From: Sulfurovum sp. AR
Lineage (GTDB): Bacteria; Campylobacterota; Campylobacteria; Campylobacterales; Sulfurovaceae
Assembly: GCF_000296775.1 (NCBI RefSeq)
Contig: NZ_AJLE01000003.1
Coordinates: 62,001 to 126,000, forward strand
Reading direction: 5' to 3'
Length of the DNA stretch: 64,000 nt
This document shows, piece after piece, positions 1 to 64,000 of the stretch. Numbering within the stretch: position 1 is the stretch's first letter; the number at the start of each line of letters is the position of its first letter. Position numbers and translations under genes: made by a program. Under the pieces are notes generated by a model. That model worked only from the letters and a program-made list of their open reading frames with translations, was not told where the DNA came from and did not search any database.

Positions 1-812
1 CCCTGATCAATAGCAACATCAACCAATACCGTTCCCTTCTTACAGTAGGATAGCATCTTCCTTGTAATGAGTTGTGGTGCTTTTTCACCAGTGACATAGA
101 CTGCACCGATAACAATATCCACTGTAGGTAAAATCTTTTCCATATTATAGGCATTGGAGTAAAGGGTTGAGACATTTACTTCCATAGACTCTTCAATGGA
201 TTTCATACTCAGTGGATTTCTTCCCATCACTATAACATCCGCACCCATTCCTGAAGCAATTTTAGCCGCGTTTTTAGCTACACTCCCGCTGCCGATGATC
301 AGGACTCTAGAGGGAAGTATGCCGGTTGAACCGCTTATCAAGACACCCATACCATTATTATGCATTGCAAGAAAATAGCTTGCAACCATGGGGGCCACTC
401 TACCCGCTATCTCACTCATAGGTTCAAGTAAAGGCAGCCTTCTACCTTCTTGTACTGTTTCATAGCCTATTGCCGTCACTTTTTTTTCAAGAAGTATCTC
501 TGTCAACTTTTTATTGGGAGCAAGATGTAGATAGGTAAAGAGTATTTGTCCAGGTTTTAAAAGTTCATACTCCTCTGGCTGAGGCTCTTTTACTTTTACG
601 ATCATTTCACAGATCTCAAATATCTCTTTAGGGTCATCAAGAATCACAGCACCAGCTTGCTTATACTCCTCATTGGAAAACCCGCTTTTTTCTCCAGCGT
701 CCTTTTGGATATAGACTTTATGTCTACCCTCAACAAGCAATCTCACACCAGAAGGGATCATTCCTACCCTATATTCCTTGATCTTTATCTCTTTTGGAAT
801 ACCAATTTTCAC
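1..812 (-). CDS. ald: Alanine dehydrogenase, C-terminus cut by window edge
   Basis: Catalyses NAD-dependent reversible deamination of L-alanine to pyruvate and ammonia in the cytoplasm. My reverse-strand translation begins MKIGIPKEIKIKEYRVGM, the usual N-terminus of the family. It continues through the substrate-binding region (PKEIKIKEYRV, VKVKEP) and the Rossmann segment VLIIGSGSVAKNAAKIA at about residues 170-186. It is still open at base 1 (about 270 of some 370 residues present). The start is GTG at 812-810, chosen because a GGGAG ribosome site lies 8 nt upstream and the protein aligns from residue 1 with the family as I know it. The identification is confident. What follows it downstream is outside the window. 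Confidence 0.93.
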   Translation of the reverse strand, partial: MKIGIPKEIKIKEYRVGMIPSGVRLLVEGRHKVYIQKDAGEKSGFSNEEYKQAGAVILDDPKEIFEICEMIVKVKEPQPEEYELLKPGQILFTYLHLAPNKKLTEILLEKKVTAIGYETVQEGRRLPLLEPMSEIAGRVAPMVASYFLAMHNNGMGVLISGSTGILPSRVLIIGSGSVAKNAAKIASGMGADVIVMGRNPLSMKSIEESMEVNVSTLYSNAYNMEKILPTVDIVIGAVYVTGEKAPQLITRKMLSYCKKGTVLVDVAIDQ

Positions 813-909
813 CTGAAGATCTCCCTTCTCTCTAAAGTAGATTCACATATGCATGACATGGACCACCATAAACAAACACATTGATTATCATGCGCCCTTT
901 TTTTGTCTA

Positions 910-1242
910 CTATACCTTGGTTCTGGCAATAGGGTTGACTCTTAATCGCTCCTCAGGTATCGGTTTTGCACTTTCTTCACACATGCCGTAGCTTCCATTT
1001 TTTATTTTTGCAAGTGCATGTAGCGTCTCTTTTCGCTCATTTTCCTGCTGATCTAAAATCGTGTTGTCTTTACTACTGAGACTTTGAAGTGAGGCCAGAT
1101 CTTCCATATCATTGATCCCATCGTCACTTCCTACACTTTCAAGCTCTGATCGAAGCTGTTCAATATTACTTTCTATATGTGCTAATTTTTCTTTTAATAT
1201 TTTCTCAAATTCATTCAAGTCCAGATCATCTCTCATTTTCAT
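910..1242 (-). CDS. DksA/TraR-family protein with degenerate zinc finger
   Basis: A 110-residue protein of the DksA/TraR family, whose members bind the RNA polymerase secondary channel and modulate transcription with ppGpp. The N-terminal two thirds (about residues 8-85) are a charged helical hairpin typical of the coiled-coil tip. The C-terminal stretch YGMCEESAKPIPEERLRVNP is the DksA signature. The four-Cys zinc site is nearly gone: one Cys remains (in MCEES), the second position is Ser, and the chain ends at IARTKV where the second Cys pair would be. It lies just downstream of a universal stress protein on the same strand, so a stress-linked role is plausible. Whether it still binds polymerase is unknown. 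Confidence 0.8.
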   Translation of the reverse strand: MKMRDDLDLNEFEKILKEKLAHIESNIEQLRSELESVGSDDGINDMEDLASLQSLSSKDNTILDQQENERKETLHALAKIKNGSYGMCEESAKPIPEERLRVNPIARTKV

Positions 1243-1285
1243 ACTCTACTCCTTTGTTTAAATAACTAGTTATCATGGTATGGTT

Positions 1286-2146
1286 CTACGGTACATAGAC
1301 CAGGACATCTTTTGATGTTTCTCTTAAAATATAATTTGCCACACTTCCCAACAATGCATTCACCCCTACTGTACCGCGAGATCCGACAACCACAAGGTCA
1401 TATTGACCCTCCTTGATATAATTGACCAGTGTCTCTTTCGTATAGAGTTCACCATCGATCACTTTACCTTTTTTGACAGATAACTCTTGCATAAAATTTT
1501 TTAAATCGCTTTTGGCACAAGATTTTGCGACATCATTATATTGCGATAGATCACGACCCACTACAGCATAGGGTCCTTCCATATAAATGGTATCAAAAGC
1601 ATTGACTACATTGATCTTTGCACTTGGAAAAATATCTTTTGCAAATAAAATACTTTGCTTTGATTGCATACCAAAGTCTGTTGGTGCTATGATGTTTTTA
1701 TATGGGGTTTTTGCACTGTTTTTAACGATCAGGACAGGTAAATGACTTAAGTGAGCTACTTTTTGTGCTGTCGTACCCAAGAAACCTTTTTTCCCTTTTG
1801 CCTTACTGTGTGCACCGATGATGATCATATCAATTTGATTTAATTTTGATTCATAGAGTATGACATCCTGGGGATTACCCTCTTTTACAAAGACAAAACA
1901 GTTGACTTTAAACTCACGGTTCAACGGCTTGATCTTTTTTTCTATCTTTTGAGCGATGCTCTGATGATCTATGACAACATCTTTACCACCGAAATAACTA
2001 GGTACACCAAGCCAAGGTGTCTGTACAGCATGAACGATAAACAGATCAGCTTTGTGTTCATTGGCTACACTTAATGCTCTTTTTAAAACATTATTTGATT
2101 TCTCAGTGACATCCAATCCTACCAGTATTCTTTTTAATTCTTTCAT
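1286..2146 (-). CDS. Tandem-domain universal stress protein (UspA family)
   Basis: A 286-residue protein with two UspA folds. Domain 1 (about 1-143) starts KRILVGLDVTEKS and ends with the nucleotide-binding pattern IIGAHSKAKGKKGFLGTTAQ. Domain 2 (about 147-286) starts KNIIAPTDFG and ends with VVGSRGTVGVNALLGSVANYIL. Both show the G-x2-G-x9-G-(S/T) type ATP-binding loop, so nucleotide binding is likely. No signal peptide or membrane helix is visible, so it should be cytoplasmic. The ATG start fits the family N-terminus. It is separated by 43 nt from the downstream DksA-like gene, so both may share a transcript. It is divergent from the plus-strand P-type ATPase gene at 2292. The exact stress or ligand cannot be read from sequence. 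Confidence 0.9.
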   Translation of the reverse strand: MKELKRILVGLDVTEKSNNVLKRALSVANEHKADLFIVHAVQTPWLGVPSYFGGKDVVIDHQSIAQKIEKKIKPLNREFKVNCFVFVKEGNPQDVILYESKLNQIDMIIIGAHSKAKGKKGFLGTTAQKVAHLSHLPVLIVKNSAKTPYKNIIAPTDFGMQSKQSILFAKDIFPSAKINVVNAFDTIYMEGPYAVVGRDLSQYNDVAKSCAKSDLKNFMQELSVKKGKVIDGELYTKETLVNYIKEGQYDLVVVGSRGTVGVNALLGSVANYILRETSKDVLVYVP

Positions 2147-2291
2147 GATTACCCCTCTTTCAGAAATTTTAACACATAGATACTATGTAGCTATTTATAT
2201 TCTACTATTAAAAAACTTAATAGTGCGACTTAAATGTATTAATGAAATTGTTAAAATAAAGAGTGTAAAATAGATTATATGTGAACTAACC

Positions 2292-4916
2292 ATGTACTAT
2301 ATCTTTAGTTACAAAAAGAGGTGGAACATCCATTTTCATACCAAAACGATCGAACAGACATTTTCACTATTAGATTCAGATCATTCCGGTTTGACAGAAG
2401 AGTCAGTGTATGCACGTCAAGAGAAATATGGCCTCAATATTCTGCCATCAGAACCGGAAATGTCATTTTTAGAACATTTTCTTCAACAGTTTAAAAGTCC
2501 TATCATCTATGTGCTACTTATAGCGTCATTCATGGCACTCATCATCCAAGAGTACACAGATGCAGGATTTATTCTGCTTGTCTTACTTCTGAATGCAGTG
2601 ATAGGGACTTATCAAGAGTATTCTGCATCGCAAAAAGCAAAACTGTTGCAAAACCTTATCAAAACCAATGTCATGGTCCTGAGAGACGGTGAACTACAGG
2701 AAGTGGACAGCCGTCAAATTGTGACAGGGGACATACTGATCTTTGAACCCGGTACGAAAGTGAGTGCCGATGTGAGGATTGTTGAAGCCAACAACCTGAT
2801 GGTTGATGAGTCATTGCTTACAGGAGAGTCCATTGATGTACATAAAGATGCACTCTTTGTCAGTGCGAACGAAGATCTTCTCATCTCTGAGCGTAAAAAT
2901 ATGCTCTTTGCAGGTACCTATATCTCCAGTGGTAGAGGTTTAGGTATCGTAACAGCTATAGGTAAAGAGACAGAAGCCGGTAAGATAGCACAGTTACTGA
3001 GTAAAAAAAGCATAGCCAAGATACCTTTGGTTGAAAAAATGGAAAAGCTCTCTTTTACTATTTCCATTGCCATTGCAATAATGGTCATCATACTTTTTAC
3101 AGTAGGTGTGCTCAAAGATATGGAGTTTTATGGACTTTTCCTTTTTGCTGTTGCACTTGCTGTCTCTACCATCCCTGAAGGTCTGCCTGTGGCTATTACG
3201 GTTGCCCTGACATCCGCTTCTTTGTCCATGTCCAGAAAAAATGTCATTATACGGAAATTGGCTGCCATTGAAGGGCTGGGTGCCTGTACACTGATAGCCA
3301 GCGACAAAACAGGTACACTCACACAGAACAGACTCAGTGTAGAGTATTTTATCTCACCGCATATGGTGTATGATACAGATTCACTGGATGATGTACATGA
3401 TATGGTCTACCTGGCTTCCGTATTGTGCAATGAAATGCATTATAAGGAGTCTGAAGAAGGCGGTGTGGATTTTTATGGGGACCAGGTAGATATTGCCCTG
3501 GCGCAGTTTGCTGCAAATGCTGACGAATCCTATATCACCAGTTCTAGATCCTATAGAAAGATAGATGAGATACCTTATGAGCCTATCAACCGTTTTTCTG
3601 CAGTGATGATGGAATTGGATGAGTTGATATTCCAGTTCAGCAAAGGTTCACCAGAAACGGTACTGGAACACTGCAATGTGACCCAGGAAGAGAAAATAGA
3701 GATACTCAATGAAGTGGATGCCTGGGCACTCAAAGGCTACAGAACCATTGCACTTGCCTATAAAGAGTCTTCTGATGAGTCTGTTATCAATCTTAGAAAC
3801 TTTACCTATCTTGGCTTTGTGGCTATCATTGATCCTGTCAGGGAAGAGAGCCCTGAAGCGATAAAAAAGGCACAAGAAGCAGGTATCAAAGTGGTCATGA
3901 TCACCGGAGATCATCCCAATACAGCATTTTCTATTGCACAGGAGCTTGGCATTGCCTCATCACGTGAGGAGGTAATGAGTGAAAAAGAGCTTCTGGCATG
4001 GGAAGATGGCGGTGCTGTGGCAGAGGCACTGAAAGACAAATCAGTGTTTTCCCGTGTGACACCTGCACAAAAGATGATGATTGTCATGGCCTATCAGTCC
4101 CTTGGACATTATGTTGCCGTTACCGGTGACGGTGTCAATGATGCCCCTGCGCTAAGACATGCCAATATCGGTGTTGCCATGGGCAAAAGCGGTACAGATA
4201 TAGCCAAGGCAACCAGTGATATCATTCTAACAGACGATAACTTCACCTCGATTGTCAATGGTATTGAGGAAGGAAGACGCGCACATGATAACATCAGAAA
4301 AGTGGTGTATCTACTGATATCGACCGGTTTTGCAGAGTTGGTTCTGGTCATGCTCTCTTTTCTCACAGGACTTCCTCTACCACTGTTGCCTGTTCAACTT
4401 TTATGGCTTAACCTAGTCACCAATGGTATCGAAGATGTGATGCTAGGACTGGAAAAAGCAGAACCCGGACTCCTGCAAAGAAAACCGAGATCACCCAAAG
4501 AACCGATATTTAACCGGCTTATGCTTAGACGTATCTTCATTGGTGGCCTCTATATAGGTGTTACCTCTTTCGTACTTTTTTATATTTTACTGAAAAACGG
4601 AGAGAGTGAGGAGAGTGCAAGAAACATTATACTGCTTCTCATGGTACTCTTTGAGAATGTACATGTTTTTAATGCCAGAACAGAAACCAATTATCTGCAC
4701 AAGGTCGGCTATAGAAGCAGTATGTTTTTAATCTTTTGGGTCATCTTTACGCAGCTATTGCATATTGCATGTTTGTATATCCCTTTTATGCAAAACGTAC
4801 TCTCTACACAACCAGTCTCGTTTAACATGTGGTTGGAACTTGCTATGATCGCTTTGGGATTGGTTGCTGTGATGGAGGGAGATAAATGGTTGTTTATTAA
4901 AAGTAAATCAGTATGA
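2292..4916 (+). CDS. P2-type cation-transporting ATPase (Ca2+/Na+ class)
   Basis: An 874-residue P-type ATPase of the P2 (SERCA/PMR1-like) class, which pumps a cation, most often Ca2+, across the inner membrane using ATP. It has the N-terminal cation-ATPase domain (about 15-85), the actuator motif LTGES, the M4 motif IPEGLP, the phosphorylation site DKTGTLT, and the hinge TGDGVNDAPAL, followed by the C-terminal membrane bundle. Length is normal for the class. The start is the most upstream in-frame ATG. The first dozen residues (MYYIFSYKKRW) look atypical, no strong ribosome site precedes them, and no better in-frame start exists before the conserved region. Convergent with a paralogue at 4917. 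Ion specificity is inferred from class only. Confidence 0.9.
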   Translation: MYYIFSYKKRWNIHFHTKTIEQTFSLLDSDHSGLTEESVYARQEKYGLNILPSEPEMSFLEHFLQQFKSPIIYVLLIASFMALIIQEYTDAGFILLVLLLNAVIGTYQEYSASQKAKLLQNLIKTNVMVLRDGELQEVDSRQIVTGDILIFEPGTKVSADVRIVEANNLMVDESLLTGESIDVHKDALFVSANEDLLISERKNMLFAGTYISSGRGLGIVTAIGKETEAGKIAQLLSKKSIAKIPLVEKMEKLSFTISIAIAIMVIILFTVGVLKDMEFYGLFLFAVALAVSTIPEGLPVAITVALTSASLSMSRKNVIIRKLAAIEGLGACTLIASDKTGTLTQNRLSVEYFISPHMVYDTDSLDDVHDMVYLASVLCNEMHYKESEEGGVDFYGDQVDIALAQFAANADESYITSSRSYRKIDEIPYEPINRFSAVMMELDELIFQFSKGSPETVLEHCNVTQEEKIEILNEVDAWALKGYRTIALAYKESSDESVINLRNFTYLGFVAIIDPVREESPEAIKKAQEAGIKVVMITGDHPNTAFSIAQELGIASSREEVMSEKELLAWEDGGAVAEALKDKSVFSRVTPAQKMMIVMAYQSLGHYVAVTGDGVNDAPALRHANIGVAMGKSGTDIAKATSDIILTDDNFTSIVNGIEEGRRAHDNIRKVVYLLISTGFAELVLVMLSFLTGLPLPLLPVQLLWLNLVTNGIEDVMLGLEKAEPGLLQRKPRSPKEPIFNRLMLRRIFIGGLYIGVTSFVLFYILLKNGESEESARNIILLLMVLFENVHVFNARTETNYLHKVGYRSSMFLIFWVIFTQLLHIACLYIPFMQNVLSTQPVSFNMWLELAMIALGLVAVMEGDKWLFIKSKSV

Positions 4917-4933
4917 TCAATCCATACTGATTT
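4905..4933. terminator. Perfect hairpin spanning both convergent stop codons
   Basis: An 11-bp perfect inverted repeat, AAATCAGTATG (4905-4915) and CATACTGATTT (4923-4933), with a 7-nt loop. The plus-strand stop TGA (4914-4916) and minus-strand stop TGA (4919-4917) abut within it. It is placed to act as a bidirectional terminator or 3'-end stabiliser for the two ATPase genes. The tracts beyond the stem are AT-rich rather than pure T-runs, so efficiency is uncertain. Confidence 0.65.
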
Positions 4934-7454
4934 CCTCTTCATTCTTTCTATTCTTCCAGATATATTCACTCCATTTTCGTATTTCTATCATTCCAAATAC
5001 CCACAATGCCATGATACCGATGATCGTTAATGAACCACTGTTGAGTGGCAGAGTATGGAAGAGATCAGAAAGTAGATAAATGGCACATAACTGCAGGGCT
5101 ACTCCTATACCTATCCCATAAAAAATATAAGGATTGATCTGCAATGATGTTTTAATATTTTTTAAAAAAGGTTCATGTTCTTTGAGTGACTGAATACCAT
5201 TCACCCATGTAGCAATGATAAAAGCTGTGAACAATGTGGAGATAGCACTCTCCTTAGTATAGTGTTCCAACATCCAAGCATATAAAAAAAGTGCTCCTAT
5301 ACTAATCACTATAACGACATAAAATACACGTAAAAGCTGAACTTTATCCAAAAACTGTTCATGTAATTTACTGGGTGCTCGTTTCATCACATCTTCTTCA
5401 TCTTTTAAAAATGGAAATGTTTTATCCAAAGCACTGTTGGCAACGAGATTGATCCATAAAATCTGTATAGGATAGAGCGGTAGCGGCAATGCCATTAAAA
5501 TAGCCCCGGTGATGAGGATCACTTCATCCAGACTGGTAGTGAGCAGAAAATAGATCGTTTTTCGGATATTGTTTGCTATGGAACGCCCTTGCTTGATCGC
5601 TTCAACAATGACAGAAAGATTGTTGTCTGCAAGCACCATATTGGCAGTAGATTTTGCTGCATCCGTTCCCTCCCCCATAGCGATGCCAAGATCAGCTGCT
5701 TTGAGTGCAGGGACATCATTGACCCCATCTCCTGTCACGGCAACGATCTCACCATTTTTTTGCAGTGCCTTTACGATACGGTACTTATGTTCAGGGAGTA
5801 CCCTTGCCCATACAGTGACCTTTGGCAGGATCTTTGTAAGTGCTTCATCATCCATCTCATTAAGTTCTTTGCCCGTAACGACCAGATCTCCCTCTTTGTA
5901 GATATTCACAGATCTAGCAACAGCTGTCGCAGTCAGGGCATTATCCCCCGTGACCATCATCACTTTTACGCCCGCTTTTTGTGCCTTATTCACCGCTTCC
6001 AGAACCCCTTCTTTGGGAGGATCAATGAATCCTACAAGTCCAACGATCTCAATTTCCCATTTTTCTATCTCATCTGTTGTATGTTCTCCCATACCCAAAG
6101 CTATCACTCTCAATCCATGGGAAGCCAGTCTGTCATGCTCTTTTTGGAGTGTTTCAAGAGTATCCAGGTTTGTGGCAAACTGTTTTAGGGATTCAAAGGC
6201 ACCTTTGACAAAGATCTTATGCTCTTTTTCCATCATATTTGAACTTGCCATCAGCCGATGCTTCGTGTCGAAAGGATAGAGATTGACACGCGGATATTTA
6301 TCACGTATATCCTTATAGGACTCCCCTACCCATAATGCAAGGGCCGTGTCAACGGGATCACCCTTACCTTCTATGGATTCGTTCGCAAGGGATGAAACGG
6401 TATGTGAAAAAGTATCATGAAGCAAAAAGACCTCTTCTACTTTAAGATTTCCCTGTGTGATGGTACCAGTTTTATCCGAAGCGATGACAGTTGTGCTGCC
6501 TAACGTTTCAACCGAAGGCAAATGACGTATGTAGGCTTTTCTAAGACTTAGCGTCATGGCTCCTATGGTGAGTACCAGTGTGATCACAATCGGCAGTCCT
6601 TCAGGTACAGAGGCGACCAGCAAAGCAATGACCAGATAAATGATCTCAACAATCTCTTTACCTTCAAAAAATGTGAGAAGCCCCGTGATAGAGATCAGGA
6701 TCATAACGACGAACATATGCTTTTTAATGAACGCCTCCAGTGCTTTGCTCAAAGGCGTATCCCGCGATTCTTCTTCAGCTTTGGATGAAATAGATGCCAA
6801 GTAGGTTTCCTGTCCAGTGAAAACCACATAACCCTCTGCATTCCCTTTGGTTACCGTGGTTCCGGAGAGAGCCATATTGTCCATTTCATAGGGGAGTGTG
6901 TCTCTGGGCAATGTAAGTTTCGCATCTTTATCCACAGGTAGAGATTCTCCTGTCAGTATTGACTCATCAATGACAAATCCATTGGTTTCAAAAAGACGTA
7001 TATCTGCAGGTACAATATCACCTTCAGACAAAAGAATGACATCACCTGGTACCAGTTCAGATGAAGGTATAATACGTACCTGATGATCACGTTTGACCTT
7101 TGTTTTGCTCTCTGTAAGTTTTTTAAGTGCCTGAATGGAACCAAGCGCTTTAAGTTCCTGCCAAAATCCTATGAACGAATTGAACAGAAGTATGATCAGT
7201 ATCAGTATACCTTCATGTATATTTTCCAGAAAGAGAGAAAGCAGTGCCGCAGCCAGCAGTACATAGACCAAAGGGCTTTTGAACTGAGAAAGAAAGAGTA
7301 TGAAGATATTATGCTTTTTTTCCTTGATCTCATTCAAACCATAAATGGAAAGATTCTTTTGTGCACTGTCACTGCTTAATCCCTCTTTGGATATTTCCAT
7401 TTTTTCGGCTAAGGAGTCAATCGTTTCAAAATGGGGATACTCTGGAATAATCAT
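4917..7454 (-). CDS. P2-type cation-transporting ATPase, second paralogue
   Basis: An 845-residue P-type ATPase related to the convergent gene at 2292 but clearly diverged. It carries the N-terminal cation-ATPase domain (about 5-75), actuator LTGESLP, M4 motif VPEGLPIVI, phosphorylation site DKTGTIT (the more common form is DKTGTLT), MVTGDNALTA, hinge TGDGVNDVPALKAAD, and a C-terminal membrane domain. It should transport a cation, probably Ca2+ or a monovalent ion, across the inner membrane. The ATG start places the conserved N-terminal domain right after MIIPEYPHFETIDSL. The two pumps end on the same hairpin. Specificity cannot be decided from motifs. Confidence 0.9.
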   Translation of the reverse strand: MIIPEYPHFETIDSLAEKMEISKEGLSSDSAQKNLSIYGLNEIKEKKHNIFILFLSQFKSPLVYVLLAAALLSLFLENIHEGILILIILLFNSFIGFWQELKALGSIQALKKLTESKTKVKRDHQVRIIPSSELVPGDVILLSEGDIVPADIRLFETNGFVIDESILTGESLPVDKDAKLTLPRDTLPYEMDNMALSGTTVTKGNAEGYVVFTGQETYLASISSKAEEESRDTPLSKALEAFIKKHMFVVMILISITGLLTFFEGKEIVEIIYLVIALLVASVPEGLPIVITLVLTIGAMTLSLRKAYIRHLPSVETLGSTTVIASDKTGTITQGNLKVEEVFLLHDTFSHTVSSLANESIEGKGDPVDTALALWVGESYKDIRDKYPRVNLYPFDTKHRLMASSNMMEKEHKIFVKGAFESLKQFATNLDTLETLQKEHDRLASHGLRVIALGMGEHTTDEIEKWEIEIVGLVGFIDPPKEGVLEAVNKAQKAGVKVMMVTGDNALTATAVARSVNIYKEGDLVVTGKELNEMDDEALTKILPKVTVWARVLPEHKYRIVKALQKNGEIVAVTGDGVNDVPALKAADLGIAMGEGTDAAKSTANMVLADNNLSVIVEAIKQGRSIANNIRKTIYFLLTTSLDEVILITGAILMALPLPLYPIQILWINLVANSALDKTFPFLKDEEDVMKRAPSKLHEQFLDKVQLLRVFYVVIVISIGALFLYAWMLEHYTKESAISTLFTAFIIATWVNGIQSLKEHEPFLKNIKTSLQINPYIFYGIGIGVALQLCAIYLLSDLFHTLPLNSGSLTIIGIMALWVFGMIEIRKWSEYIWKNRKNEEEISMD

Positions 7455-7501
7455 TGTGTTTCCTGTATTTCATCTCTATTAGTGTAACATATTTTATTTG
7501 T

Positions 7502-7507
7502 TATAAT
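7502..7507 (+). promoter_or_regulatory. Probable -10 box of the hydrogenase operon
   Basis: A TATAAT hexamer sits 52 nt before the hydrogenase start codon in the 104-bp divergent gap between the ATPase (minus) and hydrogenase (plus) genes. No clear -35 box is visible, as is common in Campylobacterota. A ribosome site (CGGAGA) precedes the ATG at 7559. Confidence 0.45.
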
Positions 7508-7558
7508 TATCTAAGAAAGTTACTGTAAACTATAGCATATGCTTAACGGAGAGATACT

Positions 7559-10021
7559 ATGAGAATCGTGATCATAGGCGGTGGGATCGCTGCAGCTTAC
7601 ATGGCCAACTCGATTTTAGAGAAGGCGCGCAAGTATGAAATATTGATCGTATCAAAAGAATCAAATCCTCCCTATGATCGAATCCATCTATGCTCCCTGA
7701 TCAATGGTATTTCGGATATTAAAGACATCGCCTTGCCTCTTCCTCCTGGTGTCCAACTTGAACTTGATTCTGAAGTCATCCAAATAGACAAAGAAGCCAA
7801 ACGAATCTACACAAAGAATTCGAGTTTCAGCTATGATATTCTCATCATCGCAACCGGTTCTGATCCCAGAACCCTCTTTGATATTGAGGGTATAAAAAAT
7901 GCCAGGACCTTTAGAAGTGCTGCTGACAGTGAATGTATAGCTGAATGCAGCAAGGGCAAAAATGTGGTCATGATGGGTGTAGGTCCTATTGGGCTGGAGC
8001 TTCTAGACACACTTTGCGGATTGGAGGGGCCTGAAAAGATCTATCTTGTCTCACGCGGTATGCACCTTTATGATAAAGCACTCACTCCTGTTGCTGTAGA
8101 GATGATGAAGAAGATCTATGAAGAGAGTGACTCCCGTGTTCAGATATTGCTTGAAGAAGAGATCATCGATAAAAAGATCGAGGGCGATGAGATCACACAG
8201 GTAATTATGAAATCACACACTATAGATAATCCTTTTGTTATTTTTGGAGTGGGGATCACACCGAGTACTGAGTGTGCGAAAGGGACCCTTGATATAGATA
8301 AAGGCATCCTTGTGGATGAACATATGCGTACCTCAGATCCACACATATATGCCGTTGGCGAAGTCGCACAGATGCCGGATGGTTATATCGCAGGAAGGGT
8401 CAGAGAGTGTACCCTTCAGGCAGATGCCGCTATAGATTCTATATTTGAGATCGAAGGTGAGGGATTTAAAGAGTTTGTGACGGTTGACGGACTCAAAGTT
8501 GGTTCTTTTTTGCTTGCAGATGTCACCTCGACACTGTATGATCCCAAAGATAAAGATAATGAAGATATTGTGATTTCATCAAAGCAGGAAGAACGTATCG
8601 ATCAGTATATTATGAATAAGGATAAGCTGGTCCGTTTTATTGGCATCAATACGAACGTTGATGTGATAGAGTTGAAAAGAATGATGGAAGAGGATAAAAA
8701 GATCGATACCTCTTCTTTTTATTCCAATCGTCTTGTCAGTAAGCGCGGTAGACTAATCTGTAGCTGTGTAGGAAGCTATAAGAACGACCTTGTTGATATC
8801 ATAAAGACCAACTGTGTTGAGAATTTTGCAGAACTAAAGTCCTTTAGTGAAGCTGGACGGGTCTGCGGACGTTGCAAGAAAGATGTGGAACAGTTGATCA
8901 TAGATACTCCAGTCGATCCCGAAGAGGCACGACGTATCAAAGCTGAACGAGAAGAAAGGAAAAAGGCAGAAGAACTGAAAAAAGTCCAGCGTCGTATTGA
9001 CAAATATAATGCCTTACATCCAAAGAACCAGATAGAGGGTGAGAACCTTCAAGAAGCAATAAAAGCCTTTGATCTGAAAAAGGAATACAATAGCTGGGTC
9101 TCCATGATCACTGCAAATATGCGTCTAGGACCAGAATATGAAGAGCTGGTCGGCCAAGGTCTTGAACAATTGAACAAGATACCGATCATCTGGCTGGAAC
9201 TGGCCGACTGTACGGGAAACTCAGAAGGCTTTATCAAATCCGCTCACCCCAAGGTAGAAGACCTTATTTTGAAATATATCTCTTTGGATTATCATGAGCT
9301 TCTTATGGCGGCATCTGGAGATCGGTCAGAATCGGTACTCCAGAGTATTATTGAAAATGATGCAGGCAGATATATCCTGATGGTAGAGGGCGCTGTTCCT
9401 TTGGGGATGGAAGGAAAATTTCTGAGGATCGGACCAAAGGGCGAGACAGGACATGACTTGCTCAAGCGTGTTGCACAAAACGCAGCAGCCGTACTTGCTG
9501 TAGGCTCATGTGCATTTGACGGCGGTGTTGTAGCGGCAAAGCCCAATCCGACCGGTGCGGTAGGTGTTGCGGAAGCCTTGGGAAGGGATGACATCATCAA
9601 TCTTCCGGGCTGTCCGGTCAATCCGATCAATATTGTAGGGACTTTACTGCACTACATTATGTTCGGTGAACTTCCGAAGCTTGACGAGAAAAACCGTCCT
9701 GAGTGGGCCTATGGTTTCAGGATCCATGACAATTGTGAAAGACGCGGCCATTATGAGCTGGGTGAATTTGTTGAGGAGTGGGGTGATGAAGGAGCAAAAA
9801 AAGGCTGGTGTCTCTTCAAAATGGGATGCAAGGGCCCTTATGCCCATCTGAACTGCTCTTTGGTAAAGTTCAATGAAGGAACAAGCTGGCCGGTGCAGGC
9901 AGGACACGGATGTTTCGGCTGTGGACTTGGAAAGATCGCATTTGACCATTTGGCAAACCACAGAGAAGTGGACGATGAGACAAAAAAACTCTTAGAAGAT
10001 GCAGGAGCCAACGATGGCTAG
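7559..10021 (+). CDS. NirB-like FAD reductase / [2Fe-2S] / [NiFe]-hydrogenase small subunit fusion
   Basis: One uninterrupted 820-residue frame joins three modules. Residues about 1-290 are a pyridine-nucleotide-disulfide/nitrite-reductase-like flavoprotein: GGGIAAAYMA for FAD, PPYDRIHLCSL as in NirB, ATGSDPR, GVGPIGLE for NAD(P)H, and YAVGEVA. Residues about 395-450 are a BFD-type [2Fe-2S] domain with Cys401/Cys403 and Cys436/Cys439. After a charged helical linker (about 450-535), residues about 540-820 are a [NiFe]-hydrogenase small subunit. Its proximal-cluster positions are Cys551, Asn554, Cys651 and Cys685. The medial and distal cluster motifs (HDNCERRGHYELG, WCLFKMGCKGP, GHGCFGCG) are intact. 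There is no Tat signal or C-terminal anchor, so the enzyme should be cytoplasmic. The likely job is exchange of electrons between H2 and NAD(P) or another carrier. The partner is the overlapping large-subunit gene. Electron route and direction are inference. Confidence 0.9.
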   Translation: MRIVIIGGGIAAAYMANSILEKARKYEILIVSKESNPPYDRIHLCSLINGISDIKDIALPLPPGVQLELDSEVIQIDKEAKRIYTKNSSFSYDILIIATGSDPRTLFDIEGIKNARTFRSAADSECIAECSKGKNVVMMGVGPIGLELLDTLCGLEGPEKIYLVSRGMHLYDKALTPVAVEMMKKIYEESDSRVQILLEEEIIDKKIEGDEITQVIMKSHTIDNPFVIFGVGITPSTECAKGTLDIDKGILVDEHMRTSDPHIYAVGEVAQMPDGYIAGRVRECTLQADAAIDSIFEIEGEGFKEFVTVDGLKVGSFLLADVTSTLYDPKDKDNEDIVISSKQEERIDQYIMNKDKLVRFIGINTNVDVIELKRMMEEDKKIDTSSFYSNRLVSKRGRLICSCVGSYKNDLVDIIKTNCVENFAELKSFSEAGRVCGRCKKDVEQLIIDTPVDPEEARRIKAEREERKKAEELKKVQRRIDKYNALHPKNQIEGENLQEAIKAFDLKKEYNSWVSMITANMRLGPEYEELVGQGLEQLNKIPIIWLELADCTGNSEGFIKSAHPKVEDLILKYISLDYHELLMAASGDRSESVLQSIIENDAGRYILMVEGAVPLGMEGKFLRIGPKGETGHDLLKRVAQNAAAVLAVGSCAFDGGVVAAKPNPTGAVGVAEALGRDDIINLPGCPVNPINIVGTLLHYIMFGELPKLDEKNRPEWAYGFRIHDNCERRGHYELGEFVEEWGDEGAKKGWCLFKMGCKGPYAHLNCSLVKFNEGTSWPVQAGHGCFGCGLGKIAFDHLANHREVDDETKKLLEDAGANDG

Positions 10022-11708
10022 TCGTAAAATTGTGATAGATCCCATTACAAGGATCGAAGGGCATTTGCGTATCGAGGTCGAAGTCGATGAGAACAATGTG
10101 GTCACTGAAGCATGGGCTTCGGGACAGTTGTTCCGCGGTATAGAGATGATCTTGAAAGGACGTGATCCACGCGATGTCGGACTGATCGCTCAGCGTATTT
10201 GCGGGGTCTGTACCAATGTGCATTACCGCGCTTCCATCAGTGCGGTAGAAGATGCGTACAATATCGCCTTGCCGAAAAATGCAGAGATCATTAGAGATTT
10301 GGTGACACTGGCACTTTTTGTTCAAGATCATATTGTTCATTATTACCATCTGCATTCTCTTGATTATGTGGATGTGGTATCCGCCCTTGAAGCTACCCCA
10401 GAAAAAGCATCACAGGTCGCAAAAGCATACCATGAGCACCCCTATCTAAGTTCAGCTGAACATTTGAAAAGTGTGCAGGAAAAGTTAGATTCATTTGTCA
10501 AAGCAGGACGGCTCGGTCTATTTGCCAACGGTTACTGGGGTCATTCATCCTATAAGTTCACACCGGAAGAGAACCTGGTACATATGAGCCATTATCTCGA
10601 AGCTTTGAACATCCAGCGTGAGATGAGTAAGGCTATTGCAATCTTTGCAGGCAAGACACCGCATCCTCAAAACCTAGTGGTCGGCGGAGTAACAAGCGTG
10701 GCAGACATGCTTAACCCTCAACGGCTGAATGACTTTATGTTTATCCTCAAAGAAACACGTGACTTTATCGAGCGTGCTTATATTCCTGATATCAAAATGG
10801 CAGTAAAGGCTTATAAACATGAGATAAAATCCGGTTTTGGAAGAGGAAGCGGTAATTTTATGGCGGTCGGTGGTTACAGTTTCGGAAAGTCAGAACAGCT
10901 GTTTGAAGGTGGAGTGATCTATGCGCATGATTTTAAGACCATAGACGATTTCGATGAAGCATACATCACTGAAGAAGCCTCACGTTCTTGGTACGAACAA
11001 GATGCACCCCTATCGCCGTATGATGGAGAGACCACACCTTTTTATACGGACCTGAATGATGATGGAAGCCTAAAAACAGAGGGTAAATACAGCTGGGTCA
11101 AAGCGCCTCGCTATAAAGGCAGACCGATGGAAGTTGGACCTGTTGCACGTATGATTATGGGCTACAGCAAAGGATCTAAGACCATAAAACCTTACATGCA
11201 GAACTTTATGGATGCAACAGGCCTCGAGCTTGTAGATTTTTCTACAACATTGGGACGCAATGCGGCGCGTGCTGTAGAGTCTCAGGTCTGTTGTGACCAT
11301 ATCTTTGATTTTTGCAGCGAGCTTATCGAAAATATCAAATACTATGATGAAGAGACGTGGACAAAGTATGTCTTCGAAGCACTCCCTTCAGAGTCAAAAG
11401 GACGTGGGATCTTTGAAGTCCCTCGCGGAGTACTGTCACATTTTGTCTGTATAGAAGATGCCAAGATATCCAATTATCAGGCCGTTGTTCCGACCACATG
11501 GAACGCTTCACCCAAGGATGCCTCAGGTATCCGAGGGCCTTATGAAGAGTCACTTATCGGTATCACACTTGCCGATCCTTCCAATCCGTTGGAAGTGTTG
11601 CGGGTAGTGCATTCCTTTGATCCCTGTCTGGCATGTGCAGTGCATGTCATGGATATAAAAGGCAATGACATCGGTCAATATAAGATCAATGCCTCTTGTG
11701 CTATTTAA
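10014..11708 (+). CDS. [NiFe]-hydrogenase large subunit
   Basis: A 564-residue catalytic subunit carrying the Ni-Fe(CN)2CO centre that splits or forms H2. All active-site ligands are present: Cys63 and Cys66 in RICGVC, and Cys538 and Cys541 in DPCLACAVH. His544 is the expected maturation cleavage point, leaving a 20-residue C-terminal extension to be removed by an endopeptidase (not in the window). I place the start at the ATG at 10014 (MASRKIVIDPITRIEGH). It has AGGAG 8 nt upstream and overlaps the small-subunit stop by 8 nt. An in-frame ATG at 9999 would add five residues with no family match. No cytochrome b or hyp genes follow, consistent with a soluble enzyme. It converges on metK with a 10-nt gap. 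Confidence 0.95.
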   Translation: MASRKIVIDPITRIEGHLRIEVEVDENNVVTEAWASGQLFRGIEMILKGRDPRDVGLIAQRICGVCTNVHYRASISAVEDAYNIALPKNAEIIRDLVTLALFVQDHIVHYYHLHSLDYVDVVSALEATPEKASQVAKAYHEHPYLSSAEHLKSVQEKLDSFVKAGRLGLFANGYWGHSSYKFTPEENLVHMSHYLEALNIQREMSKAIAIFAGKTPHPQNLVVGGVTSVADMLNPQRLNDFMFILKETRDFIERAYIPDIKMAVKAYKHEIKSGFGRGSGNFMAVGGYSFGKSEQLFEGGVIYAHDFKTIDDFDEAYITEEASRSWYEQDAPLSPYDGETTPFYTDLNDDGSLKTEGKYSWVKAPRYKGRPMEVGPVARMIMGYSKGSKTIKPYMQNFMDATGLELVDFSTTLGRNAARAVESQVCCDHIFDFCSELIENIKYYDEETWTKYVFEALPSESKGRGIFEVPRGVLSHFVCIEDAKISNYQAVVPTTWNASPKDASGIRGPYEESLIGITLADPSNPLEVLRVVHSFDPCLACAVHVMDIKGNDIGQYKINASCAI

Positions 11709-11718
11709 ACGTGTGTAG

Positions 11719-12921
11719 CTACGCTTTTAAAGTACTAAACCAATCCAGTTCATCCAATGCTTCCCATGGATACTCTGCATAGCCTATCTGGCCTTTTGCC
11801 GCGATATCGGCATATAAAAATCGTTCTTGACCTGGACGATCCAGACCAAATTTCTGGGTGATCCATCTAGGCGTCAGCGTAAATTTCTCTGCGATGATCT
11901 GAGAGAGTTCTTCGTCTTTGAGCTCCGTTAACCCCGTATGCAGGGTGTCGACAGTGACTGAAGAAGGCCTGGTCTCTGCAATCACATAAGAGAGCTGTAC
12001 CAGTGCCTTCTTGGCAAGCCCAGCGGCAACAATGTGTTTAGCAAGCCATCTAGCCGCATAAAGTGCTGTACGATCCACTTTCGTATAGTCTTTGGAACTT
12101 TGTGATCCTCCACCGATAGGCGCATATCCGCCATAGGTGTCACATACGACTTTTCTACCTGTCAAACCCGAGTCTGCAATGGGTGAATGCTGTACAAATC
12201 TGCCTGTATTGTTGATATAAAACTCTATACGTTTCTCATCAAAATGCCCTACTTCAAAGTTTACGTTCTCTGTGATGATCTTTTTGACCAAACGCTTTAC
12301 TTCTTCCTGTGCTATAGCTTTGTTATGGGCAATAGCCACGATGATCTTTGCAATATGCTGAGGCATGCAATGATCAAAATTATCCTTCGTTTCATAGTCC
12401 ATGACCACTTGAGTTTTCATATCCACACCGAATGTCTCTGGATGTTTAAGTGCATAGGCATAGAGTACATCTCTTATCTCTCTGGCATAGGAAAAGGCAC
12501 TGGGCATATAATCTTCTCTTTCAGTGTTGGCATATCCAAACATCATTCCCTGATCCCCGGCCCCTATCTCATGATCTTTCTTTTCCACTCCCATTGTGAT
12601 ATCTGGTGATTGTGTACTGACATAGACATGTACCTCTGCCTCATCAGGGAAAAAGGTTTCACCTCTCTCAAACCCTGCTTCAGGATATCCTATCTTTTTA
12701 AGTGCTTTGATGGCGATCTCTTCATAAAAAGCATCATTCACAGCGACTTTTGTTTTTACTTCACCACCTATAATGATATGTTTTCCACTGATAAACACTT
12801 CTGTTGCTACTTTAGCATCTGGATCACGTTGCAGCAGCGTATCTACGATACTGTCCGCAATGATATCTGCACACTTGTCAGGATGACCTGCCGAAACGGA
12901 TTCTGAAGTAAAAAGGTACAA
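11719..12921 (-). CDS. metK: S-adenosylmethionine synthetase
   Basis: Makes S-adenosylmethionine from ATP and methionine in the cytoplasm. The protein of 400 residues has the family layout: LFTSESVSAGHPDKCAD at the N-terminus, GAGDQGMMFGYA in the middle, and the substrate-loop motif GGGSQSSKDYTKVDR. It is a little longer than the E. coli type, as in some Campylobacterota relatives. The start is TTG at 12921-12919, supported by AGGAG 5 nt upstream and by the conserved N-terminus beginning immediately. No ATG precedes the conserved motif. It converges on the hydrogenase large-subunit gene. Confidence 0.96.
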   Translation of the reverse strand: MYLFTSESVSAGHPDKCADIIADSIVDTLLQRDPDAKVATEVFISGKHIIIGGEVKTKVAVNDAFYEEIAIKALKKIGYPEAGFERGETFFPDEAEVHVYVSTQSPDITMGVEKKDHEIGAGDQGMMFGYANTEREDYMPSAFSYAREIRDVLYAYALKHPETFGVDMKTQVVMDYETKDNFDHCMPQHIAKIIVAIAHNKAIAQEEVKRLVKKIITENVNFEVGHFDEKRIEFYINNTGRFVQHSPIADSGLTGRKVVCDTYGGYAPIGGGSQSSKDYTKVDRTALYAARWLAKHIVAAGLAKKALVQLSYVIAETRPSSVTVDTLHTGLTELKDEELSQIIAEKFTLTPRWITQKFGLDRPGQERFLYADIAAKGQIGYAEYPWEALDELDWFSTLKA

Positions 12922-12985
12922 CCTATCTCCTTTTTTTATTTTTTACCTGTTCTTATCATAACAGACAATAGATTAGCGGATACTT

Positions 12986-13513
12986 TCATGATACACCTTC
13001 TATGGCTTTTATAAATAAGTCTCTGTCACTATTATTATGAAACACAAAATGCACCTGCATGTTCTTATTTTCATTCAAAAAATGACTCACCACTTCATAG
13101 GCTATTATTGCCGCTTTGTCTTTAGGATAGCCGTATATGCCTGTAGAAATAGCAGGGAAAGCAACATCCTTACACCCTAGTCTATGAGCCAGTTCAAGTG
13201 ATTTTCTATAACATGAGGCCAACAGGTCTAAGCAATCCTCACCGCACTGATGATAGATCGGTCCTACTGTATGAATGACATAATTTGAAGGCAAGTTACC
13301 TGCATTAGTGGCTACAGATTCTCCGGTAGGCAAACCTTCAGGATAACTCTCTTGGCGAACTTGTTCGCATGCTTCAAGGATTTTGGGACCCCCTGCTCTG
13401 TGGATAGCACCATCTACACCGCCACCGCCCATGAGCGAACTGTTTGCGGCATTTACGATAGCGCAGACTTTTTCTTTTGTAATATCACCTGTCTTGATAA
13501 TGATCCTATCCAT
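12986..13513 (-). CDS. Macro-domain protein (ADP-ribose / O-acetyl-ADP-ribose hydrolase type)
   Basis: A 175-residue stand-alone macro domain of the YmdB/MacroD type, which binds ADP-ribose and often removes acetyl or ADP-ribosyl groups. Visible motifs are GDITKEKVCAIVNAANSSLMGGGGVDGAIHRAGG (residues about 8-42), the loop TGESVATNAGNLP, the HTVGP strand, and SISTGIYGYP-like AISTGIYGYPKDKAA. These include the catalytic-loop Asn and the GGGVDGAI loop of MacroD-type hydrolases. It lies downstream of metK's promoter side on the same strand. A functional tie is not evident. Substrate is inferred from family. Confidence 0.9.
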   Translation of the reverse strand: MDRIIIKTGDITKEKVCAIVNAANSSLMGGGGVDGAIHRAGGPKILEACEQVRQESYPEGLPTGESVATNAGNLPSNYVIHTVGPIYHQCGEDCLDLLASCYRKSLELAHRLGCKDVAFPAISTGIYGYPKDKAAIIAYEVVSHFLNENKNMQVHFVFHNNSDRDLFIKAIEGVS

Positions 13514-13572
13514 CCTTTTGCCTTTAAAAAAGATTTACCCTATAATATCATAAAGTAAGGAGCATCGTTATC

Positions 13573-13797
13573 ATGACAGATATTGGGAAGAGTCTTATCT
13601 TTATGGGTGTGGTGATCATCATTCTAGGTATACTTCTACTCTTTAGTGAAAAACTCCCTTTTAACCTTGGCAGACTTCCCGGTGATATCTCCTTCAAAAA
13701 AGAGAATTTTTCCTTTTATTTTCCAATCACAACGTCTATCTTGATCAGTATTATTTTATCACTATTGTTCTATCTCTTTGGCAAGTTCTTTAAATAA
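13573..13797 (+). CDS. DUF2905 small membrane protein
   Basis: A 74-residue protein with two transmembrane helices (about 6-24 and 49-71). Between them is the conserved loop LGRLPGDISFKKENFSFYFPI that marks the DUF2905 family. The function of the family is unknown. The ATG has AAGGAG about 11 nt upstream. It is followed 41 nt later by another membrane protein gene on the same strand. Confidence 0.85.
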   Translation: MTDIGKSLIFMGVVIIILGILLLFSEKLPFNLGRLPGDISFKKENFSFYFPITTSILISIILSLLFYLFGKFFK

Positions 13798-13838
13798 GAA
13801 CTTCTAATATATAATACTATAGAGAGAAGGAGAAAGCT

Positions 13839-14438
13839 ATGCCCAAATCACATAAAGTCGTATTTACCATCTATATTATTGTTTGGACCATCATGGCGAT
13901 CAATCCAAAATATCCGCAGGACTGGCTGCTTGAAAATGTATTGGTATTCATTTTTTTTCCTTTTATTTTCTTGATGGACAAAAAATATCACTATACACTG
14001 CCAAGTCTTGTATTACTTCTGATATTTGCCAGTTTACACTCTCTGGGTTCACACTATACCTATGCGGAAATGGAACACTTCAATGCCATCACGCATTTTT
14101 TTGGATTTGAAAGAAACCATTTTGACCGTTTAGTACATTTTCTTTTCGGCCTTCTGGTTTTTAGAATTTTGTTTGAAATGATCAGTTCATCAGCTACGAC
14201 ACTAAAAACTGCCCTGCTCTTCACATTGACAATGGTGATTTCTATTTCCACTTTTTACGAAATGCTTGAGTGGTTGGCAGCAGTGATACTCCACCCTGAA
14301 CTCGGTATGGCTTTTTTAGGCACACAGGGAGATGTTTGGGATGCACATAAAGATACCGCACTTGCAATGATAGGTGCTTTGATAAATATTGTTTTTTATC
14401 AAAGCTATAAACATTTATGGCTATTGAAAAAAGGATAA
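13839..14438 (+). CDS. DUF2238 / YjdF-like integral membrane protein
   Basis: A 199-residue protein with about five to six hydrophobic helices. It has conserved polar positions: a FERNHFDRLVHFLFG stretch (about 87-101), FYEMLEWLAA (about 140-149), and GTQGDVWDAHKDTALAMIGA (about 160-179). This pattern matches the DUF2238/YjdF family of inner-membrane proteins, whose function is not established. The start is ATG with GAAGGAGAAAG just upstream. It converges with the lipoprotein gene at 14462 across 23 nt. Confidence 0.82.
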   Translation: MPKSHKVVFTIYIIVWTIMAINPKYPQDWLLENVLVFIFFPFIFLMDKKYHYTLPSLVLLLIFASLHSLGSHYTYAEMEHFNAITHFFGFERNHFDRLVHFLFGLLVFRILFEMISSSATTLKTALLFTLTMVISISTFYEMLEWLAAVILHPELGMAFLGTQGDVWDAHKDTALAMIGALINIVFYQSYKHLWLLKKG

Positions 14439-14461
14439 GGTCTATATAAAAAAACTGTGTG

Positions 14462-15196
14462 TTATAACCCCAGTCTCTTTTTCTTGTATTTTACAATGCG
14501 TCCGTCATCATCTGCAAGATAAACATTGCCTTTCGCATCAAAGGCTATACCTTCCCAGGCTCCCTTTGCTAATTTGACTTTTTGTACGATTTTCTTCTTT
14601 TGTAGATCATATTTGATCAGAAGATCCTTTTTATCACTCACCATATAAAGATATCCGTCATGATAGCAAAGTCCTGCAGTATCAGCGACACGATGTTCAA
14701 TCACATCAACGATCTTTGAAGGAGAAGGCATCAATCTTACTACAGCAATGAATGATCTTTTTTTCTTGTTGGATTGTTTGGCCAGATAAATACTGTTGCC
14801 AACTTTCGTGATACCTTCTACCCCTGATTTTTTACTAATCAGCGATAACTTTTTTCCATGATACATGGTATCCAAAGGAATTTCCTTCTTTTCACCTGTC
14901 TGAGTATCAACAAGCAACATTCCTTTATTTTCAACTGCAAATATCATCTGTGACTCTTCACATACAACACCTTCTAGATCATACTTTCCTAACTTTGTGT
15001 GTTGGAGTATCTTTCCTTTTCGAGAGATCTTATAGTAGGTCCCTTCATCATTGGCAACAACAAGTGTATCATCGCTGCTGCAGTAACTTATACCAGAAGC
15101 TTCCGGGATGTGTGCGATCACCTTTCCCTCTGGGGAAGCACAGGCACTTACCAGTAATACTAAAGGAACTAGAAAATAATATTTTATATATGGCAA
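14462..15196 (-). CDS. SdiA-regulated-like beta-propeller lipoprotein
   Basis: A 244-residue secreted lipoprotein: signal peptide with lipobox LLVSAC, lipidated Cys at residue 19. The remainder shows repeated short beta-strand units such as TLVVANDEGTYYKISRKGK, YLYMVSDKKDLLIKYDLQKKK and NVYLADDDGRIVKYKKK. These resemble the SdiA-regulated propeller family. The start is TTG at 15196, inside the last codons of the upstream phosphofructokinase gene (13-nt overlap), with GGAAGAG 7 nt before it. This implies translational coupling. A function in the periplasm or outer membrane is likely, but its ligand is unknown. Confidence 0.75.
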   Translation of the reverse strand: MPYIKYYFLVPLVLLVSACASPEGKVIAHIPEASGISYCSSDDTLVVANDEGTYYKISRKGKILQHTKLGKYDLEGVVCEESQMIFAVENKGMLLVDTQTGEKKEIPLDTMYHGKKLSLISKKSGVEGITKVGNSIYLAKQSNKKKRSFIAVVRLMPSPSKIVDVIEHRVADTAGLCYHDGYLYMVSDKKDLLIKYDLQKKKIVQKVKLAKGAWEGIAFDAKGNVYLADDDGRIVKYKKKRLGL

Positions 15197-16155
15197 CCGA
15201 ATTCTCTTCCGAGTTTCAGCAACTCCGGGTTTATCTGGTATTTTTTATACGCTACTTCTTCTATCTTTTTATGGTTGAATCCACCATCACCATAACAGAT
15301 AACTGAACTCTTATTTCCCTCAAGCAATCCATTTATAGCCTGGGTCACAAAATGAAAAGCCATAAGGCGGTCATACACGGTAGTATTCCCTCCGCGTTGT
15401 ATGTGACCCAACACTGTAATACGGGATTCTACTCCTAGCTCCTCTTCAAACCACTGTGCGACTTCTTCAGAGTTTTTCAAAGCTTCAGAGACCACTGCGA
15501 TAAAATAGTCTCTTCCCTCTATCCTCTGTTTTTGAAAACATGATTTATAGTTGTCCAGATCATAGGGAATTTCCGGTATTAAGCACATCTCTGCCCCAGA
15601 GGTCAGTGCTGAGACAAGTGCCAGGTATCCAGACTCTCTACCCATCGCTTCTATGACAAATGCACGGCTAAAGGATGATGCCGTATCTCTGATTGAGTCT
15701 ATGGCATACTTAATGACATTGAGTGCTGTATCTACCCCAAGACAGTACTCTGTTCCAGCAATATCATTGTCGATAGTAGCAGGGATACCGGCAAAACTTA
15801 AACCTTCACTCTCATCACTCAATGCCTGCATCCCTTTAAATGAACCATCACCACCCAAAACGACCAAATATCCTATGTTATGAGATTTTAGGTTATCAAT
15901 TGCCTGTTTGCGATAGGATTGTTCCATAAAACGTTTTGAACGGGAAGAGTGTATTTTGGTACCTCCTCTGGAAATAATACCTGCAACATCACTGTAACAT
16001 GCCTCATAGATGTTGTTATCTATCAAACCATCAAAACCATGATCAACGAAATAGGGTCTAAGTCCTTTTCCAATGCTGTATTCAACAAAACGCTTTAAAG
16101 CAGCATTCATTCCTGAAACATCACCACCGGAACAGAGTATGGCTATATTTTTCAT
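15184..16155 (-). CDS. pfkA: 6-phosphofructokinase
   Basis: Phosphorylates fructose-6-phosphate to fructose-1,6-bisphosphate, the committed step of the Embden-Meyerhof route. The 323-residue length is normal for bacterial PfkA. Motifs are GGDVSGMNAALK at the N-terminus, GGDGSFKG (ATP site), the catalytic TIDNDIAGTEYCLGVDTAL, and LGHIQRGG near residue 250. The GGDGS form suggests ATP rather than pyrophosphate as phosphoryl donor. It is noteworthy here because a complete Entner-Doudoroff gene set lies in the same window, and many Campylobacterota lack this enzyme. The ATG has AGGCGTAGG just upstream. It overlaps the downstream lipoprotein gene. Confidence 0.93.
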   Translation of the reverse strand: MKNIAILCSGGDVSGMNAALKRFVEYSIGKGLRPYFVDHGFDGLIDNNIYEACYSDVAGIISRGGTKIHSSRSKRFMEQSYRKQAIDNLKSHNIGYLVVLGGDGSFKGMQALSDESEGLSFAGIPATIDNDIAGTEYCLGVDTALNVIKYAIDSIRDTASSFSRAFVIEAMGRESGYLALVSALTSGAEMCLIPEIPYDLDNYKSCFQKQRIEGRDYFIAVVSEALKNSEEVAQWFEEELGVESRITVLGHIQRGGNTTVYDRLMAFHFVTQAINGLLEGNKSSVICYGDGGFNHKKIEEVAYKKYQINPELLKLGREFGCHI

Positions 16156-16230
16156 CCTACGCCTTTTATAAAATGATTATAAAAAATTATACCATTAAAA
16201 GTATTCAAAGTAATTCAGTTAAAAAATATG

Positions 16231-16236
16231 TATAAT
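16231..16236 (+). promoter_or_regulatory. -10 box that fixes the start of the LOG-family gene
   Basis: TATAAT 18 nt before the ATG at 16255. It overlaps an in-frame ATG at 16228, which therefore cannot be in the transcript. An AGAGGT ribosome site lies between it and 16255. Confidence 0.6.
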
Positions 16237-16254
16237 AACTTTAGAGGTATCCGT

Positions 16255-17127
16255 ATGAAAAAAAAGTCCAATAATTATTCTGAAACATTACAACAGATCA
16301 AAGCTATCATCAATGATGCATCTTATGAAATCGCAGAGGAAGATAAGAATTTTATCTACTCTGATGAAGCCAGAGGCGTAAGACTTCAACTTGACTATCT
16401 CAAAGCAGAGGTCAAGATGCAAAAGCAAGGTGTTGATCATACGATCGTTGTCTTTGGCAGTGCACGTATCGTAGAATTTGATGTGGCTTTAAAAGCATTG
16501 AAAAAGATCGAACAAGAGTTGGAGAGTTCACCTCAATCAGAAGCACTTCTAGTTGCCCTTAAAAAAGCGGAAAGTAGTGTAAGAAAGAGTCATTACTATG
16601 ATGAAGCCCGTAAATTCGGTCAACTGGTGGGAAAAAGCGGTAAATGCCCTGAAGATGCGCACGTCACCTTAATGACAGGAGGTGGTCCGGGTATCATGGA
16701 AGCAGCAAACCGTGGAGCATCTGATGTAGGTGCCAAATCTATAGGTCTCAATATCGAACTGTCACATGAACAGTTCCCCAACCCATACATTACACCCGAA
16801 CTCTGTTTTCAATTTCGATATTTTGCTATGCGGAAACTCCACTTCATGCAACGTGCCAAAGCACTGGTTGTCTTTCCCGGTGGTTTTGGTACCATGGATG
16901 AACTCTTTGAAGTATTAACACTGATACAAACAAAAAAAACACCCCCTATTCCCATTATTTTACTTGGTAAAGAGTATTGGAATCGCATGATTGATTTTGA
17001 ATTTTTAGAGGAAGAAGATGCCATTGAGCCTCATGATCTAGATATCATAACTTACGTCGATAATGCAGAAGAAGCATGGAAGGCCATCATCCAATGGCAC
17101 AAAAAAAATAAAACTCCTCTCTTTTAA
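16255..17127 (+). CDS. LOG-family (lysine-decarboxylase-like) nucleotide phosphoribohydrolase
   Basis: A 290-residue protein of the LOG/TIGR00730 family, members of which hydrolyse nucleoside 5'-monophosphates at the N-glycosidic bond (cytokinin-activating type) or related nucleotides. The two hallmark motifs are present: GGGPGIMEAANRGA (about residue 144) and PGGFGTMDELFEVLT (about residue 211). Both lie in a Rossmann-like fold that starts at HTIVVFGSARI. An N-terminal helical extension of about 60 residues precedes the core. I start it at 16255 (MKKKSNN) because of the AGAGGT site and the overlapping -10 box. Physiological substrate unknown. Confidence 0.87.
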   Translation: MKKKSNNYSETLQQIKAIINDASYEIAEEDKNFIYSDEARGVRLQLDYLKAEVKMQKQGVDHTIVVFGSARIVEFDVALKALKKIEQELESSPQSEALLVALKKAESSVRKSHYYDEARKFGQLVGKSGKCPEDAHVTLMTGGGPGIMEAANRGASDVGAKSIGLNIELSHEQFPNPYITPELCFQFRYFAMRKLHFMQRAKALVVFPGGFGTMDELFEVLTLIQTKKTPPIPIILLGKEYWNRMIDFEFLEEEDAIEPHDLDIITYVDNAEEAWKAIIQWHKKNKTPLF

Positions 17128-17159
17128 ACACGCCCATAAAACAAAAAGCACCATTACGC

Positions 17160-17165
17160 TATAAT
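17160..17165 (+). promoter_or_regulatory. Probable -10 box for valS
   Basis: TATAAT 31 nt before the ATG at 17197, in the 69-bp gap after the LOG-family gene. The ribosome-site-like AGGAATGG sits between them. Confidence 0.5.
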
Positions 17166-17196
17166 CGCGGCAATATAATAGATAGGAATGGAAGTT

Positions 17197-19833
17197 ATGA
17201 GCGAAACAACCGAAAAAAAAGCAGTATATAATCCAAAAGAAGTAGAAGACCATTACTACGAGATATGGGAAGATCGTGGCTATTTTGAGATAGAGGGGAA
17301 CAAAGATATCCAAGAAGATGGCAAGAATTTTGCGATCATGATGCCTCCTCCAAATGTCACAGGAAGTCTGCACATCGGTCATGCACTTACATTTACACTA
17401 CAAGACATCATTACACGTTACAAAAGAATGGACGGATACAAGACGCTTTGGCAACCCGGCACCGACCATGCCGGTATTGCAACACAGAATGTCGTAGAGA
17501 AGCAACTGCTTGCTGAAGGAACGACCAAAGAAGCCCTAGGGAGAGAAGCTTTTCTTGAGAGGGTATGGAAGTGGAAAGAGTACTCTGGTGGTACCATTGT
17601 TCACCAGATGAGAAAACTTGGGGTTTCACCAGCTTGGAGCAGAGAGCGTTTCACCATGGATGAAGGCCTTAAAGAAGCGGTCAAAGAAGCATTTGTCCAC
17701 CTCTATAACGAAGGGATGATCGTACAGAACAACTATATGGTCAACTGGTGTACCCATGACGGTGCACTTTCCGACATCGAAGTGGAGCATGAAGAGGTAA
17801 ATGGTAAGTTCTATCATATGAACTACCATTTTGCTGATGGCAGCGGCCATGTGACAGTGGCTACAACCAGACCTGAAACCTATTTTGGAGATACGGCGAT
17901 CATGGTTCACCCTGAAGATGAGCGCTACAAAGGTATCATCGGTAAAGAGGTGATCCTTCCGCTTACTGACAGAAAGATAAAGATCATTGCTGATGAACAT
18001 GTTGATATGGAGTTTGGTACAGGTATCGTAAAGGTCACCCCTGCACATGACCAGAATGACTACGAAGTAGGTAAAAGACATGACCTTGAGTTCATTACAG
18101 TCTTTGATGAAAAAGGTATCCTCAACGAATACTGCGGTGAGTTTACCGGTATGGAGAGACTTGAAGCCAGAAACCCGATCGTTGAAAAACTTGAAGCAGA
18201 AGGCTACATCGTCAAAATTGAAGATCACCAACACCAGGTAGGACACTGCTATAGATGTAAAAATATTGTTGAACCATACATCTCTAAACAGTGGTTCGTT
18301 AGAAGTGAAGTCGCTAAAAAATCCATCGAAAAGACCTATGCGGGTGAAGCACAGTTCCACCCTCCTCACTGGCTCAACTCTTACAGAGCATGGATGGATG
18401 AGCTGAGAGACTGGTGTATCTCAAGACAGCTTTGGTGGGGACATCGTATCCCTGTATTCTATTGTGATGCTTGTGATCACCAGTGGGCTGACAAACACGA
18501 TAACCCGAAAGCGTGTCCTCACTGTGCAAGTACAGAGATCCACCAGGACCCTGATGTACTGGATACATGGTTCTCTTCTGCACTTTGGGCCTTCTCTCCA
18601 CTTGGTTGGGGTAACAACGGTAAAATGGAAGGAACATACAACGACAGTGACCTGGCTGACTTCTACCCGAATTCGTTACTTATCACAGGATTTGATATTA
18701 TGTTCTTCTGGGTAGCTCGTATGATGATGATGGGTGAACACTTCAGAGGTGAGCTTCCGTTCAAAGATATCTATATGCATGCACTTGTTCGTGATGAACA
18801 TGGAGCTAAAATGAGTAAATCCAAGGGTAACGTTATTGACCCGCTTGATATGGTTGAAGAGCACTCTGCAGATATTATCAGGTTTACACTAGCATTCCTT
18901 GCAGTTCAGGGACGTGACATTAAACTTGGTGCAAAGAATCTTGAGCAGTTCAGAAACTTTACCAACAAACTCTATAATGCTTCGAATTTCCTGCAGATGA
19001 ATGTAGATACATTTGTTGACCTGAAAGAGTTAGAGATCAAGACACCGCTTGGTAAATATATGCAAAGCCGCCTCTCTCGTGCAGTGGAAGAGGTACGTGA
19101 AACGCTGGAAGCCTATAAGTTCAACGAAGCAGCAACAGCACTCTACCGTTTCGTATGGAATGAATTCTGTGACTGGGGTATCGAATACTCTAAATCAAGT
19201 AAAGAGTCTATTGCAGAACTTGGTGCGATCTTCAAAGAGACGCTCAAGATGGTTTCTCCGTTCATGCCGTTCATCTCTGAGCATCTCTACCATAAACTCT
19301 CTGGTACTGAATTGGAAAGTGGTGACTCGGTCATGGTGATGAACTTCCCTAAAGAGGTTAAAGCGGATGCAGATGCAGAAGCGACGTTTGCTATCATCGA
19401 AGAGACCATTACTGCGATAAGAAGAGCCAAAGTCATTATCGATATGGGTAACTCCAAGATCGCAAAGGCATATGTCAAACTTGGAACAACTATCGATACG
19501 GATGTAGCAAAACCATTTATCCAGAAATTGGCAAAAGTAGAAGAGATAGAATTTGTAGATGCAAAAGTAGAGAATTCTGTAACAGACGTATCTGACAACC
19601 TTGAAGTCTATATCCCGACTGAAGAGATCGACTTAAGTGCGATCATCGGTAAACTTAGCAAACAAAAAGAGAAGCTCGAAAAAGAGATACAAAAACTCAG
19701 TGGCATGCTAAATAACGAAAAATTTGTGGCCAATGCACCTGAACAAGTCATTACAGAGAACAGAAAAGCGTTGGAAGATGCAGAAACTAAAATGGAAAAA
19801 GTTCAAAATGAACTTGCAGGGTTTGGTGCATAA
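17197..19833 (+). CDS. valS: Valyl-tRNA synthetase
   Basis: Charges tRNA(Val) with valine. A class I synthetase of 878 residues with the HIGH signature in PPPNVTGSLHIGHA (about 50-63), the KMSKS signature KMSKSKGNV (about 540), the CP1 editing domain between them (ATTRPETYFGDTA), and the C-terminal anticodon-binding and coiled-coil arms. Paired Cys (CYRCKNI; YCDACDHQW...CPHC) could form a zinc site. I prefer the ATG at 17197 (MSETTEKK) over 17188. The AGGA element is only 1-2 nt from the latter but well placed for the former. The stop overlaps the next start by one base (TAATG). Confidence 0.97.
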   Translation: MSETTEKKAVYNPKEVEDHYYEIWEDRGYFEIEGNKDIQEDGKNFAIMMPPPNVTGSLHIGHALTFTLQDIITRYKRMDGYKTLWQPGTDHAGIATQNVVEKQLLAEGTTKEALGREAFLERVWKWKEYSGGTIVHQMRKLGVSPAWSRERFTMDEGLKEAVKEAFVHLYNEGMIVQNNYMVNWCTHDGALSDIEVEHEEVNGKFYHMNYHFADGSGHVTVATTRPETYFGDTAIMVHPEDERYKGIIGKEVILPLTDRKIKIIADEHVDMEFGTGIVKVTPAHDQNDYEVGKRHDLEFITVFDEKGILNEYCGEFTGMERLEARNPIVEKLEAEGYIVKIEDHQHQVGHCYRCKNIVEPYISKQWFVRSEVAKKSIEKTYAGEAQFHPPHWLNSYRAWMDELRDWCISRQLWWGHRIPVFYCDACDHQWADKHDNPKACPHCASTEIHQDPDVLDTWFSSALWAFSPLGWGNNGKMEGTYNDSDLADFYPNSLLITGFDIMFFWVARMMMMGEHFRGELPFKDIYMHALVRDEHGAKMSKSKGNVIDPLDMVEEHSADIIRFTLAFLAVQGRDIKLGAKNLEQFRNFTNKLYNASNFLQMNVDTFVDLKELEIKTPLGKYMQSRLSRAVEEVRETLEAYKFNEAATALYRFVWNEFCDWGIEYSKSSKESIAELGAIFKETLKMVSPFMPFISEHLYHKLSGTELESGDSVMVMNFPKEVKADADAEATFAIIEETITAIRRAKVIIDMGNSKIAKAYVKLGTTIDTDVAKPFIQKLAKVEEIEFVDAKVENSVTDVSDNLEVYIPTEEIDLSAIIGKLSKQKEKLEKEIQKLSGMLNNEKFVANAPEQVITENRKALEDAETKMEKVQNELAGFGA

Positions 19834-20417
19834 TGACTCCTCTAGCACAAGAAGCGTATAATGCATTACTCGCAAAAGAATACGACAAGGCTCTTGAACT
19901 CTACACTGCTTTGGAAAAACAAAAGGACCCTGTTTCTTACTATTACCTTGGATACCTCTATTTTAGAGGGCTTGGTGTCAATCAAGACACGAAAAAAGCC
20001 TTTGACTACTATCTGGAATCAGCGACCAGAGAAGTACCTTTGGCTCAATTTGAAGTGGCATTAATGCTAGAAAATGGCGAAGGTTGTGAGAAGAATGAAT
20101 CAGAGGCAGCCTTCTGGTATGAAGAAGCAGCAAAAAGAGGTAATATCGATGCCTTTAATAACCTTGGAGCTATGTACAAAGAAGGTCGTGGTGTATACCA
20201 GGATTACAAAAAAGCATTTATACTCTTCCATAAAGCAGCACAAGCAGGCAATGCAAAAGCCCAGTTTAACCTAGGCGCGTTATATGATATGGGATTAGGT
20301 TGTGAAGAGGACAAAGAGAAAGCCATAGAGTGGTGTAGAAAAGCAGCCTATCAAGGCCATGAGATGGCAAAAAACATCATAAAACGTATGCAGCAGGATG
20401 GACAGATCGTTTTTTAA
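19833..20417 (+). CDS. Sel1-repeat (TPR-like) protein
   Basis: A 194-residue protein made of about four to five Sel1 units of 36 residues. Typical cores are YYYLGYLYFRGLGVNQDTKKAFDYY, AQFEVALMLENGEGCEKNES, AFNNLGAMYKEGRGVYQDYKKA and AQFNLGALYDMGLGCEEDKEKA. Such repeats form helical scaffolds for protein-protein contact. No signal peptide is seen, so it is probably cytoplasmic. The start ATG shares its A with the valS stop, so translation is likely coupled. Partner unknown. A hairpin terminator follows. Confidence 0.88.
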   Translation: MTPLAQEAYNALLAKEYDKALELYTALEKQKDPVSYYYLGYLYFRGLGVNQDTKKAFDYYLESATREVPLAQFEVALMLENGEGCEKNESEAAFWYEEAAKRGNIDAFNNLGAMYKEGRGVYQDYKKAFILFHKAAQAGNAKAQFNLGALYDMGLGCEEDKEKAIEWCRKAAYQGHEMAKNIIKRMQQDGQIVF

Positions 20418-20442
20418 ATTTGTTAAACTAATTTATTAAGAT

Positions 20443-20464
20443 TCCCCACTTAGAAAAGTGGGGA
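20443..20464. terminator. Hairpin terminator between convergent genes
   Basis: Nine-bp stem TCCCCACTT / AAGTGGGGA with loop AGAA, located between the Sel1-repeat gene (plus) and the DUF4382 gene (minus, stop at 20475). It is GC-rich against an AT-rich background and flanked by AT tracts on both sides, so it may serve both strands. Confidence 0.75.
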
Positions 20465-20474
20465 TAAATGTACG

Positions 20475-21380
20475 CTAGAGTAGCGTATCCTCTAATGTAG
20501 CATCAGTAATATCTCGTACTGTTGTTTCATCTACATTAACAGGTACATTATTGATATATCCTAAAATAGTTACAAAGTCACCTAAGTTATCTATCTCAAC
20601 AACAACCAAATCATAGACTCCTGTAGCAAGCCAAGGCAATGTGTAATCTCCATCTGTTGCATCTGTACTTACGATTGCATTACCAAAGTTATTTGTAGTA
20701 TTTGATTCATTGCTATCAAACGTTTCATCCTCATAAGCATATACAATCACTTTAGAAGAAACATTTGCATCCAAAGTCATAGTACCATTGATCTCACCGA
20801 CTTCCATATTATCTATAAGTCTAATAGTAGGGTTAAGTTTGTATTCTGATGTTTGTGTCTTTCCATTTTTCGCAATCGTCACAGACTTCCTTACATCAAA
20901 ATCAGCAGTAATATTAGTCGTTCCTCCAGCAGCTATAACAAATCCATTAGTAGACTTATATCCAGTTTGTTCCTCACTTGCCATTGTTAGCATTTGTGTT
21001 GGAGAACCATCATTAAATGTAATATAGCAGTTACTTATATTAAGATCAAAACGGACATGACTTATCTCGCCCGCTGGTAATTCTACTCTATTTAACATTG
21101 TAGTATTTCCTTCTTGTAATGCGAGAAGGTTAATCGTTCTTGACTCATTTAAATCTACATCTTGCCAACCCTCATTGCTGTCTTTATATTGGTAACGCAA
21201 TGCCGTAAAAGTAACATATACACCTTCTACAGTCTCATCATCGATGGGTGCATCTGTTAGTCTCATATTCACTATACCTGTAGTAGCGTCGGATGAAGTA
21301 CCACCGCCTCCACATCCAGAGATAAGTGTCATTAGGATGAACGATAGTATAATACCGATCAAAGTGTTAAATCTTTTCAT
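20475..21380 (-). CDS. DUF4382 lipoprotein under tandem c-di-GMP riboswitches
   Basis: A 301-residue secreted lipoprotein: signal peptide ending LISGC, lipidated Cys at 23, then a GGGG spacer. Residues about 33-170 match DUF4382 (GIVNMRLTDAPIDD, VYVTFTALRYQYKDSNEGWQDV, LPAGEISHVRFDL). Residues about 200-300 look like a carboxypeptidase-regulatory/beta-sandwich domain (GTMTLDANVSSKVIVYAYEDE, DYTLPWLATGVYDLVVVE). It is probably an outer-membrane or surface protein. The start is ATG 21380, with AAGGAT upstream. A longer frame begins at 21428 but lacks a signal-peptide logic and runs into the riboswitch. Two riboswitch-like elements lie 50 and 208 nt upstream, so c-di-GMP control is expected. DUF4382 has no settled function. 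Confidence 0.85.
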   Translation of the reverse strand: MKRFNTLIGIILSFILMTLISGCGGGGTSSDATTGIVNMRLTDAPIDDETVEGVYVTFTALRYQYKDSNEGWQDVDLNESRTINLLALQEGNTTMLNRVELPAGEISHVRFDLNISNCYITFNDGSPTQMLTMASEEQTGYKSTNGFVIAAGGTTNITADFDVRKSVTIAKNGKTQTSEYKLNPTIRLIDNMEVGEINGTMTLDANVSSKVIVYAYEDETFDSNESNTTNNFGNAIVSTDATDGDYTLPWLATGVYDLVVVEIDNLGDFVTILGYINNVPVNVDETTVRDITDATLEDTLL

Positions 21381-21430
21381 AAATATCCTTAGCGTAATTG
21401 AATGTTGCACAAAAGAAATGAGATTCATTT

Positions 21431-21498
21431 TGGCAGCCTGGCGATCTTACTCTTAAAGACCCATAGCTTTCCGTCCTTGCTTCACAGCAAGTTTGGCA
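21431..21498 (-). ncRNA. c-di-GMP-I (GEMM) riboswitch, gene-proximal copy
   Basis: Read on the minus strand, this has the GEMM pattern: GCCAAA; a 6-bp stem CTTGCT/AGCAAG closed by a GTGA (GNRA) tetraloop; the conserved strand GGACGGAAAGC; a second stem GGTCTT/AAGATC; and the closing GCCAGGCTGCC. It lies in the leader of the DUF4382 gene. A short A/T-rich hairpin (AAATGA/TCATTT) followed by CTTTTG comes just after it and could be part of the expression platform. I infer c-di-GMP as ligand from the family. A cGAMP-type variant cannot be excluded by eye. Confidence 0.87.
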
Positions 21499-21588
21499 CA
21501 ACAAAATAAGTTTGAATTAAATAGAATTTGCAGGCAGCACAAGTAGATAAAAACAGAACAATACATCATACACTTCTGTATTGGTATT

Positions 21589-21656
21589 TGGCAACCTGGC
21601 GATCTTAGCATTAAGACCCATGGCTTTCCGTCCCTGCTTCACAACAAGTTTGGCAC
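21589..21656 (-). ncRNA. c-di-GMP-I (GEMM) riboswitch, distal tandem copy
   Basis: Same architecture as the proximal copy, 158 nt upstream of it on the same transcript. The first stem is CTTGTT/AGCAGG with wobble pairs, again closed by GTGA. The GGACGGAAAGC strand and the second stem GGTCTT/AAGATC are unchanged, and the loop differs. Stem-preserving differences between copies support a folded RNA rather than a random repeat. Confidence 0.87.
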
Positions 21657-21697
21657 AACAAATAATATTTAAAATGTCTCTTTACTATAACAGATTC

Positions 21698-21703
21698 ATT
21701 ATA
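21698..21703 (-). promoter_or_regulatory. -10 box of the riboswitch-DUF4382 transcript
   Basis: TATAAT on the minus strand, 42 nt upstream of the distal riboswitch. The surrounding TTCATTATAT (plus strand) is repeated at the promoter of the third riboswitch (29058), so promoter and aptamer appear to have been copied together. Confidence 0.6.
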
Positions 21704-21753
21704 TATCATCAAAAATTAGATACAACTTTAATGATCCAAATCTAGATAATATT

Positions 21754-24054
21754 TTATAATATTTGAATCTCAGTAACATTCTTTAAACACAGTTTGTCAA
21801 ACTCTTCTACATTAACAGCTTTGGAGAAATGATACCCTTGATACCTAAGTCTTGGATCTAGCTCTCTAAGCAGCTCTAGTTGCCGTTCGTTTTCAATACC
21901 TTCTATAACAATGTTATAGTTGAATTGTCTTCCTATATCCAATATGCTTGAAACAAGATGCACTTCACTAGGGTTGGATTCTATATTTTTTATAAATTCC
22001 TTATCTATCTTCAATGTATGGAAAGAAAGCTTCTTCAAATAAGATAAAGAAGAGTAGCCTGTACCAAAATCATCGATGGCACATCTTACTCCCTGTCTAC
22101 GTAATTCATTGATGACATCTTCTGTATAATCAAAATTATCAATCAGTGATCGTTCTGTGATCTCTATCATAATGTCATTAGTCTCTAGTCCATACTCTTT
22201 TAACTTTTTGAGAAATCCTCTAGCAAAATCATTTTCTACAAATTGCTGTGCATTGACATTCATTGAAATATACTCAAGATTCCATCTATTCTCTTTTTTC
22301 CAGTGAGATATATGCTGACATATAGTATCAAGAACCCACCATGTAATCTGTGAAATCAGACCTGCTTTAATAGCCAATGGTATAAAATCCTGTGGTGAGA
22401 GGGACCCTCTTGTCGGATGTTCCCAACGTACAAGTGCCTCCGCAGAACATACTACATCTTCATCTATTGAAACTACCGGTTGATAAAAGAGACTCAACTG
22501 ATTATTTTTGACTGCATATATCAGATCATGCTGAAGTATAAATAGCTCTTTTTGTTGTTTGTCTAAAGAGGAATCATAATAGGCGATATGTCCATTATCA
22601 ATCTTTGCTTGATACATTGAAAGGTCAGCATGTCTTATGATCTCTACAATATCCTTATAACCAGGGTCCATAAGCACGATACCAATACTTGATTTAATAT
22701 GTAAATGCATTTCTTTTATAATAAATGGTTCTAAGAAAAGATCCTGTATCTCTCTAGAAAACTCTTCAGCTTCTTGATTTGCCATATTTTTATCTTCTGA
22801 TACATGTGGAATGATAATGATAAATTCATCTCCCCCTAATCTGCTTACCATACAATCTTTTCCTAAAAGACTGGTCAAACGTTTAGAAACAGCAAGAAGA
22901 ACATCATCTCCAACTTGATGTCCCAAAGAGTCATTAATGCTTTTAAACTGATTGAGATCAAGATAAAAAAGTATGGAAAAATATGTTTGATGTTTTGGAC
23001 TCGTTACAAGATTCTCCATATAGTTTCTAAAACCTCTACGATTTAACAAACCTGTAAGTACATCATGCTGCACCATATATTCAAGATCTGTTAAGGCGGT
23101 ATGTTCTTTCGTTTTATCCTCTATCATACCTACGCCGCCCAAAATATCATTATCCAGATCGGTAAAGGAAAACACTTTGGCATCAATCCAAAAAGACTTA
23201 TTCTTTAGAGATACATAGGGACCTTCATAAGACTCTGTTCCCTCTATAATGGCATTTTCCAATACTTTTACAATATCTCTATCCGGAAGGAGATGAAGAT
23301 CCATACCTCTGATCTCATCTGTTTCATATTCAAAGAGTTTCTTTAACTGTTCATTGCACTCCAGTACCTTGAGGTCTTTATCATATGTAAAGATACCAAG
23401 AGGTGCATTTTTAAACAGGCTGTTTAAGAGCATATGCTCAGATTGCAACGTATTAAAAGCATTTTTTTGTTGATACATATTAGAGATGTTGATCACTTGT
23501 GCAAGAAAATACAGGATCAATGAAATCGTAAGTATGATATGCAAAGGTGTATCATAAAGAAATGCAATGGTAGAAATAAGAGGCAGTAAAAGAATGGCTG
23601 AATACATAATGTTGAGCCGTGCATCTGCTGATAAAGAGACTGTAGAACCTAAAGAGAGGCCTACAAGCACTGCAACGATATACAGTTGATAATAGTGATC
23701 CACCTGATGAATAAAAATAAAACCTAATGTTGAGAAAATAAGTGCAGTCAATATGACATCAAAGACAAACTTTTTATACCATAAGGCCATAGCATATTTT
23801 TTAGGGTTATGTTTAAAGATATAGGCAGAATAAAGTCTATATCCCGTCAAGAGCATCAAACTCAGTGCCCATACCAGAATACTGCCATCAAGTATTGGGT
23901 ATAAAGCTATAATGATTAAAATAGCTAACAATACAACAACCAGGAGTGCTCTAGTTGAAAGTGTATAGAGTGCGATGATCACAGAGTCATCAACCGTTTG
24001 AAGTTCTTTTATTGACGAGAATAATCTTTTTAAATTCATACAACATTGTAGCAT
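21754..24054 (-). CDS. Membrane GGDEF-EAL protein with PAS domain
   Basis: A 766-residue bifunctional-looking c-di-GMP enzyme. The N-terminus (about 25-190) holds five or six transmembrane helices. A PAS domain follows (about 205-320: NAPLGIFTYDKDLKVLECNEQ). GGDEF is at about 330-490 with an intact RLGGDEF, and EAL at about 505-755 with SAEALVRWEHP, DDFGTGYSS and IVIEGIE. Both active sites look complete. The inhibitory RxxD site before GGDEF is absent (LGKD), so product feedback may be missing. The start is ATG 24054 or 24039 (MNLKRLF); neither has a strong ribosome site. It lies next to the riboswitch-controlled DUF4382 gene. Confidence 0.93.
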   Translation of the reverse strand: MLQCCMNLKRLFSSIKELQTVDDSVIIALYTLSTRALLVVVLLAILIIIALYPILDGSILVWALSLMLLTGYRLYSAYIFKHNPKKYAMALWYKKFVFDVILTALIFSTLGFIFIHQVDHYYQLYIVAVLVGLSLGSTVSLSADARLNIMYSAILLLPLISTIAFLYDTPLHIILTISLILYFLAQVINISNMYQQKNAFNTLQSEHMLLNSLFKNAPLGIFTYDKDLKVLECNEQLKKLFEYETDEIRGMDLHLLPDRDIVKVLENAIIEGTESYEGPYVSLKNKSFWIDAKVFSFTDLDNDILGGVGMIEDKTKEHTALTDLEYMVQHDVLTGLLNRRGFRNYMENLVTSPKHQTYFSILFYLDLNQFKSINDSLGHQVGDDVLLAVSKRLTSLLGKDCMVSRLGGDEFIIIIPHVSEDKNMANQEAEEFSREIQDLFLEPFIIKEMHLHIKSSIGIVLMDPGYKDIVEIIRHADLSMYQAKIDNGHIAYYDSSLDKQQKELFILQHDLIYAVKNNQLSLFYQPVVSIDEDVVCSAEALVRWEHPTRGSLSPQDFIPLAIKAGLISQITWWVLDTICQHISHWKKENRWNLEYISMNVNAQQFVENDFARGFLKKLKEYGLETNDIMIEITERSLIDNFDYTEDVINELRRQGVRCAIDDFGTGYSSLSYLKKLSFHTLKIDKEFIKNIESNPSEVHLVSSILDIGRQFNYNIVIEGIENERQLELLRELDPRLRYQGYHFSKAVNVEEFDKLCLKNVTEIQIL

Positions 24055-24088
24055 GAAACCCTAACAACTTGAATAGTTTTTTGCTATT

Positions 24089-25372
24089 TTAAAATTCATT
24101 TCCTGTTTTAATGATATCCAACCCAAAACGTGCCCTTAACGCATGTATATTTTGATGTAACTGTTTTGCTTTGCTGTCTTCATTAAAGTCTATCAATGAA
24201 AGTGTCTTGAGCTTGAGTGAAGCAAAATTTGAAACATTCAATGTCAGTTTTATGGCCCCTTTATTGGGCTGGACCATCTCTTCATACATCTCTGAAAGCA
24301 TGGACTTAAAGAGTGTTTCAGAGAATACTCTATCTACAGTCAAAGTCTTTTTTACTTTAGTACCATACTCATACCCTATCTTCAAATAATAGCTTGTAGG
24401 ATTCACCTCCATAGCCATCACCATATAGATGATATGCCTTGCCATGATCATAATACGTCTCTTGATCTCATCACGGTCATGTATGGCATCAAACGTACGG
24501 CTGATCCCTATGGACTTCCTCTCCCCTCTGCTGCTGATACCTTCATTGTCTGTTCCGGTGACACGTCTATAAAGTTGAATACCGGGTTTTTTCCATGATT
24601 CAAAAAGTGTTTTATGCCGTTTTATATCGCCCAGTGTAGAGATATAATGTGATTCAAGCCTCTTTTGAAATCCTTTTCCTATACCCGGAAACTCTTTGAT
24701 AGGAATCTTTTCTATATAGCTATCTATATCCTTCACTTCGTACACACCGTAAGGCTTGGCAGATTCTGTTGCCAGTTTAGCGATCCATTTTGCTTTTGCA
24801 ATACCTATAGAAACAGGAATATCAAAATACTCAAGTATCTTTGACTGTAACTCTTGAGCGAAAACATACACCTCTTCATCTCTCTTCCATCCGCTGACAT
24901 CTCCGAAAAACTCATCGATGCTATACTGCTCTACCTGAGGTATATGTGAAGAGATAAATGCATGTATCTTATGAGAAAGCTTATGATAAAGCGGATAGTT
25001 CGAAGGCACGACCGTTAACTGAGGACAAAGCTGTAAAGCCTGGGCAATGGGCATGGCTGTCTTCACCCCACATGATCTAGCTTCATAACTTGCAGTGGTC
25101 ACGATACCCCGTATCTTTTTTTTTCCCTCTATCTCATCTACAAAATAAGACTCGAAGGTTTTCTTTTTATCACTGTAGAATACAGGAGTTACAAAGGCCC
25201 CTGAATTATCATTCATAAGCTTGATATAGGTGCGTTTTTTGTTAAATATCTCAAGGTTGCTTCGAGATCCTACACACATAGGTATACCTTTAAGCCTATG
25301 GTCTACAGAACGTTCTGCAGAAGCAAAAAAACTGTCTATATCGATATGCAAAAACAAAGGTTCAACCTCCAT
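24089..25372 (-). CDS. Y-family (DinB/UmuC-like) DNA polymerase with palm insertion
   Basis: A 427-residue translesion polymerase. Catalytic motifs are DIDSFFASAE (about 11-20) and YSIDEFFGDVSG (about 150), with the helix-hairpin-helix FPGIGKGFQKRL (about 232). About 50 residues are inserted between PMCVGSRSN and GIVTTASYEARS, where standard DinB has only a few. The C-terminal little-finger region is about 300-427. The longest ATG frame starts at 25372, but this ATG has no ribosome site. A perfect GGAGG (25370-25366) sits 7 nt before an in-frame TTG at 25357, giving MFLHIDIDSFF, so that may be the real start. No LexA-type box is seen. Confidence 0.88.
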   Translation of the reverse strand: MEVEPLFLHIDIDSFFASAERSVDHRLKGIPMCVGSRSNLEIFNKKRTYIKLMNDNSGAFVTPVFYSDKKKTFESYFVDEIEGKKKIRGIVTTASYEARSCGVKTAMPIAQALQLCPQLTVVPSNYPLYHKLSHKIHAFISSHIPQVEQYSIDEFFGDVSGWKRDEEVYVFAQELQSKILEYFDIPVSIGIAKAKWIAKLATESAKPYGVYEVKDIDSYIEKIPIKEFPGIGKGFQKRLESHYISTLGDIKRHKTLFESWKKPGIQLYRRVTGTDNEGISSRGERKSIGISRTFDAIHDRDEIKRRIMIMARHIIYMVMAMEVNPTSYYLKIGYEYGTKVKKTLTVDRVFSETLFKSMLSEMYEEMVQPNKGAIKLTLNVSNFASLKLKTLSLIDFNEDSKAKQLHQNIHALRARFGLDIIKTGNEF

Positions 25373-25530
25373 AAAATATATCTCAATTATATCGACCGTA
25401 AAAATCTATCGACAAATATATGACATATTGTCATACTTGATCTTTTTCTGTATATGAAAAATATAATCATATTACTTTTTCAATATTATTGATCATAATA
25501 AAAAGTTTTATTTAACACTAACTTAACACT

Positions 25531-25536
25531 TATAAT
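25531..25536 (+). promoter_or_regulatory. -10 box of the multihaem lipoprotein gene
   Basis: TATAAT in TTAACACTTATAATTTAAAA, 114 nt before the start codon, implying a leader of roughly 105 nt. No strong -35 box is seen. Confidence 0.5.
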
Positions 25537-25578
25537 TTAAAATTAATGTGGATTGTTTTTTAATAATCCATAGGGGGA

Positions 25579-25619
25579 GATATTAGTATTCTAATATCTA
25601 ATGGTGGACACTAAGTGTC
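25579..25619 (+). promoter_or_regulatory. Structured 5' leader with two hairpins
   Basis: Two stem-loops occur in the leader: GATATTAG/CTAATATC (8 bp, loop TATT, 25579-25598) and GACAC/GTGTC (5 bp, loop TAA, 25607-25619). They lie 30-70 nt before the multihaem gene and may protect the mRNA or regulate it. It does not match the GEMM pattern, and no other riboswitch class was recognised. Confidence 0.4.
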
Positions 25620-25649
25620 TTAATAAACATTAGACTAAAAGGAAGAAGA

Positions 25650-28091
25650 ATGAAGTTAAATGTTAAATCATTAATGCTCTTACTGAGTATGGGCGTTGTT
25701 TTATCATTAAGCGGATGTGGTGGTGGTAGCAGCACATCTGCAGTAACAGAAGAACCGAAGTTAGGAGATCAGACTATATTAGCTGATGGATCCATAGAAT
25801 ATGTGGACTATACAGGAGGCACTCGTATAGCACCTCCATCAGCTGCAGCTGCAGAATATCATACTGGTGTAGATTTTAATCATACTCTATTTGACAGTGC
25901 AGATAAGAAATGTCAGAATTGTCATAATGAACTGTATGATACCTGGAAAAGTTCTATGCACGGTCAATCATGGAATGATCCAATTTTCCAATCTAAATTC
26001 CAGGATTTCTTACGTACTCACCTAGCAAAAATTGGACAGCACCCAAATTCAGATGGAAACTTGGCTACGACTGATGATGGTATACTCTATCAACAAAAAG
26101 ATATTATTGATGGTGATAGTGTAGGAACTAAAAATATGTTTAGCAGTGCAGCACAAACATGTATCAAATGTCATGCGCCAGGTGCATACTATGCAGGTGA
26201 TGTTAAAGTCACTGTAACTGATATAGGAAGTGCAATAGACCTTAATAATACAGAGTTAAAAGCCTTGAAAGCATTACATGAGCCAGCAGTACAGGATCCA
26301 AACGGAGAGATCGCAGTCATTGCAGCAAACCCTCAAAGAGATAGAGTGTATAAAGCTACCTTCCAGATCGGACATGAAGCAAACCGTGAAGGAATTAATT
26401 GTGCATTCTGTCACAGTATAGAGACACCTAGACTGATGAAAGAGAATGGCATGGATAATGGTTTATATACTTTAGCTAAAGATATGCGTGTAGGACCTCA
26501 TGGACCAATAAAACATGATGCAGATGTAGATGGACCACTCATATATAATGATGATGCAACAAATGCTCATATGAATAAGTTCTTTAGACTTTGGGGACCT
26601 GAGAAGTATCATGATAATACTAGTGATAATGCACATACACCAAAAGATAATTTTGATGTAACTGATCCAAGTAAGACAGCTGATGGACGCTACACAATGG
26701 CAAGTAAAGATATCAATGGAACAGATGGCAAAGTACACTTTACTGGTGGACCTTTCTATGGACCATATGGCGTAACAGGTATCTCAAATGAAAATGAAAC
26801 AGATGAAACAAACAGAACAGCACAGGTTAATCCACACTATGATATGAATGGTAACAACCACTTTGGAGAAAGCGGTAAAGGACTATGTCTTTCATGTCAC
26901 CAACGTTCTGCAGGTGCAGCGGTTCCAGGCGGTGAAGAGGGTGCAAGTCACTTTATGGAACTCTGTTCTACACAAATGGCTGTGACGACAGGTGATGATG
27001 TAGCTTCAAATGACACATTAAGTTCACCGAAGTGTCAAAAATGTCACATGGAGAGAATAGAAGGTACGGTACTTCACCAATGGGCACGTCCAGACAAGTT
27101 ATGGACACTTGCAGACAATCCTAATCTAACGGCACACTTTGATCCTGAAGATCCAGAAAATCATGGTGATGAAAACCCAGTTGCTGCTGCTTGGTTGAAC
27201 TCACATGCATTCTTAGGTGCAAGTAAAACATTTAAAGATACAGATAGAAAGGCAAGTGCTACAGCAAAAATAAAAAGTGGATTTGAAGCGACAGTAAATG
27301 AGTCAGTTGAGGGTAATACATTAACCGTGACCACAGCACTCACAAATAAAACTGCTCACATGTTCCCAGGTGCACACCCAATGCGTCGTGTATTGACACG
27401 TCTTGTTGTAACATCGGATCAAGGTTTAGTTCCTGTTAGTACTAGTACTGGTAACTCTTCATTTGACTATATTGAAAATGATGTACAACCATTAGCTGGT
27501 AAAGTACTTCACTCAAGTGCATTAACTCCAGTTCCAGTTGCCAATAATGGAAGTGAAAATCTAGAATTCCCTGGAAAGGTGGCAGACTTGAATGGTTCAA
27601 ATGTTAGTGGCCAAAAGTTTGATGGTACACCATACACTATTGAGGGGGTAGATGCAACAGTAAGCTTCGACACTCAATCTACAGATAATAGTGGAGTAAC
27701 AACAGGTACTGTAACAAATGCCGCGATAGTCGAAGATAGTAATAACACTACGTTTACTCGAATTTATGGACATGAAACAGGTAAAAGGTATGATTCAAAT
27801 GGTAAGCCTAGTAAGACTACTACCGATACCTTTATTGTACGTCCAGGATTTGACTCATGGATGGTTGAAAAAGATAACCGCCTAAGTCCTAATGAGACTG
27901 AAACATATACACTGACTTACGATATCACAGATAAGACGAATGTCAAAGTAGAATATAGAGTCTATTACATGCAAAAAGGTGCTAATGGTAAATTCATCGT
28001 CGATCCAGCTACTGGTTTCCTTGACCAAGCTAAGAGTGATGCGAAGAAACTATTGGTTACAGAAGTTTATAAGTATCCGGAATTACCTTAG
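25650..28091 (+). CDS. Five-haem c-type cytochrome lipoprotein
   Basis: An 813-residue exported lipoprotein (lipobox LSLSGC, Cys23) with five CxxCH haem sites at Cys88 (CQNCH), Cys171 (CIKCH), Cys251 (CAFCH), Cys413 (CLSCH) and Cys462 (CQKCH). Residues about 530-813 carry no haem motif and look like beta-sandwich repeats (TVNESVEGNTLTVTTALTNKT; ETETYTLTYDITDKTNVKVEYRVYY). It should sit on the outer membrane facing the periplasm or the outside. Electron transfer or an associated redox enzyme activity is likely. I do not recognise a characterised family. The start ATG follows GGAAGAAGA. The gene is solitary, ended by a good hairpin, and borders a c-di-GMP-related region. Confidence 0.85.
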   Translation: MKLNVKSLMLLLSMGVVLSLSGCGGGSSTSAVTEEPKLGDQTILADGSIEYVDYTGGTRIAPPSAAAAEYHTGVDFNHTLFDSADKKCQNCHNELYDTWKSSMHGQSWNDPIFQSKFQDFLRTHLAKIGQHPNSDGNLATTDDGILYQQKDIIDGDSVGTKNMFSSAAQTCIKCHAPGAYYAGDVKVTVTDIGSAIDLNNTELKALKALHEPAVQDPNGEIAVIAANPQRDRVYKATFQIGHEANREGINCAFCHSIETPRLMKENGMDNGLYTLAKDMRVGPHGPIKHDADVDGPLIYNDDATNAHMNKFFRLWGPEKYHDNTSDNAHTPKDNFDVTDPSKTADGRYTMASKDINGTDGKVHFTGGPFYGPYGVTGISNENETDETNRTAQVNPHYDMNGNNHFGESGKGLCLSCHQRSAGAAVPGGEEGASHFMELCSTQMAVTTGDDVASNDTLSSPKCQKCHMERIEGTVLHQWARPDKLWTLADNPNLTAHFDPEDPENHGDENPVAAAWLNSHAFLGASKTFKDTDRKASATAKIKSGFEATVNESVEGNTLTVTTALTNKTAHMFPGAHPMRRVLTRLVVTSDQGLVPVSTSTGNSSFDYIENDVQPLAGKVLHSSALTPVPVANNGSENLEFPGKVADLNGSNVSGQKFDGTPYTIEGVDATVSFDTQSTDNSGVTTGTVTNAAIVEDSNNTTFTRIYGHETGKRYDSNGKPSKTTTDTFIVRPGFDSWMVEKDNRLSPNETETYTLTYDITDKTNVKVEYRVYYMQKGANGKFIVDPATGFLDQAKSDAKKLLVTEVYKYPELP

Positions 28092-28103
28092 ATAAACCTC
28101 TTC

Positions 28104-28127
28104 ATTCCACCCTCATTTGGGTGGAAT
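28104..28127 (+). terminator. Hairpin terminator after the cytochrome gene
   Basis: ATTCCACCC / GGGTGGAAT, 9-bp perfect stem with a TCATTT loop, 13 nt after the stop codon, followed by an AT-rich tract. Confidence 0.75.
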
Positions 28128-28356
28128 ATACTCATAAAAATCTAACATTTTCAAATCCTTACATATCTTACCAGTACATAAAACAAAAAGCGATCATACT
28201 TAGTTTTAAACATATATCTAGAACTGGTAGTAAAAATAGAAAAAATAATTGTGTGGAAAATTAGCTCAATAGAAAAGTTTTAAAAGCTATATGCTAGATA
28301 AGTGTAGTTCATAGCATGATACAAACAGCATAATGCTATGATTAATCGATGTCAAA
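28128..28356. other. Gene-free gap with an inverted repeat
   Basis: This 229-bp AT-rich gap between convergent genes contains no open frame I would support. It holds an 8-bp inverted repeat CATAGCAT (28310-28317) / ATGCTATG (28333-28340), which could be a weak terminator for the minus-strand gene ending at 28357. Confidence 0.4.
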
Positions 28357-28794
28357 CTACGGAATAAAAAAAGCCAAAACAGCACCAACAGTTACAAATA
28401 AATATGCACCGATGGACCATAGTTCAATGGTCGTAGGTACCTGTTCTACAGTAAGAAAGTTATTGATCGACATGCCACCATAGAAATAAAATAAAAAGTA
28501 ACTAATAACAAATCCCAGTATATAAGGGAGAAAGAAAATAACCAAAAGTAAAGAAATTTCGGTATTTTGCTTAATAAGATCTGTCAATTCATTTTTTAGA
28601 GTAAACTTCGCGCCTATTTTTTGAATTTTGGCATGGTTATTCAAAAATATTTTCTTTTTCTGAGGGATAGTAGTGTCTTTAGAAGCTTCCTCTTTCATAT
28701 CTTCGATAAGTTTATCTTGATTATCTTTTGATGCTTCTGTAAGCTCACCCCAATCTAAATTTTCTTCTTCTATGGTCTCATTTCTTACGTACAT
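28357..28794 (-). CDS. Small two-helix membrane protein behind a c-di-GMP riboswitch
   Basis: A 145-residue protein I cannot assign to a family. Residues 1-75 are charged and probably cytoplasmic (EEENLDWGELTEASKDNQDKLIEDMKEE; a Lys-rich patch at PQKKKIF). Two transmembrane helices follow at about 80-103 (ISLLLVIFFLPYILGFVISYF) and 124-144 (LWSIGAYLFVTVGAVLAFFIP). The ATG has AGAGGAT 5 nt upstream. A riboswitch of the c-di-GMP-I type lies about 160 nt upstream on the same strand with its own -10 box, so expression is probably set by c-di-GMP. The helical hairpin could be a membrane adaptor or a small secretion component; this is speculation. Confidence 0.78.
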   Translation of the reverse strand: MYVRNETIEEENLDWGELTEASKDNQDKLIEDMKEEASKDTTIPQKKKIFLNNHAKIQKIGAKFTLKNELTDLIKQNTEISLLLVIFFLPYILGFVISYFLFYFYGGMSINNFLTVEQVPTTIELWSIGAYLFVTVGAVLAFFIP

Positions 28795-28953
28795 GATAAT
28801 CCTCTACTGTAGATATTGCATTTTTAAAAATGATTCTAAAATGTCATACATTCTATGATACGGGTCATTTTTGTTAGAACAAAAATAATTTTAAATTTAA
28901 TAAGATTTATGCATAAAAGAGGAAAGAAGAACTGTACATAACATATGAAAATG

Positions 28954-29021
28954 TAGCAACTTGGCGATCTTATTTCATAAGACCCATAGCTTTCCGTCCC
29001 TGCTTCACAACAAGTTTGGCT
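28954..29021 (-). ncRNA. c-di-GMP-I (GEMM) riboswitch, third copy
   Basis: Minus-strand element nearly identical to the two copies at 21.4-21.7 kb: GCCAAA, stem CTTGTT/AGCAGG with GTGA tetraloop, GGACGGAAAGC, stem GGTCTT/AAGATC with a different loop, and GCCAAGTTGC at the end. It lies in the leader of the 145-residue membrane protein gene at 28794, about 160 nt upstream of its start. Confidence 0.86.
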
Positions 29022-29057
29022 CAATCAATACTATTTAAAAGTAATTTTTCGTGGTTC

Positions 29058-29063
29058 ATTATA
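29058..29063 (-). promoter_or_regulatory. -10 box of the third riboswitch transcript
   Basis: TATAAT on the minus strand 37 nt upstream of the aptamer, in the same TTCATTATAT context as the promoter at 21698. Confidence 0.6.
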
Positions 29064-29265
29064 TTGGATATTTAATTAAATAAATCTTACGCAACCATCT
29101 AATAACAAGTAACATTTGTAAAGCAAATAATTATATTTGTAATCTATTATTTTATCGATTTAGATAACAATTTAAGATGCATATCAAACCAATAGCGTTC
29201 ATATCTACACTTGTCTTCATTATTTTTAAAAAATATAGACATCTATTCTTAAAATTTATAATATA
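29064..29265. other. AT-rich divergent promoter gap, no gene seen
   Basis: About 200 bp of AT-rich DNA between the riboswitch promoter (minus) and the small plus-strand gene. I see no open frame, repeat or structured element here that I would support. Confidence 0.5.
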
Positions 29266-29268
29266 TTG

Positions 29269-29274
29269 TATAAT
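29269..29274 (+). promoter_or_regulatory. -10 box fixing the start of the 155-residue protein
   Basis: TATAAT 22 nt before ATG 29296. It overlaps an in-frame ATG at 29266, which is therefore unlikely to be used. Confidence 0.55.
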
Positions 29275-29295
29275 ATTAAAAGCGAAGGAAGGTGT

Positions 29296-29763
29296 ATGAT
29301 AGAGATATTGAAAAAATTATTTGGTAAAAAAAAGGAACAAACAGATGTTCCGAATCCTCCTGGGAGAACTTTCAATAGAGTGCTCACAGGAAGATATTTT
29401 GGCTGTGAGGATGTCTATGCAGATGAAGAGACCATTGCCAAAGCAAAGCAGGAAAAAATAGACCAGATCAAAGAACTGGAACTGGTACCGATGTTTATAA
29501 GATATGCCTACGAGAGAAAAAAGAGAAAAGCGGTCGATACGGAAGAAGATCATCCTACATCCGTTCATGTTTCATTCCAAAAAGAGGTATTTGCAGAAAA
29601 TTGGAACATGGTTCATGTTACAGAAATTTCATTCACCGTATTATCTGCTGATTTTGAAGAATTTGAAAGTATGGCAGGTGTGAGCCTCAATGATGACTTT
29701 AGAGATCTAACCTCTACTACATTCAATGGTACAGAGAGAAGAAAAGAGAATAGAAAAGCATAA
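29296..29763 (+). CDS. Unrecognised soluble protein of 155 residues
   Basis: I do not recognise a family. The protein begins MIEILKKLFGKKKEQTD, a short amphipathic basic helix that could touch the membrane. It continues with a hydrophilic region rich in Glu and Lys (DEETIAKAKQEKIDQIKELELVP; YERKKRKAVDTEEDHP), a possible beta-rich core (SVHVSFQKEVFAENWNMVHVTEISFTVLSADFEEFESM), and a basic tail. No signal peptide or membrane helix is seen. The start has AAGGAAGG 4 nt upstream. It stands alone between a riboswitch-controlled gene and a GGDEF-EAL gene, followed by a hairpin terminator. Confidence 0.65.
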   Translation: MIEILKKLFGKKKEQTDVPNPPGRTFNRVLTGRYFGCEDVYADEETIAKAKQEKIDQIKELELVPMFIRYAYERKKRKAVDTEEDHPTSVHVSFQKEVFAENWNMVHVTEISFTVLSADFEEFESMAGVSLNDDFRDLTSTTFNGTERRKENRKA

Positions 29764-29803
29764 TATACATCTTTAGTTGCTTTATCTTAGCTAGAGACTT
29801 TTT

Positions 29804-29824
29804 CTCTAAAACCATCTTTTAGAG
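29804..29824 (+). terminator. Hairpin after the 155-residue protein gene
   Basis: CTCTAAAA / TTTTAGAG, perfect 8-bp stem with loop CCATC, 41 nt after the stop. A 10-bp palindrome TCTGTACAGA follows directly (29825-29834), which could be an operator or part of the structure. Confidence 0.6.
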
Positions 29825-29898
29825 TCTGTACAGACACTTCCACTTAAAATCACAAACATCTCTTTAGTTTAAATACATTAAAGTTAAGAATAAAATAT

Positions 29899-29911
29899 TA
29901 TAATCTATAAT
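29899..29911 (+). promoter_or_regulatory. Overlapping -10 boxes of the 7TM GGDEF-EAL gene
   Basis: Two TATAAT hexamers (29899-29904 and 29906-29911), 56-68 nt before the start codon. Confidence 0.45.
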
Positions 29912-29966
29912 AATCATTTTAAGGGCTTTCAGTAACAATACATATTCTTATACATAGCGGGATAAC

Positions 29967-32615
29967 ATGTTTAGAAAAATATTCCTTGTATTAATTTTAT
30001 CTGCAGTGACATCCTATGCTACCGTTACACTTACCAATGATAAACAAACATATGACCACTTTGCACTCTACTATTTTTATGATGAAAGCAATACACTGGG
30101 TATTCATGACATTGAAAAGATAGAGTGTACAAAGGTCATACCCAATCAATTTTCTCAAGGATATTATTCGGGAACAGCATGGTTCAAACTCAATGTGACA
30201 AATCATAGCGACAGTGAAGATTATGTCCTTTATTTTACAGAACCTTTTTGGTCAACGCTTGATCTCTATACCAAAATGAATGATACATGGACTATACAAA
30301 AAAATGGTCTCAAAGTAAGCCTTCAAGAAAGAAGTATTCAAAACTATAATCCCGCCTATAAACTACATATCTTACCGGGTGAAAGTGTGACATACTATAT
30401 AAAAGGTCAGACACTTTCCGGACATATTGGTGAATTTAAGATCTTCACTGAAGACGAGTTTTTTAGACCCAACCGTATCGATATTACCGACATCTACATA
30501 ATCTATGCTTCTATCTTATTCATTATAATCCTCTTCAGTATGTATAACCTGATCGTCATTAAAAATCGTATCTTTGCTTATTACATCGCATATATACTCT
30601 CTTTTATTGTCTTTATCGCTATGAAAAGTGGGTTTTACTTAGAGTTCGGTTTTCCCGGCTGGAGTCAAGGTCTGCATGTCGTAGGTACGATCGTTGTATT
30701 CTTTCTGGTACTATTCTCAGGCCGTTTTTTGGAGTTAAAAACACGTATGCCAATGATCGATAAGCTCTTTAGAGTATCTGCAGCCATTTTTTTACTGTTT
30801 GCACTGCTGATATCACAGGATACCCCTTTTGCCTGTTTAGCATTTAACATCTATTCATCATTGTTCTTTATCCTCCTCCTTGTGGTTGCGGTCAAAGCCT
30901 TGTATCAAGGTCTTATCGGTGCCAGATACTATCTCATTGCACTGATCATCTATATGCCTGCTATGGGTATGATGACTTTGACCTTTAATGGTCTCTTGGA
31001 CAATACAGACATAAATAGATACGCTTTTCTTGTAGGTTCTTTTATTGAGATTATCTTCTTTACAATTATCTTGACCAACAAGTACCGTGAACTGAATCTC
31101 AAGAAGTTACAAAAACAAAAGATACTTTTAAAAGCAAAAAAGAGCAATCAAAAGTTTTTAGAAACGAAGATCCAACAAAAAACCAATGACCTTCTTAGTA
31201 TAAATCAACAATTATTAAAGAAAACGCAAGAGCTTGAGATCACTAAAGAGCAGTTGACCAGAGATATACAGGAACGTACAGAAGCTGAAAAAGAAATAGA
31301 AAAACAAAAAGATATCTTACATCACCAAGCCAATCATGATTCACTTACTGGACTTCCTAACCGTGCACTATTTAACATTCGCTTAAAACAAGGGATCAAA
31401 AAGGCAAAAAAACAAGAGAAAGGGTTGGCACTCTTTTTTATCGACTTGGATAAATTTAAAGAGATCAATGACTCCTTGGGTCATGATGTGGGAGACAGAG
31501 TACTAAAAATCATAACGGCCATACTCAAAAGTTCCATCCGAAAAGAAGATACACTTGCCCGTTTGGCCGGAGATGAATTTACGATCATTATGGAAGATAT
31601 AACCTATTCAGAAGATGTCTCTAAATTAGGACATGCCATTCTCAATATGTTTGCTGACCCCATACATGTTGATGAGCATGTATTATATATGACCAGCAGT
31701 ATCGGTATCAGTCTTTATCCCCAGGATGCAAAAAATGAGAAAGACCTTCTAAAGTATGCTGATACGGCAATGTATAGGGCAAAAGAAAGCGGACGTAACA
31801 ATTTTCAGTTCTATAGACCTGAAATGACTGAACATGCTCTGGAACAAATGCAGATGAAAACCAGTTTACGTCAAGCCATTGACAACGAAGAGTTTATAAT
31901 TCACTATCAACCGCAGGTCGATATCGCTACCGATACATTGGTGGGGATCGAGGCACTGTTGCGATGGCAGCATCCAAGCAAAGGTCTGCTAACACCTAAA
32001 AAATTTATTTCATTGGCAGAAGAGACTGGTATGATACTTGAAATTGATGACTGGGTAATGCATACAACTATGAAACAGGTTTCCAAATGGTATCATGACG
32101 GTTTAGACCCAGGGAAACTCGCATTAAATATTTCCATGAAACACTTGGAAGCTCCTAATTTCATCTATAGAATTCAAAACACTATGGACAGTTATGGTTT
32201 CAAACCAGAGTGGCTGGAATTGGAAATCACAGAAGGCCATATGATGAAAAATGCTATGGAGATCATTAATAAACTCAAACAGGTCAGTAAACTGGGAATC
32301 AATATCTCTATCGATGACTTCGGAACAGGATACTCCTCCTTGTCTCTTTTAAAGCGTCTACCCATCAACAGACTTAAGATCGATAAATCATTTATTGAAG
32401 ATATCCCTGAAGATGAAGAGGATCTTACTATTATTAACTCTATCATAGCACTTGCAAAGAGTCTCAATCTTAAGGTCATAGCAGAGGGTGTAGAGACGAT
32501 AGAACAGATCAATTTTCTAAAAAGTAAAAAGTGTAAATATGTACAAGGACACTACTATTTTTACCCTATGTCTGCAGATGAACTGCAAGAGATACTTTTA
32601 ACCAATAATGAATAG
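29967..32615 (+). CDS. 7TMR-DISM sensor with GGDEF and EAL domains
   Basis: An 882-residue membrane sensor. It has a signal peptide (1-19, SAVTSYA), a periplasmic 7TMR-DISM extracellular domain (about 25-160), seven transmembrane helices (about 175-390: ITDIYIIYASILFIIILFSMYNL onward), a coiled coil (about 390-450), GGDEF (about 460-615) and EAL (about 630-875). The cyclase motif reads RLAGDEF, a tolerated active variant. An inhibitory RxxD site (RKED) lies five residues before it, so product inhibition is likely. EAL motifs GIEALLRWQHP, DDFGTGYSS and VIAEGVE are intact. It probably senses a carbohydrate or other periplasmic ligand and sets c-di-GMP. The start is ATG with GCGGGAT upstream. 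Confidence 0.93.
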   Translation: MFRKIFLVLILSAVTSYATVTLTNDKQTYDHFALYYFYDESNTLGIHDIEKIECTKVIPNQFSQGYYSGTAWFKLNVTNHSDSEDYVLYFTEPFWSTLDLYTKMNDTWTIQKNGLKVSLQERSIQNYNPAYKLHILPGESVTYYIKGQTLSGHIGEFKIFTEDEFFRPNRIDITDIYIIYASILFIIILFSMYNLIVIKNRIFAYYIAYILSFIVFIAMKSGFYLEFGFPGWSQGLHVVGTIVVFFLVLFSGRFLELKTRMPMIDKLFRVSAAIFLLFALLISQDTPFACLAFNIYSSLFFILLLVVAVKALYQGLIGARYYLIALIIYMPAMGMMTLTFNGLLDNTDINRYAFLVGSFIEIIFFTIILTNKYRELNLKKLQKQKILLKAKKSNQKFLETKIQQKTNDLLSINQQLLKKTQELEITKEQLTRDIQERTEAEKEIEKQKDILHHQANHDSLTGLPNRALFNIRLKQGIKKAKKQEKGLALFFIDLDKFKEINDSLGHDVGDRVLKIITAILKSSIRKEDTLARLAGDEFTIIMEDITYSEDVSKLGHAILNMFADPIHVDEHVLYMTSSIGISLYPQDAKNEKDLLKYADTAMYRAKESGRNNFQFYRPEMTEHALEQMQMKTSLRQAIDNEEFIIHYQPQVDIATDTLVGIEALLRWQHPSKGLLTPKKFISLAEETGMILEIDDWVMHTTMKQVSKWYHDGLDPGKLALNISMKHLEAPNFIYRIQNTMDSYGFKPEWLELEITEGHMMKNAMEIINKLKQVSKLGINISIDDFGTGYSSLSLLKRLPINRLKIDKSFIEDIPEDEEDLTIINSIIALAKSLNLKVIAEGVETIEQINFLKSKKCKYVQGHYYFYPMSADELQEILLTNNE

Positions 32616-32649
32616 GAGCTATCAGCATTACAATCTTCACGGGAAGTAA

Positions 32650-33483
32650 TCATTCAGTTTCTTGTTTCAACTTATCATAAAAATAGTTGGTGGCTTGCAC
32701 AAAACCGTCGACACTCCCACAGTCAAAGCGTTTCCCTTTAAACTTATAGGCTAAAACCATACCTTTTTTGGCATGATTCATCAAAGCATCAGTAATTTGT
32801 AGTTCACCGTTCTTACCGGGTTTTGTCTCTTCGATGGTTCGAAAAATATCAGGTGTGAGAATATATCGTCCAATGATCGCCAGATTTGAAGGGGCATCTT
32901 CAGGGTCTGGTTTTTCCACCATATCGGAGATCATAAAAACATCATCCTGGATCTCTTTTCCATCGATCACACCATATTTATACGTCTCTTCTTTAGGCAC
33001 TTCCTGAATGGCAACCACACAACATTTATACTTCTCATAGATCTTTACCAACTGGGCTAGAACATTGTCCCCCTCCTCATTCACACAGAGATCATCTGCC
33101 AAGATCACACCAAAAGGCTCATTACCTATCAAAGGCTCACCTTTTAAAATCGCATGGCCAAGTCCCAACATCTCTTTTTGTCTGGTAAACGTAAAGGTAC
33201 ATTTATCCATCATCTCCCTTGTACTCTTCAGTAGATCTTCTTTGGAACTTCCTTTGATTTGATGCTCCAGCTCATAAGAGATATCAAAATGTTCTACCAA
33301 CGCCCTTTTACCACGCCCTGTAATGATCGCCATGACATCCATACCGGCATCACTTGCTTCTTCTACCCCATACTGTATCAGTGGTTTGGTCAAGATAGGA
33401 AGCATCTCTTTTGGTGTGGCTTTGGTCGCAGGTAAAAAGCGTGTACCGTATCCGGCAGCCGGAAATAAACATTTTTTAATCAT
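32650..33483 (-). CDS. galU: UTP-glucose-1-phosphate uridylyltransferase
   Basis: Makes UDP-glucose from UTP and glucose-1-phosphate. The 277-residue protein has the signature FPAAGYGTRFLPATKATPKEMLPI at its N-terminus, plus GLGHAILKGEPLI, VILADDLCVN and VEKPDPEDAPSNLAIIGRYILTP, all typical of GalU. The ATG overlaps the stop of the upstream GH13 phosphorylase gene by 8 nt. The location closes a pathway: UDP-glucose is the donor for the GpgS-like synthase three genes upstream, and glucose-1-phosphate is the product of the neighbouring phosphorylase. Confidence 0.95.
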   Translation of the reverse strand: MIKKCLFPAAGYGTRFLPATKATPKEMLPILTKPLIQYGVEEASDAGMDVMAIITGRGKRALVEHFDISYELEHQIKGSSKEDLLKSTREMMDKCTFTFTRQKEMLGLGHAILKGEPLIGNEPFGVILADDLCVNEEGDNVLAQLVKIYEKYKCCVVAIQEVPKEETYKYGVIDGKEIQDDVFMISDMVEKPDPEDAPSNLAIIGRYILTPDIFRTIEETKPGKNGELQITDALMNHAKKGMVLAYKFKGKRFDCGSVDGFVQATNYFYDKLKQETE

Positions 33484-35218
33484 TTTTCTTTTCTCCTTCT
33501 TTTAATGGTTTCAGCCACAATATCTCATAGGGTTGCATGATAAATTTTCCTTCTAATATTTGTCGATGAGAAATAATATCCATCAGGACACCTTCTTTAT
33601 AGGGTGAAAGATCCACTTCAACTTCCGTTTTTTGGAAATTGTGCAGTGCGATAAGAAACTCATTACTCTCTTTACCATAATGTTTTATAGCGAAGATCTC
33701 TTTGCCAAGTGCCAAAAATTCGAACTTGGCAAAAGGGTCAAAACAGGGTTCATGAATACGTATCGAAATAAGTTGTTTATAACGTTTAAACAGATTATTT
33801 CGTAGACTCCCCTCTTCACTCAGCTCCTCTTTGATATTGTCAAAATTTAATTTCTCACGATTAATGGCTCGGTTTCGTCTCGTTTTTCTTACTGCTTCAT
33901 GATAATTTCGTGATCCTACAAGTGAATGAAAATAGATACCTGGAACCCCTGGCATTGCCAAAACAACGGCTTGAGAAAGGATCATACGTTTGAGTCGCAA
34001 TGTATCATCCTCATCAGGACTGGTTAAAATATCTATATAGCTACAGTTTAACTCATAGGGAGATTTCTCCTCCCCACCCACACTACGATACGAAACTAAA
34101 CCACCATGTGCTTTGCAAGAGTTGACCAAAAAGTTTAATTCATCCTTATCAAGGATATTACTCACTGCTCGTACACCGATACCATCATGACTTGCTGTAA
34201 AATTAAAAAAACAGACCATGTCACTTGGAAGTTTTAATGTCTTGGCCCAGGCTGTCAATTTAGTCGTGTCTCCTGATAAAATAGAAAAGGCCAAGAGCGG
34301 CGGCAGGGCAAAGTTGTACACCATATGTGCTTCATCAGATCCATTGCCGAAATAGGAGATATTTTCATCGTGTGGTACATTGGTCTCTGTAATGATAATG
34401 ATCTCAGGAGCCACTGCATGGATCACCTCGCGCATCATTTGTATCAATTCATGGGTCTGCGGCAGGTGCACACAGTTTGTACCTATCTCTTTCCAGATAA
34501 AGGCAATGGCATCAAGTCTTATCAGCGATGCACCTCTTTCTATATACGAAAGTAATACATCGAGGACTTTTAGTAATACTTTATAGTTCGCATAATTCAA
34601 GTCTACTTGATCAGCACTGAACGTTGTCCAAACATGACGAATACTCCCTTCATCATCAATGAACTCGGTGAGCAGAGGAGTAGTTCGGGGGCGTACCACC
34701 GCCGATAGATCGAGTGAAGGATCAAGTTCGGTAAAAAAGTCATAATATTCAGGATCATTGGCTAGGAACTTCTCAAACCAGTGACTCAGTTGGCTCATAT
34801 GGTTGATCACACCATCAAACATAAGACGGTGATCCTGATTCAGTGCTTTAATATTTTTCCATGAACCTTTTAAGGGACAGACGGCCTTGTAATCAACAAT
34901 TGAAAAACCATCATCACTGGAGTATGGGTAAAATGGCAAAATATGTACACTGTTAATGCAGTCTTGTACATACTCCTTTAAAAATCGGTGAAGCGTAGCT
35001 AATGCCGTTTCTCCTTCATGAAAGATCTGATCACCGTAGGTGATGAGTATCACATCTTTTTCACTCATTACATAAGGTTTACTTTCAACTTTCCCTTGGT
35101 ACTCCTTGATCAGTGTAACTACAGCATCATATGCCAAAGCGGCATCTGCTTGGCTGTAAATATTCTCAAGAGAATATTTAATGAGGTTCAATCTTTCTTT
35201 ACTATCTCTTTCTAACAT
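33476..35218 (-). CDS. GH13_18 sugar phosphorylase, probably glucosylglycerate phosphorylase
   Basis: A 580-residue alpha-amylase-superfamily enzyme of the sucrose-phosphorylase subfamily (GH13_18). Members use phosphate to release alpha-glucose-1-phosphate from sucrose, sucrose-6-phosphate, glucosylglycerol or glucosylglycerate. Seen here: HILPFYPYSSDDGFSIVDY, nucleophile Asp in LIRLDAIAFIWKE (about 230), acid/base Glu in IIITETNVPH (about 278) and ASHDGIGVR (about 350). It sits between galU and the GpgS-like synthase, overlapping the latter by 7 nt, and near a glycerate kinase. Glucosylglycerate is therefore the best substrate guess. Sucrose is less likely because no sucrose genes are present. 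Confidence 0.85.
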   Translation of the reverse strand: MLERDSKERLNLIKYSLENIYSQADAALAYDAVVTLIKEYQGKVESKPYVMSEKDVILITYGDQIFHEGETALATLHRFLKEYVQDCINSVHILPFYPYSSDDGFSIVDYKAVCPLKGSWKNIKALNQDHRLMFDGVINHMSQLSHWFEKFLANDPEYYDFFTELDPSLDLSAVVRPRTTPLLTEFIDDEGSIRHVWTTFSADQVDLNYANYKVLLKVLDVLLSYIERGASLIRLDAIAFIWKEIGTNCVHLPQTHELIQMMREVIHAVAPEIIIITETNVPHDENISYFGNGSDEAHMVYNFALPPLLAFSILSGDTTKLTAWAKTLKLPSDMVCFFNFTASHDGIGVRAVSNILDKDELNFLVNSCKAHGGLVSYRSVGGEEKSPYELNCSYIDILTSPDEDDTLRLKRMILSQAVVLAMPGVPGIYFHSLVGSRNYHEAVRKTRRNRAINREKLNFDNIKEELSEEGSLRNNLFKRYKQLISIRIHEPCFDPFAKFEFLALGKEIFAIKHYGKESNEFLIALHNFQKTEVEVDLSPYKEGVLMDIISHRQILEGKFIMQPYEILWLKPLKEGEKKND

Positions 35219-36441
35219 GAAGCATTATCCTTATTGACAGTTGCTTTAAAGCGTTCCGATATCTCTGGACATACAGAACGTATACTGGTCCATGCTGAAA
35301 GGGAAGGCACCCCAAGAGGATCAGCAAGAAAACTTTCACATGCCTCTTTGAGTGCGGTATCAAATGTCTCAACGGCATCTATCTCTTTTTTCCTATCAAA
35401 ATTCAAAGCATTGAATTTCGCTACAGCATCATAGCGTGAGATGGCTTTTCTGCTCTCATGAAAAAATGAGCTTCGTAGTGTGGTGAGTGACTCTTTGGAA
35501 AATGTCACCCCACTCTGCGTCATAACCCTGAAAATAGTTTGGGCAATATCTATGGCCATCTTTGCTACACCGCCTTCAAGCTCTTGGGCAGGGTTTTCTC
35601 CTCTGAGTTCCTGGTGTTTATGCTCATAACTCTCCATGATCTCTGTCTGACAAATACGTCGTACAGAGGTTTTATCATAGACTTCACTAAGTGTTGAGAC
35701 CTCTAAGCCCCAAGTAGGAGAGATACGAATACCCCTCGCAAGTGTACGTGTAAAGGCAAATTCTCCTGAGAGTGCATACCTGAAACTATCCATATAGTTT
35801 AAATAGGCACTCTCTCCATAGGTATTTTTAAGTGCTTTGATCAGCGGCGTATAAAAGAGTCTTGTTACACGTCCATGCAGTTTGTCTGTCACACGTGAGT
35901 AGTAGCCTTTGTTAAATTCAAAATCCAATGCCGGGTGAATGATCGGGTAAAAAAGTCGTGCAGGCACTTCACGACTGTAGTTAACAATGTCACAATCATG
36001 CAGTGCAAAGGCAAAAGCATTTTTATCTGCAAGGGCATAACCCAACATTGTCCATACATTTCGACCTTTTCCTTTGATCTTAATACTGTTAAACCCCAGA
36101 TCATTAAACTCATGGTAGAGTTTTTGAACGTTAGGACCATCATTCCAAAGTACATCTACCCTCACATCAAGGGTAGCCATGATCGTTTTGACATTCTCAA
36201 ACTCCTCTTTCGTTGCCCTGTCCAAACCCAAAATGATCTTATAAAGATATTTGACTCCTTTCAGTTCTTTAAGGATCTGTTTCATAGCAGGTGTTTCAAA
36301 TTCAGAATAGAGCGCAGGCAGAAGTAGTACCATATTGTGTCTTTGTGAGAATTTTTCTAGTTCAGCCTCCATCTCTTCAAGTGTTCTGTTTGAGAGGTTT
36401 TGTAGTGTTGTGATCAATCCGTTCTGAAAAAAATCTGCCAT
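35212..36441 (-). CDS. GT81-type glucosyl-3-phosphoglycerate synthase (probable)
   Basis: A 409-residue retaining glycosyltransferase with a GT-A fold. The region YLYKIILGLDRATKEEFENVK is followed by the donor-binding segment FALHDCDIVNYSREVPARLFYPI, whose DCD fits a metal-binding DxD. Next comes DFEFNKGYYSRV, a pattern I associate with GpgS and mannosyl-3-phosphoglycerate synthase-like enzymes. It would transfer glucose from UDP- or ADP-glucose to 3-phosphoglycerate. The phosphatase two genes upstream would then remove the phosphate to give glucosylglycerate, a compatible solute. It overlaps the glycerate kinase gene by 28 nt and the phosphorylase gene by 7 nt. Mannose instead of glucose is possible, though galU next door favours glucose. 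Confidence 0.8.
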   Translation of the reverse strand: MADFFQNGLITTLQNLSNRTLEEMEAELEKFSQRHNMVLLLPALYSEFETPAMKQILKELKGVKYLYKIILGLDRATKEEFENVKTIMATLDVRVDVLWNDGPNVQKLYHEFNDLGFNSIKIKGKGRNVWTMLGYALADKNAFAFALHDCDIVNYSREVPARLFYPIIHPALDFEFNKGYYSRVTDKLHGRVTRLFYTPLIKALKNTYGESAYLNYMDSFRYALSGEFAFTRTLARGIRISPTWGLEVSTLSEVYDKTSVRRICQTEIMESYEHKHQELRGENPAQELEGGVAKMAIDIAQTIFRVMTQSGVTFSKESLTTLRSSFFHESRKAISRYDAVAKFNALNFDRKKEIDAVETFDTALKEACESFLADPLGVPSLSAWTSIRSVCPEISERFKATVNKDNASC

Positions 36442-37604
36442 TGCATTCCTTTATTTTTTAATATAATGATAAAATCCATAACATTCGTTCCTGTAGGACC
36501 TATGGAAAAGTCAGCATCCAGTGCGTTAAAAAACGTGTAACTGTCACTGTTTTTTAAATAGATTTTCGGATCCAAGCCCTTTTTTTTCATTTTTTTGTAG
36601 ATATCAGTTTCTAAAAAGGCTCCTGTCGCAGGTGAATTCCCATCGATACCGTCACTTCCTGCGATCAAGATCGATATCTTCTCCGAGACCAAAACTTTGT
36701 TCAGTAGTCTTAGAGCTAATTCCTGGTTTCTACCTCCTTTACCCGTTCCCTTCACCTCTGTGGTTGTCTCTCCGCCAAAAAGCAAACAAAAAGAATCATA
36801 TTTCTTGTCATATGCTTCTATTTTCTTAGCAAGATATTTAGCAGCCCCCTTAGAGGTTCCATTAAGTGTATTGGTGACTATCTTGACCTTATCCACTTTG
36901 GATCTGATATATTTTTTTGCCTCGTTTAAGCCAATCGTATTGTTCCCGATAATATGGTGAGGTACTTTGCCGTTCATCATCGGGGCCGAACCAATAGTAT
37001 TAAGGTCATCACCGATCACATCACTCAATACTAGAACCACTCCTTTAGCCTTTGTATGATTGGCCAGCTTGCCGCCTTTGATCTGAGATATGGCTTTTCG
37101 TACACTATTGAGTGTCTGAATATCAATACCTGACCCCAGTAATGCGGAGGAAATTTTTTGAAAGTTCTCTAAACAAATGCCCTCAATGGGTTTCTCGACC
37201 ATAGCTGAAGCCCCACCTGAAAGACAGAAGATGAAAAAGTCATCTTTACCCATTGCCTGCATTGCTTCGATCAATTTATCCGCACCTTCTATACTCTTTT
37301 GTGAAACCAAAGGATGTGTAGAAGTATGATGTTCAATGAAACGGCATTCGCCTTCTTGATGTGAAATGGCAATCCCTCCTTGGATAAGAGGACCCAAGAT
37401 CTTCTCTGCAGCCTTTGCCATACCCAATCCTGCCTTCCCCACTGAAAAGAGGTAAAGCTTATTGATCTTTTTTAAAGGGTAGACAGTATTACAGATAGTG
37501 AGATCTTTTTCATCCAGAGTGATATTCTTTCGAATGATCGTATCAGCTTTTACCGCTTTAAGTGCCTGGTTATAGATCTCTGTGAGTAATTTTTTATTAG
37601 ACAT
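36414..37604 (-). CDS. Glycerate 2-kinase, MOFRL (GckA/TtuD) family
   Basis: A 396-residue kinase that phosphorylates D-glycerate, normally to 2-phosphoglycerate in this class. Motifs seen are the N-terminal VGKAGLGMAKAAEKIL, FCLSGGASAMVEKP (about 128), NSVRKAISQIKGGKLA, and the C-terminal MOFRL region GGETTTEVKGTGKGGRNQELALR and GSDGIDGNSPATGA. Its position beside a putative glucosylglycerate phosphorylase explains its use: the glycerate released by phosphorolysis returns to glycolysis. It starts with an 8-nt overlap with the upstream phosphatase gene. The last dozen residues (MQWQIFFRTD) run into the next gene. Confidence 0.9.
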   Translation of the reverse strand: MSNKKLLTEIYNQALKAVKADTIIRKNITLDEKDLTICNTVYPLKKINKLYLFSVGKAGLGMAKAAEKILGPLIQGGIAISHQEGECRFIEHHTSTHPLVSQKSIEGADKLIEAMQAMGKDDFFIFCLSGGASAMVEKPIEGICLENFQKISSALLGSGIDIQTLNSVRKAISQIKGGKLANHTKAKGVVLVLSDVIGDDLNTIGSAPMMNGKVPHHIIGNNTIGLNEAKKYIRSKVDKVKIVTNTLNGTSKGAAKYLAKKIEAYDKKYDSFCLLFGGETTTEVKGTGKGGRNQELALRLLNKVLVSEKISILIAGSDGIDGNSPATGAFLETDIYKKMKKKGLDPKIYLKNSDSYTFFNALDADFSIGPTGTNVMDFIIILKNKGMQWQIFFRTD

Positions 37605-38391
37605 ACTTTAATACCATCTCATTCCAACCTTTACTGCCTTGATAGCTTGACTTTTGTATATGGGGTACATTCGTTTCAAGGTAGCTTCCATCATATTTTT
37701 TAATCACAATAGGTATATCCACATGTTCAAGCATAGCAATATCGTTTTCGCTGTCACCTAGAGCGATCGAACTGACTCTCTCATGATATAGATCTTCAAA
37801 AAGTTCTATAGTTTTGATCACAGCAATTCCCTTATCCTGAAATTTACTCATAATGTGATAGAATCGTCCGCCTTTCGTGATTTTTAATTCATAAGTGTGA
37901 GCCGACTTCTTTAATGCCTCTAATTTTGTCTTATCTTTGAGAATAAATGGTTCTGTAAAGTCACGCTGTTTTGCGTGGATCACATCTCTCTGGTTCAATC
38001 CGGTTAAATGTACAATTTCTTCATCAGACATATCACTCAAACCAGCCATACTACATCTCTCTTTGTAGCGCCTATAGAATTCCAATACTTTCGCATAGGA
38101 TTTACCAAAGACCATGATTCTCTTATCATCATACTTTTCTAGAAATGACAGATCAAATCCTTGATACCCTTCAGGTATAAAAAGTGCTGCGCCATTCTCA
38201 ACAATAAAAGGTTCGGATATACCAACTTTTTCTTGTAGATATTCAACTTCAGCTTTCGTTTTACTGGTTGTGAAAATAAGAGGGACCCCTGCTGCTTTGA
38301 TTTTTTGCAGTGCCTCGAAAGACTCTTCAAAGGAGTAATTATGATGATTTAAAAAAGTACCGTCCAGATCGGTAAATATTAATCGTTTCAT
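37597..38391 (-). CDS. HAD phosphatase of the mannosyl/glucosyl-3-phosphoglycerate type
   Basis: About 264 residues of a HAD-IIB phosphatase. Motif I is FTDLDGTFLNHH, motif II lies in LIFTTSKTKAEV, and the C-terminal motif is IALGDSENDIAML. KITKGGRFYHIMS in the cap is characteristic of the MpgP/YedP branch. It should dephosphorylate the 3-phosphoglycerate-linked sugar made by the GT two genes downstream. I start at the ATG at 38391 (MKRLIFTDLDG), where the fold begins. In-frame ATGs at 38397 and 38427 exist, and none has a clear ribosome site. It is the first gene of the five-gene solute operon. Confidence 0.87.
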   Translation of the reverse strand: MKRLIFTDLDGTFLNHHNYSFEESFEALQKIKAAGVPLIFTTSKTKAEVEYLQEKVGISEPFIVENGAALFIPEGYQGFDLSFLEKYDDKRIMVFGKSYAKVLEFYRRYKERCSMAGLSDMSDEEIVHLTGLNQRDVIHAKQRDFTEPFILKDKTKLEALKKSAHTYELKITKGGRFYHIMSKFQDKGIAVIKTIELFEDLYHERVSSIALGDSENDIAMLEHVDIPIVIKKYDGSYLETNVPHIQKSSYQGSKGWNEMVLKYV

Positions 38392-38480
38392 ACTCATACT
38401 ATAACATATTAATAAAGTATCATTCATAAATTATTGTTTAATATATATACAATTTAAAATTATTTTTATAATCCTATATA

Positions 38481-38486
38481 ATTATA
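38481..38486 (-). promoter_or_regulatory. Probable -10 box of the glucosylglycerate operon
   Basis: TATAAT on the minus strand in the 99-bp gap between pgi and the phosphatase gene, about 90 nt before the start. The leader is very AT-rich. Confidence 0.4.
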
Positions 38487-38526
38487 AACAATACACAGTG
38501 TATGATCCTGACACTTATTACGCTAA

Positions 38527-39747
38527 TCACAATTCTTGCAATTTACTCTTCAGAATAATTTTTCCTGCTTCTACGCCCGGCTGATCATAGGTATTTACAT
38601 CTATCAGTTCTCCCACCAAAGATGTAAGCAGTTCATAATAGAAGATCAAAGAGCCGATATTGGACTCTGTCACACTTTGAATAGTGATCGTATCTAAAGG
38701 GATATTATTTTGATCCAACAATGCTTCGATCACAGAATCACACTGCATATTGATCAGTTTAGAAAAAGGAAGATTGTTTAGAGTGTCAAGCATTTCCAAA
38801 TGCGGTAGTGTAATGTCTGGTATTGTGGTATCGTCATGAAAATCTTCGATCTTGATAAAAGTGACCGATTTATCTCTGGTACCTTCCATGATCAGCTGTA
38901 AAAAAGAGTGTTGGTCTTCAGGACCGATCAGACCGATAGGTGTAAGCCCTACATGAAAAGCACTGTTACGCTGGTGTTTTCCCAAACTCTCTCCCCAGAG
39001 CTGCACATACCATTGACAAAAGTATTTCAGTGTTTCTGAATAGGCAAAAATACAGTTAATACTGTACTGTGCATGATTTTCAGCATAATAGACCGCTTTT
39101 TCAAGCAGCATATCATACACATATCCTCTATCAAAGAACCGCTCTTTGATCATTTGTGCACCAGTTAACAGATCCTTGATATCAATACCACATAGTGCCA
39201 AAGGTACCAACCCTACCGTTGAAAGCACTGAGAACCTACCGCCTACATTATCGGGAAGATAGAGTACAGAAGCTTCTATCTCTAGCGCATATTTTTCAAG
39301 TGGAGAACCCGGATCGGTGATAAAAGTATAAAAAGAGGGATCCTGTTGTAAAGAATAGATATATTTATAGATGGAAAAGGTCTCTACCGTACTTCCTGAT
39401 TTGGAGATGACCAAAAAATGTGTCTTATTCATGTCACATTTGGAGAGCAGTTCATTGATATTTATAGGATCAGTACTTTCAAAAAAATAGAGTTTCCTTG
39501 AGAGCTCTTTGACCGGTTTCATGAATTCATAGACCGCCTTGGCACCTAAAGAACTTCCACCGATCCCGATCACCGCGATCGTCTCTATGGTTTCAGAGAT
39601 CGTACTGCAATACTCCAGTATGGGACCAATGTCCTGGTCTGGCAAAGCATAATATCCTATACTCTTTTGTTCTTCCACAATGGCATCAAATGCCTTCTCT
39701 TCTGCTCTTTTACTGATTGCACTAAAATAGAGTTTGTTTTTTATCAT
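38527..39747 (-). CDS. pgi: Glucose-6-phosphate isomerase
   Basis: Interconverts glucose-6-phosphate and fructose-6-phosphate. The 406-residue protein is the short form usual in Campylobacterota. Motifs are VIGIGGSSLGAKAVYEF (about 80), FFESTDPININ, the phosphate-binding VISKSGSTVETFS, and the PGI signature NVGGRFSVLSTVGLVPLAL (about 167). QPGVEAGKIILK is at the C-terminus. It lies 1 nt after eda, last in the zwf-pgl-edd-eda-pgi run, so it links fructose-6-phosphate to the Entner-Doudoroff entry point. Confidence 0.95.
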   Translation of the reverse strand: MIKNKLYFSAISKRAEEKAFDAIVEEQKSIGYYALPDQDIGPILEYCSTISETIETIAVIGIGGSSLGAKAVYEFMKPVKELSRKLYFFESTDPININELLSKCDMNKTHFLVISKSGSTVETFSIYKYIYSLQQDPSFYTFITDPGSPLEKYALEIEASVLYLPDNVGGRFSVLSTVGLVPLALCGIDIKDLLTGAQMIKERFFDRGYVYDMLLEKAVYYAENHAQYSINCIFAYSETLKYFCQWYVQLWGESLGKHQRNSAFHVGLTPIGLIGPEDQHSFLQLIMEGTRDKSVTFIKIEDFHDDTTIPDITLPHLEMLDTLNNLPFSKLINMQCDSVIEALLDQNNIPLDTITIQSVTESNIGSLIFYYELLTSLVGELIDVNTYDQPGVEAGKIILKSKLQEL

Positions 39748-39748
39748 G

Positions 39749-40381
39749 TTATATTTTTCCTTTTATGGTCTGCATCGCTTCTATGCAGAGCGTTGTGATC
39801 TGTTTAAAATCTTTTTCTTTCATACACTGTTTGGGAACGATCCAGCTTCCACCTGCACAAAGCACATTCTCCATTGAAAGAAAATCGTTGATATTGCTAA
39901 GATTCACGCCTCCCGTTGGGCAAAATCTCATACTCGGAAATGGTCCACCAAATGCCTTGAGTATCTCAAACCCTCCTGCAAGTGTTGCGGGGAAGAGTTT
40001 ACAATGTTCAAAGCCGTTATTTTTTGCAAGCATCACTTCTGAAGCAGTCGCCACACCTGGGATCAAAGCAACATCCAGTTCCCTTGAAGTCTGCATCAAT
40101 TCCTCACTGATACCCGGACTGAAGACAAATGCTGCCCCATGGTCCACTGCATCTTTAAAATCACTTGCATTGAGTACTGTTCCAGCACCAACATGCATCT
40201 GCGGCAGTGCTTTTGAGATAGCCTCTATAGACCCAAGTCCTGCATCCGTACGCAGTGTGATCTCCATGATATTGATGCCACCCTCAAGCAAAGCTTCAGC
40301 CAATGGCACAGCATCATTCATATTTTCCAATGCGATCACCGGAACGATGGGTGAGACCTGCATCACTTCTCTAGCTGTCAT
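39749..40381 (-). CDS. eda: 2-keto-3-deoxy-6-phosphogluconate aldolase
   Basis: Cleaves KDPG to pyruvate and glyceraldehyde-3-phosphate. The length of 210 residues is normal. Signature strands are GGINIMEITLRT (catalytic Glu), MHVGAGTVLNASDF, FVFSPGISEELM, the Schiff-base Lys in HCKLFPATLAGG (about 133), and MRFCPTGGVNLSN. The start overlaps the edd stop by 4 nt (ATGA). Confidence 0.96.
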   Translation of the reverse strand: MTAREVMQVSPIVPVIALENMNDAVPLAEALLEGGINIMEITLRTDAGLGSIEAISKALPQMHVGAGTVLNASDFKDAVDHGAAFVFSPGISEELMQTSRELDVALIPGVATASEVMLAKNNGFEHCKLFPATLAGGFEILKAFGGPFPSMRFCPTGGVNLSNINDFLSMENVLCAGGSWIVPKQCMKEKDFKQITTLCIEAMQTIKGKI

Positions 40382-42207
40382 GCGCGCTCCTTACCGGAAA
40401 TATCAAAGAGACTTGCACCCTCTTCTGCCATACCTACACTCTGACGTACGGAAACAAAAAGCTCTCTACCAAATCCGTGAGTATTGCCACTAAGGTCCGG
40501 TCTATCAACGGTACGTTCTTTTAACTCTCTATCATCGACCAAAAGCATGATCTCTCCTTTTTTCGCATCAAAACGGATCCTATCACCCGTTTTGACCTTG
40601 GCCAGCAGTCCTCCGTCAAGTGCTTCAGGAGAAAAGTGAATGGCTGAAGGTACTTTACCCGATGCACCAGACATCCGTCCATCTGTGATAATGGCAACTT
40701 TATACCCCTTGTCCTGAAGTGAACCAAGTGGCGGCATCAGTCCGTGCAACTCCGGCATTCCATTGGCTTTTGGACCCTGATAACGCACGACAGCAATAAA
40801 GTCTTTTTCCAACTCACCCTTATGAAAGGCATCCTGTAAAGCTTCCTGGGATTCAAAAACGATCGCTGGTGCTTCAATGAAAAACTGTTCAGGCTTCAAA
40901 GCAGAGGTCTTGATGACACTGCGTCCAAGGTTCCCATTGAGAAGTTTCAGCCCTCCCTCTTCACTGAAAGGTGTTTCTATACTTGAAACTACCTCTGTAT
41001 TACGTGAGACCCGAGGACCCGGTTCAAAGATCAAAGTCTCTTTGGACATACTGGGTTCAGCGATATAGGCATTCAGACCTCTGCCTACGATCGTCTCCAC
41101 ATCATTGTGCACAAGTCCTGCATCCAAAAGCTGTGAGATCACCACACTCATACCGCCTGCATCCCTAAAATGGTTCACATCTGCCTGTCCGTTTGGATAC
41201 ATATTACACAGCAAAGGGGTCACTTTGGATATCTGATCAAAATCATCCCAATTTAGTATGATCCCTGCAGCTCTTGCCATTGCGATAAGATGGATCGTAT
41301 GATTCGTAGAACCACCTGTTGCCATCAGTCCTACGATGGCATTGACAAAGCTCTTTTCATCAACGATCTCGGCGATAGGTTTATAGACTCCGCTTAACTC
41401 TGTCATCGTCAAAATTGTTTTTGCGGCTTGTGCGGTCAATGCTTCACGTAATGGTGTATTGGTATTTATGAAAGAGCTGTTTGGAAGTTGCAGGCCCATC
41501 ATCTCCAGTAACATTTGGTTCGAGTTTGCCGTACCGTAGAACGTACAGGTACCGCTGCTGTGATACGAGGCGGATTCAACTTTAAGCAGGGCATCTTCAC
41601 TCACTTCCCCTTGGGCAAACTCTTGACGTACTTTTGCCTTTTGTGCATTGCTGATACCTGAAGGCATAGGGCCTGCTGGTACGAATACACCGGGAAGATG
41701 TCCAAAGGCCAAAGCACCGATCACAAGTCCCGGAACGATCTTATCACACACACCAAGATAGAGTGCACCGTCATAGACATTATGCGAAAGTGCTATGGCA
41801 GTTCCCATGGCAATATTATCACGGCTGAAAAGACTCAACTCCATACCCGGCTGTGACTGTGTGACTCCATCACACATCGCTGGTACCCCGCCTGCAACCT
41901 GTGCTGTTGCACCCAGATCCATCAATGTACGCTTGATCAATGGTGGATAGAGTTTATAGGGCTCATGTGCAGAGAGCATATCGTTATAGGCTGTAACGAT
42001 AGCAATATTAGGGCTTTCAAGGCCAGCAAGCGATGTTTTCTCACCCTCTTCCATTGGTGCCATTGCATGCGCTAAATTACTGCATCCCAGTTTATTACGG
42101 TTGACACCATGTCCTTTGGCTGAAGCAATGCGGTCCAGGTAAATAGATCTGCTCTCTAAAGAGCGTTCACGAATTCTCTCTGTCACTTTTTGTATAACTT
42201 CATTCAT
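40378..42207 (-). CDS. edd: 6-phosphogluconate dehydratase
   Basis: Dehydrates 6-phosphogluconate to KDPG; an Fe-S dehydratase of the IlvD/Edd family, 609 residues. The opening GVNRNKLGCSNLAHAMAP is specific to Edd rather than IlvD. Further motifs are MCDGVTQSQPGMELSLFSRD (about 121), LGVCDKIVPGLVIGALAFGHLP, SSGTCTFYGTANSNQMLLE, and the C-terminal DGRMSGASGKVPSAIHFSPEA. Cys residues in these motifs would hold the [4Fe-4S] cluster. It overlaps pgl and eda by 4 nt on each side. Confidence 0.96.
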   Translation of the reverse strand: MNEVIQKVTERIRERSLESRSIYLDRIASAKGHGVNRNKLGCSNLAHAMAPMEEGEKTSLAGLESPNIAIVTAYNDMLSAHEPYKLYPPLIKRTLMDLGATAQVAGGVPAMCDGVTQSQPGMELSLFSRDNIAMGTAIALSHNVYDGALYLGVCDKIVPGLVIGALAFGHLPGVFVPAGPMPSGISNAQKAKVRQEFAQGEVSEDALLKVESASYHSSGTCTFYGTANSNQMLLEMMGLQLPNSSFINTNTPLREALTAQAAKTILTMTELSGVYKPIAEIVDEKSFVNAIVGLMATGGSTNHTIHLIAMARAAGIILNWDDFDQISKVTPLLCNMYPNGQADVNHFRDAGGMSVVISQLLDAGLVHNDVETIVGRGLNAYIAEPSMSKETLIFEPGPRVSRNTEVVSSIETPFSEEGGLKLLNGNLGRSVIKTSALKPEQFFIEAPAIVFESQEALQDAFHKGELEKDFIAVVRYQGPKANGMPELHGLMPPLGSLQDKGYKVAIITDGRMSGASGKVPSAIHFSPEALDGGLLAKVKTGDRIRFDAKKGEIMLLVDDRELKERTVDRPDLSGNTHGFGRELFVSVRQSVGMAEEGASLFDISGKERA

Positions 42208-42902
42208 CGGTAAAATACCTCTATCTCTTTAATCTCTTGGTTCAATACACTGCGTATAGGCATTGTATAGATGTCTTCTCCTCCAATCGCTTCTTCATAC
42301 ACTGCAATTTTCTCTTTTCCTTCAAAATGCAGATAGATATGTTTGGCACTCAAGATCGCATGAAGGGTTAAACTCATTCGTGTATAAGGTGCTGTTGTGG
42401 GTTCAATTGTAATACAGAAATTTTCATTTTTAAGATCAAAAGCCTCTTCAAGTTTAATATTCTCCGGGAAAAGGGACGCCGTGTGTGCATCCGTTCCCAT
42501 ACCCAAGATGAGTACATCAAAAGGGGAAAGTATCTCTTTCATCTTTTGTGTACATACCTTTTGTGCCATATAGATATCCGTATCTTTACAATACATTCCT
42601 ATAAAGTGAGCCTTAGCAGCCTCTTCCTGGAGCAGATATTTTTTGACAAAATGTTCATTGCTCTCTTCTTGGGAAGTATCGACCCATCGTTCATCACAAA
42701 GACCTACAGTGACTTTATCCCAGTCAAAGAGTGCTTTTCTAAGTTTTTCAAACAGAGGTTTAGGTGTACTGCCTCCAGAAACAAGTAGGGAGGCTTTTCC
42801 CTTTTCGTCAATGGCTTTTTGAAGATTTGCCAGTATACTTTGACTTAATGCCTCTATAAGTGCTTCTTGGTTGCTAAAAAGATGTTCACTCCTACTCATC
42901 AT
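42204..42902 (-). CDS. pgl: 6-phosphogluconolactonase
   Basis: Hydrolyses 6-phosphogluconolactone to 6-phosphogluconate; SOL/DevB type, 232 residues. Motifs: ASLLVSGGSTPKPLFEKLRK (about 38), VGLCDERWVDTSQEESNE, and DVLILGMGTDAHTASLFPENI (about 128). It overlaps zwf by 11 nt and edd by 4 nt, so the oxidative branch and the Entner-Doudoroff branch are translationally coupled. Confidence 0.95.
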   Translation of the reverse strand: MMSRSEHLFSNQEALIEALSQSILANLQKAIDEKGKASLLVSGGSTPKPLFEKLRKALFDWDKVTVGLCDERWVDTSQEESNEHFVKKYLLQEEAAKAHFIGMYCKDTDIYMAQKVCTQKMKEILSPFDVLILGMGTDAHTASLFPENIKLEEAFDLKNENFCITIEPTTAPYTRMSLTLHAILSAKHIYLHFEGKEKIAVYEEAIGGEDIYTMPIRSVLNQEIKEIEVFYR

Positions 42903-44355
42903 GCCAACTCCTGCCGCTTCTTGCGATCAGCTGTACTGCTGCGCTCGGTCCATCGGTTCCCGCACTGTAGCTTTTCATAGGTACCATATCCTCTGCCCAG
43001 CCCTCCAAGATCACATCCGCCCATTTCCATGCTGCTTCCACTTCATCTAAACGCATAAAAAGTGTCGGATTCGCACGGATCACATCTAAAAGTAAACGCT
43101 CATAGGCATCTGGCTTATGTGCTACCTTTAAAGGGGTATTGAGTTCAAGTTCAACAGGTTTTAACATCATTTGTTCACTTAGACCCGGAACTTTATTCAT
43201 CAGTTGCAGATGGATACTCTCTTTAGGTTGCAATGCAATAACAAGTTTATTTTCCCAAATACATTTACCTTGATTGGCAAAAATAGAGTGCGGCACACCT
43301 TTAAAGTGAATCACGATCTCAGAATTTCGACGTCTCATACGTTTACCGCTTCTAAGATAAAAAGGTACTCCGTTCCATCGCCAATTGTCTATATCTACAC
43401 GAAGTGCAGCAAAGGTTTCAGTGGTACTTTCTTCCACACCTTCTCCCTCAAGATAACCCGGTACAGGCTTGCCGTCACTTGAACCTTTTGCATATTGTGC
43501 ACGTACTGTTTTTTGTTCGATGTCCGCAGGTGTCATCATACGAAGCGAACGGAGTACTTTCACCTTCTCATCACGTACACTGTCCGCATCAAGTGAGCAA
43601 GGCGGCTCCATGGCTATAAGACAAAGTAGCTGCATCAAGTGGTTTTGTACCATGTCACGCATTGCACCATAATCATCGTAATATCCCCAGCGTCCTTCAA
43701 CACCGACACTTTCAGCCACAGTGATCTGTACATGATCAATATGGTTTGAATTCCACAGCGGCATGAAAAATCTATTTGAAAAACGTAGTGCCATGATATT
43801 CTGTACGGTATCTTTACCCAGATAGTGGTCGATACGGTAGATCTGTGATTCTGTAAAATACTTCAGTACTTCAACATTGATCACACGTGAGGATTGAAGA
43901 TCTCTTCCTATAGGTTTTTCAAGCACGACCCTGCTTTGCGGTGTAACGAGCTCCAAGTTGCTCATAGACTTACAGATCGTACCAAAAAAATCAGGTGCCG
44001 TAGAAAGATAATTGACCCTCTGACGTTCCGGATACTCATCTAGTAACGCTTTCAGCCCTCTATAGCTCTCTAAGATGTCAAATTCAATGGTTACGACATG
44101 AAGCTGTGCCTTAAAATACTCAAATTTTTCCTCTTCAAAAGCATCATCAGATAAAAACTCCTTGAGTTTGGATTTCACCAGATCACAATGTTCATCATTA
44201 CTCATTGGTACTCTGGTGGCAGTGATAATACGACTCTTCTCATCCAGATAACCGCTATTGCTCAAATGGTACAATGCAGGCATCAACTTCCTGAATGCCA
44301 GGTCCCCATGCCCTCCAAAAATTGTAATATCACATAAACTTTCCATTGTATCCAT
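42892..44355 (-). CDS. zwf: Glucose-6-phosphate dehydrogenase
   Basis: Oxidises glucose-6-phosphate to 6-phosphogluconolactone with NAD(P). A 487-residue protein with the coenzyme loop ITIFGGHGDLAFRKLMPALY (His where many have Thr or Ala), LEKPIGRDL, the active-site signature RIDHYLGKDTVQNIMALRF (about 175), and SGKRM. I start at ATG 44355 because AGGAAGG lies 8 nt upstream. A GTG at 44364 would add three residues and overlap that ribosome site. First gene of the zwf-pgl-edd-eda-pgi operon. Confidence 0.95.
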   Translation of the reverse strand: MDTMESLCDITIFGGHGDLAFRKLMPALYHLSNSGYLDEKSRIITATRVPMSNDEHCDLVKSKLKEFLSDDAFEEEKFEYFKAQLHVVTIEFDILESYRGLKALLDEYPERQRVNYLSTAPDFFGTICKSMSNLELVTPQSRVVLEKPIGRDLQSSRVINVEVLKYFTESQIYRIDHYLGKDTVQNIMALRFSNRFFMPLWNSNHIDHVQITVAESVGVEGRWGYYDDYGAMRDMVQNHLMQLLCLIAMEPPCSLDADSVRDEKVKVLRSLRMMTPADIEQKTVRAQYAKGSSDGKPVPGYLEGEGVEESTTETFAALRVDIDNWRWNGVPFYLRSGKRMRRRNSEIVIHFKGVPHSIFANQGKCIWENKLVIALQPKESIHLQLMNKVPGLSEQMMLKPVELELNTPLKVAHKPDAYERLLLDVIRANPTLFMRLDEVEAAWKWADVILEGWAEDMVPMKSYSAGTDGPSAAVQLIARSGRSWHDE

Positions 44356-44422
44356 TTGATCCACCTTCCTTTCACGCTCTTCGTAAAATCACTGTTCTAT
44401 CAAATTCTTAGGCCACGTTTTT

Positions 44423-44428
44423 ATTATA
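44423..44428 (-). promoter_or_regulatory. Probable -10 box of the zwf operon
   Basis: TATAAT on the minus strand 68 nt before the zwf start, in a 173-bp gap after glk that contains further TATAAT-like repeats around 44450-44480. Which is used cannot be decided by eye. Confidence 0.45.
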
Positions 44429-44528
44429 ACACGTTACTATCTATCAATCATTATAACCCAATATAATCATATATAATCATTTTTTTGCCTATATTTTATG
44501 CAATGTAGGTTTTGAAAAAGGTATGCCC

Positions 44529-45512
44529 TTAAAGTCTATCATGTGCATAATAGGCAGCTCCCAATAATGCAGTTTCTGGATTTAAAGAGACTTTCACCTG
44601 CATTGCCTGTAACATCTCATTAAAACGGCCTTTACTTAAAAAACCGTTCATGAAATGGTTATTGGCAAGTATTTGTAAGATTTTGGGAGCAATACCACCG
44701 CCGATATATACTCCACCAAGTGACATGCTTTTTAAGGCTAGGTTTCCCGCTTCAGCACCATAGATCTCTGCAAAAAGTCTCAATGCCTCCATACAGAGCG
44801 GGTTGTGTTCCTTCAGTGCACACTCACTCACCATTGCACTACGGTCTTTCCCTTCGGGTATGTTCAACATAGATACGGGCTGTGCGGAGAAATCGTTTTC
44901 CACTAAAAATTCATAGAGTGTATAGATCCCCGGGCCTGAGAGTATTCTTTCAAAACTCACATGTCCTGGATAGCGATTACGCATCCATTTCAACAGTGCA
45001 TCCTGCTGCGGTGTCAATGGTGCAAAATCACTATGCCCTCCTTCTGAACCGATAGGATGATAGACACTTCCATCATAATACAACATCGCTTCTCCCAGTC
45101 CAGTACCTGCAGCGATCACTGCCCGATTTCCATCCATCTGACGACCTTTGGGATTTAGATCCACAAATTCATCTTCATGAACATACAACATACCATAGGC
45201 TGTAGCTTCAAGATCATTCAGCAGACGTACCTTTTGAATTCCTAAATGTTCCTGCAAATCTGATGTCGTGATATCCCAGGGTAGATTCGTCGTACGGCAG
45301 CGCCCATCAATAACTGGTCCTGCGATACCGAAACATGCCGCATCTACATATGGCAGTGAAGTCTTTTGCCTAAATAGCATGATCACCTCATTAAGATCTG
45401 AAAACTCCCTACTGGAAAACTGATGCTGTGCTATGACATTCAGTCTCTTATCTTTGTGCTCAAAAAGTGCGAGATTCGTTTTTGTACCACCTATATCTCC
45501 TGCCAAAATCAT
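44529..45512 (-). CDS. glk: Glucokinase
   Basis: Phosphorylates glucose to glucose-6-phosphate; 327 residues of the bacterial Glk family. ATP-binding motif LAGDIGGTKTNLALFE at the N-terminus, ACFGIAGPVIDGRC, LNDLEATAYG, AAGTGLGEAML, GSEGGHSDFAP and GGVYIGGGIAPKI. The ATG has GGGAG upstream. It lies 30 nt after the phosphorylase-kinase-like gene on the same strand, so the two are probably co-transcribed. This gene would feed free glucose from glucan breakdown into the zwf pathway. Confidence 0.94.
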   Translation of the reverse strand: MILAGDIGGTKTNLALFEHKDKRLNVIAQHQFSSREFSDLNEVIMLFRQKTSLPYVDAACFGIAGPVIDGRCRTTNLPWDITTSDLQEHLGIQKVRLLNDLEATAYGMLYVHEDEFVDLNPKGRQMDGNRAVIAAGTGLGEAMLYYDGSVYHPIGSEGGHSDFAPLTPQQDALLKWMRNRYPGHVSFERILSGPGIYTLYEFLVENDFSAQPVSMLNIPEGKDRSAMVSECALKEHNPLCMEALRLFAEIYGAEAGNLALKSMSLGGVYIGGGIAPKILQILANNHFMNGFLSKGRFNEMLQAMQVKVSLNPETALLGAAYYAHDRL

Positions 45513-45542
45513 GCTAACTCCCTATACTTCTATACTGTAAGA

Positions 45543-48500
45543 TCATGCAAGGAAATCCTGCGGTGATAACAGAAACATAAAGGCTTCCAAGAATGCTTTA
45601 TCTGTTTCTACAGGTGAACGTTGATAAAATGCTTTCCAAGCTTCTGAACGATGTTCATTATAATGCTTTGAAGCATTATCCTTTTCCCAAGATATTCGTA
45701 CCGCATGACCTATGAGTACATCCATAATGAGATCATTTTCAAGATGGAGGTCAGGGTTTTCCTTAAAAAGTCTTGCCAGGCTCTCGACCAGTTCAATATT
45801 CAACTGGCGGTAATCAGGGGCATAGATACTTTGCAAAAGTGCATCGATCTTCAAGGCAAAACTTTGTTCACCTGCTGTTGATTCCAATGTCAGTTCCGAA
45901 CCGATCCTGTTTTGTACATTATATTTATCTCCAATGACCAAGCCGCTGCATTGATGTAACAAATACCATATATCCTTATAGAAAACAGGGGAAAGCGGAC
46001 CTACCATACCCCTTTCATATCTCCATTGCGACCAGTCAGTGACTTTGCCAAGCTCCCTAACGGCCGGACCTTCTTTCATCGATTCAAAGGAAGGTGTACC
46101 CGATGCATGTAAATTTTCATGAACAAGAAACAGTGAGACCTCTCTTTTAAATGATTTTAATACCCTATGCAAACGGTCATAAATTGCGTGAGGAGCTAAA
46201 CTGAGCAACGTTTCATAAGCATCGGCCATATGCAGGTTCTCCTCCCTGCTTATCTGTCCTACAAGCAACTGAATAAAGTACCAGGTACGAATCGTTAGCA
46301 TATTTTCAAAAAGTTCAGGTTCATTTCTGATCATATATCCAAGATGTAAAATGATCTCCTGTGTCAAGACACTCTCTGCTGTATTATTACCACAATATTC
46401 CATGATCGTTTTAACGATATCACTACTTTCATGCGGTTTTGAAAATGTCGCTTTTCCACTGTATGACCGTCCTACTGCAAGACGCTTTTGCCGTATCACT
46501 ATATCAAGCAATACATCTTCGATACGGTCATCATATTTTTTGGTAAGATCAGCGATACGCCGTACCAGATTCCACTCATGACACACGGTAGCTAATTCAT
46601 AAAGATTTTGAGCAAAGAGTGACAATGTTACATTTTCCTGTTTCACGGAAAATACGAAATCTGCACCCTTACGTTGCCACATTTCTTCAAGTGCATAGGT
46701 TTTATATAAACGATTTTTTTCACCCAAAAGTATCTCTATGAGTACCGCGTCATCCTGATCTCTAAGAGACTGTATTTCCTCTGGACTCAAGTATGTATGG
46801 ATTTCAGTTTCCTTCAAACAGATGCCCAATCTATTATTTGACACAATTTCTGCAGCTTGAAATGTAAAACCGTGAATATCTTGTATACGTTCTATACATG
46901 CTAGACCCAATAATTCTTTCAATGGGCCTGTCTGAAGAGTAATCGTACCACTCTGCTCTTTTTGTATATCATCCAATAGTTCAACCAATGCACCTCGTTC
47001 ACCATCAGAAAACATCGATTCACGAACAAAAAACGGTATGATAGGGTTGCCTCTTGCATCCCACTGCATAGCAAGGAACTTTAATGATGCCCGAAAATGT
47101 TCTACTAATAATTGATTGTCAGCTGAAAAATAAAATCCATGCGGATTAAAATAATAAGGAAGAAAAACGATCTCTACACTTCCATAGAAGTGAACCCTTG
47201 CAGTCGTCATGGTCCTAGCCACCATCAATTCCCTACCACTTAAAGAAAGTTTTTTATTTTGACCCAAAAATGTATGAAGCATGGAGAGTTGATCAGCATG
47301 TAAGATCCGTATAGGCTTGATCTCTTCGATCGTTTCACTTTCAAAACCAAGCGCTACCAATTTTTCTTTCACCGAAGCATTTTCAGCGATCACCGGGACC
47401 AGAGGTTTTGTATTGAAACTGTGTCCGATACGTTGGTGACGTTTGAGCGGATCTATATCTTCCGGAGTCAAAAGACCGTCAATCATCATATCGCAGAGCA
47501 TATAGAGGCTCTGTGCCCATACCAGTGGTATATTTTCATTGGCAACACGTTTTTGACTTCCAGGATCCTCTTTTTCTGCCGCGATACTCTCTTTGGGAAC
47601 GATATAGAGTTCGGGCAAAAGCTTTTTCCCATCCTGTTCCACAAAAAGCGGTTGCAGTTTTTGCTTCCATCGCTCGATCTCTTCTTTCTCATCACGTATC
47701 AGTGCATCCAGCAGTAAATAGGTGAAAAATAGAGGCCATTCTGATTCAATATGTTCAAATTCTCGTAACTCTGAAGGTTCATAGTGTAAACGGGTTGCAT
47801 CTTCGATACTGCTTTGATGGCCATCGAGCAAAAAACGTTTACACCCGTAATTTCCTGCAAGTTTTTTGATGATCTTATCACGTGTACGCTTGACCAGTTT
47901 TGTATCTTCAACCGCATAGGCAGGATACCCGATAATACTCAGTAGTGCCGCATCCGTCTCTTTGGAGTTGGATTCTCTAGGCAGTAATCCCTGTAACGTG
48001 AAACGAGAACGTGCGATATCACTGGGAACCACATGGATCACCGCTTCGTGGTTTGGCAGATCGGCAAAAAGATTAAAACCGTCCAAGGCTTCAAGTGCTG
48101 CTTTTGCCATGCCTACGGAACTGCCATTGACCTCTGTATTTCCATGATTGATCTTATTTCCGCGCTCCCAGATACCATAATCAGGGGTACAGTAGGTATG
48201 GCTGATGTAGTGCACCATATTTTGTACAAAATCAACTTCATCCATCGTATAGATAATATGTAGTCCAGAAGCGGTCATTTGCGCGACCATCAATAAAAAA
48301 AGAGAGCTTGCATCAAGCTGCAGATGCCCCCATTCCTCATCTCCGACCACGGCTAAGCCTGTTTTTGTACCATACTTCGCATGCAGTGCATCTACGGAAT
48401 TGTGTGTTTTTTTAAATACTTCGATCCTGTCTGACTGCCGCATCATAGCAGTGAGCAGGCCACGCATCAATTTGACCACACTTTGGCTCAAAAGATAGGT

Positions 48501-48725
48501 ACGATGGTGGTCAGGATTGAATTTTCGATAGGCAAGTGAAAGTCCCCATACACTCAAAATACTGTAGACATTATCCCTTACCCAAGCATCGGTATAATCT
48601 CCATGGGCATTTACCGCTGTACTCGCAGGTAATAACCCTGTGATAGGATCTTGACGTGACAGAATGATTTGATCAATAAGATCAAAATGCCTTTCAAGAG
48701 CAGATTCAAGTGACTCTACATTCAT
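45543..48725 (-). CDS. Bacterial homologue of phosphorylase kinase alpha/beta subunits (GH15-like)
   Basis: A 1060-residue protein. Its first 600 residues match, motif by motif, what I remember of the eukaryotic phosphorylase b kinase regulatory alpha subunit: DAWVRDNVYSILSVWGL (about 46-62), VVKLMRGLL, LHAKYGTKTG, WGHLQLDASSLFLLMVAQMTASGL, ERGNKINHGNTEVNGSSVGMAKAALEALD, YGCKRFLLDGHQS and LHYEPSELREFEHIESEWPLFFTYLL. The C-terminal part also corresponds (SPVFYKDIWYLLHQCSGLVIGD; PDYRQLNIELVESLARL). The fold is GH15-related (alpha/alpha barrel). It lies between glucokinase and a divergent phosphoglucomutase. No protein kinase or glycogen phosphorylase is in the window. It could be a glucan hydrolase or a glucan-sensing regulator. 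Catalytic status is not clear from sequence. Confidence 0.88.
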   Translation of the reverse strand: MNVESLESALERHFDLIDQIILSRQDPITGLLPASTAVNAHGDYTDAWVRDNVYSILSVWGLSLAYRKFNPDHHRTYLLSQSVVKLMRGLLTAMMRQSDRIEVFKKTHNSVDALHAKYGTKTGLAVVGDEEWGHLQLDASSLFLLMVAQMTASGLHIIYTMDEVDFVQNMVHYISHTYCTPDYGIWERGNKINHGNTEVNGSSVGMAKAALEALDGFNLFADLPNHEAVIHVVPSDIARSRFTLQGLLPRESNSKETDAALLSIIGYPAYAVEDTKLVKRTRDKIIKKLAGNYGCKRFLLDGHQSSIEDATRLHYEPSELREFEHIESEWPLFFTYLLLDALIRDEKEEIERWKQKLQPLFVEQDGKKLLPELYIVPKESIAAEKEDPGSQKRVANENIPLVWAQSLYMLCDMMIDGLLTPEDIDPLKRHQRIGHSFNTKPLVPVIAENASVKEKLVALGFESETIEEIKPIRILHADQLSMLHTFLGQNKKLSLSGRELMVARTMTTARVHFYGSVEIVFLPYYFNPHGFYFSADNQLLVEHFRASLKFLAMQWDARGNPIIPFFVRESMFSDGERGALVELLDDIQKEQSGTITLQTGPLKELLGLACIERIQDIHGFTFQAAEIVSNNRLGICLKETEIHTYLSPEEIQSLRDQDDAVLIEILLGEKNRLYKTYALEEMWQRKGADFVFSVKQENVTLSLFAQNLYELATVCHEWNLVRRIADLTKKYDDRIEDVLLDIVIRQKRLAVGRSYSGKATFSKPHESSDIVKTIMEYCGNNTAESVLTQEIILHLGYMIRNEPELFENMLTIRTWYFIQLLVGQISREENLHMADAYETLLSLAPHAIYDRLHRVLKSFKREVSLFLVHENLHASGTPSFESMKEGPAVRELGKVTDWSQWRYERGMVGPLSPVFYKDIWYLLHQCSGLVIGDKYNVQNRIGSELTLESTAGEQSFALKIDALLQSIYAPDYRQLNIELVESLARLFKENPDLHLENDLIMDVLIGHAVRISWEKDNASKHYNEHRSEAWKAFYQRSPVETDKAFLEAFMFLLSPQDFLA

Positions 48726-48904
48726 ATTTTACCTTTGAATTGTAAATTCTACCTACATAGTATTTTCATCCATTATAATCTAAATAATCATAGCATAGAT
48801 ATATTATATTGCGTCAATTTTAATCAATAGTACTGTAATATTTGTACCTAAACAGATGTTATACTATCATAATTCAATATCTATACATATAAAAAAGGTT
48901 AATC
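48726..48904. promoter_or_regulatory. Divergent promoter region
   Basis: The 179-bp gap between two divergent genes carries TATACT at 48860-48865 (plus, 40 nt before pgm). It also carries minus-strand TATAAT boxes at 48803-48808 and 48772-48777 for the phosphorylase-kinase-like gene. AAAAGG precedes the pgm ATG. Confidence 0.5.
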
Positions 48905-50539
48905 ATGAGTCTTCATCCAAATGCAGGTAAACTTGCACCAAAGTCTATACTGATCAATGTCCCTCAATTGATCAGTGCGTACTACACGCAAACACCTGAC
49001 ATACACAATCGTGCACATCGTATCAGCTTTGGAACCTCTGGGCACCGTGGTTCTTCACTGCATAAAAGCTTTAACGAGATGCATATTCTTGCTGTGACAC
49101 AAGCTGTCTGTGACTACCGCAAAAAAGCAGGAATTTCGGGTACCCTCTTTATGGGGATGGATACCCATGCACTCTCTTATCCGGCACAACTCACTGCCAT
49201 TGAAGTCTTAGTAGCCAATGGTGTCGATCTCTATATAGCCAAAGAGTTCGGATATACACCCACACCTGTCATATCACATGCTATTTTGACACACAATACA
49301 AAAGAAGGACAGCTCTGTGACGGTATCGTGATCACCCCCTCACATAACCCACCGACAGATGGAGGATTTAAATACAATCCCCCGCATGGTGGACCAGCAG
49401 ATACAGATGTAACGGACTGGATAGAAGCACGTGCCAATGAAATTTTAGAAAATGACCTCCAAGATGTCAAAAAAATACCCCTTGAAGAGGCATTATATGC
49501 AAAGAATGTTACCCAATACGACTATGTGACTCCGTATGTCGATGATCTTGAAAATGTGATAGATATGGATGCCATTGCTGCATCAGGTATTCTCATCGGT
49601 GCAGATGCCATGGGCGGTTCAGGTATGGCATATTATGCAGCGATCAAAACATGTTACGGACTCAATATGGAGGTATTCCATGATACATTGGATTCTACAT
49701 TCTCTTTTATGCATTGTGACAAGGATGGTAAGATCCGCATGGATTGTTCTTCCCCTTATGCTATGGCAGGACTGGTAGCACTAAAAGAAAAGTATGACAT
49801 TGCATTTGGAAATGATACTGATTTTGACCGTCATGGCATTGTCACAAAAAGTGTCGGTCTTATGAATCCTAATCATTACCTAAGTGTCGCCATCCATTAC
49901 CTGGCACAGAACCGTCCCGAGTGGAAAAGTGATCTGGGCATAGGAAAAACACTGGTAAGCAGTTCTATGATTGACCGTGTTGCGAATGACTTACATAAAA
50001 AAGTGATCGAAGTACCCGTCGGATTTAAATGGTTCGTTGATGGTCTTATAGAAGGACGTATCTTCTTCGGCGGAGAAGAGAGTGCCGGTGCAAGCTTTTT
50101 ACGTAAAGACGGTTCGGTGTGGAGTACCGATAAAGACGGTATTATCCTGACACTTCTGGCTGCTGAAATATTGGCAGTGACAGGAAAAGACCCTGGTGTT
50201 CATTATCAAGAGTTAACCCAAAAGTTTGGTGCTCCTATCTACGCCCGTATCGATGCACCTGCGGATGCCCAACAAAGAAGTATCCTTAAAAAACTCTCTC
50301 CAGATGATGTAAAGGAAAAAGTACTTGCCGGTGAACCTATTGAAGCTATATTGACCAATGCCCCGGGCAATGGAGCCGCTATAGGAGGACTGAAAGTGGT
50401 CGCAAAGAACGGATGGTTTGCACTCCGTCCATCAGGAACTGAACCGATCTACAAGATCTATGCAGAGAGTTTCATCGATGAAGCGCATCTAAAACAGATA
50501 CAACAAGAAGCACAGGCAATGGTCAATAAACTTTTTTAG
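48905..50539 (+). CDS. pgm: Phosphoglucomutase (alpha-D-glucose-phosphate specific)
   Basis: Interconverts glucose-1-phosphate and glucose-6-phosphate, joining glucan and nucleotide-sugar metabolism to the Entner-Doudoroff genes. A 544-residue protein with ISFGTSGHRGSSL at the N-terminus, catalytic Ser in ITPSHNPPTDGGFKYNPPHGG (about 145), metal-binding FGNDTDFDRHGIV (about 308), sugar-binding GGEESAGASF (about 396), and phosphate-binding RPSGTEPIYKIY (about 520). It is the only plus-strand gene in the carbohydrate block, so it is probably transcribed independently. Confidence 0.96.
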   Translation: MSLHPNAGKLAPKSILINVPQLISAYYTQTPDIHNRAHRISFGTSGHRGSSLHKSFNEMHILAVTQAVCDYRKKAGISGTLFMGMDTHALSYPAQLTAIEVLVANGVDLYIAKEFGYTPTPVISHAILTHNTKEGQLCDGIVITPSHNPPTDGGFKYNPPHGGPADTDVTDWIEARANEILENDLQDVKKIPLEEALYAKNVTQYDYVTPYVDDLENVIDMDAIAASGILIGADAMGGSGMAYYAAIKTCYGLNMEVFHDTLDSTFSFMHCDKDGKIRMDCSSPYAMAGLVALKEKYDIAFGNDTDFDRHGIVTKSVGLMNPNHYLSVAIHYLAQNRPEWKSDLGIGKTLVSSSMIDRVANDLHKKVIEVPVGFKWFVDGLIEGRIFFGGEESAGASFLRKDGSVWSTDKDGIILTLLAAEILAVTGKDPGVHYQELTQKFGAPIYARIDAPADAQQRSILKKLSPDDVKEKVLAGEPIEAILTNAPGNGAAIGGLKVVAKNGWFALRPSGTEPIYKIYAESFIDEAHLKQIQQEAQAMVNKLF

Positions 50540-50567
50540 GTTCCTCTATCAGGTATCTGAATTTTCT

Positions 50568-52487
50568 TTATACTTTTTTCAAATAGATCACTCCCAAAGG
50601 TGGCAATGTCAAACTGATCGCATATGCACGTCCGTGCATCGGTTCTTTGATCGCTTTAAGAGGTCCTGAATTACCGATATTCCACCCCTCATAATAACTG
50701 GACTGAGTGTTAAATATCTCCACATACTCACCTTCATAAGGTACACCTATCTTATAGTTTTCCCATGTCTCATCTGCAAAATTACTCACGACATACACTG
50801 TCTCATTCGGATCATCACTTTTGCGCATGAAGCTGATACAGTTATGCTGATAGTCCCCGTCATCTATCCACTCGAAACCAGCATGCTTTTCATCATATTG
50901 GTACAAAGCACGTTCATTACGATAAAGCAGATTAAGATCACTTAGCATCTTTTGTAGTTTGGCGTGATATGGATTTTCAAGAAGATGCCAATCAATGCTT
51001 TCCTCAAAGTTCCACTCGGAATACTGAGCGATATCACCTCCCATAAAAAGAAGTTTCTTACCCGGATGTGCCATCATATACGCATACATCGTTCGCAGAT
51101 TGGCAAATTTCTGATTGGTGTCACCCGGCATCTTGTTGATCAGGGAACCTTTCATATGTACCACCTCATCATGACTTAAGGGCAGCATGAAATGCTCATC
51201 AAAAGCATACCATAGGCTAAAAGTGAGTTGATGGTGATGATGCTGACGATGAATAGGGTCATAACTCATGTACTTTAGCGTATCATGCATCCAGCCCATA
51301 TTCCATTTAAACCCAAATCCAAGACCACCGATACTTGTAGGCCGTGTGACCATCGGCCATGCCGTGGACTCTTCAGCGATCATCATAATATCAGAGAATT
51401 CGGCATAAACACTTTCATTGAGTTTACGTAAAAATGCGACAGCCTCAAGGTTTTCATTTCCCCCATTGACATTGGGTGTCCACTCCCCCTCTTCTCTGGC
51501 ATAGTTCAGATATAGCATTGAAGCAACAGCATCCACACGAATACCATCAATATGGTATTTGTCGAGCCAGAACATTGCTGAGGAGATCAGAAATGATTTT
51601 ACTTCATTACGCCCATAGTTAAAGATATAACTTCCCCATTCAGGATGAAATCCTTTTTGTGGGTCTTCATGCTCATAGAGTGCCGTACCGTCAAAATTGA
51701 CAAGTCCATGCATATCTACAGCAAAATGTGAAGGTACCCAGTCCATAATGACACCAAATCCATTCTCATGCAACACATCGATAAGATACATGAGATCATG
51801 AGGTTCACCAAAACGTGCCGTAGCTGAAAAATAACCTGTGACTTGATACCCCCATGAACCAAAATAGGGATACTCAGTTAAAGGCATGAACTCCACATGG
51901 GTATAATGCATTTGTTTGAGGTAGGCCAGAAGTTCTACGGCCAATTCCTGGTAAGTGAGATAGCGATTCTCTTCTTCTACTTTTCGTTTCCATGAGCCAA
52001 GGTGCATTTCATAAACACTGACCGGGGCATCATGTGCATTGAATTTATGACGTGCTTTCATCCACTCTTCATCTTGCCAATCATACCCATCAATACTCCA
52101 GACACGCGAAGCTGACTTAGAAGGTTTCTCTGAGAAAAAAGCAAAAGGATCACTCTTGTCATTGATAATATTATGAAACTTTGAGACGATATGATACTTA
52201 TAGGTCAACCCCTGTTCCACACCTTCAATAAAACCTTCCCATATACCCGAATCATCTTCCCGTAATTTAAGGGGGTGTGACTCTGTTGCATAGCTGTTAA
52301 AATCACCACGTACACTTACACTTTGTGCATTAGGTGCCCAAACAGCAAAGTGTACACCATCCATGCCTTCGTGCTGCATTTTATGCGCACCGAATTTTTC
52401 ATAGAGTTTCGTATGATTCCCCTCTTTGAACAGATAGATATCAAGATCACTCAACGTTGATACATCATAATGCATAGCATGTGTCAT
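50568..52487 (-). CDS. glgB: 1,4-alpha-glucan branching enzyme
   Basis: Introduces alpha-1,6 branches into glycogen. A 639-residue GH13 enzyme with an N-terminal CBM48 (about 28-120: GVHFAVWAPNAQSVSVRGDFNSY). Catalytic-core motifs are MDWVPSHF, nucleophile Asp in DGIRVDAVASMLY, acid/base Glu in MIAEESTAWP, and LSHDEVVH. An all-beta C-terminal domain follows. It overlaps the glgA stop by 4 nt and is the last gene of the glucan operon. Confidence 0.96.
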   Translation of the reverse strand: MTHAMHYDVSTLSDLDIYLFKEGNHTKLYEKFGAHKMQHEGMDGVHFAVWAPNAQSVSVRGDFNSYATESHPLKLREDDSGIWEGFIEGVEQGLTYKYHIVSKFHNIINDKSDPFAFFSEKPSKSASRVWSIDGYDWQDEEWMKARHKFNAHDAPVSVYEMHLGSWKRKVEEENRYLTYQELAVELLAYLKQMHYTHVEFMPLTEYPYFGSWGYQVTGYFSATARFGEPHDLMYLIDVLHENGFGVIMDWVPSHFAVDMHGLVNFDGTALYEHEDPQKGFHPEWGSYIFNYGRNEVKSFLISSAMFWLDKYHIDGIRVDAVASMLYLNYAREEGEWTPNVNGGNENLEAVAFLRKLNESVYAEFSDIMMIAEESTAWPMVTRPTSIGGLGFGFKWNMGWMHDTLKYMSYDPIHRQHHHHQLTFSLWYAFDEHFMLPLSHDEVVHMKGSLINKMPGDTNQKFANLRTMYAYMMAHPGKKLLFMGGDIAQYSEWNFEESIDWHLLENPYHAKLQKMLSDLNLLYRNERALYQYDEKHAGFEWIDDGDYQHNCISFMRKSDDPNETVYVVSNFADETWENYKIGVPYEGEYVEIFNTQSSYYEGWNIGNSGPLKAIKEPMHGRAYAISLTLPPLGVIYLKKV

Positions 52488-53974
52488 TTCTGCTCCTTAC
52501 TTTTATGGCGACCCAGAATGATATGACGATAGAGGTCTTCATAGCCGTGTGCTGCTACTTCCCAGTTAAAACGCTTTAACATAGCATTGTGTTGGAGTTG
52601 TTTAATCCCTGATCTATCCTGATACCACGTATCAACTGCCCATTTTACAGTCCCGATCAGTGCCTCGGGTGTTGGATTGTAAAACTTAAATCCTGTTCCG
52701 TTTTGATCTCCACTGTTATAATTCTCTATGGTATCATCCAGCCCTCCGGTCGCATGTACAATAGGCAGGGTCCCATAACGCAAACTGTAGATCTGATTAA
52801 GTCCACAAGGTTCAAAAAGTGAAGGCATAAGGAACATATCACTGCCTGCTTCTATTTTATGGGCGATATCATTGCGGTATCCGATATAACAGGCGAACTT
52901 TTCAGGATATTTGGCGGTACATTCCGAGAAAAAGTTCTCTGCCCACTTCTCACCGGTACCCAAGAGTACGATCTGAATGTCCAGTTTCATTAATTCATCC
53001 ATAGCAGCACTGAGCAAGGTGATGCCTTTTTGTTCCACTAGACGGCCAACCAGACCTATGAGCGGTACTTCGTCTCTCTGTGGAAGATCGAACTCTTTTT
53101 GCAATGCTGATTTACAGAGTGCTTTCCCCGATAGATCATCAAGATCAAAGGTTGCAGGGATGAAGCTATCTACTGCCGGGCTCCACTCTTCATAATCTAT
53201 CCCGTTCAGGATACCGTAGAGTTTATACGCCTTTGCATCAATAAGCCTGTCCAATCCCCATCCAAACTCAGGTGTACGTATCTCCTGCGCATATTTCTGA
53301 CTCACCGCATTGATGGCATCTGCATGTACGATACCGCCTTTGAGCAGATTGATGCCGTCAAACTCTTCAAGTTCATCTGCATTAAAGTGCTCCCATCCTA
53401 CACCCAACACATCCATCCCACCTTTATAAAATTTACCCTGGTGCTGCATATTATGGATGGTCAAAAGCGAGCCTGTGTATTGAAAATCAGGATCAAAAGC
53501 ATACGTAGTGTTGAGCAAGACAGGTATGGCTGCCGTATGCCAGTCATTGACATGGATAACATCTGGTTTGAGATGCAGCTTTTTGGCTAACTGCATGACT
53601 GCCTTGGAGAAGAAAATGAAGCGATTGTCATTGTCATCATAGCCTCTGCCATCTTCATCATACAACCCTTTTCTTCCGAAAAACCCTTCATGCTCTATGA
53701 AGTAAATAGGTACATCACTTCCCGGCAAGACACCCTCATATACAGCTGCCCATGCTTCAGCCATACTTCCCATTGGAACCCCTAAGGAACCTTCAAGTGC
53801 TTTCAAACCATACTTTTCCTTGTCTACAATATAGTAGCGGGGCATTACCACACGGACATCATGTCCAAAAGCACGAAGTGCTTTTGGAAGTGCTCCGGAG
53901 ACATCTGCCAAACCGCCGCTCTTAGCAAAAGGCACCACTTCAGAAGCTGCTAGTAAGATATTGAATTTATCCAC
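52484..53974 (-). CDS. glgA: Glycogen synthase, second copy
   Basis: Transfers glucose from a nucleotide sugar (normally ADP-glucose) to the glucan chain; GT5 family, 496 residues. Donor loop KSGGLADVSGALPKALR at 18-34, HNMQHQGKFYKGG, IVHADAINAVSQKYAQEI, GLVGRLVEQKGI, and MPSLFEPCGLNQIYSLRYG with the conserved Glu. The start is GTG at 53974 with GAGGG 6 nt upstream, overlapping the stop of the upstream glgA copy by 8 nt. Two adjacent synthases suggest a division of labour (for example primer elongation versus bulk synthesis) or different donors. Confidence 0.94.
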   Translation of the reverse strand: MDKFNILLAASEVVPFAKSGGLADVSGALPKALRAFGHDVRVVMPRYYIVDKEKYGLKALEGSLGVPMGSMAEAWAAVYEGVLPGSDVPIYFIEHEGFFGRKGLYDEDGRGYDDNDNRFIFFSKAVMQLAKKLHLKPDVIHVNDWHTAAIPVLLNTTYAFDPDFQYTGSLLTIHNMQHQGKFYKGGMDVLGVGWEHFNADELEEFDGINLLKGGIVHADAINAVSQKYAQEIRTPEFGWGLDRLIDAKAYKLYGILNGIDYEEWSPAVDSFIPATFDLDDLSGKALCKSALQKEFDLPQRDEVPLIGLVGRLVEQKGITLLSAAMDELMKLDIQIVLLGTGEKWAENFFSECTAKYPEKFACYIGYRNDIAHKIEAGSDMFLMPSLFEPCGLNQIYSLRYGTLPIVHATGGLDDTIENYNSGDQNGTGFKFYNPTPEALIGTVKWAVDTWYQDRSGIKQLQHNAMLKRFNWEVAAHGYEDLYRHIILGRHKSKEQK

Positions 53975-55406
53975 GATAACCCTCTTCTTTCAATTTCTTA
54001 TATTCTTTAATATACATTTCCCCACTCTCTCTCCAGGAAAAATCACACAGCATATTATGTTTTACTATCAGGTTATATTGTATTTTTGTGCCATAAAGCT
54101 CTAAAGCATTTGTAACAGCAGATAGCAATGCATGATGGTCAGCTTTTTCAAAGACGATCCCATACCCTTTTTGACTTTTGCGATCAAAGACTGCATGATC
54201 ATATACTGTATCTGCCAATCCTCCTACACTGCGCACGATAGGCATCGATCCATAATGCATTGCGATCATCTGTGCCAATCCGCAGGGTTCGAATAGTGAC
54301 GGCATCAAAAAGAAATCTGAAGCTGCATACATACGGTGGGAGAGTGCTTCATTGTAGCCTGACTCCAGATAGATATTGTCATGTTTTTTCGCTAAAACTT
54401 CGAGTGCGTCATGGTATTTTCCTTCTCCATCACCCAGTACGACAATATTACATTCCATCAAAGCCATCTCAGGTAAAGCATCAATAAGGATCTCTAATCC
54501 TTTCTGCCAAGTAAATCGTCCTATAAATATCATGAGAGGTCGTTGAGGCTCTTTCATCTTTATCTCTTTCAGGAACGCACTTTTGTTGGCTTCTTTTCCT
54601 CTTAGGTCCTTATAGGGGGACACAAGTATCTTATCACTGGAGGGCGAGAACTGTTCAGTATCTATACCATTGACGATGCCTATCAGTTTAGCGCTGTGGT
54701 ATTGCAAGAATCCCTCAAGACCACACCCGAACTCCGGGGTTAATATTTCTTTGGCATAGGTAGGGCTGACCGTTGTGACCCTGTCGGCATAGGCTATCCC
54801 TGCTTTCATAAAATTCACCTGTCCGTAAAATTCCAGGCAATCCATATGAAAATATTTCTCATCAATGCCTAGTCTGGCCAGTGCTTTTTTTTCAAAGATT
54901 CCCTGGTAGGCAAGGTTATGAATGGTAAAGAGACTTTTAGTCTTAATCTCTGGCTCATTTTCTAATAAAAGCGGCAGCAAGGCAGTTTGCCAGTCATTAA
55001 GGTGTACGAATGCATACGGTTCACGCTTCAATATTTCCAGTATCGCATAGTTAAAGAGTGCAAACCGAATATCATTATCGGCATAACCGCCTTGAGAAGG
55101 TCCATAGAGGAACGCTCTGTCACACAGCATTGGTGTATATACAAAACGGTAGGTCATATTTTTATATTTACAAATATAAAGTGTTATGGGATAGGCTCTT
55201 TCTCCCATCATGATATCAAATGTTTCACCTACTGCCTCTATACAAAACACTTCACGATCTATGAACTGATAAAGAGGCATGATGACATCAACATCATAGG
55301 TTTCATTCAATGCTCTTGGCAAACTGTATGCTACATCCGCAAGTCCGCCGCTTTTTGCAAAAGGATACACCTCACTTGCAGCAAATAGCACCCGTGTATC
55401 ACTCAT
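53967..55406 (-). CDS. glgA: Glycogen synthase, first copy
   Basis: A GT5 glycogen synthase of 479 residues, a clear but diverged paralogue of the gene downstream. Motifs: VLFAASEVYPFAKSGGLADVAYSLPRAL, HNLAYQGIFEKKAL, IAYADRVTTVSPTYAKEI, IFIGRFTWQKGLEIL, and MPSLFEPCGLAQMIAMHYG. I start at ATG 55406 (MSDTRVLFAAS), which has GGGAGAG upstream and overlaps the galT-like stop by 8 nt. A longer frame to 55436 adds MRRSFYGRVL with no family match. It carries the catalytic features of an active enzyme. Confidence 0.93.
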   Translation of the reverse strand: MSDTRVLFAASEVYPFAKSGGLADVAYSLPRALNETYDVDVIMPLYQFIDREVFCIEAVGETFDIMMGERAYPITLYICKYKNMTYRFVYTPMLCDRAFLYGPSQGGYADNDIRFALFNYAILEILKREPYAFVHLNDWQTALLPLLLENEPEIKTKSLFTIHNLAYQGIFEKKALARLGIDEKYFHMDCLEFYGQVNFMKAGIAYADRVTTVSPTYAKEILTPEFGCGLEGFLQYHSAKLIGIVNGIDTEQFSPSSDKILVSPYKDLRGKEANKSAFLKEIKMKEPQRPLMIFIGRFTWQKGLEILIDALPEMALMECNIVVLGDGEGKYHDALEVLAKKHDNIYLESGYNEALSHRMYAASDFFLMPSLFEPCGLAQMIAMHYGSMPIVRSVGGLADTVYDHAVFDRKSQKGYGIVFEKADHHALLSAVTNALELYGTKIQYNLIVKHNMLCDFSWRESGEMYIKEYKKLKEEGYRG

Positions 55407-56430
55407 TAGCACTCTCCCGTAAAAGCTTCGCCGCATGTTCAGGTGCCACAGGGTTGATCATGATGCCTGTACTCACTTCAAATCCGGCCATATGGTAAAG
55501 ACGCGGCATGATCCGGATCGAAAAACGGCACATCTCATCTATATGTGTGAGTATATCATATTCAAAGTCTTTCGCCTGTAATGGTGGTGTACTGATGGTT
55601 AGATTAAATGTAAAACAACCCAACTGTTTTTTCATATTTTTTAGTATTATATGTAGCAATGATGCAACTTCTACTATAGATGTATCTTGAAGGGTATCGA
55701 TCTGTCCTAGTGCCTGTTTAGAACTGATGATCACTTCAAAAGGATAGGCACTGGCATATGGACAGTAGGCTGTGAAGGCACCATGCGTCGCTACAATGCG
55801 TTCACTGGATGCTTCCTCATGCTCGATCTCTGATTCCAACAACGCACATACATTATGGTTATAGTAAGTAAAGCTGCGCTGATATCTCTCTTTGAGTAGC
55901 TTTGGTACAATGGGAAGTCCTATGATCTGTGTATGACAGTGTTGCTGTGAAGCACCTGCCTCACTCCTCTCGTTTTTAAAAAGTGAAATATAGGCAATAC
56001 GTTCATCCTTCCGCAGATCAGAAACCCTTGCTCGAAGTGTTTTTAACCACTCTACCACTGCACGCTCACTCCATTGTATGATGGAGGTATGGTGTTCAGG
56101 TGTATCGATCATCAGTTCATGTGCTCCAAAGCCTTCCCAATGCTCAAAAAAACCATAATGATGTTCATACGGAGCTTCGATCTGAACCGCTTTATAAAGG
56201 TTTGGTACCACACGCGTTTTCCACCCTTTTTGATTTGGAAGAGAACTATTTTCTCTTATAGCAAAGATCTCATGAGGCGTCATGGATTCATTTCCTTCAC
56301 AAAATGGACAATGTTCCTCTTTAAGGATCTCTTCCTTCTCTTCTGTGCCGTAACAGTTGGGTCGATGCAGCCGCTCGGGTGCAATGATCACATGCGTGCC
56401 ATGTACACGGTCATGTCTAATGTCAGACAT
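55399..56430 (-). CDS. GalT-family hexose-1-phosphate nucleotidylyltransferase
   Basis: A 343-residue member of the galactose-1-phosphate uridylyltransferase family (HIT superfamily). N-terminal RHDRVHGTHVIIAPERLHRPN, zinc-type Cys pair CPFCEGNESMTPHEI, GFGAHELMIDTPEHH, and the nucleophile motif QQHCHTQIIGLPIVP (HxHxQ, second His catalytic). The C-terminal half is TAYCPYASAYPFEVIISSKQALGQI. No galK or galE is nearby. The gene is embedded in a glucan operon (8-nt overlap on both sides) that lacks glgC, so ADP-glucose phosphorylase, also a GalT-fold activity, is a real alternative to UDP-galactose metabolism. Confidence 0.85.
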   Translation of the reverse strand: MSDIRHDRVHGTHVIIAPERLHRPNCYGTEEKEEILKEEHCPFCEGNESMTPHEIFAIRENSSLPNQKGWKTRVVPNLYKAVQIEAPYEHHYGFFEHWEGFGAHELMIDTPEHHTSIIQWSERAVVEWLKTLRARVSDLRKDERIAYISLFKNERSEAGASQQHCHTQIIGLPIVPKLLKERYQRSFTYYNHNVCALLESEIEHEEASSERIVATHGAFTAYCPYASAYPFEVIISSKQALGQIDTLQDTSIVEVASLLHIILKNMKKQLGCFTFNLTISTPPLQAKDFEYDILTHIDEMCRFSIRIMPRLYHMAGFEVSTGIMINPVAPEHAAKLLRESANE

Positions 56431-58465
56431 CTTTTACCTCCAGTGTACCCTTGAGGGACATATCCTTACTGAACGGCGCTACCATAGCAAAACTGATCCC
56501 CTGTACACTGAGGTCAAATCCCTGTTCACTTTGAGAAAGTGTTTTAAGTTGGAAATAATGGATATCACAGCTTTGACCAAGCGTGATAACAATATTTTGA
56601 TTGAGTTCTGCATCATAGATCTCAAGTGTATCAGTCGACAACACAGTTCCCTGATCCAGCAGAGGATCCCCATTAATGGTGATAGACTCATAGTCACAAA
56701 AGTGAAAATTGTGTTCAAGTACATACTTGAATCTACCTTCTGCCTGTGTAGAGAGAGTTATCTCAAAATCAAATCCGTGTTTATGTGGGATATAGGTCTT
56801 CTTCATCTTTGTAGGTAGTTTATGCGGAAAATACAAACCTCCATTCCTGGTAAAGACCATGCTCTTTTTATCCACGAAAAGATCAAAAGGCTGATTGGAG
56901 AAATCTCCGAACTCATGAAAATTACAATACTTGAAATTATCCGTACAGAAATTCTCATCCGAAATATGATCGATAAAAGAGTTTTTGAGATACCAGTCAT
57001 AAATGATCTCATTGCGCAAAGCATCATCGATCTCAAATGCGGCATGGTGGATTGTATCGATCCCCTCTTCTGCCATAGGTACCTCTTCTTTAGGTGTCGC
57101 TTCGAACAAACGCTGATGATAGGCTTCTTTACGACGTGTTAAAGTATTCTGCCAGTTAAAACACGATTCTCTGCTGTCAAATTCTACCATTTGTCCCCCA
57201 TGTGCACTATCAAATCGGAAGATATGTTTTGGTGTCACAGCTTTCACCTTGTCATAGCCGTCCAATTCATTTTGATCGGTCACCAACACACTTTTTTTCT
57301 TATACCGTATATTCTCTGCCTCGATAATATAATGATAGGCATTGTCTCTGAGGTTTGGCAGATAGAGACCTCCAAATACCCCATGCCATAAGGCATCATT
57401 GGTCTGTGCTTTATAGAGCGCTGTATCGAAGTCTGACTTTTTGACCTCCTGGCGTACTTTTGCAAGCTCCATCATACGTTTATGGATACGGTTGCTCTCC
57501 TCATACTTCACAAAGAAATTTTTCCAGATACCGCCTTTAAGGAACTTCACACCCTCTTTCTCGTAACGGTCATGTCCCATCTCCTCTTTAAATGCTTCGA
57601 GTTTCAGTGTATCATCTGCACGAAGGCTCCATTCCCCCATCTCATAATAGGAGACATTAGGCAGATAAGCAATACCTCGTGTACACTCCTCTTCATAATA
57701 GGTACCATAATGCATCGTCTCGATCTCATCATCGGCTAACACAGCCTGCACAAATTTTTCAAGCCACCCTTTTTCATAGACCCATTCATAGGTGCCAGGC
57801 CACATACCGAACTTCTCTGCATCATCAAAGATGATCGCTGCAGCGTTCTCCTTCCTTTTGTAGGATTTTATCGCTTTGATGGCAGCATCCACATTTAAAA
57901 AAGGGATCGCATAACGCAGCTTCTTGCTGATAGGAAAAAGACCGATCTCATGGCCTCCCTCTTCACTCATATAGTATCCATCCAGGATATTTTCATCAAA
58001 ACCGGCACACTGAAAATGGTAATCATCCATGACGGTATATTTTATACCTGCACGCTTTAGATCAGGGATAAGAGAAGATTCCCAAACACGTTCTGTGAGC
58101 CAAAGCCCCTTTGGTGATTGTTTAAAATCAGATGCAATGGAGTCATTGAGCATTTTGATCTGTGTCACACGGTCTTCTGAAGGTATCACACTCAGGATCG
58201 GTTCATAATACCCTGCAGAAAAGAACTCGATAGTTCCACTCTCTGCCAATCTCTTGATCTGTTTATAGAGTTTAGGATGAAATGCTTCTATCTGTTCCAT
58301 AAGCCATCCGCTGCAGTGGACAGCAAAACGGAACTCCGGATATTTACTCATTACTTCAAAAAATGGACCATAACAGACTGCTACACCATGTTTGATGACC
58401 CACTCGAAATTGTCGACAGGCTGATGCATGTGAATGCCAAAAAGTAGTTTTGTTTTATTTCCCAT
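56423..58465 (-). CDS. GH57 4-alpha-glucanotransferase / amylase
   Basis: A 680-residue GH57 enzyme of the type with DUF1925 and DUF1926 domains (4-alpha-glucanotransferase, TLGT-like). FGIHMHQPVDNF at the N-terminus. Catalytic Glu lies in KGLWLTERVWESSLI (about 120) and catalytic Asp in IIFDDAEKFGMWPGTYEWV (about 215). Then come a linker domain (about 300-380, ESNRIHKRMMELAKVR) and a C-terminal beta-rich domain (about 390-680). It would remodel maltodextrins by moving glucan segments. Cytoplasmic, as no signal peptide. It starts with ATG after AAGGGAAAA. Confidence 0.9.
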   Translation of the reverse strand: MGNKTKLLFGIHMHQPVDNFEWVIKHGVAVCYGPFFEVMSKYPEFRFAVHCSGWLMEQIEAFHPKLYKQIKRLAESGTIEFFSAGYYEPILSVIPSEDRVTQIKMLNDSIASDFKQSPKGLWLTERVWESSLIPDLKRAGIKYTVMDDYHFQCAGFDENILDGYYMSEEGGHEIGLFPISKKLRYAIPFLNVDAAIKAIKSYKRKENAAAIIFDDAEKFGMWPGTYEWVYEKGWLEKFVQAVLADDEIETMHYGTYYEEECTRGIAYLPNVSYYEMGEWSLRADDTLKLEAFKEEMGHDRYEKEGVKFLKGGIWKNFFVKYEESNRIHKRMMELAKVRQEVKKSDFDTALYKAQTNDALWHGVFGGLYLPNLRDNAYHYIIEAENIRYKKKSVLVTDQNELDGYDKVKAVTPKHIFRFDSAHGGQMVEFDSRESCFNWQNTLTRRKEAYHQRLFEATPKEEVPMAEEGIDTIHHAAFEIDDALRNEIIYDWYLKNSFIDHISDENFCTDNFKYCNFHEFGDFSNQPFDLFVDKKSMVFTRNGGLYFPHKLPTKMKKTYIPHKHGFDFEITLSTQAEGRFKYVLEHNFHFCDYESITINGDPLLDQGTVLSTDTLEIYDAELNQNIVITLGQSCDIHYFQLKTLSQSEQGFDLSVQGISFAMVAPFSKDMSLKGTLEVKDV

Positions 58466-58486
58466 CTTTTTTCCCTTCTTTATGTG

Positions 58487-58507
58487 ATATCTTCTTCATA
58501 AAGATAT
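58487..58507 (-). other. Small hairpin between the two GH57 genes
   Basis: ATATCTT / AAGATAT, 7-bp stem with a 7-nt loop, in the 45-nt gap. It could attenuate or stabilise the downstream part of the operon; no T-run follows. Confidence 0.35.
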
Positions 58508-58510
58508 GCA

Positions 58511-60547
58511 TTATACGAACCAGTTATGGACATAGGTTTCATCCAGATCGATAAAGAGTGCACCATAACCAGGCATCGTCTGTATGATCTCGCTCCCTTT
58601 GAGTATTTCAAAACGCAAATGCACCGTCGTGTAGTCTTTAAAGTGTACTTTTGAAATGGAGAGTTCTATACGCTCATCTACAGCAAAACGTATCCCTTCC
58701 TTTTCATAAGGACTATCCAAAGGAAAATTGAAATGAATATGCTCTCCAGTCTCTTCGACGATGACCTCGAGTTTCATGTGCGACATTTTCAAAGATCCAA
58801 TATCCCCTTCCAGGGCCAGAAAGATCTTTTCATCATCATGGCCGTAATAGATCATATCTATAGGTCCGCGTACCCGGTCCATGGTAGAGTAGAGCTTGCT
58901 CTCATCCACACTTCCACAGCCGATCCATTCAAAAAAAGTACTCTGTTTTCCATCAATGGAGGGTGAAATGTGGGCGTGCGGTTTGACCAAGAATGAAACC
59001 GAACTCTTCTGTGATATGATCGGCATGAAAAGATCAGAAGGCGGCTGCATATGCATCAGGCGGTAAATCGTGATGAGATGCTCCCTGAAGAGCTTATCAA
59101 ATTCCAATCCGAACTCTGTAACATGATCATCACCATACCACCAAAACCAGTCACTGCACTCCGAAGCCAGGAAATGAAATTTGACCTCTTCTTTCACTTC
59201 ATCGGAGATCTCTCCCTCATGGTTATCCACATCACGCCGTGTTTGATAGATCAGTTCCCATGCACGATTCTTTTCACTGTGTCCAGACCAGGTATCAAAA
59301 TTGCCATGTATCCAGCTCCCTGGTGCAAGTTTCTCCAGTTTCCCAGGATCTAATAAACGTGAGACTTCATCCATAGTGACCGTTCTGCACCATGACGTTT
59401 GCAAAAAGCGTCCATAGAGTGCCATAAAAAAGTCATAGGCATTGTTTTCAAAAAACTCCCAGGCATTTTCACCATCTAAAATAACAAACACCGTAGCATT
59501 TTTCTGTGCATGCCGGAGAGATTCTATAGCATGCACAAAATGCTCACTTGCGTCATGTCCGGATTTAAAACGGTAGTTAAATCCTATCATGTCACTGAGT
59601 CCATGGTCACGAAATCCTATGGTCACATCATTATAGACGTAGGGTTTATAGAGATTCGCACGTGTATCGTCCCCAAGTGATCGAAAGAGGATCGCTTCAT
59701 CCGTGGCTATCCAGGCGATCCCCCGCTCCTTGTATATGGCTATACTCTCTTCATCGACTGCACCTTCTGCGGGCCAAAACCCTGTAGGCGCAGCACCAAA
59801 GGTCTCTTTATAGAGTGCGATGGAGCGTTCGACCTGCTCAATGGCATCTTCTCTGAGTGACATCGGGTTGTCAGGCAGAGTGGTATGAGAATTGGCACGC
59901 TTTGCATTTTCCATATCAAGCAGCAGTGGCAATATAGGATGGTTATAAGGTGTAGTCGAAAGTGAGATGACTCCCTCTTCTTGCAACTGTGCATAAAAAG
60001 GAAGAATGGTCGCCACAAAGTCGCACAGTTCCTGAAGCAGGTGTGCTTTGTCTGATTGTGTAAAACCTTTGCCTTTTTGAAACAGTGTTTTTACCAGTTG
60101 GTTTTCCTGACGCAGATAATTACCGCACCAAGCAAGCATAAAAAGCATCTCAAAGTCAATAAGCTCTGCATCGCTGAGCTCTTCCTTATGATAAAGCTGA
60201 CTCAAATACGCTATAGGTCTGATCATCGTCTCATACTGTGTTGATTTACACGTTTTAATGAGCCATTCTCTTTCGTCATGCGCTAGTATTGAGGGTTCTT
60301 TTCCCCACAATGAGAGAAAATAATCATTTTTCAGAGGATCTCTGTAAAGATTCAACTGTTCAATCAATGGTGGGGTAATATTGAACGTCGCCTTAAGGCC
60401 TTTATATTGACTTAACAGCCATGGCATCTCATAATAGTCTTTTATCGCATGGAGAAATACCCACGGCATACTCATCACTCCATCACTGTCCCTGTAATCG
60501 GGTTGGTGCATATGCCAGAAAAAACAGAGATTCAGTGATGGTTTCAT
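58511..60547 (-). CDS. GH57 alpha-amylase / amylopullulanase-type enzyme
   Basis: A 678-residue GH57 enzyme distinct from its neighbour. CFFWHMHQPDYRD at the N-terminus, AWCGNYLRQENQLV, LSTTPYNHPILPLLLD. The catalytic Glu lies in GFWPAEGAVDEESIAIYKERGIAWIATDE (about 270). The second catalytic region is VILDGENAWEFF (about 360), followed by GSWIHGNFDTWSGHSEKNRAWE. This pattern is of the amylopullulanase/alpha-amylase GH57 branch. The start is ATG 60547 with AAGGAG 5 nt upstream. A GTG at 60553 would remove that spacing. No signal peptide, so it acts on internal glucan. Confidence 0.88.
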   Translation of the reverse strand: MKPSLNLCFFWHMHQPDYRDSDGVMSMPWVFLHAIKDYYEMPWLLSQYKGLKATFNITPPLIEQLNLYRDPLKNDYFLSLWGKEPSILAHDEREWLIKTCKSTQYETMIRPIAYLSQLYHKEELSDAELIDFEMLFMLAWCGNYLRQENQLVKTLFQKGKGFTQSDKAHLLQELCDFVATILPFYAQLQEEGVISLSTTPYNHPILPLLLDMENAKRANSHTTLPDNPMSLREDAIEQVERSIALYKETFGAAPTGFWPAEGAVDEESIAIYKERGIAWIATDEAILFRSLGDDTRANLYKPYVYNDVTIGFRDHGLSDMIGFNYRFKSGHDASEHFVHAIESLRHAQKNATVFVILDGENAWEFFENNAYDFFMALYGRFLQTSWCRTVTMDEVSRLLDPGKLEKLAPGSWIHGNFDTWSGHSEKNRAWELIYQTRRDVDNHEGEISDEVKEEVKFHFLASECSDWFWWYGDDHVTEFGLEFDKLFREHLITIYRLMHMQPPSDLFMPIISQKSSVSFLVKPHAHISPSIDGKQSTFFEWIGCGSVDESKLYSTMDRVRGPIDMIYYGHDDEKIFLALEGDIGSLKMSHMKLEVIVEETGEHIHFNFPLDSPYEKEGIRFAVDERIELSISKVHFKDYTTVHLRFEILKGSEIIQTMPGYGALFIDLDETYVHNWFV

Positions 60548-60549
60548 TG

Positions 60550-63057
60550 TCACTCCTTAGACCATTGTTCAATTTTAGCAGAGTACTCAGCCAAGATCGC
60601 TTCCCCTTTTTCCTCATTTTCAGACTGGATATACAAGTTAAGGTGATCTCTATACTGATCGGGGATCATAAGGATCCAGTCATTTTTATCTAACCATATC
60701 TTGACACCATCGAGTGTGGATGACTCCTTTCCTTTGGTATCTGCAAGGAACATACGCATCATCTTTCCTTTCAGTGCCTGTCGACATTCAATCTTCGTTA
60801 TTTTATAATAAAAACTCGGCAATGAATCGATCATATCAGAAAGTTTTACCCCATGATGCAATATCATTTCAAGTATTCGCAAAGTTGCAAACATTGAATC
60901 CCGATGCGTCGCAAATTCGGTAAAAGCAAAATTACCTTCACCCGTAGCCACAAGATCATACTCTCTCATCTTTTCTGCTTTGAAGTTTGCGTATTGACCC
61001 CGTTCTATTTTAAGATTTTCAAAATGGACGATATCTACTGCCCATGTTGGTAAGAAAACGCGTTTTATAGTTCCTGTTTCTTTCGCTTCCATATTTAAAA
61101 GTAAAAGAACCACATTTAATGCGTCTTGTTTACCAAGCACAACACCTTTATCACTTACGATATCCAAACGCTGACCATAAGGGTAAAGAATAAATCCTGC
61201 ATTCAGTTTCAGTGCATTAATAACATCATGCATATCTTGTTTTGATTGTTTGATCAAAGCATTGATATTGGCAAGACGATGTTCATCCCTATGTGCATTA
61301 AACATAATATTCTCTACGCCAAGATCATTTATAATATCCGGGAAAACATCTGAAGCCATTCCATGCATCATATCCACTGCAACACGACAATCTAAACATT
61401 TAAATATATGTGGGTTCACTAATTGCATCATTCCCTCTTTATAGACTCTATATTCTTTTTCATGACTGGACTCACGAATCTCGCCGATCAGCGAATAGTC
61501 TACACGTCGGAAAGTTTCTTTGAAAAAGGCTTTTTCTATTTTTTTAGACATTTCATTATTGATACGTAGTGCTTCACAGTCAAAAAAGGTCATTACCGTA
61601 CTGGTTGGATCATCAGTTTTTTGACGGAAATGGACACCCGCAATGAACTGATCATGTGAAGATAAATTACAACGTAATACAGCAGAAGGAATATCACGGT
61701 AGTCGATCACGTTTATACCTGCAGAAAGAAGTCCTCCCAGAAAAGCACGTTTGAGCATACGTGAGCTTTTATGATAATCTCTAGAAACAACGACACATGA
61801 TCCCACAGGCAGTTGTCCACCAAAAGCTTCAGCAAGTTTTGTCGCCATTTCACAAGAGAGTTCAACATTGGACTTTCCAAACACCGTCCCATTGACAAAA
61901 ATAGAATTTTTGTATTTATTTCCAAGTATCAAACTGTGGTTAACGATAGAAGCATCTTCAATTTTTTTATCAGGCCAGATGGTGACATCTTGTTCAATCT
62001 TGCTTAACTGACCGATCTCGCATCCCTCTGCCAGGATCATCCCGGCATTGGCTGTAACATTATTATCGATCACATTATCATTACAGATCACACAACCATC
62101 CAGCTTGACTTTAGCATGAATCTCCACATCATTCCAGATCACAGTGTTTCTGATCTTACTCTCTTTGCCGATGGTGACATTGTCTCCGATCACGACATTA
62201 TTGAGCTTTACACCCTTCTCCAGCGTAACATTCTTTCCCAGTACCACCGTACCAATAAATTCAATACTTTGATCAAAACTGTACGTCTCATCGCTGTAAA
62301 GCACACCATCAGGAAATTGTGTTATTTCCCCATCAATGTTGAACTTGACCCTGCCGGTTAAAATATCATCATAGACGTCCCGATAGCTTTCGGGGTTTCC
62401 CACATCACGCCAGTACCCTTCAGTATATCCAGCCATCAGATCAATGCCTTTACGCATCAATTTAGGAAAAAGGTCTTTACTAAAATCATAGTTTTCATTT
62501 TTAGGGATATACGCCAGGATCTCCGGCTCTATGATATAGATACCCGTATTGATCGTGTCACTGAAGACTTCACCCCAACTTGGTTTTTCAAGGAACTTTT
62601 CTATTTTCCCCTCTTCATTGGCGATCACGACACCAAACTCCAAAGGATTATCGACCGATGTCAAGGTAATGGTCAATTTGGACTTTTTCTCTGCATGATA
62701 GTCAAAGATCTTCTGGAAATCAAAATCCGTTACAAGGTCCCCACTGATGATAATAAAGTTATCATCTCCTATGTATTCCTGTGCCAGCTTCACTGCACCT
62801 GCCGTACCATAATCTTCATCTGGAACTACATAGGTGATCTTGATACCAAAATCACTTCCGTCCCCAAAATGCGCTTGAATGATCTCGGGCTTGAAATAAA
62901 GCAGCACGATAAACTCTGTGATCCCCAACTCTTTCAGGGTCATCATTGTATGTTCCATCATCGGTTTATTCATGATCGGGAGCATCGGTTTCGGACGTGA
63001 GTTTGTAAGTGGCTGGATCCTCGTTCCAAAACCACCTGCCATGACAACAGCTTTCAT
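60550..63057 (-). CDS. Sugar-1-P nucleotidylyltransferase fused to degenerate phosphohexomutase domain
   Basis: An 835-residue fusion. Residues about 1-235 are a nucleotidyltransferase (VVMAGGFGTRIQPLTNSRPKPMLPI, IISGDLVTDFD, FLEKPSWGEVFSDTINTGIYI). About 245-380 form a left-handed beta-helix of hexapeptide repeats (VVIGDNVTIGKESKI). About 390-835 align with phosphoglucomutase/phosphomannomutase. The mutase domain lacks the serine motif (TxSHNP position reads HFRQKTDDPTS, about 476-486) and the DxDxDR metal site (reads YPYGQRLD, about 624-631), so it is probably not catalytic. The operon context suggests the product is a nucleotide sugar for glucan synthesis, perhaps ADP- or GDP-linked. Start ATG has AGGAGG 5 nt upstream. 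Confidence 0.87.
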   Translation of the reverse strand: MKAVVMAGGFGTRIQPLTNSRPKPMLPIMNKPMMEHTMMTLKELGITEFIVLLYFKPEIIQAHFGDGSDFGIKITYVVPDEDYGTAGAVKLAQEYIGDDNFIIISGDLVTDFDFQKIFDYHAEKKSKLTITLTSVDNPLEFGVVIANEEGKIEKFLEKPSWGEVFSDTINTGIYIIEPEILAYIPKNENYDFSKDLFPKLMRKGIDLMAGYTEGYWRDVGNPESYRDVYDDILTGRVKFNIDGEITQFPDGVLYSDETYSFDQSIEFIGTVVLGKNVTLEKGVKLNNVVIGDNVTIGKESKIRNTVIWNDVEIHAKVKLDGCVICNDNVIDNNVTANAGMILAEGCEIGQLSKIEQDVTIWPDKKIEDASIVNHSLILGNKYKNSIFVNGTVFGKSNVELSCEMATKLAEAFGGQLPVGSCVVVSRDYHKSSRMLKRAFLGGLLSAGINVIDYRDIPSAVLRCNLSSHDQFIAGVHFRQKTDDPTSTVMTFFDCEALRINNEMSKKIEKAFFKETFRRVDYSLIGEIRESSHEKEYRVYKEGMMQLVNPHIFKCLDCRVAVDMMHGMASDVFPDIINDLGVENIMFNAHRDEHRLANINALIKQSKQDMHDVINALKLNAGFILYPYGQRLDIVSDKGVVLGKQDALNVVLLLLNMEAKETGTIKRVFLPTWAVDIVHFENLKIERGQYANFKAEKMREYDLVATGEGNFAFTEFATHRDSMFATLRILEMILHHGVKLSDMIDSLPSFYYKITKIECRQALKGKMMRMFLADTKGKESSTLDGVKIWLDKNDWILMIPDQYRDHLNLYIQSENEEKGEAILAEYSAKIEQWSKE

Positions 63058-63114
63058 TTATCCTCCTATGGATTTTTATCTAAAGTAGAACCATATTCAT
63101 TAAAAAAGACGAAC

Positions 63115-63396
63115 TCATAATGTGAGTAAAGAGTTTTGACTGGCATAGACCGTAGGCACACTAGGACATGCCTCCTCAGTGAGCCAGTCATTTTGATTGA
63201 CCTTATACCCAAACTGAAAACTATCTCCTGCCCTGAGTATTTTGGTGATATAGTAATCACCATTTTTTTTCTGCTTCATCGGCTCCTCTTTCCATTCATT
63301 CCATTCACCTGAAACAGCTACATCCTCAACACTATATGTCGGTGAAAATGTAAATGTCACCCAAACCCTGTTCCCGTTCTTTTTCATTGTAAGCAT
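63115..63396 (-). CDS. Stand-alone CBM48-like glucan-binding protein
   Basis: A 93-residue protein that is essentially one CBM48/AMPK-beta-type domain: RVWVTFTFSPTYSVEDVAVSGEWNEWKEEPMKQKKNGDYYITKILRAGDSFQFGYKVNQNDWLTEE. This is the beta-sandwich that binds alpha-glucan in branching enzyme and AMPK. The start is ATG 63396 with AAGGA 7 nt upstream; a TTG at 63414 is less likely. It would head the glucan operon and may tether an enzyme to the polymer or act as a regulatory subunit. Confidence 0.8.
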   Translation of the reverse strand: MLTMKKNGNRVWVTFTFSPTYSVEDVAVSGEWNEWKEEPMKQKKNGDYYITKILRAGDSFQFGYKVNQNDWLTEEACPSVPTVYASQNSLLTL

Positions 63397-63599
63397 GATC
63401 AATCCTTTTAGCAATGAAACTATTATATCCGAGATTTTAAAAAAATTGACAAATATATTGATTTATATTTAATCAGTATAAGAATTTTTATCTTTAAATT
63501 ATAAGTAATTGTACCAAGATATGGTTTCATAAAGATAACATTCTTCTAGAGAAGAAGGCAAGTCTCAACAAATAAGGATATAGGTTAAAGTTTAGTGTA

Positions 63600-63654
63600 A
63601 AAAGAGTATTATCAAGATGGTATACAAAAGTATTTTATACGGTTTACTCTTTTG
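63600..63654. repeat. Inverted repeat upstream of the META-like gene
   Basis: AAAAGAGTA (63601-63609) pairs with TACTCTTTT (63646-63654), with a smaller GTATA/TATAC pair inside. It lies in the 293-bp gap 63397-63689, which otherwise shows no gene. It may be a leader structure or operator. Confidence 0.35.
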
Positions 63655-63689
63655 CTAGTTTTCTGATAGAAGTAGAAAGGACTAACAAT

Positions 63690-64000
63690 ATGACTGATTT
63701 CAGATTTATTTTTAAACTATTTTTGCTTGCTTTCACAACATTACATCCACTCTTAGCAAGTGATACTCCAAGCAATGTAACGTTAGAGCCCTCACATACT
63801 AATATATTGGCTGGTACCAAATGGCATCTTATTGAATTTCAATCAATGGATGATGCTCAGGGAATAAAGAGAACAGATGACCCTTCAAAATACACTATGA
63901 ATCTCCATGAAGATGGTACCGTTACCATGAAACTAAACTGTAATATAGCCAAAGGAACATGGTCGATCAAAGAAGGGCAATCCCCTATCAGTGGCCAATT
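63690..64000 (+). CDS. Exported META/HslJ-like protein, cut by window edge
   Basis: Reading from ATG 63690 (AGAAAGGA upstream) gives a signal peptide (MTDFRFIFKLFLLAFTTLHPLLAS). A region follows resembling the META domain of HslJ: LAGTKWHLIEFQSMDD, YTMNLHEDGTVTMKLNCNIAKGTWSIKEG. The frame is open at base 64000 (103 residues seen). The domain is usually on secreted or surface proteins of unknown role. It is separated from the glucan operon by divergent orientation. Confidence 0.6.
   Translation, partial: MTDFRFIFKLFLLAFTTLHPLLASDTPSNVTLEPSHTNILAGTKWHLIEFQSMDDAQGIKRTDDPSKYTMNLHEDGTVTMKLNCNIAKGTWSIKEGQSPISGQ

Follow-up and report, generated by a model that had tools for sequence, protein, structure and literature searches.

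Tandem c-di-GMP-I riboswitches in the leader of a DUF4382 lipoprotein gene of Sulfurovum sp. AR and their conservation within the genus

The window analysed here, a 64,000-nt stretch of Sulfurovum sp. AR (contig NZ_AJLE01000003.1, positions 62,001–126,000), carries on its minus strand a gene (20475–21380) for a 301-residue lipoprotein with the lipobox LISGC and a DUF4382 domain (PF14321; 102.5 bits against a Pfam cut-off of 25 bits, E = 2.8e-29). The ATG at 21380 is preceded by the Shine-Dalgarno sequence AAGGA (21386–21390, minus strand) and lies 47 nt past the nearer of two riboswitch aptamers, in agreement with the distance of about 50 nt given by an earlier, sequence-only reading of this DNA. 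Further upstream on the same strand are a -10 box, TATAAT (21698–21703), which coincides with the end of the interval covered by that reading, and a gene for a GGDEF-EAL protein assigned by Pfam, a candidate c-di-GMP enzyme (21754–24054), with its stop codon 90 nt before the aptamer pair. A neighbouring protein matches a Sulfurovum sp. MAG at 83% identity. The suggestion that the lipoprotein is an adhesin or matrix component is unsupported, as Pfam assigned no functional family beyond DUF4382 and a profile search found no relative in the PDB. An AlphaFold prediction from the single sequence was of low confidence (pLDDT 44).

Rfam covariance models run with cmscan over the whole window, on both strands, identified three riboswitches in total, each belonging to the c-di-GMP-I clan and each above the gathering score. 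The sequence-only reading had described two GEMM-like aptamers 158 nt apart with matching stems and GNRA loops and had named a GEMM-I covariance search as one check; two of the three matches are these aptamers. The distal aptamer (21587–21664, minus strand) scored 59.3 bits with RF01051 (E = 4.5e-9) and the proximal aptamer (21428–21506, minus strand) 59.8 bits with the same model, both over its cut-off of 35 bits, and the proximal aptamer also matched RF03167 with 61.3 bits (E = 5e-12). Both are complete, with a start-to-start spacing of 158 nt and the P2 tetraloop GUGA in each, and they agree at 70 positions of an 80-column alignment; as two complete aptamers of the same class within one leader, they constitute a tandem riboswitch. 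Judged from sequence and position, the pair are almost certainly c-di-GMP-I riboswitches controlling the DUF4382 lipoprotein gene. The third aptamer (28951–29029, minus strand), which the sequence-only reading did not include, has G20, A47 and C92 and lies ~157 nt before a 145-residue membrane-type ORF (28357–28794) that has no match in Pfam and none above cut-off in NCBIfam. Two GGDEF-EAL proteins are encoded near the window riboswitches (21754–24054, minus strand, and 29967–32615, plus strand), one with PAS and one with 7TMR-DISM domains. Between two riboswitch-controlled loci lies the gene for a large lipoprotein (25650–28091, plus strand) that, with its several CxxCH haem motifs, is a putative multihaem cytochrome.

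Ligand contact positions were placed through the cmscan alignment and the conserved-position list of PMC3764141. The c-di-GMP contact set G20, A47 and C92 is present in both aptamers, at 21654, 21627 and 21591 in the distal copy, where P1 is AUUUG/CAAAU, and at 21497, 21470 and 21433 in the proximal copy, where P1 is UUUUG/CAAAA. Because the contacts are identical, a two-ligand logic gate, as had been raised, is unlikely. The proximal aptamer scores 1.5 bits higher with the 'GGC' model RF03167 than with RF01051, which could point to recognition of 3',3'-cGAMP or of whatever ligand the GGC variant binds. However, the two window aptamers and all 100 related aptamers have A47 instead of the G47 that distinguishes this variant, position 20 is G rather than A in the window, and the combination G20/A47 occurs in 99 of 100 related Campylobacterota aptamers. 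The GGC identity of the proximal aptamer was therefore rejected; the model differs from the window at position 47, its label is an artefact of close scores, and sensing of another ligand is very improbable. The pair 21–46, beside the ligand pocket, is C-G in all 100 Campylobacterota aptamers and G-C in the Rfam models; since neither position is among those published as highly conserved (PMC3764141), the reversal is taken to be a tolerated variant. When viral contigs were scanned by pattern for the context of this pair, the matches fell mostly in apparent coding sequence. In another genome of the genus, a riboswitch before a DUF4382 gene (L063, 568–646, minus strand) combines A20 with U92 while keeping A47, and its top Rfam match is c-di-GMP-I-UAU, below the cut-off of that model. 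An engineered G20A/C92U double change in Vc2 reportedly shifts binding to c-di-AMP, and the natural A20/U92 variant deserves a ligand test.

The single promoter box noted upstream of the aptamers holds up in comparison, with a TATATAAT-like box located 5' of the aptamer in most orthologous loci and comparably spaced from it. The leader is thus probably transcribed from a promoter of its own, separate from the upstream GGDEF-EAL gene. The same GGDEF-EAL neighbour is found in four orthologous loci (L060, L062, L080 and L084; 84–92% identity by tblastn).

In the genome (2.13 Mb), 21 c-di-GMP-I aptamers score above cut-off, and among the relatives searched nearly all same-genus genomes have some, two of the 36 others having none. 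An even draw across the phylum, made with stricter filters, was much poorer, with aptamers in just 20 of its 249 genomes and 8 of its 55 genera. Same-strand pairs less than 250 nt apart numbered 19 among about 250 aptamers in 27 fully listed genomes. DUF4382 is encoded by 22 genes in 19 of 78 genomes of the genus, and 19 of these genes have a riboswitch upstream (there is none before L064, L081 and L083), a conserved association that supports the earlier claim that the tandem is placed to control the lipoprotein. A scan of named genomes for related loci containing DUF4382 found none.

Two intact aptamers are present at 10 of the 19 riboswitch-bearing DUF4382 loci, including the window locus. 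Elsewhere, the distal aptamer is reduced to its 5' half (L084) or mutated (L082) beside an intact proximal copy, or is absent from a leader that has the promoter box and a proximal-type aptamer (L053 and L055). By this pattern of sequence retention, the distal copy can be dispensed with and the proximal copy is the more strongly retained. Such losses, together with the close likeness of the two window aptamers, would be expected if the distal aptamer were a passive duplicate left by duplication of the cassette, with only the proximal aptamer regulating. Against this, 10 orthologs keep both aptamers intact and they include members of both deep branches of the DUF4382 tree; because intact copies are unlikely to persist over such divergence without selection, we consider this explanation improbable. 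Given tandems in both deep branches, either the doublet arose long ago or it has been transferred from locus to locus.

The window unit, from promoter through leader, aligns with a tandem unit that precedes the gene for an S8 peptidase elsewhere in the genome, on a different contig, with an alignment score of 345 compared with at most 84.5 for shuffled sequence. This second unit (L005/L007; contig C6, about 400.7–400.9 kb) has a near-identical pair of aptamers, stands before a subtilase gene and is homologous to the window cassette. On this alignment, the regulatory unit is one that has been copied between unrelated genes, those for the DUF4382 lipoprotein and the subtilase. Further riboswitch targets in the genome, as assigned by Pfam, are three PAS proteins, fibronectin-like and carboxypeptidase-regulatory-like lipoproteins, a WecG-type glycosyltransferase, a YkuD transpeptidase, a sensor kinase, an ABC exporter-like protein and a GGDEF-EAL protein. 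The aptamer before this GGDEF-EAL gene (L020; contig C5, 83614–83713, minus strand) suggests feedback on c-di-GMP itself, the messenger perhaps controlling an enzyme of its own metabolism. On contig C8, two c-di-GMP-I aptamers about 350 nt apart (21325–21409, minus strand, and 21760–21834, plus strand) point away from each other, towards a gene for a possible beta-helix protein and a gene for a WecG-type glycosyltransferase.

The short leader between the proximal aptamer and the lipoprotein gene contains a conserved element, UUCUUUUG-UG-CAACAUUC (21400–21417, minus strand), whose arms are invariant in 11 orthologous leaders. In these short leaders, UUCUUUUG, CAACAU and AAGG are all invariant while neighbouring bases vary, and GUUUGUACAACA is the equivalent element in three long-leader orthologs. 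Within the element, UUCUU can pair with the Shine-Dalgarno sequence, whereas the possible partners of UUUUG and CAACA are in P1, on its 3' strand and its 5'/junction strand respectively. The flank of the UUCUU–Shine-Dalgarno helix shows small covariation, the partner of GUG being CAC or CGC and one ortholog having GUA opposite UAC; the main alternative helices are invariant, so that covariation is no evidence for or against them.

Folding of the leaders was compared with and without the aptamer and P1 forced. The Shine-Dalgarno sequence was less accessible in the bound fold in 9 of 11 orthologs (mean 0.37 to 0.23), falling from 0.39 to 0.12 in the window leader, where it is predicted to be hidden when P1 forms; the direction was opposite in two orthologs (L080 and L086). 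The mean free-minus-bound difference was 0.138, compared with -0.024 ± 0.036 for shuffled leaders, and none of 60 shuffled sets was as high, the 11 orthologous leaders not being independent of one another. The probability of P1 without ligand was 0.17 or less, and the predicted cost of the bound fold, 2.5–7.4 kcal/mol, could, in our judgement, be paid by ligand binding. This cost was no different from that of shuffled leaders, and the ligand-free alternative is thus not itself demonstrated. Similarly, for most sequences taken singly, CAACA did not pair with the P1 5' strand more strongly than shuffled leaders did, and folding of the whole leader showed no excess stability (z = 0.48). Concealment of the Shine-Dalgarno sequence in 9 of 11 bound folds, with a mean effect above that of every shuffled set, favours translational repression by c-di-GMP, and these models suggest that the proximal switch is probably translational and OFF. 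The ON direction implied by the sequence-only reading is thus unsupported, and the OFF leaning of the proximal aptamer is a mild argument against a simple switched-on adhesin.

The linker after the distal aptamer (21507–21586, minus strand) contains an AU-rich hairpin (about 21560–21588) that overlaps the 3' strand of the distal P1, and a U-rich run (21549–21553), which weakly suggest a possible terminator or attenuator. Single linker folds were significant only in L080 and L057 and nearly so in L056 and L062, and in most orthologs the U-rich run does not directly follow the hairpin. A scan for intrinsic terminators found none in the linker, and RNAalifold on the ortholog linkers gave no consensus from a gapped, unhelpful alignment. 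Of the two candidate expression platforms, the proximal hairpin that hides the Shine-Dalgarno sequence is backed by the shuffle control, and the distal hairpin has weak support. No terminator is claimed for the linker, and action of the distal aptamer by termination is rated as less likely than not.

The same hairpin bears on the reading that both riboswitches are ON, in which P1 formed by the ligand would disrupt a terminator-like or blocking structure and the lipoprotein would be made at high c-di-GMP as a surface factor of sessile life. The overlap of its 5' arm with the 3' strand of the distal P1 is the arrangement proposed for the ON-type Bacillus tandem Bc3-5 (PMC4759541), and the other riboswitch targets of the genome include surface and cell-envelope genes. 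However, the U-rich run stands apart from the hairpin in most orthologs, the stability of the hairpin is mostly not above that of shuffled sequences, and the proximal leader has a hidden Shine-Dalgarno sequence in the bound fold and no convincing terminator. We regard a pair of ON switches as rather unlikely.

The best explanation of the locus as a whole, which we hold to be somewhat favoured, is a leader with its own promoter in which the proximal aptamer is a translational OFF switch and the distal aptamer a second check. Binding of c-di-GMP to the proximal aptamer would lock the P1 helix (UUUUG/CAAAA), so that the UUCUUUUGUG segment of the leader would be available to the Shine-Dalgarno region for pairing, which would block translation. 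In the ligand-free state, the two P1 strands could be taken up by the leader, the 3' strand by UUUUG and the 5' strand by CAACA, and the ribosome site would open. The distal aptamer, through its own linker hairpin overlapping P1, would add the second check at the level of transcription or of folding, and the two aptamers together would give a steeper response than one. A variant of this arrangement with opposite signs for the same ligand, in which the distal aptamer relieves premature termination (ON) and the proximal aptamer blocks translation (OFF), is decidedly improbable; if true, it would confine the lipoprotein to a middle range of c-di-GMP, as an RNA band-pass filter.

These findings indicate a large c-di-GMP riboswitch regulon in this genus of Campylobacterota and give the DUF4382 lipoproteins, which are without assigned function, a conserved regulator. 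The natural occurrence of one-aptamer, two-aptamer and decayed leaders before one gene family allows a direct test of the benefit of a second aptamer. A literature search found no paper tying such riboswitches to Sulfurovum or Campylobacterota, which is weak evidence as most subscription papers were outside its coverage; the conserved link to DUF4382 and the size of the RNA-controlled c-di-GMP gene set in the genus seem undescribed.

The tandem design itself is already known, as one survey counted 347 doublets and 12 triplets of c-di-GMP-I riboswitches, more doublets than for any other class paired with itself (PMC9481103). A triple riboswitch of Bacillus is more digital than its single units (PMC4759541), and the idea of a sharpened dose response agrees with these published tandems (PMC4759541, PMC9481103). 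The window aptamers share with RF01051 the fold, the GNRA loop, the G20/A47/C92 pocket and the location in a 5' leader, and differ from it, like the other Campylobacterota aptamers, in the C-G pair at 21–46; the c-di-GMP-I-GGC model RF03167, although top-scoring for the proximal aptamer, is set apart by its G47. As in the Bc3-5 tandem of Bacillus thuringiensis, two complete aptamers of the same class each have room for a platform of their own, whereas here the host belongs to Campylobacterota, the target is a DUF4382 lipoprotein and the proximal platform is seemingly translational rather than terminator-based.
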